From Clostridia bacterium (lineage in GTDB: Bacteria; Bacillota; Clostridia; Oscillospirales; CAG-382), in contig JAFQHW010000032.1 in NCBI GenBank assembly GCA_017397805.1, forward strand, positions 1 through 35,471: DNA of 35,471 nucleotides. Direction: 5' to 3'. The notes under the pieces are model-generated. The model made no database searches. It saw nothing but the letters and a program-made list of their open reading frames with translations, and had not been told where the DNA came from. Positions 1 to 35,471 of this stretch are shown here, piece by piece. The translations under genes were made by a program, and so were the position numbers. Numbering within the stretch: the first letter of the stretch is position 1; each line of letters starts with the position of its first letter.

Positions 1-102
1 AATTTTCGAGAACTTTTTGTTTGTCTCTTTGTTGTTCAATTTTCAATGTCCGCTCCGCTCTTGCCTCGCTCCCTCTCGGGCGCTCCCTCAAGCGGCTCAG
101 TT

Positions 103-131
103 AGTATAACACTTATTTCTCCCTTTGTCAA
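103..131 (-). promoter_or_regulatory. Strong sigma-A promoter reading off the left edge
   Basis: On the minus strand a perfect -35 box TTGACA (126-131) is followed by a 17-base spacer and a -10 box TATACT (103-108). It lies downstream of folC and transcribes towards position 1. No open reading frame starts in the remaining 100 bases. The leader contains CATTGAAAATTGAACA (about 32-47 read on the minus strand), which resembles the leader just before 16S rRNA in Bacillus-type rRNA operons. An rRNA operon beyond the edge is therefore an inference, not something visible here. Confidence 0.7.
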
Positions 132-188
132 TACCTTTTTTTGATTTTTTTCAAAAAAGTTTTCTACCTTATATTATATGCAAGAAAT

Positions 189-1466
189 TTATCCCTTATT
201 CTGCAAAAAAAGTTTTTTATTTGCCTCAAAAATTTCGCCGTACATATAGAGAGAGCCGAGGGCAAAAACGGGGCACCTTCCGTCGGCGAGCTCCGCCGCC
301 TTCGCCATACCTTCCTCTACGGTTTCGGCATATACCGCACAGCCGCCGAGGGTGTTTATCTTCTCTGCCAGCTTGTGTGCCTCCAAAGCTCTTGGGTTGT
401 CGGGCTTGACTGCTACAAAATGTTGTGCTATCTCAAGCAGATATTCAATCTCCGCGCTGTAGTCCTTGTCCGCCATAACGCCTATAAGCACGACGGCTTT
501 TCCGTATCTTTCCGCGAAGCTGTCCACCGCCGCACGCACACCCTGGGGGTTATGACCGCCGTCGTAGATAATAAGGGGAGAATCGCAGAGAATCTCAAAC
601 CGCCCTCTCCACTTAACTAATCTCAACCCTTCTTTTATCGCTTTTCCCGAAATTTTTAGTCCTTTTTCGTTAAGCAGCTTTGCGGCAGTTATAACCATCA
701 GCGCGTTGCGATATTGATAAGAACCGAAAAGCGGCACCTCGTAGGATACACCATCGTACTCAAAAGATATGCCGTCCTTGGTATTATCCTTGTGACAAAG
801 CTTATCAAACTCAGGACTTACGCAAGGACATCCCGCGGCTTTGCACGCTTCCTCTATCACCTTGGCGGCGCTTGCGTTGTTGTTGGCAGACACCACGGCG
901 CTGCCTTTTTTTATAATACCCGCTTTGGCTTTTGCTATCTCCTCTATGCTGTTGCCCAGAACGCCCATATGGTCGAAATCTATCTCCGTTATAACGGAAA
1001 GCAAGGGCGCATCTATGACGTTGGTGGAATCCAACTCGCCGCCCAAGCCTACCTCAAGCACCACCACGTCGCAGTTTTGGCGACTGAAAAATTCAAAGCC
1101 GATAGCGGTAACCAGCTCAAACTCCGTAGGATGGTCCTCCATGCTTTCCGCGAAAGGCTTGACGTATTCGGTTATCTCTGCCAGCTCGGCATCGGTGATT
1201 TCCTCACCGTTGACCTGCATACGCTCGTTGAAACGCAAAATGTAAGGGGAGGTATAAAGCCCCACCTTATAGCCTGCCGTTTTTAAAACGGAAGCAATCA
1301 TAGCGCAAACGGAACCCTTGCCGTTGGTGCCCGCCACGTGTATAAACTTCAATTTGTTTTGAGGGTCGCCCATAAGCGAGAGCAGTTTTTGGGTGCGTTC
1401 AAGTCCCGGACGGCTACCCATCCAGGAAACACCGTGTATATATTCAAGCGCCTGAGTAACGGTCAT
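189..1466 (-). CDS. folC: Folylpolyglutamate synthase / dihydrofolate synthase FolC
   Basis: A 425-residue cytoplasmic Mur-ligase-family enzyme that adds glutamate to folates (and, in bifunctional forms, to dihydropteroate) using ATP. The P-loop GTNGKGS is at residues 46-52. The folate-loop region YTSPYILRFNERMQVNG is at about 71-87, and the conserved EVGLGGELDSTN box is at 138-149. Length is normal for FolC. The ATG overlaps the stop of the upstream folT by four bases (ATGA), so the two are translationally coupled and share the THF riboswitch upstream of folT. Polyglutamylation traps folate imported by FolT, which fits the pairing. Whether it also has dihydrofolate synthase activity cannot be read from sequence; no other folate biosynthesis gene is nearby. 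Confidence 0.95.
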   Translation of the reverse strand: MTVTQALEYIHGVSWMGSRPGLERTQKLLSLMGDPQNKLKFIHVAGTNGKGSVCAMIASVLKTAGYKVGLYTSPYILRFNERMQVNGEEITDAELAEITEYVKPFAESMEDHPTEFELVTAIGFEFFSRQNCDVVVLEVGLGGELDSTNVIDAPLLSVITEIDFDHMGVLGNSIEEIAKAKAGIIKKGSAVVSANNNASAAKVIEEACKAAGCPCVSPEFDKLCHKDNTKDGISFEYDGVSYEVPLFGSYQYRNALMVITAAKLLNEKGLKISGKAIKEGLRLVKWRGRFEILCDSPLIIYDGGHNPQGVRAAVDSFAERYGKAVVLIGVMADKDYSAEIEYLLEIAQHFVAVKPDNPRALEAHKLAEKINTLGGCAVYAETVEEGMAKAAELADGRCPVFALGSLYMYGEIFEANKKLFLQNKG

Positions 1467-1999
1467 TTTCTGTCACCTGCCATGTACTTTTCCAAGCCTT
1501 TTTGAGAGCGAAGCCACTTGATAAGAAGCATCTCTGCCGTGCCCGCAAGAACGGAAAAGGCAAGTCCTATCAGAATGCCGTAAACGGGCATACCGAAATC
1601 GCGCACTTTTGCGATGGATTTAATGCCCACTTGACCTATGGCGTGTGCCAACGCTACCGCCGTTGCGGTCTGCGCCGTTTTGTTTTTCTTTACAATAAAA
1701 GGAACGATACCCGAAATAACACCCACCGAAGCCGCACCTATGGAAATAATAGGATGGAGGGCGGGGTTGGTGGACATAAGACAGCTTACCGCGTCAGCAC
1801 AAACACCTACCGCACCGCCCACAACGGGGCCGAACAGCAGACCCGAAAGAATAACGGGCGCGTTTTCCAAGGTGAATCTGTAGTACACGTTGAAAGTGAA
1901 CAAATTCTTACATATTATACCTATCACCGCGCTTGCCGCCGCCAGCATTGCCGCCGTGGTAACTATCCTGGCCATTGACTTTTTGTTGTTTTTGGACAT
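1463..1999 (-). CDS. folT: Folate ECF transporter substrate-binding component FolT
   Basis: A 178-residue integral membrane S component that binds folate and works with a shared energizing module (EcfA-A'-T) encoded elsewhere, as in group II ECF transporters. About five to six hydrophobic segments are visible. The family block RFTLENAPVILSGLLFGP is at residues 41-58, followed by GxxVGVCADAVSCLM at 62-75, typical of FolT-like folate S components. The start is an ATG at 1999 preceded by a strong AAAGGAGGGG. The gene lies 70 bases downstream of a tetrahydrofolate riboswitch, which independently supports folate as the substrate. It is followed by folC with a four-base overlap. Confidence 0.93.
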   Translation of the reverse strand: MSKNNKKSMARIVTTAAMLAAASAVIGIICKNLFTFNVYYRFTLENAPVILSGLLFGPVVGGAVGVCADAVSCLMSTNPALHPIISIGAASVGVISGIVPFIVKKNKTAQTATAVALAHAIGQVGIKSIAKVRDFGMPVYGILIGLAFSVLAGTAEMLLIKWLRSQKGLEKYMAGDRK

Positions 2000-2068
2000 A
2001 AAAAACCCCTCCTTTATCTTTCGTCGTCATATCAAAGCACGAAAAACAAAGAGGGTGCAAAAATATGC

Positions 2069-2172
2069 GACAGCGGGATGCTAACCCGATACCGCAAGCG
2101 TGTTTAACCACTTTTCGTCCGTCGGCAACTCCCCGTCCGACAGGCACTTCACGCATCGAGTCATACTCTGCC
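2069..2172 (-). promoter_or_regulatory. Tetrahydrofolate (THF) riboswitch
   Basis: The minus-strand RNA closely follows the THF riboswitch consensus. P1 is GGCAG (2172-2168) pairing with CTGTC (2073-2069). The conserved blocks occur in order: GCGUgAAGUGCC, then CGGGGAGUUG, then GGACGAAAA, then GCGGUAUCG and finally GCAUCCCGCUGUC. These match my memory of the Eubacterium siraeum class almost block for block. It begins only a few bases after the mapped promoter and ends 70 bases before folT. A pyrimidine stretch ACCCTCTTT (about 2050-2057) can pair with the folT ribosome binding site AAAGGAGGG, suggesting translational control: ligand binding would favour sequestration of the site. Confidence 0.93.
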
Positions 2173-2178
2173 ACCGCC

Positions 2179-2207
2179 ATATTAGCACAGCAAGCTCCCT
2201 TTGTCAA
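2179..2207 (-). promoter_or_regulatory. Promoter of folT-folC
   Basis: Minus strand: -35 TTGACA (2202-2207), 17-base spacer, -10 TAATAT (2179-2184). The expected start falls right before the riboswitch P1 stem. A short hairpin (CTCCCT/AGGGAG, about 2195-2214) overlaps the -35 box; its relevance is unknown. Confidence 0.8.
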
Positions 2208-2341
2208 GAGGGAGAAAGCGATTGCAGAAGCACGAAGTCGTATAACGGATTTTAGCAGGAGTTTATGTCGCTTGCTAAAACATTCCGTCGGCTTCGGGGT
2301 ATTGTTAACAAAAAGTTCACATAAAAAGTTTCGCAAAGCTA

Positions 2342-2369
2342 TTGACAACGGCAAAATCGGGTGTATAAT
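2342..2369 (+). promoter_or_regulatory. Heat-shock operon promoter
   Basis: Consensus -35 TTGACA (2342-2347), 16-base spacer, and perfect -10 TATAAT (2364-2369). It drives hrcA and is followed at once by the CIRCE operator, the standard layout for HrcA autoregulation. Confidence 0.88.
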
Positions 2370-2377
2370 CATAAGTG

Positions 2378-2404
2378 TTAGCAGACAACACAGCCGAGTG
2401 CTAA
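2378..2404 (+). promoter_or_regulatory. CIRCE operator (HrcA binding site)
   Basis: A 9-9-9 inverted repeat: left arm TTAGCAGAC (2378-2386), nine-base spacer, right arm GAGTGCTAA (2396-2404). The right arm is perfect CIRCE. The left arm differs from the TTAGCACTC consensus at two inner positions. It lies between the -10 box and the hrcA ribosome binding site, so bound HrcA would block initiation or early elongation. Confidence 0.9.
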
Positions 2405-2437
2405 AAAACATAAGTGGTTTTGGGAGGTGAATGCCAA

Positions 2438-3475
2438 GTGGAATTATCAGAACGCAAACAGCGTATACTAAAATCTATAGTGGACGAGTATATTCGTTCC
2501 GGTGAGCCGGTTGGCTCCAAGTATATCTCCACTGCACTGCCCGACTCGGTTTCCAGCGCAACGGTGCGCAACGAGATGAGCGAGCTTGTTGAGATGGGCT
2601 ACCTTGATAAGCCCCACAGCTCCGCAGGGCGAGTGCCTACCACGAAAGGACTTAACACCTACATCGACGCTTTGATGGAAAGCTACAAGCTCAGTCTTGA
2701 GGAGCTTGATTTGCTGAACGAGCTTGTGGAGTTTAAGGTGGGTGAGTTTGGTAAGCTTCTTAACCAAGCGGCAAGAGCTTTATCCCATATAACCAACTAC
2801 ACGGCAATCTCGGTGCTTAAACCGCCCGCCATTACGGTTGAGAAATTTAAGACCGTTTACGTGGACGAAAACAACTTTTTGTTGATGATGAGTTGCAAGG
2901 ACGGCGAGGTTAAAACCAAGACCGTAAAGGCAAGCGGCTGTACGGAAGGCAAGCTTAAGGTTTTGGAGAAGGCTTTTAACGGCTGTCTTGTAGGGATGAC
3001 CGCAGAGCAGATGACCTTGCCCGTTATATTAAAGCTTGAAGAAAACGCAAAAAACGCAGAGGAGCTTGTACATCCCGCGTTAAAGGCGGTGCACAGCTTG
3101 CTTGGCAGCGGCACAAAAGAGGACGTGCAGGTAGAAGGCCTGGCAAAGCTGCTCAGTTATCCCGAATTCTTTGACGTAAGCAAAGCCAAAGAGGTTTTAG
3201 GGGTGCTTGAGGAAAAACACGACTTGGTTAACCGCTTGACGGCGGGTACGCCCGATAAGGCAAACGTGGTTATGTCCGGCAGCGGACTTACCAAGGCGAA
3301 CGCCAGCGTGGTGTACTACCCCATAACCGTGGACGGTGAAACGGTGGGCGCAATAGGCGTTATCGGTCCTAAGCGTATGGATTATAAGAAGGTAATAGCA
3401 AGCCTTGAGTATTTTGCATCCGGATTATCCGAAGAGATGAAGAACAGTGCAGAAGGGAATAACGAAGATGAGTAA
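2438..3475 (+). CDS. hrcA: Heat-inducible transcription repressor HrcA
   Basis: A 345-residue repressor of class I heat-shock genes that binds CIRCE and depends on GroE for activity. The N-terminal winged helix is clear, with the block SSATVRNEMSELVEMGYL at about residues 38-55 and the wing HSSAGRVPT just after. The rest matches the GAF-like and insertion domains of HrcA in length. I chose GTG 2438 because GGGAGGTGA (2422-2430) sits seven bases upstream; the earlier in-frame GTG at 2414 has no such site. It is the first gene of the operon, directly after promoter and CIRCE, so it is autoregulated. Its stop overlaps the grpE start by eight bases. Confidence 0.95.
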   Translation: MELSERKQRILKSIVDEYIRSGEPVGSKYISTALPDSVSSATVRNEMSELVEMGYLDKPHSSAGRVPTTKGLNTYIDALMESYKLSLEELDLLNELVEFKVGEFGKLLNQAARALSHITNYTAISVLKPPAITVEKFKTVYVDENNFLLMMSCKDGEVKTKTVKASGCTEGKLKVLEKAFNGCLVGMTAEQMTLPVILKLEENAKNAEELVHPALKAVHSLLGSGTKEDVQVEGLAKLLSYPEFFDVSKAKEVLGVLEEKHDLVNRLTAGTPDKANVVMSGSGLTKANASVVYYPITVDGETVGAIGVIGPKRMDYKKVIASLEYFASGLSEEMKNSAEGNNEDE

Positions 3476-4004
3476 CGAAACTGAAAAGAACGTTGATAAC
3501 ATAGACGAAGTAAAAGAGCCCAAGGAAAGCAAAAGCAAGCAAAAGGCAAAGCTTTTGGAGGCAGAAGAAAAATTGAAGGCGGCAGAAGCCGAGAACGCAG
3601 AGCTTAACGATAAATATATGAGGCTTGCGGCAGAATACGATAATTTCCGCAGGCGCAGTGCCAAGGAAAAAGAAGCTCTTTACGGTGACTGCTTTGCAGA
3701 AGCAATCGGCGCGTTTCTTCCCGTTATAGACAATGCGGAGCGTGCCGCAGAATACGCCACCGACGACAGTGAGCTGGCAAAAGGCGTATTGATGCTTAAC
3801 AAACAGCTGAAGGACGTTCTTTCCAAAATGAAGGTGGAAGAGATTCTTCCCGACGGTGAACAGTTCGACCCCAACTTCCACAATGCGATAATGCACGAGG
3901 AAGACGATGAAAGTCCCGAAAACACTGTTTCCCAGACCTTGCAGAAGGGCTACAGAATAGGCGATAAGGTTATCCGCCATGCCCTTGTTAAGGTAGTTAA
4001 TTAG
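3468..4004 (+). CDS. grpE: Nucleotide exchange factor GrpE
   Basis: A 178-residue co-chaperone that releases ADP from DnaK. The N-terminus is charged and probably disordered, followed by a Lys/Glu-rich long helix (about residues 22-70) ending in EYDNFRRR. The C-terminal beta-wing carries the family signature from PNFHNAIMHEEDDE through QKGYRIGDKVIRHALVKV. The ATG at 3468 overlaps the end of hrcA, and an AGAAGGGA site lies about 10 bases upstream. An upstream in-frame ATG (3447) would add seven residues without a better ribosome site. dnaK follows after 37 bases. Confidence 0.95.
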   Translation: MSNETEKNVDNIDEVKEPKESKSKQKAKLLEAEEKLKAAEAENAELNDKYMRLAAEYDNFRRRSAKEKEALYGDCFAEAIGAFLPVIDNAERAAEYATDDSELAKGVLMLNKQLKDVLSKMKVEEILPDGEQFDPNFHNAIMHEEDDESPENTVSQTLQKGYRIGDKVIRHALVKVVN

Positions 4005-4029
4005 TTTATAAAATTTACTTATATATTAG

Positions 4030-5871
<1,842 letters not shown>

Positions 5872-5874
5872 TGG

Positions 5875-5896
5875 TCTGTGAAAAAAGCGCAGACCG
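5875..5896 (+). terminator. Hairpin just after dnaK (possible attenuator or terminator)
   Basis: GGTCTGTG pairs with CGCAGACC (eight pairs including one G-U) around an A-rich loop, three bases after the dnaK stop codon. It is followed by GCATAAAAAATC rather than a U-run, so it is at best a weak terminator or mRNA-stabilising hairpin. Its 3' arm is part of the 19-bp direct repeat described separately. Confidence 0.45.
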
Positions 5897-6144
5897 CATA
5901 AAAAATCTTATTACTTGGGCTTTCAAACAACTGAAAGCTCAAGTAAACAATTAAACCATAGGAACAACTAAGGTTTTTGTTTTAATTTTTATGCTATGAA
6001 CAAACTTCGCCCTCGACGTACCTTTGTACGCCGTCGGGTATCCCAAAACAACGCTTCTCGTTGTTTTGGCTCAGTTTGTCCATTCTGCACATTTTTCCCT
6101 ATCCCATTGGGGCGCACCCCCGAATAAGCGCAGACCGCATAAAA
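5885..6144 (+). repeat. Element E: structured insertion between 19-bp direct repeats (dnaK-dnaJ gap)
   Basis: AAGCGCAGACCGCATAAAA occurs exactly at 5885-5903 and again at 6126-6144. The 222 bases between hold no credible gene but several hairpins. ACTTGGGCTTTC/GAAAGCTCAAGT is at 5913-5944. A three-way-junction-like unit is closed by ACAAACT (6000-6006) and AGTTTGT (6073-6079), and encloses stems at 6014-6036 and 6043-6069 (CCAAAACAACG/CGTTGTTTTGG). GGGG/CCCC near 6110-6120 adds another. The repeat includes half of the dnaK-distal hairpin, so a long target-site duplication at a terminator-like hairpin is the likeliest explanation. No clear terminal inverted repeats are visible. Confidence 0.6.
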
Positions 6145-6220
6145 CTCCGAACTGAAATAACAAACCAAACGGCGGCGGAGATATTCTCCGCCGCTTACGA
6201 AGGATTGAGGTGGTATATCG

Positions 6221-7360
6221 GTGGCTGAAAAAAGAGATTACTACGAGGTGCTGGGAATACAAAAAGGCGCCACTGCAGACGAAATAAAAAAAGCATACAA
6301 AAAGCAGGCAAAAAAATATCACCCCGATATGAATCCGGGCGACAAGGCGGCAGAGGAAAAATTCAAAGAGGTCAACGAAGCTTACGCCGTACTTTCCGAC
6401 GAGGAAAAGAAGAATATGTACGACCAATACGGGCACGCGGCTTTTGACCCCGCAAACGGCGGTTTTGGCGGCGGTGGCGGTTTTGGCGGCTTCGGCGGCT
6501 TTGATTTCGGCGATATAGGCGACATTTTCGGCAGCTTTTTCGGCGGCGGCGCAAGCAGCAGAAGAAGCACGGGCCCCGCCCGCGGCGAGGATCTGGCTTA
6601 CCGCCTGACTTTGGATTTTGAAGAAGCGGTTTTCGGCTGTAAAAAGACCATAGAGTTTGCACACACGGAAAAATGCGCCGACTGTAACGGCAGAGGTGCA
6701 GAAAACCCCAACGATGCGGAAGCTTGCCCCAACTGCGGCGGCAGCGGCACCGTAAGGGTACTTAAAAACATAGGCTTTGGCTCCATGCAAATGCAACAGC
6801 CTTGCTCCCGTTGCGGCGGCAAGGGCAGAATTATAAAGAACGCGTGTAAGAGTTGTCGAGGCAAGGGCGTTGTAAAAAAGCAGAAGAAGCTGGACGTAAA
6901 CATCCCCGCCGGTATTGACAGCGGTGAGCGCATACAGCTCAGAGGGCAAGGCAACGCGGGTGAAAACGGCGGTCCCTCCGGCAATCTGTACGTAACCGTA
7001 AGCGTCCGTCCGCACAAGCTTTTTGAGCGTGACGGCACCATTATATATTTGGATATGCCCATCACCTTCGTGGAGGCAACGCTGGGCGCAACGGTGACGG
7101 TACCCACCCCCGAAGGCGGCAAGGCGGAGTTCACCATCCCCGAAGGCACCCAAAGCGGGTCGGTATTCTCTCTGCGGGGCAAAGGTGTGCCCTACCTTAA
7201 CAACCCCTCGGTAAGAGGCGATATGAGGGTTACCCTTAACGTGGAGATACCGAAAGGGCTTAACTCCAAGCAAAAAGAGCTTCTTCAAAAATTTGCCGAA
7301 AGCACCGACACTAAAAATTACAACAAAAAGAAAAGCTTCTTTGATAAATTTAAGAAATAA
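6221..7360 (+). CDS. dnaJ: Chaperone protein DnaJ (Hsp40)
   Basis: A 379-residue type I J-protein that stimulates the DnaK ATPase and delivers clients. J domain with HPD at residues 34-36; Gly/Phe-rich linker at about 76-117, unusually rich in GGFGG units; four CxxCxGxG zinc modules at about 146-220 ([32 protein letters not shown]); then the two client-binding beta domains and the C-terminal dimer region. The start is GTG 6221 with GAGGTGG about eight bases upstream. Last gene of the heat-shock operon, separated from dnaK by element E. I saw no convincing separate promoter, so read-through from dnaK is assumed. Confidence 0.97.
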
Positions 7361-7377
7361 GCTTATTCACAAAACGA

Positions 7378-7417
7378 AGGCTGTATTGAATGCGGTATCT
7401 TGCATTCAATACAGCCT
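7378..7417 (+). terminator. Large hairpin after dnaJ, 5' border of repeat A1
   Basis: A perfect 16-bp stem: AGGCTGTATTGAATGC (7378-7393) and its complement (7402-7417) with an eight-base loop, 18 bases after the dnaJ stop. It lacks a U-run, so it may act as a 3'-end stabiliser or transcription pause. It directly abuts the family A repeat. Confidence 0.5.
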
Positions 7418-7643
7418 CAAGCTGATGACAAAGTTTGTCATCAGCTTGGCAGAGTACCGAGAAAGAGCGCAGACAAGACGAACCGAGGCGAGAACTGTAC
7501 TTTGTACTGTGAGCCGAGGTTCGTTTTGAACGAAAAAATATAACAAAATGCAGAAAAATAAGGAGGCTCGCCTCCTTATTTTTCTTCTTCATTATGTTTG
7601 TTTGTTTTCTTTTTCGTGCTCTGTGCCTTTGTCAGTGGTCTGA
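7417..7643 (+). repeat. Family A structured repeat, copy A1
   Basis: About 227 bp, repeated at 10962-11228 (minus) and 20429-20657, with a remnant at 35240-35303. Modules in order: an almost perfect palindrome AAGCTGATGACAAA/TTTGTCATCAGCTT (7419-7447); the block GGCAGAG...GAAAGAGCGCAGAC; a long stem ACGAACC...GGTTCGT enclosing a GTAC hairpin; TTCGTT/AACGAA; a strong hairpin AAAAATAAGGAGGC/GCCTCCTTATTTTT (7554-7583); and a T-rich tail ending GTCAGTGGTCTGA. Ends are weakly inverted (TCA..TGAC against GTCA..TGA). No open reading frame is conserved among copies. It lies in the same orientation as the gene before it. Confidence 0.85.
7554..7588 (+). terminator. Terminator-like hairpin inside A1
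   Basis: A 14-bp perfect stem with a two-base loop and T-rich 3' side (TTATTTTTCTTCTTC). It has intrinsic-terminator form and could end the dnaK-dnaJ transcript. The mirrored A-run allows function in both directions. Confidence 0.6.
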
Positions 7644-7661
7644 CGGGGCTGAGATCAGCCC
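7644..7661 (+). terminator. Short GC-rich hairpin at the 3' border of A1
   Basis: GGGGCTGA and TCAGCCCC pair perfectly around a two-base GA loop, directly after the GGTCTGA end of A1. It is followed by GATTCTTC, so termination would be weak. It fits the pattern of a hairpin at each end of family A copies. Confidence 0.4.
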
Positions 7662-7702
7662 CGATTCTTCATGTCTTGCGAAAATATCAACAGTAGGTGC
7701 AT

Positions 7703-7731
7703 TTGCAATATTTGCAGGTCTATGTTATAAT
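7703..7731 (+). promoter_or_regulatory. Promoter of the phosphatase gene
   Basis: -35 TTGCAA (7703-7708), 17-base spacer, perfect -10 TATAAT (7726-7731), just upstream of the AGGAGAGGGG ribosome site. It shares the unusual TTGCAA -35 with three other promoters in the window. Confidence 0.8.
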
Positions 7732-7753
7732 ATTCTGCGAAGGAGAGGGGTTT

Positions 7754-8203
7754 ATGATGAAAATACTTTTTATCTGCCACGGCAATATATGCCGCAGTCC
7801 CATGGCGGAATTTATATGCAAAGACTTAGCGGCAAAGCGCGGAATAAAGGGGCTTACCATAGCTTCTGCCGCCACGAGCAATGAAGAAATAGGAAATCCC
7901 GTGTATCCGCCCGCAAAAGCGGAGCTTAAAAAACACGGGATAAGCTGTGAGGGCAAGCGGGCAAGGCGCATAACCGCCGCCGACTACCGAGAATACGATT
8001 TGCTTATATGTATGGATAGCTTTAATATTCGAAATGCACTGCGTATCTTCGGCGAAGATAAGGAGGGCAAGCTGGTTAAGCTTATGTCCTTTGCAAACAG
8101 CGACGGTGACGTTGCCGACCCTTGGTACACCGACCGCTTTGATATAGCCTACAGCGATATTTACAAGGGCTGCTGCGGCCTTCTTGACAGGCTTAGCCAA
8201 TGA
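7754..8203 (+). CDS. Low-molecular-weight protein-tyrosine-phosphatase family protein
   Basis: A 149-residue cytosolic phosphatase of the LMW-PTP/arsenate-reductase-like fold. The catalytic P-loop CHGNICRS has nucleophile Cys8 and Arg14, directly after the first strand (KILFI). The general-acid loop DPWY is at about residue 122, the expected C-terminal position. Start at ATG 7754 (the next ATG, 7757, is equally possible), following AGGAGAGGGG and its own promoter. Physiological substrate unknown. No tyrosine kinase or capsule gene is nearby, so a role in exopolysaccharide control is not supported here. Its 3' end overlaps the convergent tmcAL gene by 11 bases. Confidence 0.9.
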   Translation: MMKILFICHGNICRSPMAEFICKDLAAKRGIKGLTIASAATSNEEIGNPVYPPAKAELKKHGISCEGKRARRITAADYREYDLLICMDSFNIRNALRIFGEDKEGKLVKLMSFANSDGDVADPWYTDRFDIAYSDIYKGCCGLLDRLSQ

Positions 8204-9314
8204 ACGGGGTCTTTGTCAAGGGCGATATGTAAGGCTTTATTTCAGCCGTACAAAGTGCGGCTTCCTCCTCGGCGATAAGCGCCGCTTCTGCGGCGGCTAT
8301 ACCGTCGGGGGGGAGCTTTTTATAATCAGCCGGCTTTGTCACCACAGATAAGGCACGGCTTTTTTTTGTTGCACTTAAAAACTCAAGACCTTTTTTGTCT
8401 GCGGCAAGCAGATTGGTGTATATGGGCTTGGCCTTGACCGCTTCAGCGCCGATTCCGAGCCAAGCGGCAACTATTCCGCGGCGCACCCTTGCGGCGGTAT
8501 AGGTCTTGCCCGTAGCGGCGGCTACAAGCTCCTCTAAGCTCGTGGCTTTAAGGGCGGCGCTTTTAAGGGTGGCGGCAAGGGATGCGTCTACGCAATAAAG
8601 TCCTTGGGGCACACCTTTTCTGAGCAGAGAGATAATCTCTCTTTCTCTGTATTTAAGGTCCCTTTTCTCCGTGTAAAACCGTGGGAACGGTATCTCTCCT
8701 TCAAAGCTTCCACCTTCTCTTATCTTCGTGGAGCTTTTGAAACCGAAATCCCTCTTTACAAAGCAAAAATCCATATCATATCCGCTTTTTATTGCGTGGG
8801 CGATGTACTCTGCTCCTAAAATATTATTAGGCTTGCTTAGGATTTCCGCGCCCTTGTCTCCCAAATGCTTTCTTATAGCTTCTGCTCTTGCCCGCGGAAA
8901 GGAAAGGGAAGGGTCGGCTTTGATAAGCCTTGCGGTTTCCTCCTCAAATTCCTCGGTGGCTATAAGCTTTGCTATGTCCGTAAGCATATCACCGCCGTCT
9001 TCACAACCGAATGCTAAGGAAGACGCACCCATGGCGGCGGCAATATCCACGCCTGCGGCGGCAAAATCCTTAGCGGAGGCTAAGCAGTAGGGAAAGGGAA
9101 GCTCCAAAACCAAGTTCATTCCGCCGGCTACAGCGCTTTCCGCGCGGCGATATTTGTCTTCCACCGCCACCTGCCCCCGTTGTACGAAGGCACCGCTCAT
9201 TATCCCCATGATACAGCCGTACTTTTCCTTTAATACCGACAGCTGATGCTGATGCCCGAAGTGGAACGGATTGTATTCACATATTAAAGCTACCGTTTTT
9301 CTTTGATTTTCCAT
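8193..9314 (-). CDS. tmcAL: tRNA(Met) cytidine acetate ligase TmcAL (YlbM family)
   Basis: A 373-residue nucleotidyltransferase-like enzyme. In Bacillus subtilis the family activates acetate with ATP to make N4-acetylcytidine at the wobble position of elongator tRNA-Met. The N-terminal HxGH-type nucleotidyl-transfer motif is seen in CEYNPFHFGHQHQL (residues 12-25). The LELPFPYCLASAKDFAAAGV block and the repeated GxEY/IREGG pieces match the family. It is slightly shorter than the usual 390-420 residues. Start at ATG 9314 with AAAGGTGC upstream. It is divergent from ackA with an 84-base gap; in several Firmicutes these two are also neighbours, perhaps because both concern acetate, but that link is inference. 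Confidence 0.9.
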   Translation of the reverse strand: MENQRKTVALICEYNPFHFGHQHQLSVLKEKYGCIMGIMSGAFVQRGQVAVEDKYRRAESAVAGGMNLVLELPFPYCLASAKDFAAAGVDIAAAMGASSLAFGCEDGGDMLTDIAKLIATEEFEEETARLIKADPSLSFPRARAEAIRKHLGDKGAEILSKPNNILGAEYIAHAIKSGYDMDFCFVKRDFGFKSSTKIREGGSFEGEIPFPRFYTEKRDLKYREREIISLLRKGVPQGLYCVDASLAATLKSAALKATSLEELVAAATGKTYTAARVRRGIVAAWLGIGAEAVKAKPIYTNLLAADKKGLEFLSATKKSRALSVVTKPADYKKLPPDGIAAAEAALIAEEEAALCTAEIKPYISPLTKTPFIG

Positions 9315-9334
9315 ATAAAAGCACCTTTTTCCTA

Positions 9335-9363
9335 TTGCAATTAGCAGTATTTGGTAGTATAAT
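9335..9363 (+). promoter_or_regulatory. Promoter of ackA
   Basis: -35 TTGCAA (9335-9340), 17-base spacer, -10 TATAAT (9358-9363), 35 bases before the ackA ATG, with AAGGAG as ribosome site. Confidence 0.82.
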
Positions 9364-9398
9364 CATAACGTTAGATTAATTCTTTAAGGAGAAACGAT

Positions 9399-10607
9399 AT
9401 GTTTATATTGGTTGTTAATGCAGGCAGTTCTTCCCTTAAATATCAGCTTTTTGATATGGATAAGGAAGAGGTTCTTGCAAAAGGTCTATGTGAGCGTATT
9501 GCCATAGACGGCAAGCTTACCCACACTAATTTGCTTACCGGCGAGAAGCTTACCAAGGAAGTGGATATGCCCTCCCATAACGAAGCTACCCGCGCTATGA
9601 TCGACGCACTTCTTGATGAGAAGTACGGTGTTATCAAGGATATGAGCGATATATCCGCTATAGGTCACCGCGTAGTACAGGGTGGTCCTTGGATAACTAA
9701 ACCCACCCTCGTTACCGACGAGGCTATAGAGGACCTTAAGAAGTGCGTGGTGCTTGCACCCTTGCACACTCCTCCTCACCTTCAGGGTATAGAGGGTTGT
9801 AAGGCTGTTATGCCCAACACCCCTATGGTTTTGGTTATCGATACCTCTTTCCACGCTACTATTCCCGATTACGCTTCCACCTTCCCCATAGATATAAACG
9901 TTGCAAGAAAGCATTATATCAAGCGTTACGGCGCCCACGGCACTTCTCACAGATTCGTAGCACAGGAATGTGCAAAGTATCTTGATAAGCCCGTTGAAGA
10001 AACCAAGATAATTACCTGCCATTTGGGCAACGGCTCTTCCATAAGCGCGGTTAAGGGCGGCAAGGTTGTGGATACCAGCATGGGCTTTACCCCTCTTGAC
10101 GGTATCATTATGGGCTCCCGTTGCGGCGCTATCGACCCCGCTATCGTTCCTTACCTGATAGAAAGAGAGAATATCCCCGCTGACAAGATCGGCGATTGGA
10201 TGAACAAAAAGTGCGGTCTTCTCGGTGTTTCCGGCGTTTCCAGCGACTTGCGTGACGTTCACGCCGCTATAGCGCAGGGCAACGAGGATGCAAAGCTTGC
10301 TTACGAGATATTGGTTTACGGTATAAAGAAGTTTATCGGCTCCTACTCCGCCGCAATGAACGGTGTTGACGCTATCGTGTTCACCGCAGGTATCGGAGAG
10401 AACGACGAGGACGTACGCTTCGATTCTCTCAAGGATATGGATTATCTGGGTGTTAAGGTTGATGCGGAAAAGAACAAAAACGCTCGCAGTATTCCCGCTC
10501 CTTGCGATATTTCCGTTGACGGTACCCCCGTTCGCGTATTCGTAATTCCCACTAACGAGGAGCTTGTTATCGCAAGAGATACCAAGGCAGTTCTCGAAGC
10601 ACAATAA
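9399..10607 (+). CDS. ackA: Acetate kinase
   Basis: A 402-residue ASKHA-fold enzyme converting acetyl phosphate and ADP to acetate and ATP, the energy-yielding last step of acetate fermentation. Visible signatures: NAGSSSLKYQ (residues 7-16), GHRVVQGG, the acetokinase block DTSFHATIP, GAHGTSHRFVA, the adenosine loop HLGNGSS and GFTPLDGIIMGSRCGAIDP, and FTAGIGEN near the C-terminus. Length is standard. It has its own promoter and AAGGAG site. No pta is adjacent, so acetyl phosphate must come from elsewhere. Downstream lies a terminator that has been broken up by inserted repeats C and A3. Confidence 0.97.
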   Translation: MFILVVNAGSSSLKYQLFDMDKEEVLAKGLCERIAIDGKLTHTNLLTGEKLTKEVDMPSHNEATRAMIDALLDEKYGVIKDMSDISAIGHRVVQGGPWITKPTLVTDEAIEDLKKCVVLAPLHTPPHLQGIEGCKAVMPNTPMVLVIDTSFHATIPDYASTFPIDINVARKHYIKRYGAHGTSHRFVAQECAKYLDKPVEETKIITCHLGNGSSISAVKGGKVVDTSMGFTPLDGIIMGSRCGAIDPAIVPYLIERENIPADKIGDWMNKKCGLLGVSGVSSDLRDVHAAIAQGNEDAKLAYEILVYGIKKFIGSYSAAMNGVDAIVFTAGIGENDEDVRFDSLKDMDYLGVKVDAEKNKNARSIPAPCDISVDGTPVRVFVIPTNEELVIARDTKAVLEAQ

Positions 10608-10620
10608 AATACGGTTTAAT

Positions 10621-10635
10621 AAATATCCACCCTTT
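10621..10635 (+). terminator. Left half of the split ackA terminator
   Basis: AAATATCCACCCTTT, 14 bases after the ackA stop, equals the 5' arm and loop start of the intact terminator at 11227-11256. Its partner arm AGGGTGGAT is now at 10954-10962, separated by element C. The inferred ancestral hairpin CCACCC/GGGTGG plus T-run would have ended the ackA transcript. Confidence 0.55.
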
Positions 10636-10949
10636 GAGGCACACTCCGCAAGGAAGTGTGCCTCAACTAAGTTTGCCCTATCGGGCAAGTGAAGTTTCGC
10701 CCGCGGCGAAGTGGGCAAACTTAACTTCACTTGGGTGTAAACCCATACTTCACTGCAAGTAAAACGAGCAACTTCACTTTTGCGTAAGCAAAACTTCACA
10801 TAACGAGCCGAAGAACTATGTGACTAATTCTTTCGGTGGATATTACCTTTCTCAAAGTATGTAACCTACTATGCCACTTTCACCGGCTGAAAGTGTCATT
10901 TTCTCTTTAATACAGAAGAATGGAGACAACTTCCTTACGAAGTGTCTCC
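10636..10949 (+). repeat. Element C: hairpin-rich insertion with AACTTCAC motifs
   Basis: 314 bp without a gene, bounded by two related hairpins in opposite orientation: GAGGCACACT/AGTGTGCCTC (10636-10664) and GGAGACA/TGTCTCC (10922-10949), which share the core ACTTCCTTRCGRAGTGT when one is inverted. Inside are four octamers AACTTCAC or TACTTCAC starting at 10723, 10746, 10770 and 10792 (steps of 23, 24 and 22), separated mostly by small hairpins (GGGT/ACCC, TTTTGC/GCAAAA), and a nested stem AAGTTTGCCC/GGGCAAACTT (10669-10722). A CACTTTCA/TGAAAGTG hairpin with a T-rich tail is at 10875-10908. It is flanked by TTT on both sides, consistent with a 3-bp target duplication in the terminator loop. 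Confidence 0.65.
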
Positions 10950-10961
10950 TTTTAGGGTGGA

Positions 10962-11228
10962 TCAGACCACTGACAAAGGCACAGAACACGAAAAAAAGAA
11001 AGAATACTACTATTTAAAGGTAGAAAATTCAGGGGAAATCCCTGAATTTTCTACTTTTTATTATAGTTTTTCGTTCAAAACGAACCTCGGCTCACAGTAC
11101 AGAGGTACAGTTCTCGCCTCGGTTCGTCCCGCGGGGTCCCCGTTGCGAACGAAGTGAGCAATGGGGTGGTGTGAGCACTCTTTCTCAGCACTCTGCCAAG
11201 TTGATGACAAGGTTTGTCATCAACTTGA
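10962..11228 (-). repeat. Family A structured repeat, copy A3 (with internal insertion)
   Basis: Reads on the minus strand, that is, in the orientation of the PLP-enzyme gene ending at 11257. The first palindrome has the compensated change AAGTTGATGAC/GTCATCAACTT (A1 and A2 have AAGCTG/CAGCTT). The GAAAGAG block is followed by about 50 foreign bases (about 11111-11160, GC-rich), then the usual ACGAACC/GGTTCGT stem, a different variable hairpin (GTAGAAAATTCAGGG and complement, 11020-11054), and the conserved tail ending GTCAGTGGTCTGA. The longer total (267 bp) is explained by the insertion. Confidence 0.82.
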
Positions 11229-11256
11229 TCCACCCTTTTAGGGTGGATATTTTTAT
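11227..11256 (+). terminator. Intact terminator hairpin reading rightwards
   Basis: ATCCACCC pairs with GGGTGGAT around TTTT-A, followed by ATTTTTATTTATTT. The U-run is on the plus strand, so it fits the rightward ackA transcript. It also lies directly after the stop codon of the convergent PLP-enzyme gene. The same arms occur, split, at 10621-10635 and 10950-10962. Confidence 0.7.
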
Positions 11257-12420
11257 TTATTTCAGCATTTTTTCAAGGTCGGCTATAATATCTTCCGCAT
11301 CTTCGATGCCCACGGAAAGTCTTATAAGTCTGTCGGTTATGCCGATCTTATTCCTTATCTCAGCGGGGATAGAAGCGTGGGTTTGCGTTTGGGGGTAGGT
11401 TATAAGGGTTGCGGTGCCTCCAAGGCTTTCCGCAAACATTATCATATCGCCGCCGCAAAGCACCTGTTCCACCTTGCTTACGTCTTTGATGGTAAAGGAG
11501 ATCATGCCGCCAAAGCCGGTGGTTTGCTTTTTGCTTACGTCATAGGAGGGGTGCTCGGGTAGTCCAACGAAATAAACCTTTTCCACCGAAGGATTATCTT
11601 TAAGAAACTCAGCTACCTTTAGCGCGTTCTCCTCGTGCTTTCTCATACGCAAAGCCAAGGTCTTTATGCCGCGCAGCAGAAGCCAACTGTCAAAGGGAGA
11701 AAGTCCTGCACCCTCGGTACGCACCATAAAGCTTATCTTTTCTGCCAAAGCTTCGCTGTTAACCACAACAAAACCCGCGGTGGTATCGTGGTGACCTGCC
11801 AAAAACTTGGTACCGCTGTGTATTACTATATCCGCACCCAGATCCAAAGGCTTTTGGAAATAAGGGGTAAGGAAGGTATTGTCCACTACGGAAAGTGCGC
11901 CGCACTCCTTAGCGATTTGGGAGATAGCCGCAATATCTGCCACCTTCATCATGGGGTTGGTGGGACTCTCCAAGTATATCATCTTGGTGTTTGGTTTAAC
12001 TGCCGCCTTTATTGCCGCTATGTCGCCGACGTCCACGTAGTCAAACTCTACTCCTAATTCTTTCCAGATATTCTCTACCTGACGGTAGGTGCCGCCGTAA
12101 ATATCGTCGGAGATTATAACGTGCTCACCGCTTTTGAGGAGAGAAAACGTGGCGGTAACAGCCGCCAATCCGCTGGTGAAGGCAAAGCCTGCCACACCGT
12201 TCTCAAGCAGTGCAACCGTATCCTCAAGCTCAGCTCTGGTAGGGTTATCACAACGGGAATAGCTGAACTTAATATTAGAGTTCAGCCCCGGATTTTTATA
12301 TGTTGAGGTTTGATATATGGGGAAGCTTATGGCGCCAGTAAGGGGGTCACAGCCTTGATAGCCGTGTACTACCACCGAGTCCATCTTCCTTCCGAACTGC
12401 TTATGGTTCTTATCAATCAT
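11257..12420 (-). CDS. Cys/Met metabolism PLP-dependent enzyme (cystathionine gamma-synthase/beta-lyase family)
   Basis: A 387-residue fold-type I PLP enzyme. Hallmarks: YSRCDNPTR (residues 54-62), TSGLAA (82-87), the ESPTNP loop (151-156), VVDNTF with the PLP-ring Asp (178-183) and the Schiff-base lysine Lys205 in HSGTKFLAGHHDT. Candidate activities are cystathionine gamma-synthase, cystathionine beta-lyase or O-acetylhomoserine sulfhydrylase; these cannot be told apart reliably by eye, although the SGTKFLAGHHD block resembles beta-lyase-type clostridial members. The start ATG 12420 has AAAGGAG 11 bases upstream. It lies 16 bases downstream of the metallophosphoesterase, so the two are likely co-transcribed, though function does not obviously connect them. 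Confidence 0.9.
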   Translation of the reverse strand: MIDKNHKQFGRKMDSVVVHGYQGCDPLTGAISFPIYQTSTYKNPGLNSNIKFSYSRCDNPTRAELEDTVALLENGVAGFAFTSGLAAVTATFSLLKSGEHVIISDDIYGGTYRQVENIWKELGVEFDYVDVGDIAAIKAAVKPNTKMIYLESPTNPMMKVADIAAISQIAKECGALSVVDNTFLTPYFQKPLDLGADIVIHSGTKFLAGHHDTTAGFVVVNSEALAEKISFMVRTEGAGLSPFDSWLLLRGIKTLALRMRKHEENALKVAEFLKDNPSVEKVYFVGLPEHPSYDVSKKQTTGFGGMISFTIKDVSKVEQVLCGGDMIMFAESLGGTATLITYPQTQTHASIPAEIRNKIGITDRLIRLSVGIEDAEDIIADLEKMLK

Positions 12421-12436
12421 CTCAAAAAATTCTCCT

Positions 12437-13135
12437 TTAGTCTATTTTAAAAGGTACAAATCCCAATGCATCTGCGGAGATAAGGAACAGATCCGTCTTC
12501 CCCAGACTTTTCTCTGTGATAGCGGGGTTTACCCCGTGCAAATGCCCGTAAAAGCAACGCTTAATACCGTATTCCCAAAGCAATTCTGCCAAGGGCGCGC
12601 ATTTAACACCGCCCAGCGACGGAGGATAATGCAAAAATACCAAAAGCTCGTCACCGTCGGAGCACATAGCCTTGCCCGCGTCCAAAGACCTGCGAAGCCG
12701 ACCTGCCTCTCGAAGAACGATCTTTTCGTCCTCGGCGCCGTAGCTGCCGTCGGGGAACCAACCTCTCGTGCCGCATATTATTTTGTTGCCTACCTTGTAA
12801 GCGTTGTTGAATAAAAAATCTATACTGTCTGCCCCGATGTTGTCCCTGAAGGCGTTAAGCTTCGTAAGGGTGCCCCACCAATAATCGTGGTTGCCTTTGC
12901 CGATAAGCTTTTTGCCCGGCAGACTGTGGATAAAAAGCATATCTTTTTCTGTGTTGTCAAATCTTATGCCCCAAGAAATGTCGCCCGGTATCACCACCGT
13001 ATCTTCGGGTTTTACCGTGGCGCGCCAAGCGGCTTCCAACCGTTCCTTGTGGTTGACCCAAGCCTTGCCGAACACGTCCATAGGTTTGTTGGTGCTTTCC
13101 GAAAGGTGCAGGTCTGCAATAACGTAAAGCGCCAT
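12437..13135 (-). CDS. Metallophosphoesterase (calcineurin-like)
   Basis: A 232-residue cytosolic protein with all calcineurin-like metal motifs in order: DLH (ADLHLS, about residue 9), GD (PGDISWG), GNHD (GKGNHDYWWG), the later HYPP histidine and the terminal GHLHG. The family hydrolyses phosphodiesters or phosphomonoesters with two metal ions; the substrate here is unknown. I start at ATG 13135 because the protein then opens with the first strand MALYVIADLHLS; an upstream extension would overlap the neighbouring gene. It follows the small membrane protein by two bases, with GGAGAG as ribosome site. Confidence 0.88.
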   Translation of the reverse strand: MALYVIADLHLSESTNKPMDVFGKAWVNHKERLEAAWRATVKPEDTVVIPGDISWGIRFDNTEKDMLFIHSLPGKKLIGKGNHDYWWGTLTKLNAFRDNIGADSIDFLFNNAYKVGNKIICGTRGWFPDGSYGAEDEKIVLREAGRLRRSLDAGKAMCSDGDELLVFLHYPPSLGGVKCAPLAELLWEYGIKRCFYGHLHGVNPAITEKSLGKTDLFLISADALGFVPFKID

Positions 13136-13137
13136 TC

Positions 13138-13437
13138 TTAAAGCTCTCCGGTCTTGTGGTCGGTCCACACCTCGAATATGCCGCCCATTCCCAGCAACGC
13201 GGAAATAAAGCGCACCCAAAATACCAATTTATCATCATCCCACTGCTTGGCATTAAAGGTTTCAACCGAAACGTACTTCCATATCATCCACAGAATACAG
13301 AGGATCAAAAGGGATAAAGCGGCTCTTGCAAACACACCTTGCATACTATTCCGCTCGGAAGCGGCGCGTGTTCGCAAGCATATAACGAATCCGCCGAAGA
13401 ATACGATAGCTATTAAAACATAGGGAACGATATACAT
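13138..13437 (-). CDS. Small membrane protein of unknown function
   Basis: A 99-residue protein I do not recognise. Three hydrophobic stretches are visible: residues 2-20, about 37-54, and a weaker one about 72-87, with a basic RTRAASERN loop between the first two. It has no signal peptidase site and no catalytic motif. The start ATG 13437 has GGGGTG five bases upstream. Coupling to the metallophosphoesterase (two-base gap) supports it as a real gene and suggests a shared transcript. Confidence 0.65.
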   Translation of the reverse strand: MYIVPYVLIAIVFFGGFVICLRTRAASERNSMQGVFARAALSLLILCILWMIWKYVSVETFNAKQWDDDKLVFWVRFISALLGMGGIFEVWTDHKTGEL

Positions 13438-13508
13438 ATTTTCACCCCGATAATTTTCAAAAATCCGTCCATAATAATTACAGCAAATACGAAAGGAGTA
13501 CTTTTACC

Positions 13509-13688
13509 GTGATTTGTGATAAGAAAGACAGCCACAAGCCTATCAAAGGCGTAAACTGTGCAGTTAAAAACTGCCAATACCACGACGGTGAAACCAACTG
13601 CACCGCCGGCTGTGTTGCCGTAGGACCTTCCAATGCTTGCTGCAGCTCGGAAACCGTTTGCGCAACCTTCAGAGTTAAGGAGTGCTAA
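13509..13688 (+). CDS. DUF1540 domain small cysteine-rich protein
   Basis: A 59-residue protein read from GTG 13509, with AAAGGAG (13492-13498) upstream. It carries the DUF1540 pattern: GVNCAVKNCQYH, then NxCTAGCVAVG, then CSSETVCATF. Nine cysteines in 59 residues and two of the usual CxVxxCxYH/CxTF blocks suggest metal binding or disulfides. The family is common in Clostridia and often sporulation-associated, but its biochemical role is not established. It ends three bases from the convergent thrC. Too short for many gene callers; the spacing to the ribosome site is a little long (10 bases). Confidence 0.82.
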   Translation: MICDKKDSHKPIKGVNCAVKNCQYHDGETNCTAGCVAVGPSNACCSSETVCATFRVKEC

Positions 13689-13691
13689 GGT

Positions 13692-15170
13692 TTAAAGCTT
13701 TTTAGCGGCGAAATCGTAAACCTTTGTATCTATATCTGCCTTCTCGGTAACACCGTCGAATCTTACGGGCTTGCCCTTGAGCTCGGCTAAGGCTTTGGGA
13801 GGGCAGGTATTACTTATTTCGGACAAGGTATCGATGCAAGTAAAGTCGTCACCGTCCACGTTCTTGCCCAAGGATTTAAGCACTGCTCTCGGGAACTTGT
13901 AAGGTGAAGCGGTGGAGGCTACCAGCATAGGGGTATTATCTCCGCTTTCTGCCTTGTATTTATCCGCACAGTAAAGAGCTACTGCCGTATGAGGGTCGCA
14001 AAGATAGCCACCTTCAAAGTAACGTGCCACTGTTTCCTCGGTAGCACTTTCGTCACCGTAAAGGGCGGCAAAATCCTCAGACAGCTTTGCCTTCGTAGCT
14101 TCGTCAACGGTATAGATGCCCTTCTCGTTAAGCTCCTTCATAAGCTCGGCACATTTCTCCGCACCGAGAACGAAGTAAAGAAGTCTTTCAAGGTTGCTGG
14201 ATATAAGTATATCCATAGAGGGGGAGCTGGTGGTATAGAAGGGACGGCGCTTATCGTAAACGCCCGTATTAAAGAAGTCCGTAAGTATGTTGTTCTTGTT
14301 GGAAGCACATATCATCTTGTTTACGGGAAGGCCCATCTGCTTTGCTATATAGGCGGCTAAAATATTGCCGAAGTTACCCGTAGGCACGGTAACGTTGATC
14401 TTGTCACCCATTGCGATAGTGCCTGCGCTTACCATATCAAGGTATGCGGATATATAGTAAACTATCTGAGGTGCAAGTCTGCCCCAGTTTATAGAGTTTG
14501 CGCTGGAGAAGAACAGACCGTTTTCCGCTATCTTTTCCGATGCGTTGCCGCCGAATATGCGCTTAACTGCCGACTGTGCATCGTCGAAGTTGCCCTTTAT
14601 GCCGCAAACGGAAACGTTGTTGCCCTCCTGAGTAGCCATCTGAAGCTTCTGTACGGGGCTTACACCCTCGCTGGGGTAAAACACCTGTATGCGTACTCTG
14701 GGCACGTTTGCATAACCCGCCAAAGCGGCTTTGCCCGTGTCACCGGAGGTAGCTACCAAAATAAGCGCGTCCTTTTCCTCACCGCATTTATCAAGGGAGA
14801 GGGAAAGCAAATGGGGCATTATCTGAAGCGCCATATCCTTAAAGGCGCTGGTGGGACCGTGCCACAGCTCAAGAATACTGTTGCCGCCGGAAACGGCGAT
14901 AGGTGCGGTAACTTTGCCGAAACGCTCCTTGGAGTAAGCGGTTTCCGTTGCCTTTTTAAGCTCCTCTGTGCTGTAATCCGTAAGGAACATGGAAAGTATC
15001 TTCTCTGCTCTTTGAGGGTAGTTCATCCCTTTAAGCTCTTCAAGAAGCTCCTTCGTAAGGGAAGGGATACTTTCGGGCACGAACAGTCCGCCGTCAGCGG
15101 CGATGCCGTTTTTTATTACGTAGGCACTGCTTCTGCCTTTATCGTTTCCTCTGGTGCTGTTGTACAACAT
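13692..15170 (-). CDS. thrC: Threonine synthase
   Basis: A 492-residue PLP enzyme converting O-phosphohomoserine to threonine. The Schiff-base lysine is Lys111 in GPTSAFKDMALQ, and the phosphate-binding loop is VATSGDTGKAAL (139-150). TVPTGNFGNILAAYIAKQMGLP is the conserved PLP-ring region of the long, bacterial-type enzyme. Length matches this class. Start ATG 15170 with GGACGGAG upstream. It lies 15 bases after yraN on the same strand, probably the distal gene of the lepB-ylqF-rnhB-yraN transcript. No hom or thrB is adjacent. Confidence 0.95.
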   Translation of the reverse strand: MLYNSTRGNDKGRSSAYVIKNGIAADGGLFVPESIPSLTKELLEELKGMNYPQRAEKILSMFLTDYSTEELKKATETAYSKERFGKVTAPIAVSGGNSILELWHGPTSAFKDMALQIMPHLLSLSLDKCGEEKDALILVATSGDTGKAALAGYANVPRVRIQVFYPSEGVSPVQKLQMATQEGNNVSVCGIKGNFDDAQSAVKRIFGGNASEKIAENGLFFSSANSINWGRLAPQIVYYISAYLDMVSAGTIAMGDKINVTVPTGNFGNILAAYIAKQMGLPVNKMICASNKNNILTDFFNTGVYDKRRPFYTTSSPSMDILISSNLERLLYFVLGAEKCAELMKELNEKGIYTVDEATKAKLSEDFAALYGDESATEETVARYFEGGYLCDPHTAVALYCADKYKAESGDNTPMLVASTASPYKFPRAVLKSLGKNVDGDDFTCIDTLSEISNTCPPKALAELKGKPVRFDGVTEKADIDTKVYDFAAKKL

Positions 15171-15185
15171 AATCTTTTCTCCGTC

Positions 15186-15584
15186 CTAAAAAACATTTTC
15201 TGTATGGGTAAGCCGTTTAACGCCTTGCTCGTCTGCGATAAGCTCTATAACGTCAAAACGGCGTTTTTTGTATTTGCGCGTATAACGCAGTTTGCCTAAG
15301 TAAAAGGGAACTTTGCCCTTGGCACCGTCAATTTTGCAAAACTCATAGGCGGCGCTTTTAAGGTGGCTTATTTTTTGCCTGCCCACACTGTCCGAGGGCA
15401 GACCGTATTTCAAGTCGCGTCTTGCCTTGACTTCGACGAACACCAAGACACCGCGCCTTAATGCTATTATATCCAATTCTCCGTGTCGGGTGTTATAATT
15501 CATCCCGACTATTTTGTATTTCTTTTCCTTCAGATAGGCAAGTGCCGCATCCTCACCAATTCTGCCAAATATCTTGTTGTTCAA
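15186..15584 (-). CDS. UPF0102 family protein YraN (nuclease-like)
   Basis: A 132-residue member of the YraN/UPF0102 family, which has a Holliday-junction-resolvase-like PD-(D/E)xK fold. The core is visible as GELDIIA (Glu36, Asp38) and FVEVKAR (Glu51, Lys53), preceded by the GEDAALAYL helix. Biological substrate is not established. It starts at TTG 15584, with AGGGGACA just upstream. The start lies inside the end of rnhB, giving a 32-base overlap, so coupling is likely. The rnhB-yraN neighbourhood is widely conserved in Firmicutes. Confidence 0.88.
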   Translation of the reverse strand: MNNKIFGRIGEDAALAYLKEKKYKIVGMNYNTRHGELDIIALRRGVLVFVEVKARRDLKYGLPSDSVGRQKISHLKSAAYEFCKIDGAKGKVPFYLGKLRYTRKYKKRRFDVIELIADEQGVKRLTHTENVF

Positions 15585-16188
15585 TACTGTCCCCTAAAGT
15601 CTTTCTCAAAAAGCTTTTTCTGTGCAAGGGGCAGGGACCTAATTTAAGGATTGCCGCCTTGTGCGCCTTGGTAGCATATCCCTTGTGCTTGGCAAAGCCG
15701 TAGCCGGGATAAAACTTGTCCATCTCCAAACAGAAATTATCCCTTTCCACCTTGGCTAAAATAGATGCCGCCGCGATGGACGGACTTTTTCCGTCCCCTT
15801 TTATAACGGGAACCGCTTTTATGTGGAAATCCCTTGCCACGTTCCCGTCGATAAGCGCAAGCTCAGGCACCGTTTTAAGCTTTTCGATAGCGCGCCGCAT
15901 AGCAAGCATGGACGCGTTCAGGATATTGATGGCTTCTATCTCATAGACCTCTGCGTGGGCAACGGCATAGTCCAACGCAACCTCTTTTATTTTAAGGCAC
16001 AGCTCGTTGCGCTTGACCTCGCTAAGCTTTTTGGAGTCGTTAAGACCTTCTATCTCACAACCCTTGGGCAAGATTACCGCCGCCGCAAACACGGGGCCCG
16101 CCAAAGGACCTCTGCCCGCCTCGTCACAACCGCAAAGCACCTTAATACCTTCGCTGAAATAACCGTTTTCTATATCCCAATTCAGCAT
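15553..16188 (-). CDS. rnhB: Ribonuclease HII
   Basis: A 211-residue endonuclease that nicks RNA in RNA-DNA hybrids and removes misincorporated ribonucleotides. The metal-binding DEAGRG is at residues 22-27, the LNDSKKLSEVKR block at about 49-60, then LIDGN with a further acidic residue, and AAASILAKVERD. I start at ATG 16188 because AGGAGG lies six bases upstream and the family N-terminus is reached at once; longer in-frame starts would run into element D. Element D (297 bp) separates it from ylqF, so its expression may depend on read-through of that structured RNA. Confidence 0.95.
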   Translation of the reverse strand: MLNWDIENGYFSEGIKVLCGCDEAGRGPLAGPVFAAAVILPKGCEIEGLNDSKKLSEVKRNELCLKIKEVALDYAVAHAEVYEIEAINILNASMLAMRRAIEKLKTVPELALIDGNVARDFHIKAVPVIKGDGKSPSIAAASILAKVERDNFCLEMDKFYPGYGFAKHKGYATKAHKAAILKLGPCPLHRKSFLRKTLGDSIEQQDIWQNW

Positions 16189-16199
16189 AAGAAGCCTCC

Positions 16200-16496
16200 T
16201 TAGCCAAAGCATTATAATCCGAATCCGCTTTTCACGGGCGGATTTCCGCCGCTGCGGTGTCAAAATGCTCGTGAATACGGAAGTATTCACTCCGCTTTTT
16301 CCTTGTATCAACAAAATCTGCCACCTGAAAAGTCTAAAGACCCAAAAGGAGCTGAATTTTGAGGAAATTTCGATAGCGTAGCGGTTTGAGAACGAAGCAA
16401 TACTTTCCGTATTGCAAGGTCGAAAAATCAAAATTTGCCGAAAAGCACTGCGGTTCAGCCCTTTTGGGCCGGTTCGGGTTGCAATGCTTTGGCTAA
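16200..16496. mobile_element. Element D: MITE-like insertion with 14-bp perfect terminal inverted repeats
   Basis: TTAGCCAAAGCATT (16200-16213) and its exact complement (16483-16496) bound 297 bp with no gene. The inverted similarity extends to about 29 bases with five differences, three of which are G-U compatible on one strand. Both ends are flanked by TCC, a possible 3-bp target duplication. Inside are the hairpins GTGAATAC/GTATTCAC (16271-16290) and GCAATAC/GTATTGC (16397-16415). The ylqF stop codon lies within the right terminal repeat, and the rnhB ribosome site AGGAGG abuts the left one. It therefore sits exactly in an operon junction without damaging either gene. Confidence 0.75.
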
Positions 16497-17338
16497 TCCA
16501 AAGTCATCCTGCCTATCTTACCTGCTCTGTATTCATCTAAAAGACAAGCGGCAAAACGCTCGGTATCCGCAACACCGCCGCGCTGTAAAAAGCCGCGCTT
16601 TCTTGCCATGCGCTCAAGCAGTTCTTCTTTAAGCTCGCCCTCTATCGGTGCAACCTTGTATCTTTGCTCCGTAAGTGCGGGATATTTTTCCAAAAGAAGC
16701 ACCGCAAGCTTGGCACCCAAATCGGTTATATCCAATATATCGTCTTTTATCGCGCCGGTAAACGCCAACTTTTCACCAACGCTCTGGTCTTCAAATTTAT
16801 GCCATAGCAGACCGGGGGTATCAAGCAGTTCGATTCCGCCGGGTGCGCTTATCCACTGGGTAGTGCGGGTAACACCGGGTCTGTCCTCTGCTTTTGCCTT
16901 GGAGGTGCCCGTAAAGCGGTTGATAAACGTGCTTTTGCCCACGTTGGTTATGCCAAGCACCATACCGCGTATTTTCCGCCCCGACATACCCTTATCCGCA
17001 TAACGTTTAAGCTTTTCACTGCACAGCTCTTTTATGGTGGCGGCTATGGCGTTATAGCCCGCGCCGCTTTTACTGTCTATGGCGATTACCCTTGCGCCTT
17101 CGCTTTCGATAAGCCTTTTAAAGTGGGCGGTACGGTTAGGGTCCGCCAAAGAGGTTTTGGTAAGCAAAGTAAGCCTTGGCTTATCTTTGCATATCTCTTT
17201 TAAATCGGGGTTTCTGCTGGACATGGGTATGCGTGCATCCAACAGCTCCACCACAAAATCCGCCGGCACTATACTGTTTATTATGGCGCGCTTTGCCGCC
17301 GCCATGTGCCCCGGATACCAAACTATAGCTTCACTCAT
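16493..17338 (-). CDS. ylqF: Ribosome biogenesis GTPase YlqF/RbgA
   Basis: A 281-residue circularly permuted GTPase needed for late 50S assembly in Firmicutes. The N-terminal VWYPGHMAAAKR matches the family. Motif order is permuted: G4 first (TKTSLAD, residues 60-66), G5 (DSKSGAG, 88-94), then G1 (GITNVGKST, 129-137), G2 (PGVTR, 154-158) and G3 (DTPG, 173-176); a C-terminal helical RNA-binding domain follows. The G4 motif, usually NKxD, reads TKTS here, losing the base-specifying Asp. The start overlaps the lepB stop by four bases. The stop codon lies within the terminal repeat of element D. Confidence 0.95.
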   Translation of the reverse strand: MSEAIVWYPGHMAAAKRAIINSIVPADFVVELLDARIPMSSRNPDLKEICKDKPRLTLLTKTSLADPNRTAHFKRLIESEGARVIAIDSKSGAGYNAIAATIKELCSEKLKRYADKGMSGRKIRGMVLGITNVGKSTFINRFTGTSKAKAEDRPGVTRTTQWISAPGGIELLDTPGLLWHKFEDQSVGEKLAFTGAIKDDILDITDLGAKLAVLLLEKYPALTEQRYKVAPIEGELKEELLERMARKRGFLQRGGVADTERFAACLLDEYRAGKIGRMTLD

Positions 17339-18024
17339 TTCACTTTACCGAACTTAGACATGGGCGATATGCGCAAAAGCACCCTGCCCAAAAGCCTTTC
17401 TTCCTCAAAAAATCCTACCATACGGCTATCGGTGGAATGGTTGCGGTTATCACCCATTACGAAAAGCATCCCGTCGGGCACCGTGAAGGAGGCGTTGCCC
17501 TTTCTGTCAATGGTTACCGCCTTATCCCCCGCAAAACTTCCGCGTACCATAGTCTTCGCTTCTCGGTTTACATAATCTTCCTTGAGAAACTCGCCGTCCA
17601 CGGTTACGCTCCATTCCTCATAATTTATCTCAACCGTTTGACCGCCCACGGCAATAACGCGCTTGATAATGTACTTCTGGCTCAAGCCTTCCACGCCTTC
17701 CGCGTCAAGTACCACGATATCTCCCGTTTCGGGGGTGTAGAACAGATCGGATATTACCAGCTTATCCAAATTCTCCAGCGTGTAGTTCATGGAATCGCCG
17801 TCAACGGTTACAAACCTTAAAACGAAGGCGAAGATAAGCATCATCAACACCAAGGCGTGGCAAAAGGTTTCCATCATGTCAAAGAAATCGGACCAAAAAG
17901 ATTTTTTCTTTTTTTGTTCGCCATCGGCAACTTCCTCAACCGCTGCTTCGCTTACGCCTTCCTCTTCGCTTACGGCAACCGCCTCAGCGTTCTCCTCGTT
18001 ATCGTTCTTAAAAATATCTGCCAT
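17335..18024 (-). CDS. lepB: Signal peptidase I
   Basis: A 229-residue type I signal peptidase. An acidic cytosolic N-terminus of about 40 residues is followed by KKKK, a single membrane anchor (about 53-73) and the catalytic domain. The catalytic dyad is Ser78 in GDSM and Lys121 in YIIKRVIA. The late signature GDNRNHSTDSR is present. Start at ATG 18024, with GGAG 11 bases upstream. The long acidic N-terminal extension is unusual but plausible. Gene order rplS-lepB-ylqF-rnhB is typical of Firmicutes. A terminator-like hairpin and an alternating CA/CG tract lie just upstream. Confidence 0.93.
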   Translation of the reverse strand: MADIFKNDNEENAEAVAVSEEEGVSEAAVEEVADGEQKKKKSFWSDFFDMMETFCHALVLMMLIFAFVLRFVTVDGDSMNYTLENLDKLVISDLFYTPETGDIVVLDAEGVEGLSQKYIIKRVIAVGGQTVEINYEEWSVTVDGEFLKEDYVNREAKTMVRGSFAGDKAVTIDRKGNASFTVPDGMLFVMGDNRNHSTDSRMVGFFEEERLLGRVLLRISPMSKFGKVK

Positions 18025-18051
18025 TACAAAACTGCTCCTAAAAAAATGGTT

Positions 18052-18073
18052 CACACGCGCGCACACGCGCGCG
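18052..18073. repeat. Alternating purine-pyrimidine tract (Z-DNA-prone)
   Basis: 22 consecutive bases of strictly alternating CA and CG steps, made of two near-identical CACACGCGCG units, 28 bases upstream of the lepB start codon. CG/CA runs of this kind favour left-handed DNA under negative supercoiling. Function is unproven. Confidence 0.6.
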
Positions 18074-18081
18074 ATAATACA

Positions 18082-18108
18082 AAAGTGTCCGTGAAAAACA
18101 GACACTTT
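18082..18108 (-). terminator. Hairpin between rplS and lepB
   Basis: On the minus strand AAAGTGTCTG pairs with CGGACACTTT (ten pairs, one G-U) around a T-rich loop, 15 bases after the rplS stop. It is followed by TGTATTAT, a poor U-run, so it probably attenuates rather than fully ends the rplS transcript, letting a fraction continue into lepB. Confidence 0.5.
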
Positions 18109-18123
18109 GTACTCCGCAAATAC

Positions 18124-18465
18124 TTATATCTTTTCCTTAACCTTAGCGTATTTGCCAACCCTGCCACGCAGATAGTAAAGCTTCGCACGGCGAACCTTAC
18201 CACGGCGAACTACAGTTACGTCCTGTACGTTAGGGCTGTGGATAGGGAAAGTCTTCTCAGTACCAACACCGTAGGAAATACGGCGAACGGTAAAGGTTTC
18301 ACTAACCCCGCTGTTTCTCTTTGCAATAACAGTACCCTCAAAAATCTGAGTTCTTGTTCTTGCGCCTTCCACGATTCTCTGATGAACCTTAACGGTATCA
18401 CCTATTTCGAACTTAGGAAGCTCTTTCTTAAGCTGCTCGTTTGTAAAAGCCTTTAACATATCCAT
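18124..18465 (-). CDS. rplS: 50S ribosomal protein L19
   Basis: A 113-residue ribosomal protein at the 30S-50S interface. Family blocks are clear: [18 protein letters not shown] at about 18-35, [31 protein letters not shown], and the [17 protein letters not shown]-terminus. Length is normal. ATG 18465 has AGGAGGAG optimally placed; the upstream in-frame ATG (18486) would precede that site. It has its own promoter and a leader of about 60 bases, which may carry autoregulation as in other L19 leaders, though no specific structure is convincing here. Confidence 0.97.
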
Positions 18466-18533
18466 AAAAGCTCCTCCTTTTTTCACTACGTTCGTGCTGA
18501 GCCGCAGAGGACCGCAGTATTTAATAACGACTG

Positions 18534-18562
18534 ATTATAGCATATATTTTTTTCTTTTGCAA
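18534..18562 (-). promoter_or_regulatory. Promoter of rplS
   Basis: Minus strand: -35 TTGCAA (18557-18562), 17-base spacer, -10 TATAAT (18534-18539). It is divergent from the cyclophilin promoter 44 bases away. Confidence 0.82.
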
Positions 18563-18605
18563 TACCTTTTTCAAAAAAACTCACGGCATATTGCAAGTAA
18601 AATTG

Positions 18606-18634
18606 TTGCAAAGAGGCGGTTCGTATGGTATAAT
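18606..18634 (+). promoter_or_regulatory. Promoter of the zinc-ribbon cyclophilin gene
   Basis: -35 TTGCAA (18606-18611), 17-base spacer, -10 TATAAT (18629-18634), followed by AGAGGAGGG at 18675-18683 before the ATG at 18691. Confidence 0.82.
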
Positions 18635-18690
18635 ACACAAAAACGCGGCGTTTGTACGGTGCGTTGCGATGACCAAGAGGAGGGTTTAAT

Positions 18691-20394
18691 ATGTATTGCG
18701 GAAAATGCGGCACGAAATTAAATGACAACAGTAAGTTTTGCCACGGTTGCGGAAACAAAGTAGACCGGTCGGGGGATTTGGATACCGTTACGTCCTATGC
18801 CGCACCTGAGCCCCAAGCGGAACCTGCACCCGTATATGCACCTGCTCCCCAAAACGCGCCCAAGAAAAGTAAGGCGATGCTTATAACGGTAATATGCGTG
18901 GTAGTTGCGCTTTTAGCCGCCGCAGGCATTATTGCTTGGCTTGTTTTCGGCGGTGACGGTAAAGCTCCTTCAAAGGATGAAAGCTCAAAAGAAGCTATCT
19001 TTACGGAATCCGAAGAAAGCAGTGAAGAAGGCAGTGAGGAGCTTTCGGAACAGTCTTCTTCCGAGGAGATATTCGTGCCCGATTACGATATTGAGGGCGA
19101 GTGGTGTTGCGAGCTGAAGGACGAGTGGGTTTCCGAGCTTAAAGCATATACCACCTGCCAGCTCTTGCTTGCTTTTGACGGCGAGGGGAATTTCATCTAT
19201 ACTCAGACCGTAGCTTATAACGGCAAGATGGAAAAAGAAGAGCTTGAGGGCACCTACGAGATAAAAGAGCTTATAGAATGCACCGACCGCGAGGGCAAAG
19301 TGGAATACTTTAAGTACGAGGACGGCAAGATATATCACGTGGATTCCGACGGCGAGCCCATGGATGCGTTTGGCACTGAGTTGGTTTTTGAAAGCGGAAG
19401 CGGCACCATAGATAATTGGGACGAGCTCGTTAACGCAGTTCCCACGGCGGCTGAAATAGAGGGCGCGTGGACTTACGAAATAGTTGAGGAATGGAATGAA
19501 GACTATCAAGCTTACATAAGCTATCAGTTCTGCTTGGTGTTTTATGAGGACGGTGAGTTGATAGCTTTCAACGGCGCCGCCGCAAGCGTGGACGGTGTTG
19601 AATATACCGAACCGAATTCGGAGGCCTTGTCTGCCGAATACACCATAACAGACGAAGGTGTAATCGAATGTGATTACGAGGGTGACCTTTTGTACTTCAA
19701 GTATGAGGAAGGGAAGCTTAAAGGTGTTGACGAAAACGGCAACACCTTGGTTTGGCTGTTCGGAGAAGCCTTGGTGCTTGAAAGAGGATACGGCACTTTA
19801 GGTTATTTTGGTGAAGCAGAAGACGGCTCCACTGACGAAAGCGCCTTGGAAATACAGCAGAATTACGATTACAACTTCGATATGACCGTTAAGTATAACG
19901 TGGAGATAGAGGTTAAGGATTACGGCGTGATCAAGCTGGAGCTTGACCCCACCTGCGGCGCCCCCATAACCGTTGATAACTTCCTCACCTTGGTAGAGGA
20001 CGGCTTCTATAACGGTCTTACCTTCCACCGCATTATAGGCGATTTTATGATTCAGGGCGGCGACCCCAATCACGATGGTACCGGCGGCAGTGACAAGGAA
20101 ATTTTGGGTGAGTTTGAGCAAAACGGTGTTAACAATACTCTGAAGCACGGCCGCGGCGTTATCTCCATGGCAAGAGCCACGCCTTTTGACAGCGCCAGCA
20201 GTCAGTTCTTTATCTGCCACAGCGACAGCTTGAGCGTTCAGTCCCTTGACGGACTATACGCAACCTTCGGCATAGTTACCGAGGGGATGGACGTGGTGGA
20301 TGCAATCGTTGCGGATGCCGAGCCTACCGACAGCAACGGCACCATTACCTATGCAGACCAACCCGTTATAACGGAGATACGGATAGTTGAATAG
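18691..20394 (+). CDS. Zinc-ribbon, membrane-anchored cyclophilin-type peptidylprolyl isomerase
   Basis: A 567-residue multidomain protein. Residues 3-20 form a zinc ribbon (CGKC ... CHGC); a Pro/Ala-rich linker runs to about 58; a single membrane helix spans about 62-87; a Ser/Glu-rich linker covers 94-126. Two similar beta-rich repeats follow (about 131-245 and 255-375), each opening with an EGxW block and containing an FxYEDGKI- or YFKYEEGKL-like strand. The C-terminal cyclophilin domain (about 400-567) has FHRIIGDFMIQGGD, GRGVISMA and SQFFI, so the active-site Arg and Gln look intact. Orientation by charge suggests the zinc ribbon inside and the isomerase outside the cell, acting on exported proteins. 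Repeat A2 lies directly downstream. Confidence 0.88.
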   Translation: MYCGKCGTKLNDNSKFCHGCGNKVDRSGDLDTVTSYAAPEPQAEPAPVYAPAPQNAPKKSKAMLITVICVVVALLAAAGIIAWLVFGGDGKAPSKDESSKEAIFTESEESSEEGSEELSEQSSSEEIFVPDYDIEGEWCCELKDEWVSELKAYTTCQLLLAFDGEGNFIYTQTVAYNGKMEKEELEGTYEIKELIECTDREGKVEYFKYEDGKIYHVDSDGEPMDAFGTELVFESGSGTIDNWDELVNAVPTAAEIEGAWTYEIVEEWNEDYQAYISYQFCLVFYEDGELIAFNGAAASVDGVEYTEPNSEALSAEYTITDEGVIECDYEGDLLYFKYEEGKLKGVDENGNTLVWLFGEALVLERGYGTLGYFGEAEDGSTDESALEIQQNYDYNFDMTVKYNVEIEVKDYGVIKLELDPTCGAPITVDNFLTLVEDGFYNGLTFHRIIGDFMIQGGDPNHDGTGGSDKEILGEFEQNGVNNTLKHGRGVISMARATPFDSASSQFFICHSDSLSVQSLDGLYATFGIVTEGMDVVDAIVADAEPTDSNGTITYADQPVITEIRIVE

Positions 20395-20408
20395 ATTTTT
20401 GCTTACAG

Positions 20409-20429
20409 ACCCGCCTGAAAGGGCGGGTT
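20409..20429 (+). terminator. Terminator hairpin, upstream copy (border of A2)
   Basis: Arms ACCCGCC and GGGCGGGT with a short TGAAA loop, 14 bases after the cyclophilin stop. The 21-base unit recurs exactly at 20659-20679, where it is followed by TTTTTT. Here the U-run has been replaced by the start of repeat A2, so this copy has probably lost strong termination. Confidence 0.7.
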
Positions 20430-20657
20430 CAAGCTGATGACAAATTTTGTCATCAGCTTGGCAGAGTGCTGAGAAAGAGCGCAGACAAGACGAACCGAGG
20501 CGATAGCTGTACATCTGTACTGTGAGCCGAGGTTCGTTTTGAACGAAAAAATATAACAAAATACAGAAAAATAAGGAGGTTCGTCCTCCTTATTTTTCTA
20601 CTTCATTGTATTTGTTTGTTTTCTTTTTCGTGCTCTGTGCCTTTGTCAGTGGTCTGA
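20429..20657 (+). repeat. Family A structured repeat, copy A2
   Basis: 229 bp, closely matching A1 module by module: palindrome AAGCTGATGACAAA with its complement (20431-20459), GAAAGAGCGCAGAC, ACGAACC/GGTTCGT stem, the variable-position hairpin AAAAATAAGGAGG/CCTCCTTATTTTT (20567-20597) and the tail ending GTCAGTGGTCTGA. Differences from A1 cluster in hairpin loops. It lies in the orientation of the preceding gene and is flanked by two exact copies of the gene's terminator hairpin. Confidence 0.87.
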
Positions 20658-20658
20658 T

Positions 20659-20685
20659 ACCCGCCTGAAAGGGCGGGTTTTTTGC
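20659..20685 (+). terminator. Terminator hairpin, downstream copy with U-run
   Basis: Same 21-base hairpin as at 20409, now followed by TTTTTTGC, a classic intrinsic terminator for the cyclophilin transcript. It protects the following MinD-like promoter from read-through. Confidence 0.85.
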
Positions 20686-20740
20686 TTTTACCGTTTATAA
20701 ATACTGTCGAAAAATATTGGTGAAACAAGAAGCTTTTTTG

Positions 20741-20769
20741 TTGACAAATATTGTAAAATATGGTAACAT
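20741..20769 (+). promoter_or_regulatory. Promoter of the MinD-like gene cluster
   Basis: Perfect -35 TTGACA (20741-20746), 17-base spacer, -10 TAACAT (20764-20769). It is the only clear promoter found ahead of the ten-gene same-strand run to 32269. Confidence 0.7.
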
Positions 20770-20802
20770 ATCGAATTAGAGAAATAGGGGGGTTATGGCT
20801 TT

Positions 20803-21582
20803 TTGGGCAGAATAATATTTGTCACTTCCTTTAAAGGCGGGGTGGGTAAAACCACCGTGTCCGCTTATATATCGTCAGCTCTTGCCGCCATGGGTAAAAA
20901 CGTTTTGGTGGTGGACGGAGATTACGGTAACCGCTGTATGGACTTGGTTTTGGGTATGGAAAACGCGGCGCTTTTTGACGGGGCAGACGCCATTACCGGC
21001 AAAACATCCGCTAAAAACGCCATCATAAGCCACGATACGGTGGGCAGGCTGTATTTTCTTCCCGCACCCGCGTTTTTCAGCGGCTCCCTTTCACCGGAGG
21101 ATACCTGCGCCTTCTTCGCAAGGCTTAAAGAGGACTTTGACTACGTAATAGTGGATAGCTCTGCGGAGGATACACCCACGTACCGCGCATTTGCCAGAGC
21201 GGCAGAGGATGCGTTGGTGGTAAGCTTGCATCAGTCAACGGCTATCCGCGCGGCGGAGAAAACGGGGGCAATGCTTGCGGAGCTTGGGTTTACCAATATC
21301 CGTTTGGTGGTTAATTGCTTCAACGTCTCGGCGGCGGAGAAAGGCCGGCTTCCTTCCGTGCCGGATATAATAGACAGGGCAAAGCTTCAGCTCATAGGCG
21401 TGATTCCTTGCGACGATAACGTTCCCATTAATCAGGAGCAAGGCTTGTTACCCTTCGTTTCCAAAGGTAAGCTTTTGCCCTACGAGGCGGCTTGTATCAA
21501 TATAGCCAAGCGCTTAACGGAAAAGCGCGTGCCTTTGTTCAAGGACGTGTATAAACCTAAGAAATTAAGAAAATATTTATAA
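20803..21582 (+). CDS. minD: MinD-like ParA/SIMIBI ATPase
   Basis: A 259-residue ATPase. The deviant Walker A KGGVGKTT is at residues 11-18; the MinD-like block RCMDLVLGMENAALFD follows VVDGDYGN, and Walker B is YVIVDSS. The late block QLIGVIPCDDNVPINQEQG is strongly MinD-like. The basic C-terminus (KPKKLRKYL) could bind membrane, but it is not the usual MinD amphipathic helix. MinD positions division or other polar systems; no minC or minE is nearby, so its partner is unknown. The frame opens at TTG 20803, 12 bases after AGGGGGG. An ATG at 20795 lies better placed but in another frame (see findings). The next gene is an mgsA homologue, a neighbourhood I recall from other Clostridia. Confidence 0.75.
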   Translation: MGRIIFVTSFKGGVGKTTVSAYISSALAAMGKNVLVVDGDYGNRCMDLVLGMENAALFDGADAITGKTSAKNAIISHDTVGRLYFLPAPAFFSGSLSPEDTCAFFARLKEDFDYVIVDSSAEDTPTYRAFARAAEDALVVSLHQSTAIRAAEKTGAMLAELGFTNIRLVVNCFNVSAAEKGRLPSVPDIIDRAKLQLIGVIPCDDNVPINQEQGLLPFVSKGKLLPYEAACINIAKRLTEKRVPLFKDVYKPKKLRKYL

Positions 21583-21612
21583 TGCGACTATAATCCGAGG
21601 AGGTAGTTTTTA

Positions 21613-22050
21613 ATGGAAATAGCAATAATAGCCAGCGATAAAAGAAAAGAGCTTATGACGGAATTTTGTATGGCGTATTGCGGTATACTCAGCAGGCACC
21701 ATATTTGTGCTACCGGCACAACGGGAAAATACCTCAGTGATGCTGTGGGACTTAATATTGAGATGCTTCTTGCGGGCTCCCACGGGGGGACCGAGCAGAT
21801 AGCGGCACGTATTTCCTACAACGAGATAGATCTGCTTCTTTATTTCCGTGACACTGCGGATGATAAGGAGTATTCGGACGCACAGCTTAACCTTGTGCGT
21901 ATGTGCGATAAGCAAAATATTCCCGTGGCAACCAATATAGCTACGGCAGAGGCGCTTATCTTGGCGCTTGACCGGGGCGATTTGGATTGGCGTATGCTTG
22001 TGAGAGAAAACGAGGAAGAACAAAAAGAAAGGATAAAAAACCTTGGCTAA
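21613..22050 (+). CDS. Methylglyoxal synthase homologue with altered catalytic residues
   Basis: A 145-residue MGS-like-fold protein, clearly homologous to MgsA: KIAxIAxD-type start, phosphate loop ATGTTGKYL (residues 33-41), GGTEQIA, IDLLLYFRD, IPVATNIATAEALI and the C-terminal RGDLDWRML. Methylglyoxal synthase converts dihydroxyacetone phosphate to methylglyoxal. By gap-free alignment to the Escherichia coli enzyme from memory, Asp71 is replaced by Thr60, His98 by Tyr87, Asp101 by Ala90 and His19 by Ser8, whereas Asp20 is kept as Asp9. Activity is therefore doubtful, and I give no symbol. ATG 21613 has GAGGAGG upstream; the stop overlaps hisS by eight bases. Confidence 0.82.
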   Translation: MEIAIIASDKRKELMTEFCMAYCGILSRHHICATGTTGKYLSDAVGLNIEMLLAGSHGGTEQIAARISYNEIDLLLYFRDTADDKEYSDAQLNLVRMCDKQNIPVATNIATAEALILALDRGDLDWRMLVRENEEEQKERIKNLG

Positions 22051-23299
22051 TATTCAAAAACCAAAGGGCACGATGGATATTTTGCCCGATAAAAGCTACG
22101 TTTGGCAGTATATAGAGAAGAATATAAGAGAGGTTGCCGCCCTTTCGGGTTACGGCGAGATAAGGTTTCCCACCTTTGAGGTGACGGAGCTTTTTGACCG
22201 CGGTGTGGGCGACACTACGGATATAGTTCAAAAGGAAATGTACACCTTTACGGATAAGGACGGCAGAAGTTTGTCCCTTCGTCCCGAGGGTACGGCTTGC
22301 GTTGTGCGCAGTATTATAGAGAACGGGCTTTGCGCTCAGGCAATGCCCTTAAAGCTTTATTATTTAAGCAATTTTTTCCGCTACGAAAAACCGCAGGCAG
22401 GCAGAAGCCGTGAATTTTTTCAGTTCGGTGTGGAAACCTTCGGGGCGGATTCCTCGTTGGCGGATGCTGAAGTAATTCTGTTGGCTTCAGACGTTTTTAA
22501 GCGTTTGGGTGTAAAAAGTGTGGTGCTCAAGCTTAACTCCATAGGCTGTAACGAGTGCCGCGGAGATTTCAGAAGTGCGCTCAAGGCTTATTTCACCGAC
22601 AAAAAGGAAGGCCTTTGCGATACCTGTAAGGGCAGGCTTGAAACCAACCCCCTTCGTATTTTGGATTGCAAGTGTCCCCAGTGTAAGGAGATAGCGGCGG
22701 ATGCACCCAAAACGGTGGACTATCTTTGTGATAACTGCAAGGCGCATTTTGAAGGCCTTAAAGGTTTGCTTGACAAAGCGGGTATTAAGTACGAGGTTGA
22801 CCCCTTTATCGTAAGAGGTTTGGATTATTACACGGGCACCGTGTTTGAGTTTGTTTCCGATATAGGCGCACAGTCCACGGTTTGCGGCGGCGGCAGATAC
22901 GATACGCTGGTAAGCAGTCTGGGCGGTCCCAAGCTGTCGGGCGTTGGCTTCGGTATGGGCATTACCCGTCTTATCGCGGCTATGGAGATGGACGGTGTTA
23001 TTCCCGAAGATCCCTCTGCCCCCGATATATTTATCGCTTCCGCTTGTGCTTCTGCAAGGGAGAGGGCGTATTTACTTACAAGAGAGCTCAGGGCGCTTGG
23101 CTGTAAGGCGGAATGTGAGCTTTGCGGCAGGTCCTTAAAAGCACAGATGAAGTATGCGGATAAGAAGGGCGCTGCTTTTAACATAGTGCTGGGCGACGAC
23201 GAGCTTGAACAAAACAAGGCAAAGCTTAAGAATATGAGAGATGGGGAAAGCACAGAGGTTGCGCTTTCCGCCGATGAAATATATAAAATTATACGTTAA
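22043..23299 (+). CDS. hisS: Histidine--tRNA ligase
   Basis: A 418-residue class II aminoacyl-tRNA synthetase. The N-terminal KGTMDILP (8-15) is the histidyl signature. Motif 2 region FFRYEKPQAGRSREFFQFG is at 111-129, the histidine-A box RGLDYYTGT at 258-266 and GGGRYD at 282-287. A cysteine-rich insertion (CNEC, CDTC, CKCPQC, CDNC between 169 and 232) suggests a structural metal site. The anticodon-binding domain forms the C-terminus. The start is TTG 22043, needed to include the conserved KxKGTxDILP; ATG 22073 would cut it. Overlaps the mgsA-like gene by eight bases; aspS follows 15 bases later, the usual hisS-aspS pair. Confidence 0.96.
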   Translation: MANIQKPKGTMDILPDKSYVWQYIEKNIREVAALSGYGEIRFPTFEVTELFDRGVGDTTDIVQKEMYTFTDKDGRSLSLRPEGTACVVRSIIENGLCAQAMPLKLYYLSNFFRYEKPQAGRSREFFQFGVETFGADSSLADAEVILLASDVFKRLGVKSVVLKLNSIGCNECRGDFRSALKAYFTDKKEGLCDTCKGRLETNPLRILDCKCPQCKEIAADAPKTVDYLCDNCKAHFEGLKGLLDKAGIKYEVDPFIVRGLDYYTGTVFEFVSDIGAQSTVCGGGRYDTLVSSLGGPKLSGVGFGMGITRLIAAMEMDGVIPEDPSAPDIFIASACASARERAYLLTRELRALGCKAECELCGRSLKAQMKYADKKGAAFNIVLGDDELEQNKAKLKNMRDGESTEVALSADEIYKIIR

Positions 23300-23314
23300 G
23301 AGGAGAATATAAAA

Positions 23315-25087
23315 ATGGCAGAGCTTATGGGCAATCTAAAGCGCAGCCACTATTGCGGTGAGCTTCGCGAGAGTGATATAGGAAGTACCGTTACCGTAAT
23401 GGGTTGGGTACAGCGCCAGCGCGATTTGGGCAGTCTTGTTTTCATTGACTTGCGTGACAGAAGCGGTATAGTACAGCTTGCTTTTGACGAGGGCAGTGAT
23501 AAGGCGGTTTTTGAAAAGGCGTTCAAGGCAAGAAGCGAATACGTTCTTGCGGCGGTAGGTACGGTAAGAGAGCGCAGCAGTAAAAACCCCAACATACCTA
23601 CGGGCGGAGTGGAGATTTTCGTTACTGAGCTTCGCGTGCTTTCCGTGGCGGAAACACCTCCTTTTGAAATAGTGGAGAACAGCAAAGCGGGCGAGGAGCT
23701 AAGGCTTAAATACCGTTATTTGGATTTGCGCCGCCCCGATTTGGCAAAGAATATCCTTTTCCGTCATAAGGCGGCAAAGGTAGTAAGAGATTATTTTGAC
23801 GAGAACGGATTCTTGGAGATAGAAACTCCTATGCTGGTGCGTTCCACGCCCGAAGGCGCAAGGGATTATCTCGTGCCCAGCCGTGTACATAAGGGTTCTT
23901 TCTACGCGCTGCCTCAGTCCCCTCAGCTTTATAAACAGCTTCTTATGGTGTCGGGCTTTGACCGTTATTTTCAGCTTGCCCGTTGCTTCAGGGACGAGGA
24001 TTTAAGAGCCGACCGTCAGCCTGAGTTCACTCAGATAGATTTGGAAATGTCCTTCGTGGACGTGGACGACGTATTGGCCATCGGCGAAGGCTTTATGGCA
24101 CGTATATTTAAGGAGCTTTTGGGACTTGATATACAGCTCCCTCTGCCCAGATATACCTATAAAGAGGTTATGGAGCGTTTCGGCTCCGATAAGCCTGACC
24201 TCAGATACGGTATGGAGATCTGCGATATTACCGAAGCGGTAAAGAGCAGTGAGTTCGTGGTGTTCGCTTCCGCGATCCAAGGCGGCGGCAGTGTAAGAGG
24301 CATCAACGCAAAAGGCTTGGCAGATAAGCTTACCCGTAAGGAGATAGACAAGCTTACCGATTATATCAAGGGTTGCGGCGCAAAGGGGCTTGCTTGGGTA
24401 AGAATGACCGAGCAGGGAACCACCTCCTCCTTCGCTAAGTTTATGACCGAGGACGAGATGAAGGCTATCTGCGACAAAATGGGCGCAGAAACGGGTGACG
24501 TACTGCTTATTATGGCAGATACCGACAATAACCGTTTGCTTTCCACCTTGGGTATGCTTCGTATAGAAACCGCTAACCGCGGCGGCGTTAAAAAAGAAGG
24601 CTTTAAGCCTCTTTGGGTTGTGGAATTTCCTTTCTTCGAATTTGACGCGGAGCTTGGCGACTTCGTAGCTATGCACCATCCTTTCACGGCGCCTCTTGAC
24701 GAGTGCTTGCCTTATCTTGAGACCGACAAAGGTGCGGTAAGAGCGAAGGCTTACGACTTGGTGCTCAACGGCATCGAGCTTGCCAGCGGCTCTATCCGTA
24801 TAACCAATCCCGACTTGCAGACCACCATATTCCGTCTGCTTGGCATTTCCGCAGAAGAAGCACAGCTTAAATTCGGCTTCCTTACGGACGCTTTCCGTTA
24901 CGGTCCTCCTCCTCACGGTGGTATGGCACTTGGACTTGACAGACTCGTTATGCAGCTTTTGGGTTGCGATAATTTGCGCGACGTAGTTGCGTTCCCCAAG
25001 GTACAAAACGCTTCCGAGCTTATGACCTCCTGCCCTGCAGAGGTGCCCGAAGCATGCCTTGACGATTTGGGAATAAAGATAAAATAA
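23315..25087 (+). CDS. aspS: Aspartate--tRNA ligase
   Basis: A 590-residue bacterial-type class II synthetase: N-terminal OB-fold anticodon-binding domain (VMGWVQRQRDLGSLVFIDLRDRSG at about 28-52), catalytic domain with motif 2 FRDEDLRADRQPEFTQ, a GAD insertion domain (about 290-400) and motif 3 GLDRLVMQLLG near the C-terminus. Length is right for the insertion-containing bacterial form. ATG 23315 has AAGAGGAG upstream. Whether it is discriminating (Asp only) or charges tRNA-Asn too cannot be read here; no gatCAB genes are in view. Confidence 0.96.
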   Translation: MAELMGNLKRSHYCGELRESDIGSTVTVMGWVQRQRDLGSLVFIDLRDRSGIVQLAFDEGSDKAVFEKAFKARSEYVLAAVGTVRERSSKNPNIPTGGVEIFVTELRVLSVAETPPFEIVENSKAGEELRLKYRYLDLRRPDLAKNILFRHKAAKVVRDYFDENGFLEIETPMLVRSTPEGARDYLVPSRVHKGSFYALPQSPQLYKQLLMVSGFDRYFQLARCFRDEDLRADRQPEFTQIDLEMSFVDVDDVLAIGEGFMARIFKELLGLDIQLPLPRYTYKEVMERFGSDKPDLRYGMEICDITEAVKSSEFVVFASAIQGGGSVRGINAKGLADKLTRKEIDKLTDYIKGCGAKGLAWVRMTEQGTTSSFAKFMTEDEMKAICDKMGAETGDVLLIMADTDNNRLLSTLGMLRIETANRGGVKKEGFKPLWVVEFPFFEFDAELGDFVAMHHPFTAPLDECLPYLETDKGAVRAKAYDLVLNGIELASGSIRITNPDLQTTIFRLLGISAEEAQLKFGFLTDAFRYGPPPHGGMALGLDRLVMQLLGCDNLRDVVAFPKVQNASELMTSCPAEVPEACLDDLGIKIK

Positions 25088-25120
25088 GTGTACTCACTTA
25101 AATATATGGAGTAATTACCG

Positions 25121-26080
25121 ATGATTGAATTTAAAAACGTATACAAAGACTATGGGCAGAATCACGCCTTGAAGGGCATAAGCTTCAAGGTGGAAAAAGG
25201 CGAAATATTGGGCTTTCTCGGCCCTAACGGTGCCGGTAAAAGTACAGCCCTTAACATACTTACGGGTTATCTCTCCGCTACTGCGGGGGAAGCCTTCGTT
25301 GACGGCATAAGTATATTCGAAAACCCCATAGCCGCAAAAAAGCTGATAGGCTTTTTGCCGGAGATGCCTCCTCTCTATCCCGAAATGAAGGTGGAGGAGT
25401 ATCTTAACTTTGTGTACGACCTTAAAGGTTGCACCCTCTCCCGCAAGCAGCACATTAACGATGTTTGCGGCGTGGTAAAGCTAAGCCACGTAAAAAACAG
25501 ACTCATAAAGAACCTTTCCAAGGGTTATAAACAGCGTGTGGGCATCGCTCAGGCGCTTATAGGCAACCCCAAGGTTTTGGTTTTTGACGAGCCTACCGTG
25601 GGTCTTGACCCCAAGCAGATAATAGAGATACGCAACCTTGTAAAGGAGCTGGGTAAGGAGCATACCATTATCCTCTCCACCCACATTCTGCCCGAAGTTC
25701 AGCAGGTCTGCAGTAGGGTAGTGGTTATTAACGAAGGTCTTATCGTTGCTGACGAGAGCATAGAAACCTTGACGGAGGCTTTGGAGGGCACCAGAAGACA
25801 CGTTGCCAAGATATGCGGCCCCGAACAGGACGTAATAAAGCTTTTGCGTTCTCTGCCTGCTCTCAAAGGCGCGGATATAATAGGCAGACAGGATGCCAAC
25901 TCCGTAAGCTATCTTATAGAGTCTGACGAGAAGATCGATGCCCGCGTGCCCTTGTTTAACGCCCTTGCGGCAAAAGGCTATGCCTTGATAGGGCTTGAGG
26001 GTGTGGATATGAGCCTTGAGGACGTATTCGTAAGGCTCGTTTCCAACAAAGAAAAGAAAACCGAAGGGAGAAGAAGATAA
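25121..26080 (+). CDS. ABC transporter ATP-binding protein (Gld-like system)
   Basis: A 319-residue cytosolic ATPase. Walker A GPNGAGKST is at 34-42, the signature LSKGYKQR at 132-139 and Walker B VLVFDEPT at 152-159, followed by GLDP and the ILSTH switch. The C-terminal extension of about 90 residues resembles ABC-2-type and GldA-type ATPases. It is followed by a short ABC-2 permease, a GldG-type protein and a DUF4340 protein, the set seen in GldA-GldF-GldG systems. In Bacteroidetes this complex supports gliding; in Clostridia the cargo and role are unknown. ATG 25121 with GGAG upstream, 33 bases after aspS. Confidence 0.9.
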   Translation: MIEFKNVYKDYGQNHALKGISFKVEKGEILGFLGPNGAGKSTALNILTGYLSATAGEAFVDGISIFENPIAAKKLIGFLPEMPPLYPEMKVEEYLNFVYDLKGCTLSRKQHINDVCGVVKLSHVKNRLIKNLSKGYKQRVGIAQALIGNPKVLVFDEPTVGLDPKQIIEIRNLVKELGKEHTIILSTHILPEVQQVCSRVVVINEGLIVADESIETLTEALEGTRRHVAKICGPEQDVIKLLRSLPALKGADIIGRQDANSVSYLIESDEKIDARVPLFNALAAKGYALIGLEGVDMSLEDVFVRLVSNKEKKTEGRRR

Positions 26081-26082
26081 CT

Positions 26083-26787
26083 ATGTTTGCCATATATAAG
26101 CGTGAGCTTAAAGCTTACTTTATTTCTCCCATAGGCTATTTGTTCGTGGGTAACTTTTTGGCTGTTTCAGGCTTGCTTTTCAGTATTTGCACCCTGCAAC
26201 AGCAGGAATCCAGCAGCGTAAGCAACTATTTCAGGTATCTGATATACGCTTTTGCAATTTTGCTTCCCTTGCTTACCATGAAGTCTTTGTCTGAGGAAAG
26301 AAAAACCAAATCGGAACAGCTTCTTATGACAAGCCCCGTTTCCATAAGCGGTATGATAATGGGTAAGTATTTTGCTTCCCTTACGGTGTTCACCGCGGTT
26401 TTGCTTTGCAACAGCTTAAACTTTTTACTGCTTGAAAAATTCGGCGACCCTAACGGCAGATTAATTATTTCAAATCTTATCTGTCTGTTCTTTATAGGCG
26501 CGCTTTTCCTGGCAGTGGGTATGTTCTTCTCCTCTCTTACCGAGGACCCGTTGGTGTCTGCCATAGGCTCTATGGATGCTATTTTTGTTATGCTTGCGGT
26601 TAACTTTTTGTCCGATATTACCATTCCGTGGCTTAAAAAGATAGTGGACTTTATTTCCGTGCTTTCCCGTTACGAGCCTTTTACCTACGGTATTTTGGAT
26701 ATTACTTCGATAATTTACTATGTTTCCATCGCCGCCGTATTCATCTTCTTTACCGTAAGAGTGTACGAGCGTCGCAGATGGGCATAA
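26083..26787 (+). CDS. ABC-2 family permease (GldF-like)
   Basis: A 234-residue membrane protein with about six hydrophobic segments (about 14-36, 50-66, 90-117, 128-148, 160-180 and 208-226). The cytosolic loop SLSEERKTKSEQLLMTSPVS after the second segment is the typical ABC-2/GldF coupling motif. It is short, as GldF proteins are. It starts two bases after the ATPase stop, so the two are coupled. As only one permease gene is seen, it probably works as a homodimer or together with the next membrane-anchored protein. Confidence 0.88.
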   Translation: MFAIYKRELKAYFISPIGYLFVGNFLAVSGLLFSICTLQQQESSSVSNYFRYLIYAFAILLPLLTMKSLSEERKTKSEQLLMTSPVSISGMIMGKYFASLTVFTAVLLCNSLNFLLLEKFGDPNGRLIISNLICLFFIGALFLAVGMFFSSLTEDPLVSAIGSMDAIFVMLAVNFLSDITIPWLKKIVDFISVLSRYEPFTYGILDITSIIYYVSIAAVFIFFTVRVYERRRWA

Positions 26788-26800
26788 GGGAGGTACGGCT

Positions 26801-28366
26801 GTGAATAACATTAATAACGATAAGCAAAGGAACGCCGTTACCAAAAAATTAAAATACGGCTCTTTATCCATGGGTTTTGCGGTTTTGGTGGTAGTGCTTT
26901 GTATAGCCGTAAACCTTGCCGCTTCACTTCTTTCCGCACAATGGTCGCTTCGCGTGGATATAACCGACGACAAAGCACGCTTTTATACCATTAGCGACGG
27001 AACCAAGAAGCTTTTTGAAGAATATTTCTCCGAAACTCCCGATTGGCACATAACCATCCGTTTTTTGGCAAAGGAAGAAAAGGTTTCCGATAATATGGTG
27101 CTGGAGCTGGCACGCTCTTACCAAAGCACCTTTGACGGTCATATAGACTTGGAGTTTATGGATATAAACACCAACATTGATAAGTGGGAGCAGTATTGCG
27201 AGCTTACTCAGATAGAGCTTACCTCTTACCACGTGCTGGTGGAGGGTAAGTACCATACCCGCGCCATAAGCTTTGCCAATTTCTATTATACCGACAGCGA
27301 ATCCGGTGAAACGGTGGCGTTCGCCGGTGAAAAGGCGTATACTGCCGCTATGATCAAGTCCGGCATTAAGGAGAATCCCGTGGCGGTGTTTACTGCGGGA
27401 CACGGTGAAAGTCTTGATAACGGCAAATATCCCTTGGCAAGCTACGTTGGTTTAAGCTCCGAACAGCTTTCCCAAGCCAATAAGCTAAGCCTTTTCGATA
27501 CCTTAAACGATATGGGCTTTGAGGTGCAGGTGTTAGACCTTAACGAAAGCGAACTGCCCGAAAGCACCCGCCTTGTGTTTATAAGCGACCCTCAGCGCGA
27601 TTTTATGGATTACGATCCCGATAAGCCCGACGTGGTAAGCGAGCTTGAGATGCTTAAAAACGCTATGGATAACTATAACGTTACCCTTATGGTTTCCGTT
27701 GACGACGAAACCCCCGAGCTTGAGAACTTGTCCCGTTATTTGTCCTTGGATTACGGCTTGATATACCACAGCAACGTTTCCGTAACCGATAACGACAACT
27801 CCTTGAAGGGCAGTGGCGGTAAGGAGCTTTTGGGCGCCGTTGCCGCTAAGAACAGCGGCTCTTTGGGCGCGCAGATAGTTAAAGGCTTCGGCGTTGACGA
27901 ACGCTTTGTGTTTAACAACGCGGTAAAGCTCTCTTTAAGCACCGATATGTCCGTACAGGGCGAGGATATGATCGTATCCACCTATTCCACGGCAGAAGCC
28001 GAGGGTAAGAAGGACGTATATCCCCTCGTGGCATATACCTTGCAGGCAAACGCCATAGAGGACGATAAGGGCACAGATACGGAGAATAAAGAGTATAAAA
28101 CCGCTTATCTTTTCGGTTCTACCGAGTTTTTAAGCAGTGAGTATCTTAACAGCCGTTTTTCCAACAGAGCACTTTTGGAAAGTATATTGAGAAAAGCCAA
28201 CACGGTGCAGGAATACGTGGCAATTAACGAAGTTTACTTCATTGACGAAGGCTTGGATATAACTACGGGCGAGGCAAGAGGCTGGACGGTAGCCGTTACC
28301 CTCGTTGCACCTGCGGCAGTATTTGCCGTTGCCCTCGTGGTATGGGCTCGTCGTCGCCACGCTTAA
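26801..28366 (+). CDS. GldG-family extracytoplasmic protein (ABC_transp_aux type)
   Basis: A 521-residue protein with a membrane helix at about 20-43, a large extracytoplasmic domain and a second helix near 497-515 ending in basic RRRHA. The post-helix block RVDITDDKARFYTISDGTKKLFEEY and the later VAVFTAGHGES are typical of GldG/ABC auxiliary domains, related to IFT52-like folds. The start is GTG 26801 with GGGAGGT eight bases upstream. Adjacent to ATPase and permease, it likely forms the outer part of one membrane complex with them. Substrate unknown. Confidence 0.85.
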   Translation: MNNINNDKQRNAVTKKLKYGSLSMGFAVLVVVLCIAVNLAASLLSAQWSLRVDITDDKARFYTISDGTKKLFEEYFSETPDWHITIRFLAKEEKVSDNMVLELARSYQSTFDGHIDLEFMDINTNIDKWEQYCELTQIELTSYHVLVEGKYHTRAISFANFYYTDSESGETVAFAGEKAYTAAMIKSGIKENPVAVFTAGHGESLDNGKYPLASYVGLSSEQLSQANKLSLFDTLNDMGFEVQVLDLNESELPESTRLVFISDPQRDFMDYDPDKPDVVSELEMLKNAMDNYNVTLMVSVDDETPELENLSRYLSLDYGLIYHSNVSVTDNDNSLKGSGGKELLGAVAAKNSGSLGAQIVKGFGVDERFVFNNAVKLSLSTDMSVQGEDMIVSTYSTAEAEGKKDVYPLVAYTLQANAIEDDKGTDTENKEYKTAYLFGSTEFLSSEYLNSRFSNRALLESILRKANTVQEYVAINEVYFIDEGLDITTGEARGWTVAVTLVAPAAVFAVALVVWARRRHA

Positions 28367-28376
28367 AGGAGATTTA

Positions 28377-30284
28377 ATGAAAAAGCTTAGCAGATTTCAG
28401 AAACAACTAATAGCGGCGGCAGTGGTTTTGGCGGTTGCGCTTGCGCTGTTTGCCGTGTATATGTTCAATAAACCCGAAGAAGAGGCGGAGGTTCAAAAGG
28501 CTCCCACTCTTAATTACGGCTTTAACACCGAAGAAGAGGCGGCGCTTAACGCCTTTAACGGCAGTGCCGTGTTTACCTTCTCTGCTGAAAAAGGTAAGGC
28601 TGACGAAAAAACTGCCGCAATTATGAACTTAGCCGCCGACTATGCCGCCATGAACAGCGGCATAAGCCTCGTTTTCGGTAATGGCGACGAGCTTTGCACC
28701 GTAAAGCTTAACGGCAAAGTAACTGCCACCGTAAAGGACGGCGAGGTTGAATGCTATTACAACGAAGAAGAGAAGCTTTATGCCGTTTCCGGCATAAGAT
28801 ACGCTTTTAATATGGCGGTTTTCGGTGATTCGTTGGGTATATCCCAAGAGGAAAAAATGGCATTGCCCGGCTTTGATACTAAAGGCAACACCCTTAATAA
28901 GGGTGGCAACATCGTGCTTTTCTCTTTGGGTAACGAGTATGGCGAGCTGGCGTTCGTTGAGCTTAGTAACAAGCAAAGCAAAGAGGTAGTGTTTTACGTA
29001 GACGAGGATACGGGTCTGCCCGCTATAATCGGCGCGGAGGGTATGGACGTTAATCAGGCTTCTGCCGTATTCCTTATGTCTTTTGCACAGAACCCCGTGG
29101 CAACTGATACCGTTGACAACCCCGGTGACCTTTCCGAATACGGTCTGGACAGTGACGAAAATGCCGAAGCTACCATCCTCGTAGCCGTAAGCGAAACCGA
29201 GTTCCGCCGCATCCGTATAGGTAAAGCGGCACCCGGCGGCAACGGCTACTACGCCCTTTGCGACGATAAGAACAACGATTACCGCGATATAGTTTATATA
29301 CTTGATGCTACGTCCTCTTATGCGTTGTTCTCCATGGAGCAGTTTTTGACTGCTTCTTACGGCATCGCTCTGGATGACAATAACGAGCTTTTCACAGCTA
29401 TTGACGATATGACCATCACCATAAACGGTGAGGAGATGAAGTTTGAAAAGCTCACCAAGGAAGAAAGCGCCCTTTACTCCATAAGCTATTTTTGGAAGGT
29501 TACCGAGCCCGAACGCTTCGTAGATAAAGAAAAAGGCTATGCGTTAAGCGGATTTTATAACGTGTCCGACGTGTTCTTGGCGCTAAGCACTTTGCAAAGC
29601 AGCGATATAAAGGTGGCGTTGCCTACGGAAGAAGACTTGGCGGAGTACGGCTTGGATAATCCCTACCGCAGTTATTCCTGGGTGGTCTACGATAATATCC
29701 GTTGCACCGTTCATATGACCGAGCCTGACGACAACGGCAAGTTTTACGCCTACGGCTACAGGGACGTTTTGGGCAAGAACGGCTATAGGGAAAATTTGGG
29801 CATAGGTTCCGTTTCCGTTTCTTCTTTCTCTAATCCCGACGGTGTTTGCTACGCTACCTACGAGGCCATTAACTTTATCCACAGCCAGTTGTTTACCGAT
29901 TATATTGATGCGTTAGACTCCATGACCTTTATCCGCAACGGCGAAACCCACGTGTTTAAGTTTAAAAAAGAGAACGGGAAGATAACGTCCGTTACTCTTG
30001 ACGGCAAGAAGACCGATCTGCAAAGCGTGCGCCATTTGTACGTGTCGAGTATTGACCCTATTATAACGGGTGAATATGCCGGCGATGTGGAAGCGGGCAA
30101 GGACGTAACGGTTATATTTGACTGCGACGGTGTAAAAACCGAAATGTCATATACCCGCCTTAACTCCGTAGAGGTTTACGTTTTGCTTAACGGTACGGGA
30201 AAATATACTGTGAATTACAAGCATTTGGCACCCATAATCGAAAACCTTGAGACGATATTGGGCGGCGGTACGATCTCCCGATGA
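28377..30284 (+). CDS. DUF4340 domain membrane-anchored protein
   Basis: A 635-residue protein: positively charged start, one membrane helix (about 10-30), then a long extracytoplasmic beta-rich region. Repeating units of the type DLSEYGLD and DLAEYGLDNP are characteristic of DUF4340, which accompanies GldG-type genes in many bacteria. No catalytic motif is recognised. ATG 28377 follows AAAGGAG (28365-28370) by six bases. The stop overlaps the lipoprotein start by four bases. It probably belongs to the same envelope complex; function is inferred from context only. Confidence 0.82.
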   Translation: MKKLSRFQKQLIAAAVVLAVALALFAVYMFNKPEEEAEVQKAPTLNYGFNTEEEAALNAFNGSAVFTFSAEKGKADEKTAAIMNLAADYAAMNSGISLVFGNGDELCTVKLNGKVTATVKDGEVECYYNEEEKLYAVSGIRYAFNMAVFGDSLGISQEEKMALPGFDTKGNTLNKGGNIVLFSLGNEYGELAFVELSNKQSKEVVFYVDEDTGLPAIIGAEGMDVNQASAVFLMSFAQNPVATDTVDNPGDLSEYGLDSDENAEATILVAVSETEFRRIRIGKAAPGGNGYYALCDDKNNDYRDIVYILDATSSYALFSMEQFLTASYGIALDDNNELFTAIDDMTITINGEEMKFEKLTKEESALYSISYFWKVTEPERFVDKEKGYALSGFYNVSDVFLALSTLQSSDIKVALPTEEDLAEYGLDNPYRSYSWVVYDNIRCTVHMTEPDDNGKFYAYGYRDVLGKNGYRENLGIGSVSVSSFSNPDGVCYATYEAINFIHSQLFTDYIDALDSMTFIRNGETHVFKFKKENGKITSVTLDGKKTDLQSVRHLYVSSIDPIITGEYAGDVEAGKDVTVIFDCDGVKTEMSYTRLNSVEVYVLLNGTGKYTVNYKHLAPIIENLETILGGGTISR

Positions 30285-31084
30285 AAAGAATCGTATTAAT
30301 ACTGCTTGCCGCGCTTTTTATGCTTTGCGGTTGCGGCGGTGACGGTGAAGAAACTGCATCCGAAAAGTCCACCGTAAGCGCGGATGAATATGCGCTTATC
30401 TCCCACGCGGTGCAGTCTTTTAACGAGGAAAACCGTAGGGAAGTGTCCGTTATACTAAGCCTCGCCAAGGGGGAGGAGAACGCGTTCTTCACCCAAGGCG
30501 GCTACTCCTATGACCGAGGGGACCCCATCGCAATGAGCGGTAAGACCACTCAGGTTTACGGCGACGGCGGCAGTACGAGCGAGGTTTTTTACAAGGCGGG
30601 TGCTTACTACTACAGCGGTAAGGACGGCAAGTTTTACGAGAGCTTTGACCGTCAGCTGTTTTTGGAGCAGTATCTTTGCACCAATATCACCCTTTGCCCT
30701 ATGGAAAGCGTAAGAGGGTACAGGAAGGCGGAGACCTCAGCAGGTACCAAATACGTACTTAACGGTGCGGAAGAAAAGTTTTTTAAGCTTCTGTTTGATG
30801 AAAGCTTGTTCTACTATTCGGGCCTTAAAAAGCCTATAGAGGAAAAGACCGAATACACGGACGGGGAATTTACCGTTGTAACGGACGAAAATGGCGGCCT
30901 TGTAAGCTTTTCCGTAAAATGCAAGGCCGTTTTGTACGATACCGAGCCTTATTACCCTACCGGATATACCGAGGGGGAGCAGAAGCACGTGCTTGATCTA
31001 AGCTATGAGCTTTCCGTAAAGGCTTTAGGCGATAAGGTAGAGATCATCGTTCCCGATACCAAAGAATATACTTTTTTGGGATAA
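30281..31084 (+). CDS. Predicted lipoprotein of the Gld-like operon
   Basis: A 267-residue protein I do not recognise beyond its targeting. The signal peptide MKRIVLILLAALFML ends in a lipobox LCGC, so Cys18 would be acylated and the protein tethered outside the cell. The mature part begins with an acidic Ser/Glu-rich linker, then a mixed beta-rich domain with several Tyr-rich strands (KAGAYYYSGKDGKFYESF and similar), reminiscent of LolA/LppX-like or DUF-type lipid-binding lipoproteins, but that is only an impression. The four-base overlap with the DUF4340 gene makes it part of the same system. Confidence 0.78.
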   Translation: MKRIVLILLAALFMLCGCGGDGEETASEKSTVSADEYALISHAVQSFNEENRREVSVILSLAKGEENAFFTQGGYSYDRGDPIAMSGKTTQVYGDGGSTSEVFYKAGAYYYSGKDGKFYESFDRQLFLEQYLCTNITLCPMESVRGYRKAETSAGTKYVLNGAEEKFFKLLFDESLFYYSGLKKPIEEKTEYTDGEFTVVTDENGGLVSFSVKCKAVLYDTEPYYPTGYTEGEQKHVLDLSYELSVKALGDKVEIIVPDTKEYTFLG

Positions 31085-31111
31085 AATTTTACTTATAAGG
31101 CTTGAGATATA

Positions 31112-32269
31112 ATGACGAAACTGTTACTGAAGCTTTTTGTAAAGGACTATAAAAACCCTGCCGAAAGCACGCGCGCTTCTGTGGGTGCAATGGCAGGGGC
31201 AGTAGGCATAGTATGCAATTTGTTGCTTTTTGCCGCTAAGCTTGCCGTGGGTATTGCGGTAGGTTCGGTGGCAGTGTTTGCCGACTCCGCAAACAATTTT
31301 TCCGATTCGGCAGCTTCGGTCATCACCCTTTTCGGGTTCCGTATGGCAAGGCGCCCTGCGGATAAGGACCACCCATTCGGGCACGCAAGATACGAATATC
31401 TGTCGGGACTTGCCATTGCAGCCTTCGTGCTGGTTCTGGGGGTAGAGCTTGGCACCTCTTCCGTAAAGAAAATAATAAACCCCGTGGAAACGGAGTTTTC
31501 AGCCCTTTCGTTCTTAGTGCTTTTTTTGGCGGTATGTCTCAAGCTGTGGATGTTTTTCTTCTTCCGCGGTTTGGGCAAGCGTATCAATTCCGATACGTTG
31601 AAGGCAACCGCCACCGACAGCCGAAACGACGTGCTGGTTACCTTGGCGGTGCTTGCGGGCGGCTGTATACAGCACTTTTTTGAAGTTAACGCAGACGGCT
31701 ATATAGGCTTGGCGGTGTGCTTGTTCATCCTTTATTCGGGCGTGCGCCTTGTGGGCCACACGATTTCATCTCTGTTGGGTAAGCAGGCAAGCAACGAGCT
31801 GATAGAGAATATAGGCAATTTGGTGCTTTCCCACCAAGACGTTATCGGGATACACGACCTGCTGGTGCACGATTACGGTCCCGATAAGTGCTACGCTTCC
31901 CTTCATGCGGAGCTAAGCTGTGAGATAGACGCCTTGACCTGCCACGATATAATAGACCGCATAGAGCGCGACGCTTTTGAAAAGCTTAACGTGCACATGG
32001 TCATCCATCCCGACCCGGTAACCGTAAACGATAAGGAGTGGCAGGAGATGCGCGCCGTGGTGGAAAAGCTTGTGAAGGAGATAGATGCAAACCTTGCCAT
32101 TCACGATTTCCGCGTGGTTAAATCCGACTATCTGCCCCGTCTGGTGTTCGATATGGACGTGCCCTATTCCATGCACCGCCGCAACGATGAGTTGCAGAAA
32201 GAGATAGATAAGGGACTTGCCGATATGGGCAAAAATTATATAACTGTTATTAAATTCGACGGAAAATAG
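31112..32269 (+). CDS. Cation diffusion facilitator family transporter (probable Mn/Fe efflux)
   Basis: A 385-residue CDF antiporter with six predicted membrane helices and a cytosolic C-terminal domain. The metal-site residues in helices 2 and 5 are Asp58 and Asn62 (FADSANNFSD) and Asp169 and Asp173 (TDSRNDV). Compared with zinc-type members, the helix-5 His is Asp, a set I associate with manganese or iron export. The HPFGHARYEYLS loop is standard. It lies 27 bases after the lipoprotein gene on the same strand and may be read from the same transcript. Element B1, with a terminator-like hairpin, follows the stop. Confidence 0.9.
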   Translation: MTKLLLKLFVKDYKNPAESTRASVGAMAGAVGIVCNLLLFAAKLAVGIAVGSVAVFADSANNFSDSAASVITLFGFRMARRPADKDHPFGHARYEYLSGLAIAAFVLVLGVELGTSSVKKIINPVETEFSALSFLVLFLAVCLKLWMFFFFRGLGKRINSDTLKATATDSRNDVLVTLAVLAGGCIQHFFEVNADGYIGLAVCLFILYSGVRLVGHTISSLLGKQASNELIENIGNLVLSHQDVIGIHDLLVHDYGPDKCYASLHAELSCEIDALTCHDIIDRIERDAFEKLNVHMVIHPDPVTVNDKEWQEMRAVVEKLVKEIDANLAIHDFRVVKSDYLPRLVFDMDVPYSMHRRNDELQKEIDKGLADMGKNYITVIKFDGK

Positions 32270-32279
32270 AAAGAATATG

Positions 32280-32419
32280 GGTCTGTCTCAAATTGAAATT
32301 TTGAGATGAAACCATATATAAAAGCTACAAAAAAATCAAGGGCATTCAAGCGATGTCCTTGATTTTTTGTTAAGCTTGCACATAACGTTCACAATTTGTT
32401 AATGCTATGAGACAGCCTC
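32280..32419. mobile_element. Family B element, copy B1 (MITE-like)
   Basis: The core 32283-32417 (135 bp) is identical base for base to 35336-35470. It is bounded by inverted CTGTCTCA/TGAGACAG, extending to GGGCTGTCTCA in copy B2. No gene inside. It holds TCTCAAA/TTTGAGA near the left end and a strong hairpin AAAAAATCAAGG/CCTTGATTTTTT in the centre. The ends resemble those of some Firmicutes insertion sequences, suggesting mobilisation by a transposase encoded elsewhere. Confidence 0.8.
32330..32368. terminator. Bidirectional terminator-like hairpin inside B1
   Basis: A 12-bp arm pair AAAAAATCAAGG/CCTTGATTTTTT, extended inwards by CAT/ATG pairing, gives a T-run on both strands. It could end both the rightward transporter transcript and the leftward PHP gene, whose 3' end is at 32465. 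Confidence 0.7.
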
Positions 32420-32464
32420 AGTTATATTTGTACCTTGCACGAATTTTTATGTCGCAAAAGCCTC

Positions 32465-33289
32465 TCATCCCTCAAGCTTTACGGCATATGGCTCTCTGTT
32501 TTTGAAATAATGGTATTCTCTGAACCCCAAATCGTAAAGTGCTTTTGCTCCCTTGTCAAAATTGATCCCCACGCGCTCAGCATGATGCGCATCGGAGCCT
32601 ATGGTAACAAGGGTGCCGCCCAGCTCCTTATACCTTGCCATTATATTCAAGGTGGGCATAAAGTTATCGTACGCAAGTCCGATCTGCGACACGTTAAGCT
32701 CCAAGGCTATTCGCCTTTCTATGATCGTATTCAAAATGCGGTCGATTTTTCTGCAATAGGGCTTGGTATCCATACCCTTATTGTACCTTCCGTTCATATA
32801 TTTAAGCGGGTTATCCAAGTGGGGCAGTATATCCATGTCCATACACTCCACCATCTCCTGCATATCCCTGAAATACGCTTGCATATATCCGTCCAGCTGT
32901 TCCGTGTCCCATTCGGAAAAATCAATTCGGCTGAAGCTTTTCCTTACGTCTTCAAACCGTACCGCGTGGACGGAGCTGAGAACTACGTCGGGGTTTATGG
33001 CACCTATAAAAATATCCGCGTTGGCTTTGTTCCAAACCGCCTCACCTAACTCCACGCCCGTAAAAAGTGCCAATCGAGGCGCAAAGTCCTTTGCCGCCTG
33101 CTTGGCACTTTTTACGGAGTCAACGATATGCGCCGTACTGTCCATACCCTTAAACTGCGGTATGTTAAAGTGGTCGGATATAACTATACCGTCAAGCCCC
33201 GCGGCAATAGCCGCTTTGCAAAGCTCTTCCGTGGTGCATACTGCATCGTGTGAGAAAGCGCTGTGGTTATGGCTGTCGTATCTCTTCAT
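32465..33289 (-). CDS. PHP domain phosphoesterase (histidinol-phosphatase HisJ-like)
   Basis: A 274-residue cytosolic metal-dependent phosphoesterase. Metal ligands are visible throughout: HNH (residues 7-9) and His14, SDH near 39, GVELGE, SSVHA, LPHLDNP, and the terminal GSDAHH. The layout matches HisJ-type histidinol-phosphate phosphatases, which make histidinol, but no other histidine-biosynthesis gene is in view, so the substrate is uncertain. ATG 33289 with GGGGGGGAA about 10 bases upstream and its own promoter. It is convergent with the CDF gene across element B1. Confidence 0.87.
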   Translation of the reverse strand: MKRYDSHNHSAFSHDAVCTTEELCKAAIAAGLDGIVISDHFNIPQFKGMDSTAHIVDSVKSAKQAAKDFAPRLALFTGVELGEAVWNKANADIFIGAINPDVVLSSVHAVRFEDVRKSFSRIDFSEWDTEQLDGYMQAYFRDMQEMVECMDMDILPHLDNPLKYMNGRYNKGMDTKPYCRKIDRILNTIIERRIALELNVSQIGLAYDNFMPTLNIMARYKELGGTLVTIGSDAHHAERVGINFDKGAKALYDLGFREYHYFKNREPYAVKLEG

Positions 33290-33316
33290 AAGCTTTTCCC
33301 CCCCTTAAACGCTATT

Positions 33317-33345
33317 ATGTTATCATAAAAACAATCGACTTTCAA
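33317..33345 (-). promoter_or_regulatory. Promoter of the PHP phosphoesterase gene
   Basis: Minus strand: -35 TTGAAA (33340-33345), 17-base spacer, -10 TAACAT (33317-33322), 28 bases before the start codon. Confidence 0.6.
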
Positions 33346-33395
33346 TAGAAAAAACAATGTTATTTTTTGCGGTTCAGACATTTTTTACATTCCCA

Positions 33396-33424
33396 TTGAC
33401 AAGGGGGCGCCTTTGTGTTATACT
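33396..33424 (+). promoter_or_regulatory. Promoter of the SseB-like/DUF805 gene
   Basis: Perfect -35 TTGACA (33396-33401), 17-base spacer, -10 TATACT (33419-33424). The ribosome site AAAGGAGAG precedes ATG 33465. Confidence 0.82.
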
Positions 33425-33464
33425 GATTAAAAGGCTGATTATTTTGCAAAAAGGAGAGATATAA

Positions 33465-35174
33465 ATGCCGCAAATTATAGATGAGAAGCTTTTGATTAAG
33501 CGTCTTTTCCGCGATATTCAAAAACACAGTCCCAGAAACTTTAACGTTTCCCATTACGTAGAAGAGGGTGAGAACGCTGTTAGAAGGCTTATCCCCAAGT
33601 TCTCTAATTTTGATGCTCTGGGCGTTGCTCTTAATTCCATAAGCGAGGAGGAGTATTTGCATAACGTTGCTTCCAACGGTATTGATACTCTTATCATTGC
33701 ATATAAGGCTATTGAGCATTTCGGCGCAAGTGCACATATAAAGGATACGGTTTTCGTGGCACTTGACCCTATTTTGGATCAGTTGAAGCTTCGTTTGGGC
33801 CCCAAGTATGAGGAGGAGCTTCTTGAGGAACAGAAGGAAAAGGATGCTATCCTTGCCGAAGCTAAGGAAAGCTTTGCTTCCCACGGCGTGGTTTATTATT
33901 TGAAGGCTGATATCGTTAAGGGCGACTATCCTTTCTTGGACAAGGCGGGCCTTCCTTGGTTGTTCACCGAAGAGGAATATGCGGTTAACGCAATGAGCAA
34001 GGCGGACTGCTTTAAGTGCTCCGTTGCCTCCTTCCCCGCAAGCGAGCTTACCAAGAAGATGAACGAGTTTGTTAATATGGGTATTAAGATGGCGCGTCTT
34101 AACCCCCATACTTTTGATAAAAACATCTCCTTTAACTGCCGTGATTTAGCAACGGTTGAGCATCCTCATTACGCGGCACCCGTTGCCCGTTCCGTTATCG
34201 CCTGCCTTTGCTTGAGCGAGGGTAGAAGTGCGGACCACCTTATTAACTACGGCGGCGAGGTTATGAGCAATTTGAGAACTGCCGCTTCTGCTCATATGCT
34301 TCTCGTTCCCTTCGTTCCCAAGGACAAGGGTGATTATCCTACGGGCAAGCTTTATTATACACCTTCTGCAAAGGTCGTTCCCGGTGCGCCTTCTGCGGCA
34401 AGCTTGGGCATCCCCGGCGGCGAAAAGCTCAGCGTTGCAGAAAAAGCTCTTAACAAAGGCAGTTACGACTTCTTGGTTACCGAGAACAGAGCGTATTGCT
34501 ATATCTCCGCGTTTACTAATATTGATGATATTTATGCTGAATACGGCAACGATATAAACGTTGGTTTGTTCACCTTCAGCGAACTGTTTGAGTTCGTTAC
34601 CTTGGATAAAAAGGTTAAAGGTGCCGACGGTGTGGCTATCTTCGCAGGCGAGAACAGACTTATGCTCAGCGCTTCCGAATCCGCTTCCATCGCTAAGACC
34701 ATAACGGTTAACGCTTATCAGGATTATACGGAAATGCAACGTTTACATAATCAAACCAAAGTTCAGTGGAAGGATGCTTTCCCTCCTCAGAGGTTTGTTC
34801 CCGCAGTTACCATAAGCGACGGTATCGTTAACTTCTTTACCAAGTTCTTCAGCCTCAAGGGCCGTTCCGCTAAGAAGGAGCTTGCCGCGGGTTATATTAT
34901 GTCCTACGGTTTAACGGCACTTTTGGTGCTTATGGCGGTTATGAATTCTTCCCTCAGCTTCGTTGCAGGCGTGGGCGCAGGTATTTTGGCAGTAGGTTTG
35001 TTTACCTGTCTTGTGCGCCGCGGTCACGATATGGGCAAGAGCGGTGCATCCAACGTGGTGCTTTCCGTTGTTTCCGTTTTGATATTCGTTGGCTTCTTCC
35101 TTTTCTTCCACTCCAGCGATAAGGATAACGCTTTCGGTGTAAGAAGAGATATTGACCATTGGGAAGTTAAGTAA
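33465..35174 (+). CDS. SseB-like and DUF805-like membrane protein
   Basis: A 569-residue protein with an unusual fusion. Residues 1-135 are helical and unrecognised, ending in an acidic EEELLEEQKEKD helix. Two regions resemble SseB domains: about 140-230 (LPWLFTEEEYA ... MGIKMARLNPH) and about 290-405 (YCYISAFTNIDDIY ... FTFSELFEFV ... GVAIFAGENRLML). Residues 455-550 look like DUF805: FFSLKGRSAKKELA, then hydrophobic segments at about 477-493, 498-516 and 530-548 with RRGHDMGKSG between the last two. So a large cytosolic sensor-like part is joined to a small membrane domain. Function unknown. It is a single-gene unit with its own promoter and terminator. Confidence 0.72.
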   Translation: MPQIIDEKLLIKRLFRDIQKHSPRNFNVSHYVEEGENAVRRLIPKFSNFDALGVALNSISEEEYLHNVASNGIDTLIIAYKAIEHFGASAHIKDTVFVALDPILDQLKLRLGPKYEEELLEEQKEKDAILAEAKESFASHGVVYYLKADIVKGDYPFLDKAGLPWLFTEEEYAVNAMSKADCFKCSVASFPASELTKKMNEFVNMGIKMARLNPHTFDKNISFNCRDLATVEHPHYAAPVARSVIACLCLSEGRSADHLINYGGEVMSNLRTAASAHMLLVPFVPKDKGDYPTGKLYYTPSAKVVPGAPSAASLGIPGGEKLSVAEKALNKGSYDFLVTENRAYCYISAFTNIDDIYAEYGNDINVGLFTFSELFEFVTLDKKVKGADGVAIFAGENRLMLSASESASIAKTITVNAYQDYTEMQRLHNQTKVQWKDAFPPQRFVPAVTISDGIVNFFTKFFSLKGRSAKKELAAGYIMSYGLTALLVLMAVMNSSLSFVAGVGAGILAVGLFTCLVRRGHDMGKSGASNVVLSVVSVLIFVGFFLFFHSSDKDNAFGVRRDIDHWEVK

Positions 35175-35196
35175 ATATAAAAATATCTAACAAACA

Positions 35197-35243
35197 GGGG
35201 CTGTCTCAAATGCAAGGATTGAGCATTTGAGACAGCCCCTTTT
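35197..35243 (+). terminator. Terminator made from family B end sequence
   Basis: A perfect 17-bp stem whose 5' arm begins GGGGCTGTCTCAAAT, the left end of family B, and whose 3' arm is the exact complement; it is followed by TTTTCTTCTTC. It lies 22 bases after the preceding stop codon and is a good intrinsic terminator. Confidence 0.8.
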
Positions 35244-35303
35244 CTTCTTCATTATATTTGTTTGTTTTCTTTTTCGCGCTCCGTGCCTTTGTCCGTGGTC
35301 TGA
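35240..35303 (+). repeat. Family A remnant, copy A4
   Basis: Only the 3' tail of family A remains: CTTCTTCATTAT, the T-rich stretch, CGCGCTCCGTGCC and GTCCGTGGTCTGA. It joins the upstream hairpin at the T-run where A1 and A2 have their variable hairpin, and it is followed by another hairpin (35302-35329). Same orientation as the preceding gene. Confidence 0.75.
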
Positions 35304-35329
35304 GGCTGTCGCAGATTTGCGACAGCCTC
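35302..35329 (+). terminator. Hairpin between A4 and B2
   Basis: GAGGCTGTCGCA and its exact complement form a 12-bp stem with a four-base loop. No U-run follows. It occupies the 3'-border hairpin position of family A. Confidence 0.5.
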
Positions 35330-35332
35330 AAG

Positions 35333-35471
35333 GGGCTGTCTCAAATTGAAATTTTGAGATGAAACCATATATAAAAGCTACAAAAAAATCAAGGGCATTC
35401 AAGCGATGTCCTTGATTTTTTGTTAAGCTTGCACATAACGTTCACAATTTGTTAATGCTATGAGACAGCCC
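35333..35471. mobile_element. Family B element, copy B2 (reaches the window end)
   Basis: The 135-bp core is identical to B1. Terminal inverted repeats are GGGCTGTCTCA and TGAGACAGCCC (11 bp, perfect). Same orientation as B1. The central terminator-like hairpin lies at 35383-35421. The element ends at the last base of the window, so its right flank and any target duplication cannot be seen. Confidence 0.8.

Follow-up and report, generated by a model that had tools for sequence, protein, structure and literature searches.

The window, a 35,471-nucleotide stretch corresponding to contig C20 of a draft Clostridia genome (1.72 Mb, 77 contigs, 89% complete), contains between ylqF and rnhB a gene-free element of 297 bp, here called element D. 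This arrangement very probably results from the insertion, tolerated at this junction, of a small non-autonomous MITE-type element that targets and duplicates TA. Comparison at the sequence level demonstrates the mobility of the family, the TA duplication at another full copy, the empty ylqF-rnhB site in relatives and a conserved Y-shaped fold. The family is new, and its kind (TA-flanked foldback MITE) is already known. In a conserved gene row, the locus is a clean natural case of a mobile element tolerated where only a few bases separate a stop codon from a ribosome site, both filled and empty sites being available among sister species.

Element D at the ylqF-rnhB junction

The gene row has the order rplS-lepB-ylqF-rnhB-yraN-thrC, with Pfam assignments to ribosomal protein L19, signal peptidase, 50S-binding GTPase (ylqF), RNase HII (rnhB), UPF0102 (yraN) and threonine synthase (thrC). 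Element D is found at 16200-16496 (minus strand), between ylqF for the ribosome biogenesis GTPase (16493-17338, minus strand) and rnhB for ribonuclease HII (15553-16188, minus strand). Its ends, TTAGCCAAAGCATT and AATGCTTTGGCTAA, form a left (16200-16213) and a right (16483-16496) terminal inverted repeat of 14 perfect base pairs, which continue as imperfect 29-nt arms (16200-16228 and 16468-16496) with 83% complementarity, in agreement with the length and repeats given in the sequence-only reading; the outer ends of the family are of the TAGCCAAAG type. That reading had also described the element as supplying the ylqF stop codon and abutting the rnhB ribosome site, and both descriptions stand, with the TAG stop of ylqF at 16495-16493, inside the right repeat, and the GGAGG at 16199-16195, upstream of the rnhB start at 16188 (minus strand), directly against the left repeat. 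The element has no gene and must have been mobilised in trans, by a transposase. No reading frame is common to its copies, among which an 11-column gap and gaps of a single base are seen.

The body of the element (16203-16493) lies between a TA on the rnhB side (16201-16202) and a TA on the ylqF side (16494-16495), the latter being bases 1-2 of the ylqF stop codon. Both are presumed to be copies of the target duplication, as at the copy in contig C55 of genome G034, for which an empty site is resolved (see below); in that case the target contributes the TA of the ylqF stop and the element its G. The ylqF-rnhB junction is short and empty in all six same-genus relatives, where rnhB follows ylqF at once, so that the element is present there in one of seven genus genomes, consistent with a lineage-specific insertion. 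YlqF is 63-92% identical in the six relatives and ends in ...LD-stop at the same residue in all seven genomes. At this junction the relatives have some 9 or more additional bases, so the TA duplication is not directly readable there and the pre-insertion site of the window can only be inferred, by analogy, as GGAT-TA-AGGAGG, with the stop codon overlapping the ribosome site. The insertion point would have been a TA lying between the stop of ylqF and the ribosome site of rnhB, and the insertion would have been tolerated because the stop codon was restored as TA + G and the GGAGG was left intact.

The stable conserved fold with paired changes, described below, would also be expected of a native regulatory RNA of the operon. 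The sequence-only reading had called the element MITE-like and mobile, and had set against this the native RNA, to be recognised by conservation in all relatives at this site and the lack of copies elsewhere; the comparison gave empty junctions, copies at unrelated sites and a TA duplication, and Rfam gave no match at E up to 1 in 16000-16700. We therefore rule out a native riboregulator on the empty junctions, and as an explanation it retains almost no probability next to that of a mobile element.

Copies, target duplication and related systems

Five further full-length-type copies, 72-94% identical to element D, were found in four other genomes: G034:C55 (94%), G036:C25 (92%), G009 (78%), G034:C10 (76%, 256 bp) and G013 (72%). 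G034 has two of them as well as several short copies. In the own genome element D is the only full copy, accompanied by five incomplete or short copies, namely a right half (C61), three left halves (C31, C4 and C58) and a 46-bp palindrome (C8). With element D as the query, matches were found in 8 of 63 family genomes, own included, and with the more distant G009 copy in 10 of 63. A 22-base degenerate end pattern, scanned against one genome per species (84,980 species, among which the own genome may be left out), returned 18 stretches, 12 in ruminant-gut MAGs of this family (SIG636, RGIG1823, RGIG1907, RGIG4136 and RGIG6501) and six outside it. Four of these six (L066, L067, L075 and L083), as well as the single IMG/VR match (L084), are lone matches without the rest of the element, and all six were taken for chance on the surroundings of these four. 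There was no plasmid or phage match to element D, and a phage or plasmid origin was ruled out on this basis. Judged from its sequences, the family is a small non-autonomous MITE-type family of ruminant-gut Clostridia, found only in close relatives. A short variant in G015:C60 (L087, ~1490-1555) shares the core but has TAGTCCG/CGGACTA as its outer repeats, a hint that there are related families whose ends differ.

The ORF script placed 18 of 26 copies with no overlap of more than 20 bases with a called ORF, and the other eight overlap upstream-extended starts, ORFs of fewer than 75 codons or, for G006:C27, the final 30 bases of an ORF of 214 codons. At C31, the frame of the upstream ABC transporter runs a few codons into the element and then stops. 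By our reading all 26 copies lie between main genes, which fits the earlier suggestion that the clean junction in the window represents a tolerated site.

The G034:C55 copy is in the leader of a gene, the product of which is 97% identical in G036 and is read by us as a putative MATE-type transporter. The filled site, AAATCCC-TA-[element]-TA-CGCCCACGGGAGG, corresponds to AAATTTC-TA-AGCCTACGGGAGG in G036, so that TA has been cleanly duplicated. TA also stands at both ends of the 46-bp palindrome upstream of dnaE (C8:8225-8270), which is absent in six of six relatives. The DDE_3 transposase of the IS630 type (PF13358), the one transposase family searched for, was found in none of the seven genus genomes and in 3 of 14 control genomes; an IS630 partner, as for a RUP-type, IS630-driven MITE, was ruled out by this result. 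Among the matches listed (those of G037, G038 and G039 aside), no inverted end pairs with up to one mismatch were spaced like a transposase gene.

Correia/NEMIS, ERIC and RUP are described as TA-flanked bacterial MITEs with a long foldback, located mostly between genes (PMC2229807). Like these, element D is short and gene-free, with terminal inverted repeats, TA ends, TA duplication and whole-element foldback; it differs in being longer (297 bp), in forming a Y with two arms, in its host group and, from RUP, in the lack of an IS630-type transposase in the seven genus genomes, the likeness being drawn from tabulated features. The Chunjie MITE of Geobacter uraniireducens, for which insertion in an operon and partial copies are reported (PMC10969869), is likened by that description and belongs to an unrelated host. 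The BOX repeat of pneumococcus is described as modular (PMC3049150): its outer modules pair, lone modules occur and operons are affected. The element D family would likewise be a modular repeat with pairing outer parts and lone parts; BOX varies in the number of its middle modules, whereas element D occurs as full, half and 46-59 bp palindrome forms. REPIN/REP sequences are described as including a palindrome doublet with compensatory changes as well as singlets (PMC3116915), features that the element D family appears to share. REPINs are tied to RAYT (IS200/IS605-related) enzymes, whereas the element D family shows TA duplication. The IS200-type enzyme of REPIN/REP inserts without target duplication, and membership in this group was ruled out by the TA duplication at G034:C55. 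A search of open-licence literature found no paper on the element D family, none on MITE half-elements and nothing relevant on MITEs in Ruminococcaceae or rumen Clostridia.

Fold of the element and its effect on rnhB-yraN-thrC

The minus strand of 16193-16500 has a predicted fold of -114.7 kcal/mol (z = -6.5, with 0 of 100 shuffles as good), confirming that the element can fold on itself, as had been proposed from the sequence. RNAalifold on five full copies, a set that leaves out G034:C10, which has a deletion, gave an outer stem and two arms (Y), each arm tipped by an invariant hairpin of 7-8 bp. These apical hairpins are GCAATAC-loop-GTATTGC in the right-end arm (16397-16415, minus strand), its loop being the inner end of the right-half elements, and GTGAATAC-loop-GTATTCAC in the left-end arm (16271-16290, minus strand), its loop being the inner end of the left-half elements. 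In this structure 96.7% of cells pair, and 14 of 103 pairs are changed on both sides, compared to 6.5 in shuffles (0 of 500 reach 14) and to at most 4 when the partners are slid by 1-3 columns, figures tilted in favour of the structure, since it was derived from the same alignment and from five related sequences; foldback copying between the arms could also yield paired changes. RNA fold energies are alike on both strands, with three of six copies better on each, and a strand-specific RNA was discarded on this basis. In our reading the predicted fold belongs to the element as DNA and does not point to a one-strand RNA; it may have been retained because it serves the element itself, in transposition, and not because it serves the operon.

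The predicted openness of the rnhB GGAGG is 0.29 with element D and 0.29 with the flanks joined (0.61 in G034 and 0.18 in G036), so the prediction gives no ground for expecting a block, and the effect of the element on the operon is probably small. The sequence-only reading had suggested that processing or partial termination could alter rnhB-yraN-thrC expression; possible effects are the loss of ylqF-rnhB translational coupling, the two genes now being ~300 bases apart, or nuclease cutting of the stems. A terminator scan of 501 bases found three terminator-like sites against 0.7 expected, two of them on the operon strand (one in ylqF and one in element D); a terminator role appears unlikely, as the sole operon-strand site inside the element has a weak tail and no U-tract follows the outer stem. 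A promoter role was rejected: the scan of the 501 bases gave one weak promoter-like site against 0.4 expected, and the TATAAT near the left end in the own-genome copies C20, C4 and C58, with no good upstream hexamer by eye, is TACAAT in the G034:C55 and G036 copies.

The element could also have been co-opted by the operon, its folded RNA being cut by RNase III or another nuclease, or stopping some transcripts, and in this way setting the ratio of ylqF to rnhB-yraN-thrC mRNA. Such a role would be in line with the very stable fold, with the perfect helices of 14, 13 and 11 bp in element D and with the altered mRNA reported for transcripts containing Correia, ERIC or BIME elements (PMC10969869, PMC3049150), but it is improbable given the presence of the element at this junction in a single genus genome, the nearly equal fold of both strands, the unchanged predicted access to the ribosome site and the lack of a U-tract after the outer stem. 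A tolerated insertion with little effect on the operon is the reading preferred here.

Half-elements, short palindromes and other repeats

The half-elements are the point that specialists would look at twice, and those ending in a loop could make the loss and gain of MITE ends directly testable. Of twelve fragments mapped on the element, ten retain a single outer end and are broken once on the inner side, and in six of these ten the break falls within the arm-tip loop of 4-5 bases or at its border: C61 and G034:C18 for the right-end arm, and C31, C4, C58 and G006:C27 for the left-end arm. The other four (G034:C26, G008:C64, G038:C165 and G035:C74) are broken elsewhere. Six of ten breaks within ~12 of ~240 positions have a probability of ~3e-6 if breaks are even, a value to be read with the possible shared descent of the halves, which may represent as few as two independent events. 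The remaining fragments are G018:C93, which matches weakly, has no outer end and likewise terminates at a loop, and G034:C57, in which a left half is joined near the loop to a right half and runs off the contig. All the evidence on half-elements and short palindromes is drawn from the contigs of draft metagenome assemblies, not from reads.

At rnfA-rnfB, the own genome has GAGTTAA-GTATTGC...GGCTAAGGAGG, where G034 and G036 have GGGTTAAGGAGG, and three of three relatives with the gene are without the right half; the comparison indicates that this half was inserted cleanly and that TA or TTA was repeated. The C31 left half, upstream of gpsA, has the frame TTA[GCC...GAATAC]TTAA, the same as at rnfA-rnfB; five of five relatives with the gene lack it, and the junction has diverged. 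No empty site was identified for the C58 half, downstream of nadE, where the downstream region is not conserved.

We lean towards reading the half-elements as decay products only, left by deletions of full insertions from an arm loop to beyond the end, and not separately mobile. This agrees with the inner end without TA in four of six halves (C4, C58, G034:C18 and G006:C27), with the explanation of REP singlets as doublet remnants in PMC3116915, and with hairpin loops as presumed natural break points. Against it, the right half at rnfA-rnfB fills a TTAAGGAGG site otherwise alike in G034 and G036, the base beside its inner end (TTA...) is unlike the residue of a deletion ending at a TA duplication, and the same frame recurs at C31. 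A nested mobile element, for which the arm-tip loops, together with a terminal-repeat copy lying inside the right end, would serve as alternative transposition ends, is a rather doubtful alternative; halves of ~78-88 bp and palindromes of 46-59 bp would then move alone and insert at TA/TTA, and the conserved Y fold would be the substrate presenting the alternative ends. G034 has four 59-bp palindromes that resemble the right end plus this inner, inverted terminal-repeat copy. For four of the six full copies, 0-3 of 500 shuffles do as well as the inner repeat, and for the other two, the copy of the window among these, 39 and 52 of 500 do.

Two insertions would share one type of site, since the target TTAAGGAGG, in which a stop codon overlaps a ribosome site, is seen at rnfA-rnfB and deduced for ylqF-rnhB. 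The left halves at C58 (L010, ~960-1070) and C4 (L009, ~1015-1130) of the own genome lie between local inverted-repeat arms (AACCCAC/GTGGGTT and CTTTCGG/CCGAAAG, respectively), which are perhaps terminator loops.

The window also contains a second repeat family of about 230-290 bp (10961-11246, 20429-20658 and 35231-35303), with a related copy at 7417-7643. Three of the four copies are flanked by direct repeats of 15-21 bp, themselves part of a local terminator-like hairpin, such as ACCCGCCTGAAAGGGCGGGTT flanking 20429-20658, as if this family inserted into terminators and duplicated them; no such flanking direct repeat was found for the copy at 7417-7643. Additionally, a 139-bp repeat is present at 32279-32417 and 35332-35470 with 99% identity; one of its ends contains GTCTGTCTCAAATT / GGCTGTCTCAAATT and the opposite end GAGACAGCC, and the copy at 35332-35470 adjoins a copy of the second, terminator-type family.

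Follow-up and report, generated by a model that had tools for sequence, protein, structure and literature searches.

A dispersed non-coding repeat bordered by duplicated terminator hairpins: a probable IS1182-type MITE in a clostridial genus

The cyclophilin terminator and element A2

The window analysed here is the whole of a 35,471-bp contig (JAFQHW010000032.1) from the draft genome of a Clostridia bacterium. It includes a gene for a cyclophilin-type protein whose terminator hairpin stands on both sides of a short repeat, A2, with an ATPase gene following on the same strand. The features at this locus are:

18691..20394, plus strand: host gene, an open frame for a zinc-ribbon and cyclophilin-type peptidyl-prolyl isomerase, whose own terminator is the target
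20409..20429, plus strand: left copy of the terminator hairpin, without T-run (exact-repeat search)
20430..20656, plus strand: A2, 227 bp, non-coding, probable MITE of IS1182 type, with dispersed copies and hairpin duplications
20430..20444, plus strand: left terminal repeat CAAGCTGATGACAAA, 12 of 15 positions as in an IS1182 end, invariant or nearly so in the alignment
20571..20601 (approximate), plus strand: internal hairpin AAAAATAAGGAGG/CCTCCTTATTTTT, variable in sequence, pairing kept between species
20642..20656, minus strand: right terminal repeat CAGACCACTGACAAA (genus form CAGACCGCTGACAAA), 12 of 15 positions in this genome and 13 of 15 in the genus form as in the IS1182 end CAGACCGTAGACAAA
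20659..20679, plus strand: right copy of the terminator hairpin, with a T-run ending near 20684 (exact-repeat search)
20803..21582, plus strand: downstream gene for a ParA/MinD-like ATPase, beside a different gene in G001 to G005

The first-pass annotation of this DNA held that an exact hairpin flanks A2 and that only the second copy keeps its U-run, and both statements stand. The 21-base hairpin ACCCGCCTGAAAGGGCGGGTT occupies 20409-20429 and 20659-20679 in direct orientation and without mismatch. A search for ACCCGCCTGAAAGGGCGGGTT allowing up to three mismatches finds these two sites in the window and no third, with a chance expectation of 0 (shuffles give none), and the T-run TTTTTTGC follows the right copy alone. 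Adding two flanking bases extends the repeat to 23 bp with one mismatch (AGACCC.. vs. ATACCC..). After refinement of the repeat limits, A2 proper runs from 20430 to 20656 (CAAGCTG...GGTCTG), and the 227-bp stretch between the hairpins reads CAAGCTGATGACAAA...TTTGTCAGTGGTCTG.

The left terminal repeat forms the first arm of a left-end palindrome at 20430-20460, and A2 folded with its flanks as single-stranded DNA gives a z-score of -15. Candidate copies of the element measure 222-310 bp and vary in the middle, where length changes keep no reading frame. An alignment of 18 copies belonging to several species yields 78 predicted pairs, and in 15 of these both partners have changed; the internal hairpin retains its pairing between copies of quite different sequence. 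Such retained pairing may reflect function, or correction of palindromes during replication. No Rfam family matches A2. Longer variants of 246-334 bp also occur (L124, L129, L160, and others) and carry an extra inserted stem, which is ACCCCATTGCTCACTTCGTTCGCAACGGGGACCCCG in those that were read.

In its own genome A2 has 36 matches among those listed, some of which are its inverted hairpins matching back; its right end, searched as a pattern, occurs at least 34 times. The assembly is a draft in which many contigs terminate inside the element. It is abundant in five of the six other genomes of the genus, and the sixth, G002, holds diverged matches only. Outside the genus, two trivial matches were all that turned up in the 53 other genomes of the 60 searched overall. 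Diverged relatives of the element whose ends differ (..CCGGCC) lie at two G002 loci, L050 and L059, at the latter in tandem. Three further copies lie in the window:

7418..7642, plus strand: copy A1, whose left hairpin (7379-7416) is unlike its right hairpin (7644-7663)
10963..11227, minus strand: copy A3, 265 bp including an additional loop insert; the duplication is complete on the left (11228-11248) and shortened on the right (10948-10962)
35240..35303, plus strand: truncated copy, right part alone (sequence match)

The right hairpin of A1 is identical to the left hairpin with which contig C70 (L036) ends, and the A1 region (7379-7663) may have been put together in assembly or by recombination. 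At A3 (10948-11248) another hairpin replaces the missing part of the right duplication.

Hairpin duplication across copies

Stretches around copies of the element were drawn from six genomes. The flanking hairpin is the same on both sides of nearly every copy and different at each locus. Direct repeats in exact register with the element ends are present in 57 of the 73 candidate full copies having both flanks, the window copy A3 with its shortened right duplication included. These repeats are 20-38 bp long (median 26), 30 of the 57 are free of mismatches, and the repeats contain a whole hairpin. When left and right flanks are wrongly paired, a mean of 0.12 and a maximum of 1 pass at a threshold passed by 54 of 92 raw entries, in which some copies are counted twice. 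By inspection, six of the other 16 candidates have two unrelated hairpins and five have hairpins that have diverged; another four are spurious or truncated, and an IS interrupts the last. The earlier proposal that the whole hairpin is a target duplication is borne out by the 57 copies, each with a different hairpin, and by a one-hairpin empty site at another locus, described below.

A different account would make the hairpins part of the element, or have them joined by recombination between copies, with no target duplication. It draws on the contigs that break inside the element and on the six copies with unlike hairpins left and right (A1, L019, L068, L077, L081, and L160). These six may themselves be assembly joins; the genomes of the genus are drafts without exception, and many contigs break at these repeats. 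Against this account, the hairpin is specific to its locus and yet shared by the two flanks in 57 of 73 copies, and one-hairpin empty sites contradict it at one locus; it is judged extremely improbable.

The empty site that the first-pass annotation had predicted for A2, a single hairpin followed by the T-run, is found at this other locus, where the element lies downstream of the same gene in G003 (L151) and G001 (L073). When these sequences minus the element and one hairpin are aligned with G002 and G005, both of the latter show a single hairpin and T-run in the corresponding position. The G002 alignment is collinear across both neighbouring genes; that of G005 matches well in the upstream gene and terminator region only and is followed by a cyclophilin gene. 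For A2 itself no orthologous empty site was found in the genus. The ATPase gene is present in all of its genomes, preceded in most relatives by a ribosomal-protein-like gene, and the cyclophilin gene does not lie upstream of it in the relatives examined; because another gene stands before the ATPase gene there, A2 offers no empty-site comparison. Relatives of the cyclophilin part are present in every genome of the genus, and the cyclophilin protein used as query against the genome contigs recovers a distant relative only.

Orthologous terminators have been hit in opposite element orientation in different species (L132/L079 and L012/L084), suggesting that terminators have been hit independently more than once. 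Sequence comparison shows the element to be dispersed and to enter terminator hairpins in either orientation, with a duplication as long as the target palindrome. The retained hairpin and T-run fit an insertion that would be harmless to the gene.

Some duplicated hairpins have changed between their two copies. At L078, L086, and L138 the loop on one side is reverse-complemented relative to the other, either through later template switching or as the trace of a hairpin intermediate. Between the left and right copies at L075 and L084 both arms have changed, and the changes are paired.

Relation to IS1182 elements

Within the window, 15-mers scoring at least 12 against the IS1182 ends number 5 of 35,456, which may include the ends of the element itself. 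Among the assemblies of the genus a complete IS1182 transposase gene occurs in G001 only, G000 and G003 having assembled IS ends alone, and the profiles PF05598, PF01609, and PF13751 match essentially one IS in the genus. The IS-end pattern TCAGnCTGTCGAAAAAG is found at 25 places in five genomes, most of them within about 140 bases of a contig end; the IS has therefore been collapsed in assembly. IS1182 ends in G000, G001, G003, and G004 abut hairpins, while one weak match in G002 does not. Six pairs of left and right IS ends share an identical hairpin: one in G000 (C61/C13), one in G003 (C49/C21), and four in G001 (C71/C1, C75/C35, C68/C56, and C42/C77). Hairpins belonging to the MITE itself have likewise received IS insertions (G000 C44, and G001 C19 and C50), and in the C19/C50 pair the MITE hairpin lies on both sides of the IS.

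Beyond the genus, scoring covered 13 plasmid-borne IS1182 elements, of which 11 had both ends recognisable and usable; the ends of L255 and L272 were not placed, and L249, at the end of its record, was left out of scoring. Exact palindromic duplications of 17-30 bp flank eight of the 11 (L250, L252, L253, L256, L269, L270 from a Bacillus subtilis plasmid, L271, and L274), and two unlike hairpins flank the other three (L251, L254, and L273). Exact duplications occur also in plasmid records described as complete, a further point against recombination between copies. Autonomous IS1182 elements, in this genus and in others, thus duplicate whole hairpins as the MITE does, and the first-pass view of A2 as an unusual mobility mechanism has to be modified: the mechanism is not unique to it, since the trait is shared with IS1182 in the genus and with eight of 11 plasmid elements.

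No transposase gene with exactly the ends of the MITE (CAGACCGCTGACAAAGG) was found in the draft assemblies of the genus, and the IS1182 ends of G000 (C13, C44, and C61) include none that are exactly those of the MITE. Forty right-end stretches were checked for a farther duplication that would mark an autonomous element with MITE ends, and all of the duplications that could be found lie within 335 bp. One 4-kb candidate, in L127, came down to a palindrome of 34 bp that consists of two right ends and is flanked by hairpins unlike each other. Short palindromes CAGACCGCTGAC..GTCAGCGGTCTG, which are two right ends back to back, stand beside terminator hairpins in L127, L174, L179, L186, and L196 (G001, G016, and G024), and also occur in two other genera of the family. 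We infer that an IS1182 transposase acts on the MITE in trans. A2 is, in our judgement, quite probably a non-autonomous MITE mobilised by a DDE transposase of IS1182 type, for which the shape of the intrinsic-terminator hairpin is the target signal.

A hairpin-rich non-coding element beside terminators might also suggest another mover that reads hairpins, namely IS200/IS605, a REP-associated tyrosine transposase, or a group IIC intron, and group IIC introns prefer terminators. To our knowledge, none of the three as generally described makes a target duplication, and duplication is the rule here (57 of 73), in contradiction to such a mover. The element also has no Rfam match and bears IS1182-like ends on both sides, and a mover of this kind is accordingly considered very improbable. 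REP/REPIN and other palindromic repeats resemble A2 in being short, intergenic, structured, and present in high copy; we know of no description of duplication of a locus-specific hairpin for REP/REPIN.

Target shape, mechanism and published parallels

A DDE transposase links both 3' ends of its element to the two strands of the target, and the spacing of these joints becomes the duplication. DDE transposases normally produce duplications of fixed length, the geometry of the complex setting the distance between cuts. The duplications described here follow the hairpin. When the repeats are folded, the outermost pair falls on both repeat ends (offset 0,0) in most, and the duplication runs from stem end to stem end, about one base past the GC-rich hairpin on each side, usually A...T: 48 of 56 repeats begin with A and 49 of 56 end with T. 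Complementarity extends past the repeat in 32 of the 56 sites, and the cut is therefore not always at the last possible pair. Because of these end bases and the pairing beyond the repeat, what is duplicated is, as a rule, the GC-rich stem with about one adjoining A:T pair.

The same MITE and the same duplication could arise if the target were read as a duplex, subunits of the transposase binding the arms as inverted repeats and cutting outside them. The base preference at the cut (A...T) accords with this, and relaxed DNA does not readily extrude stems of 8-10 bp. The arms, however, share no sequence between loci, and a cut spacing of 20-38 bp is beyond the tolerance of a sequence-reading dimer of fixed geometry. 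Duplex reading is thus possible but unlikely.

In the probable mechanism of shape recognition, the palindrome would be extruded as a cruciform or as two strand-wise hairpins, so that its two 5' feet come next to each other at the junction, where the two 3' ends of the element would attack them. Each extruded arm would then be copied as the gaps are filled, giving one full hairpin per side, and the distal copy would remain attached to the T-run whichever way the element points, so that the gene would keep its terminator. The 5' feet would be adjacent at the junction for a stem of any length, which would account for the variable length of the duplication; a joint spacing of 17-38 bp that tracks the palindrome suits attack at the 5' feet and not a fixed ruler on straight DNA. 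A wider proposal, that a branch of IS1182 uses the folded shape of its target as a ruler, attacks the 5' feet, and colonises terminators without destroying them, as autonomous elements and MITEs and in both Bacillota and Fusobacteriota, is somewhat more likely true than false.

Hairpin targeting by the IS1182 family is already known. IS1272 and TnSha1, members of this family in staphylococci, target hairpins by shape and not by sequence, several of these being confirmed terminators (PMC5678879, PMC4923244); both papers, on hairpin and terminator targeting by IS1182, cite Siguier et al. (2015). What departs from the published picture of IS1272 is duplication instead of loss. IS1272 removes or replaces its target hairpin without duplication (PMC5678879, PMC4923244), and attack at the 3' feet with loss of the hairpin was proposed by its authors (PMC5678879), whereas the A2 family duplicates the whole hairpin; in place of IS1272-type loss, a hairpin stands on both sides in 57 of the 73 candidate copies. 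Whole-hairpin duplication was drawn for IS1272 solely as a hypothetical pathway (Fig 13b of PMC5678879), which is the same scheme as the attack at the 5' feet proposed here. No description of it as a rule was found among open papers, and curators of IS1182 may already be aware of it.

Compared with the IS1182 family as a whole (NCBIfam NF033551), A2 has ends of the CAG..TGTAGACAAA type, inserts in terminator hairpins, and duplicates the whole hairpin as the members examined do, but it lacks a transposase gene, and its subterminal bases differ from those of the IS copies in its own genus. MITEPye1 of Paracoccus yeei, an IS1182-derived element present in 1-3 copies per chromosome, is likewise small, non-coding, and intergenic, with IS1182-like ends and long stem-loops; it differs in its 4-bp duplications, and the available part of its description reports no hairpin target (PMC11578231).

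A cut distance set by the secondary structure of the target would make the reading of extruded hairpins by a DDE transposase in the cell directly testable. It would also explain how the element could reach dozens of gene ends and leave every gene with a terminator. For assembly, contigs that end in matching copies of a duplicated hairpin can be joined; in the genome of A2, this applies to seven of eight left-only contig ends (by inspection).

The window contains two other features outside this family. A second small repeat of 139 bp, 99% identical between its copies at 32279-32417 and 35332-35470, has the ends GGGGCTGTCTCAAA../..TGAGACAGCCC, and the contig end falls within it. A THF riboswitch (RF01831, 78 bits) lies on the minus strand at 2069-2172.
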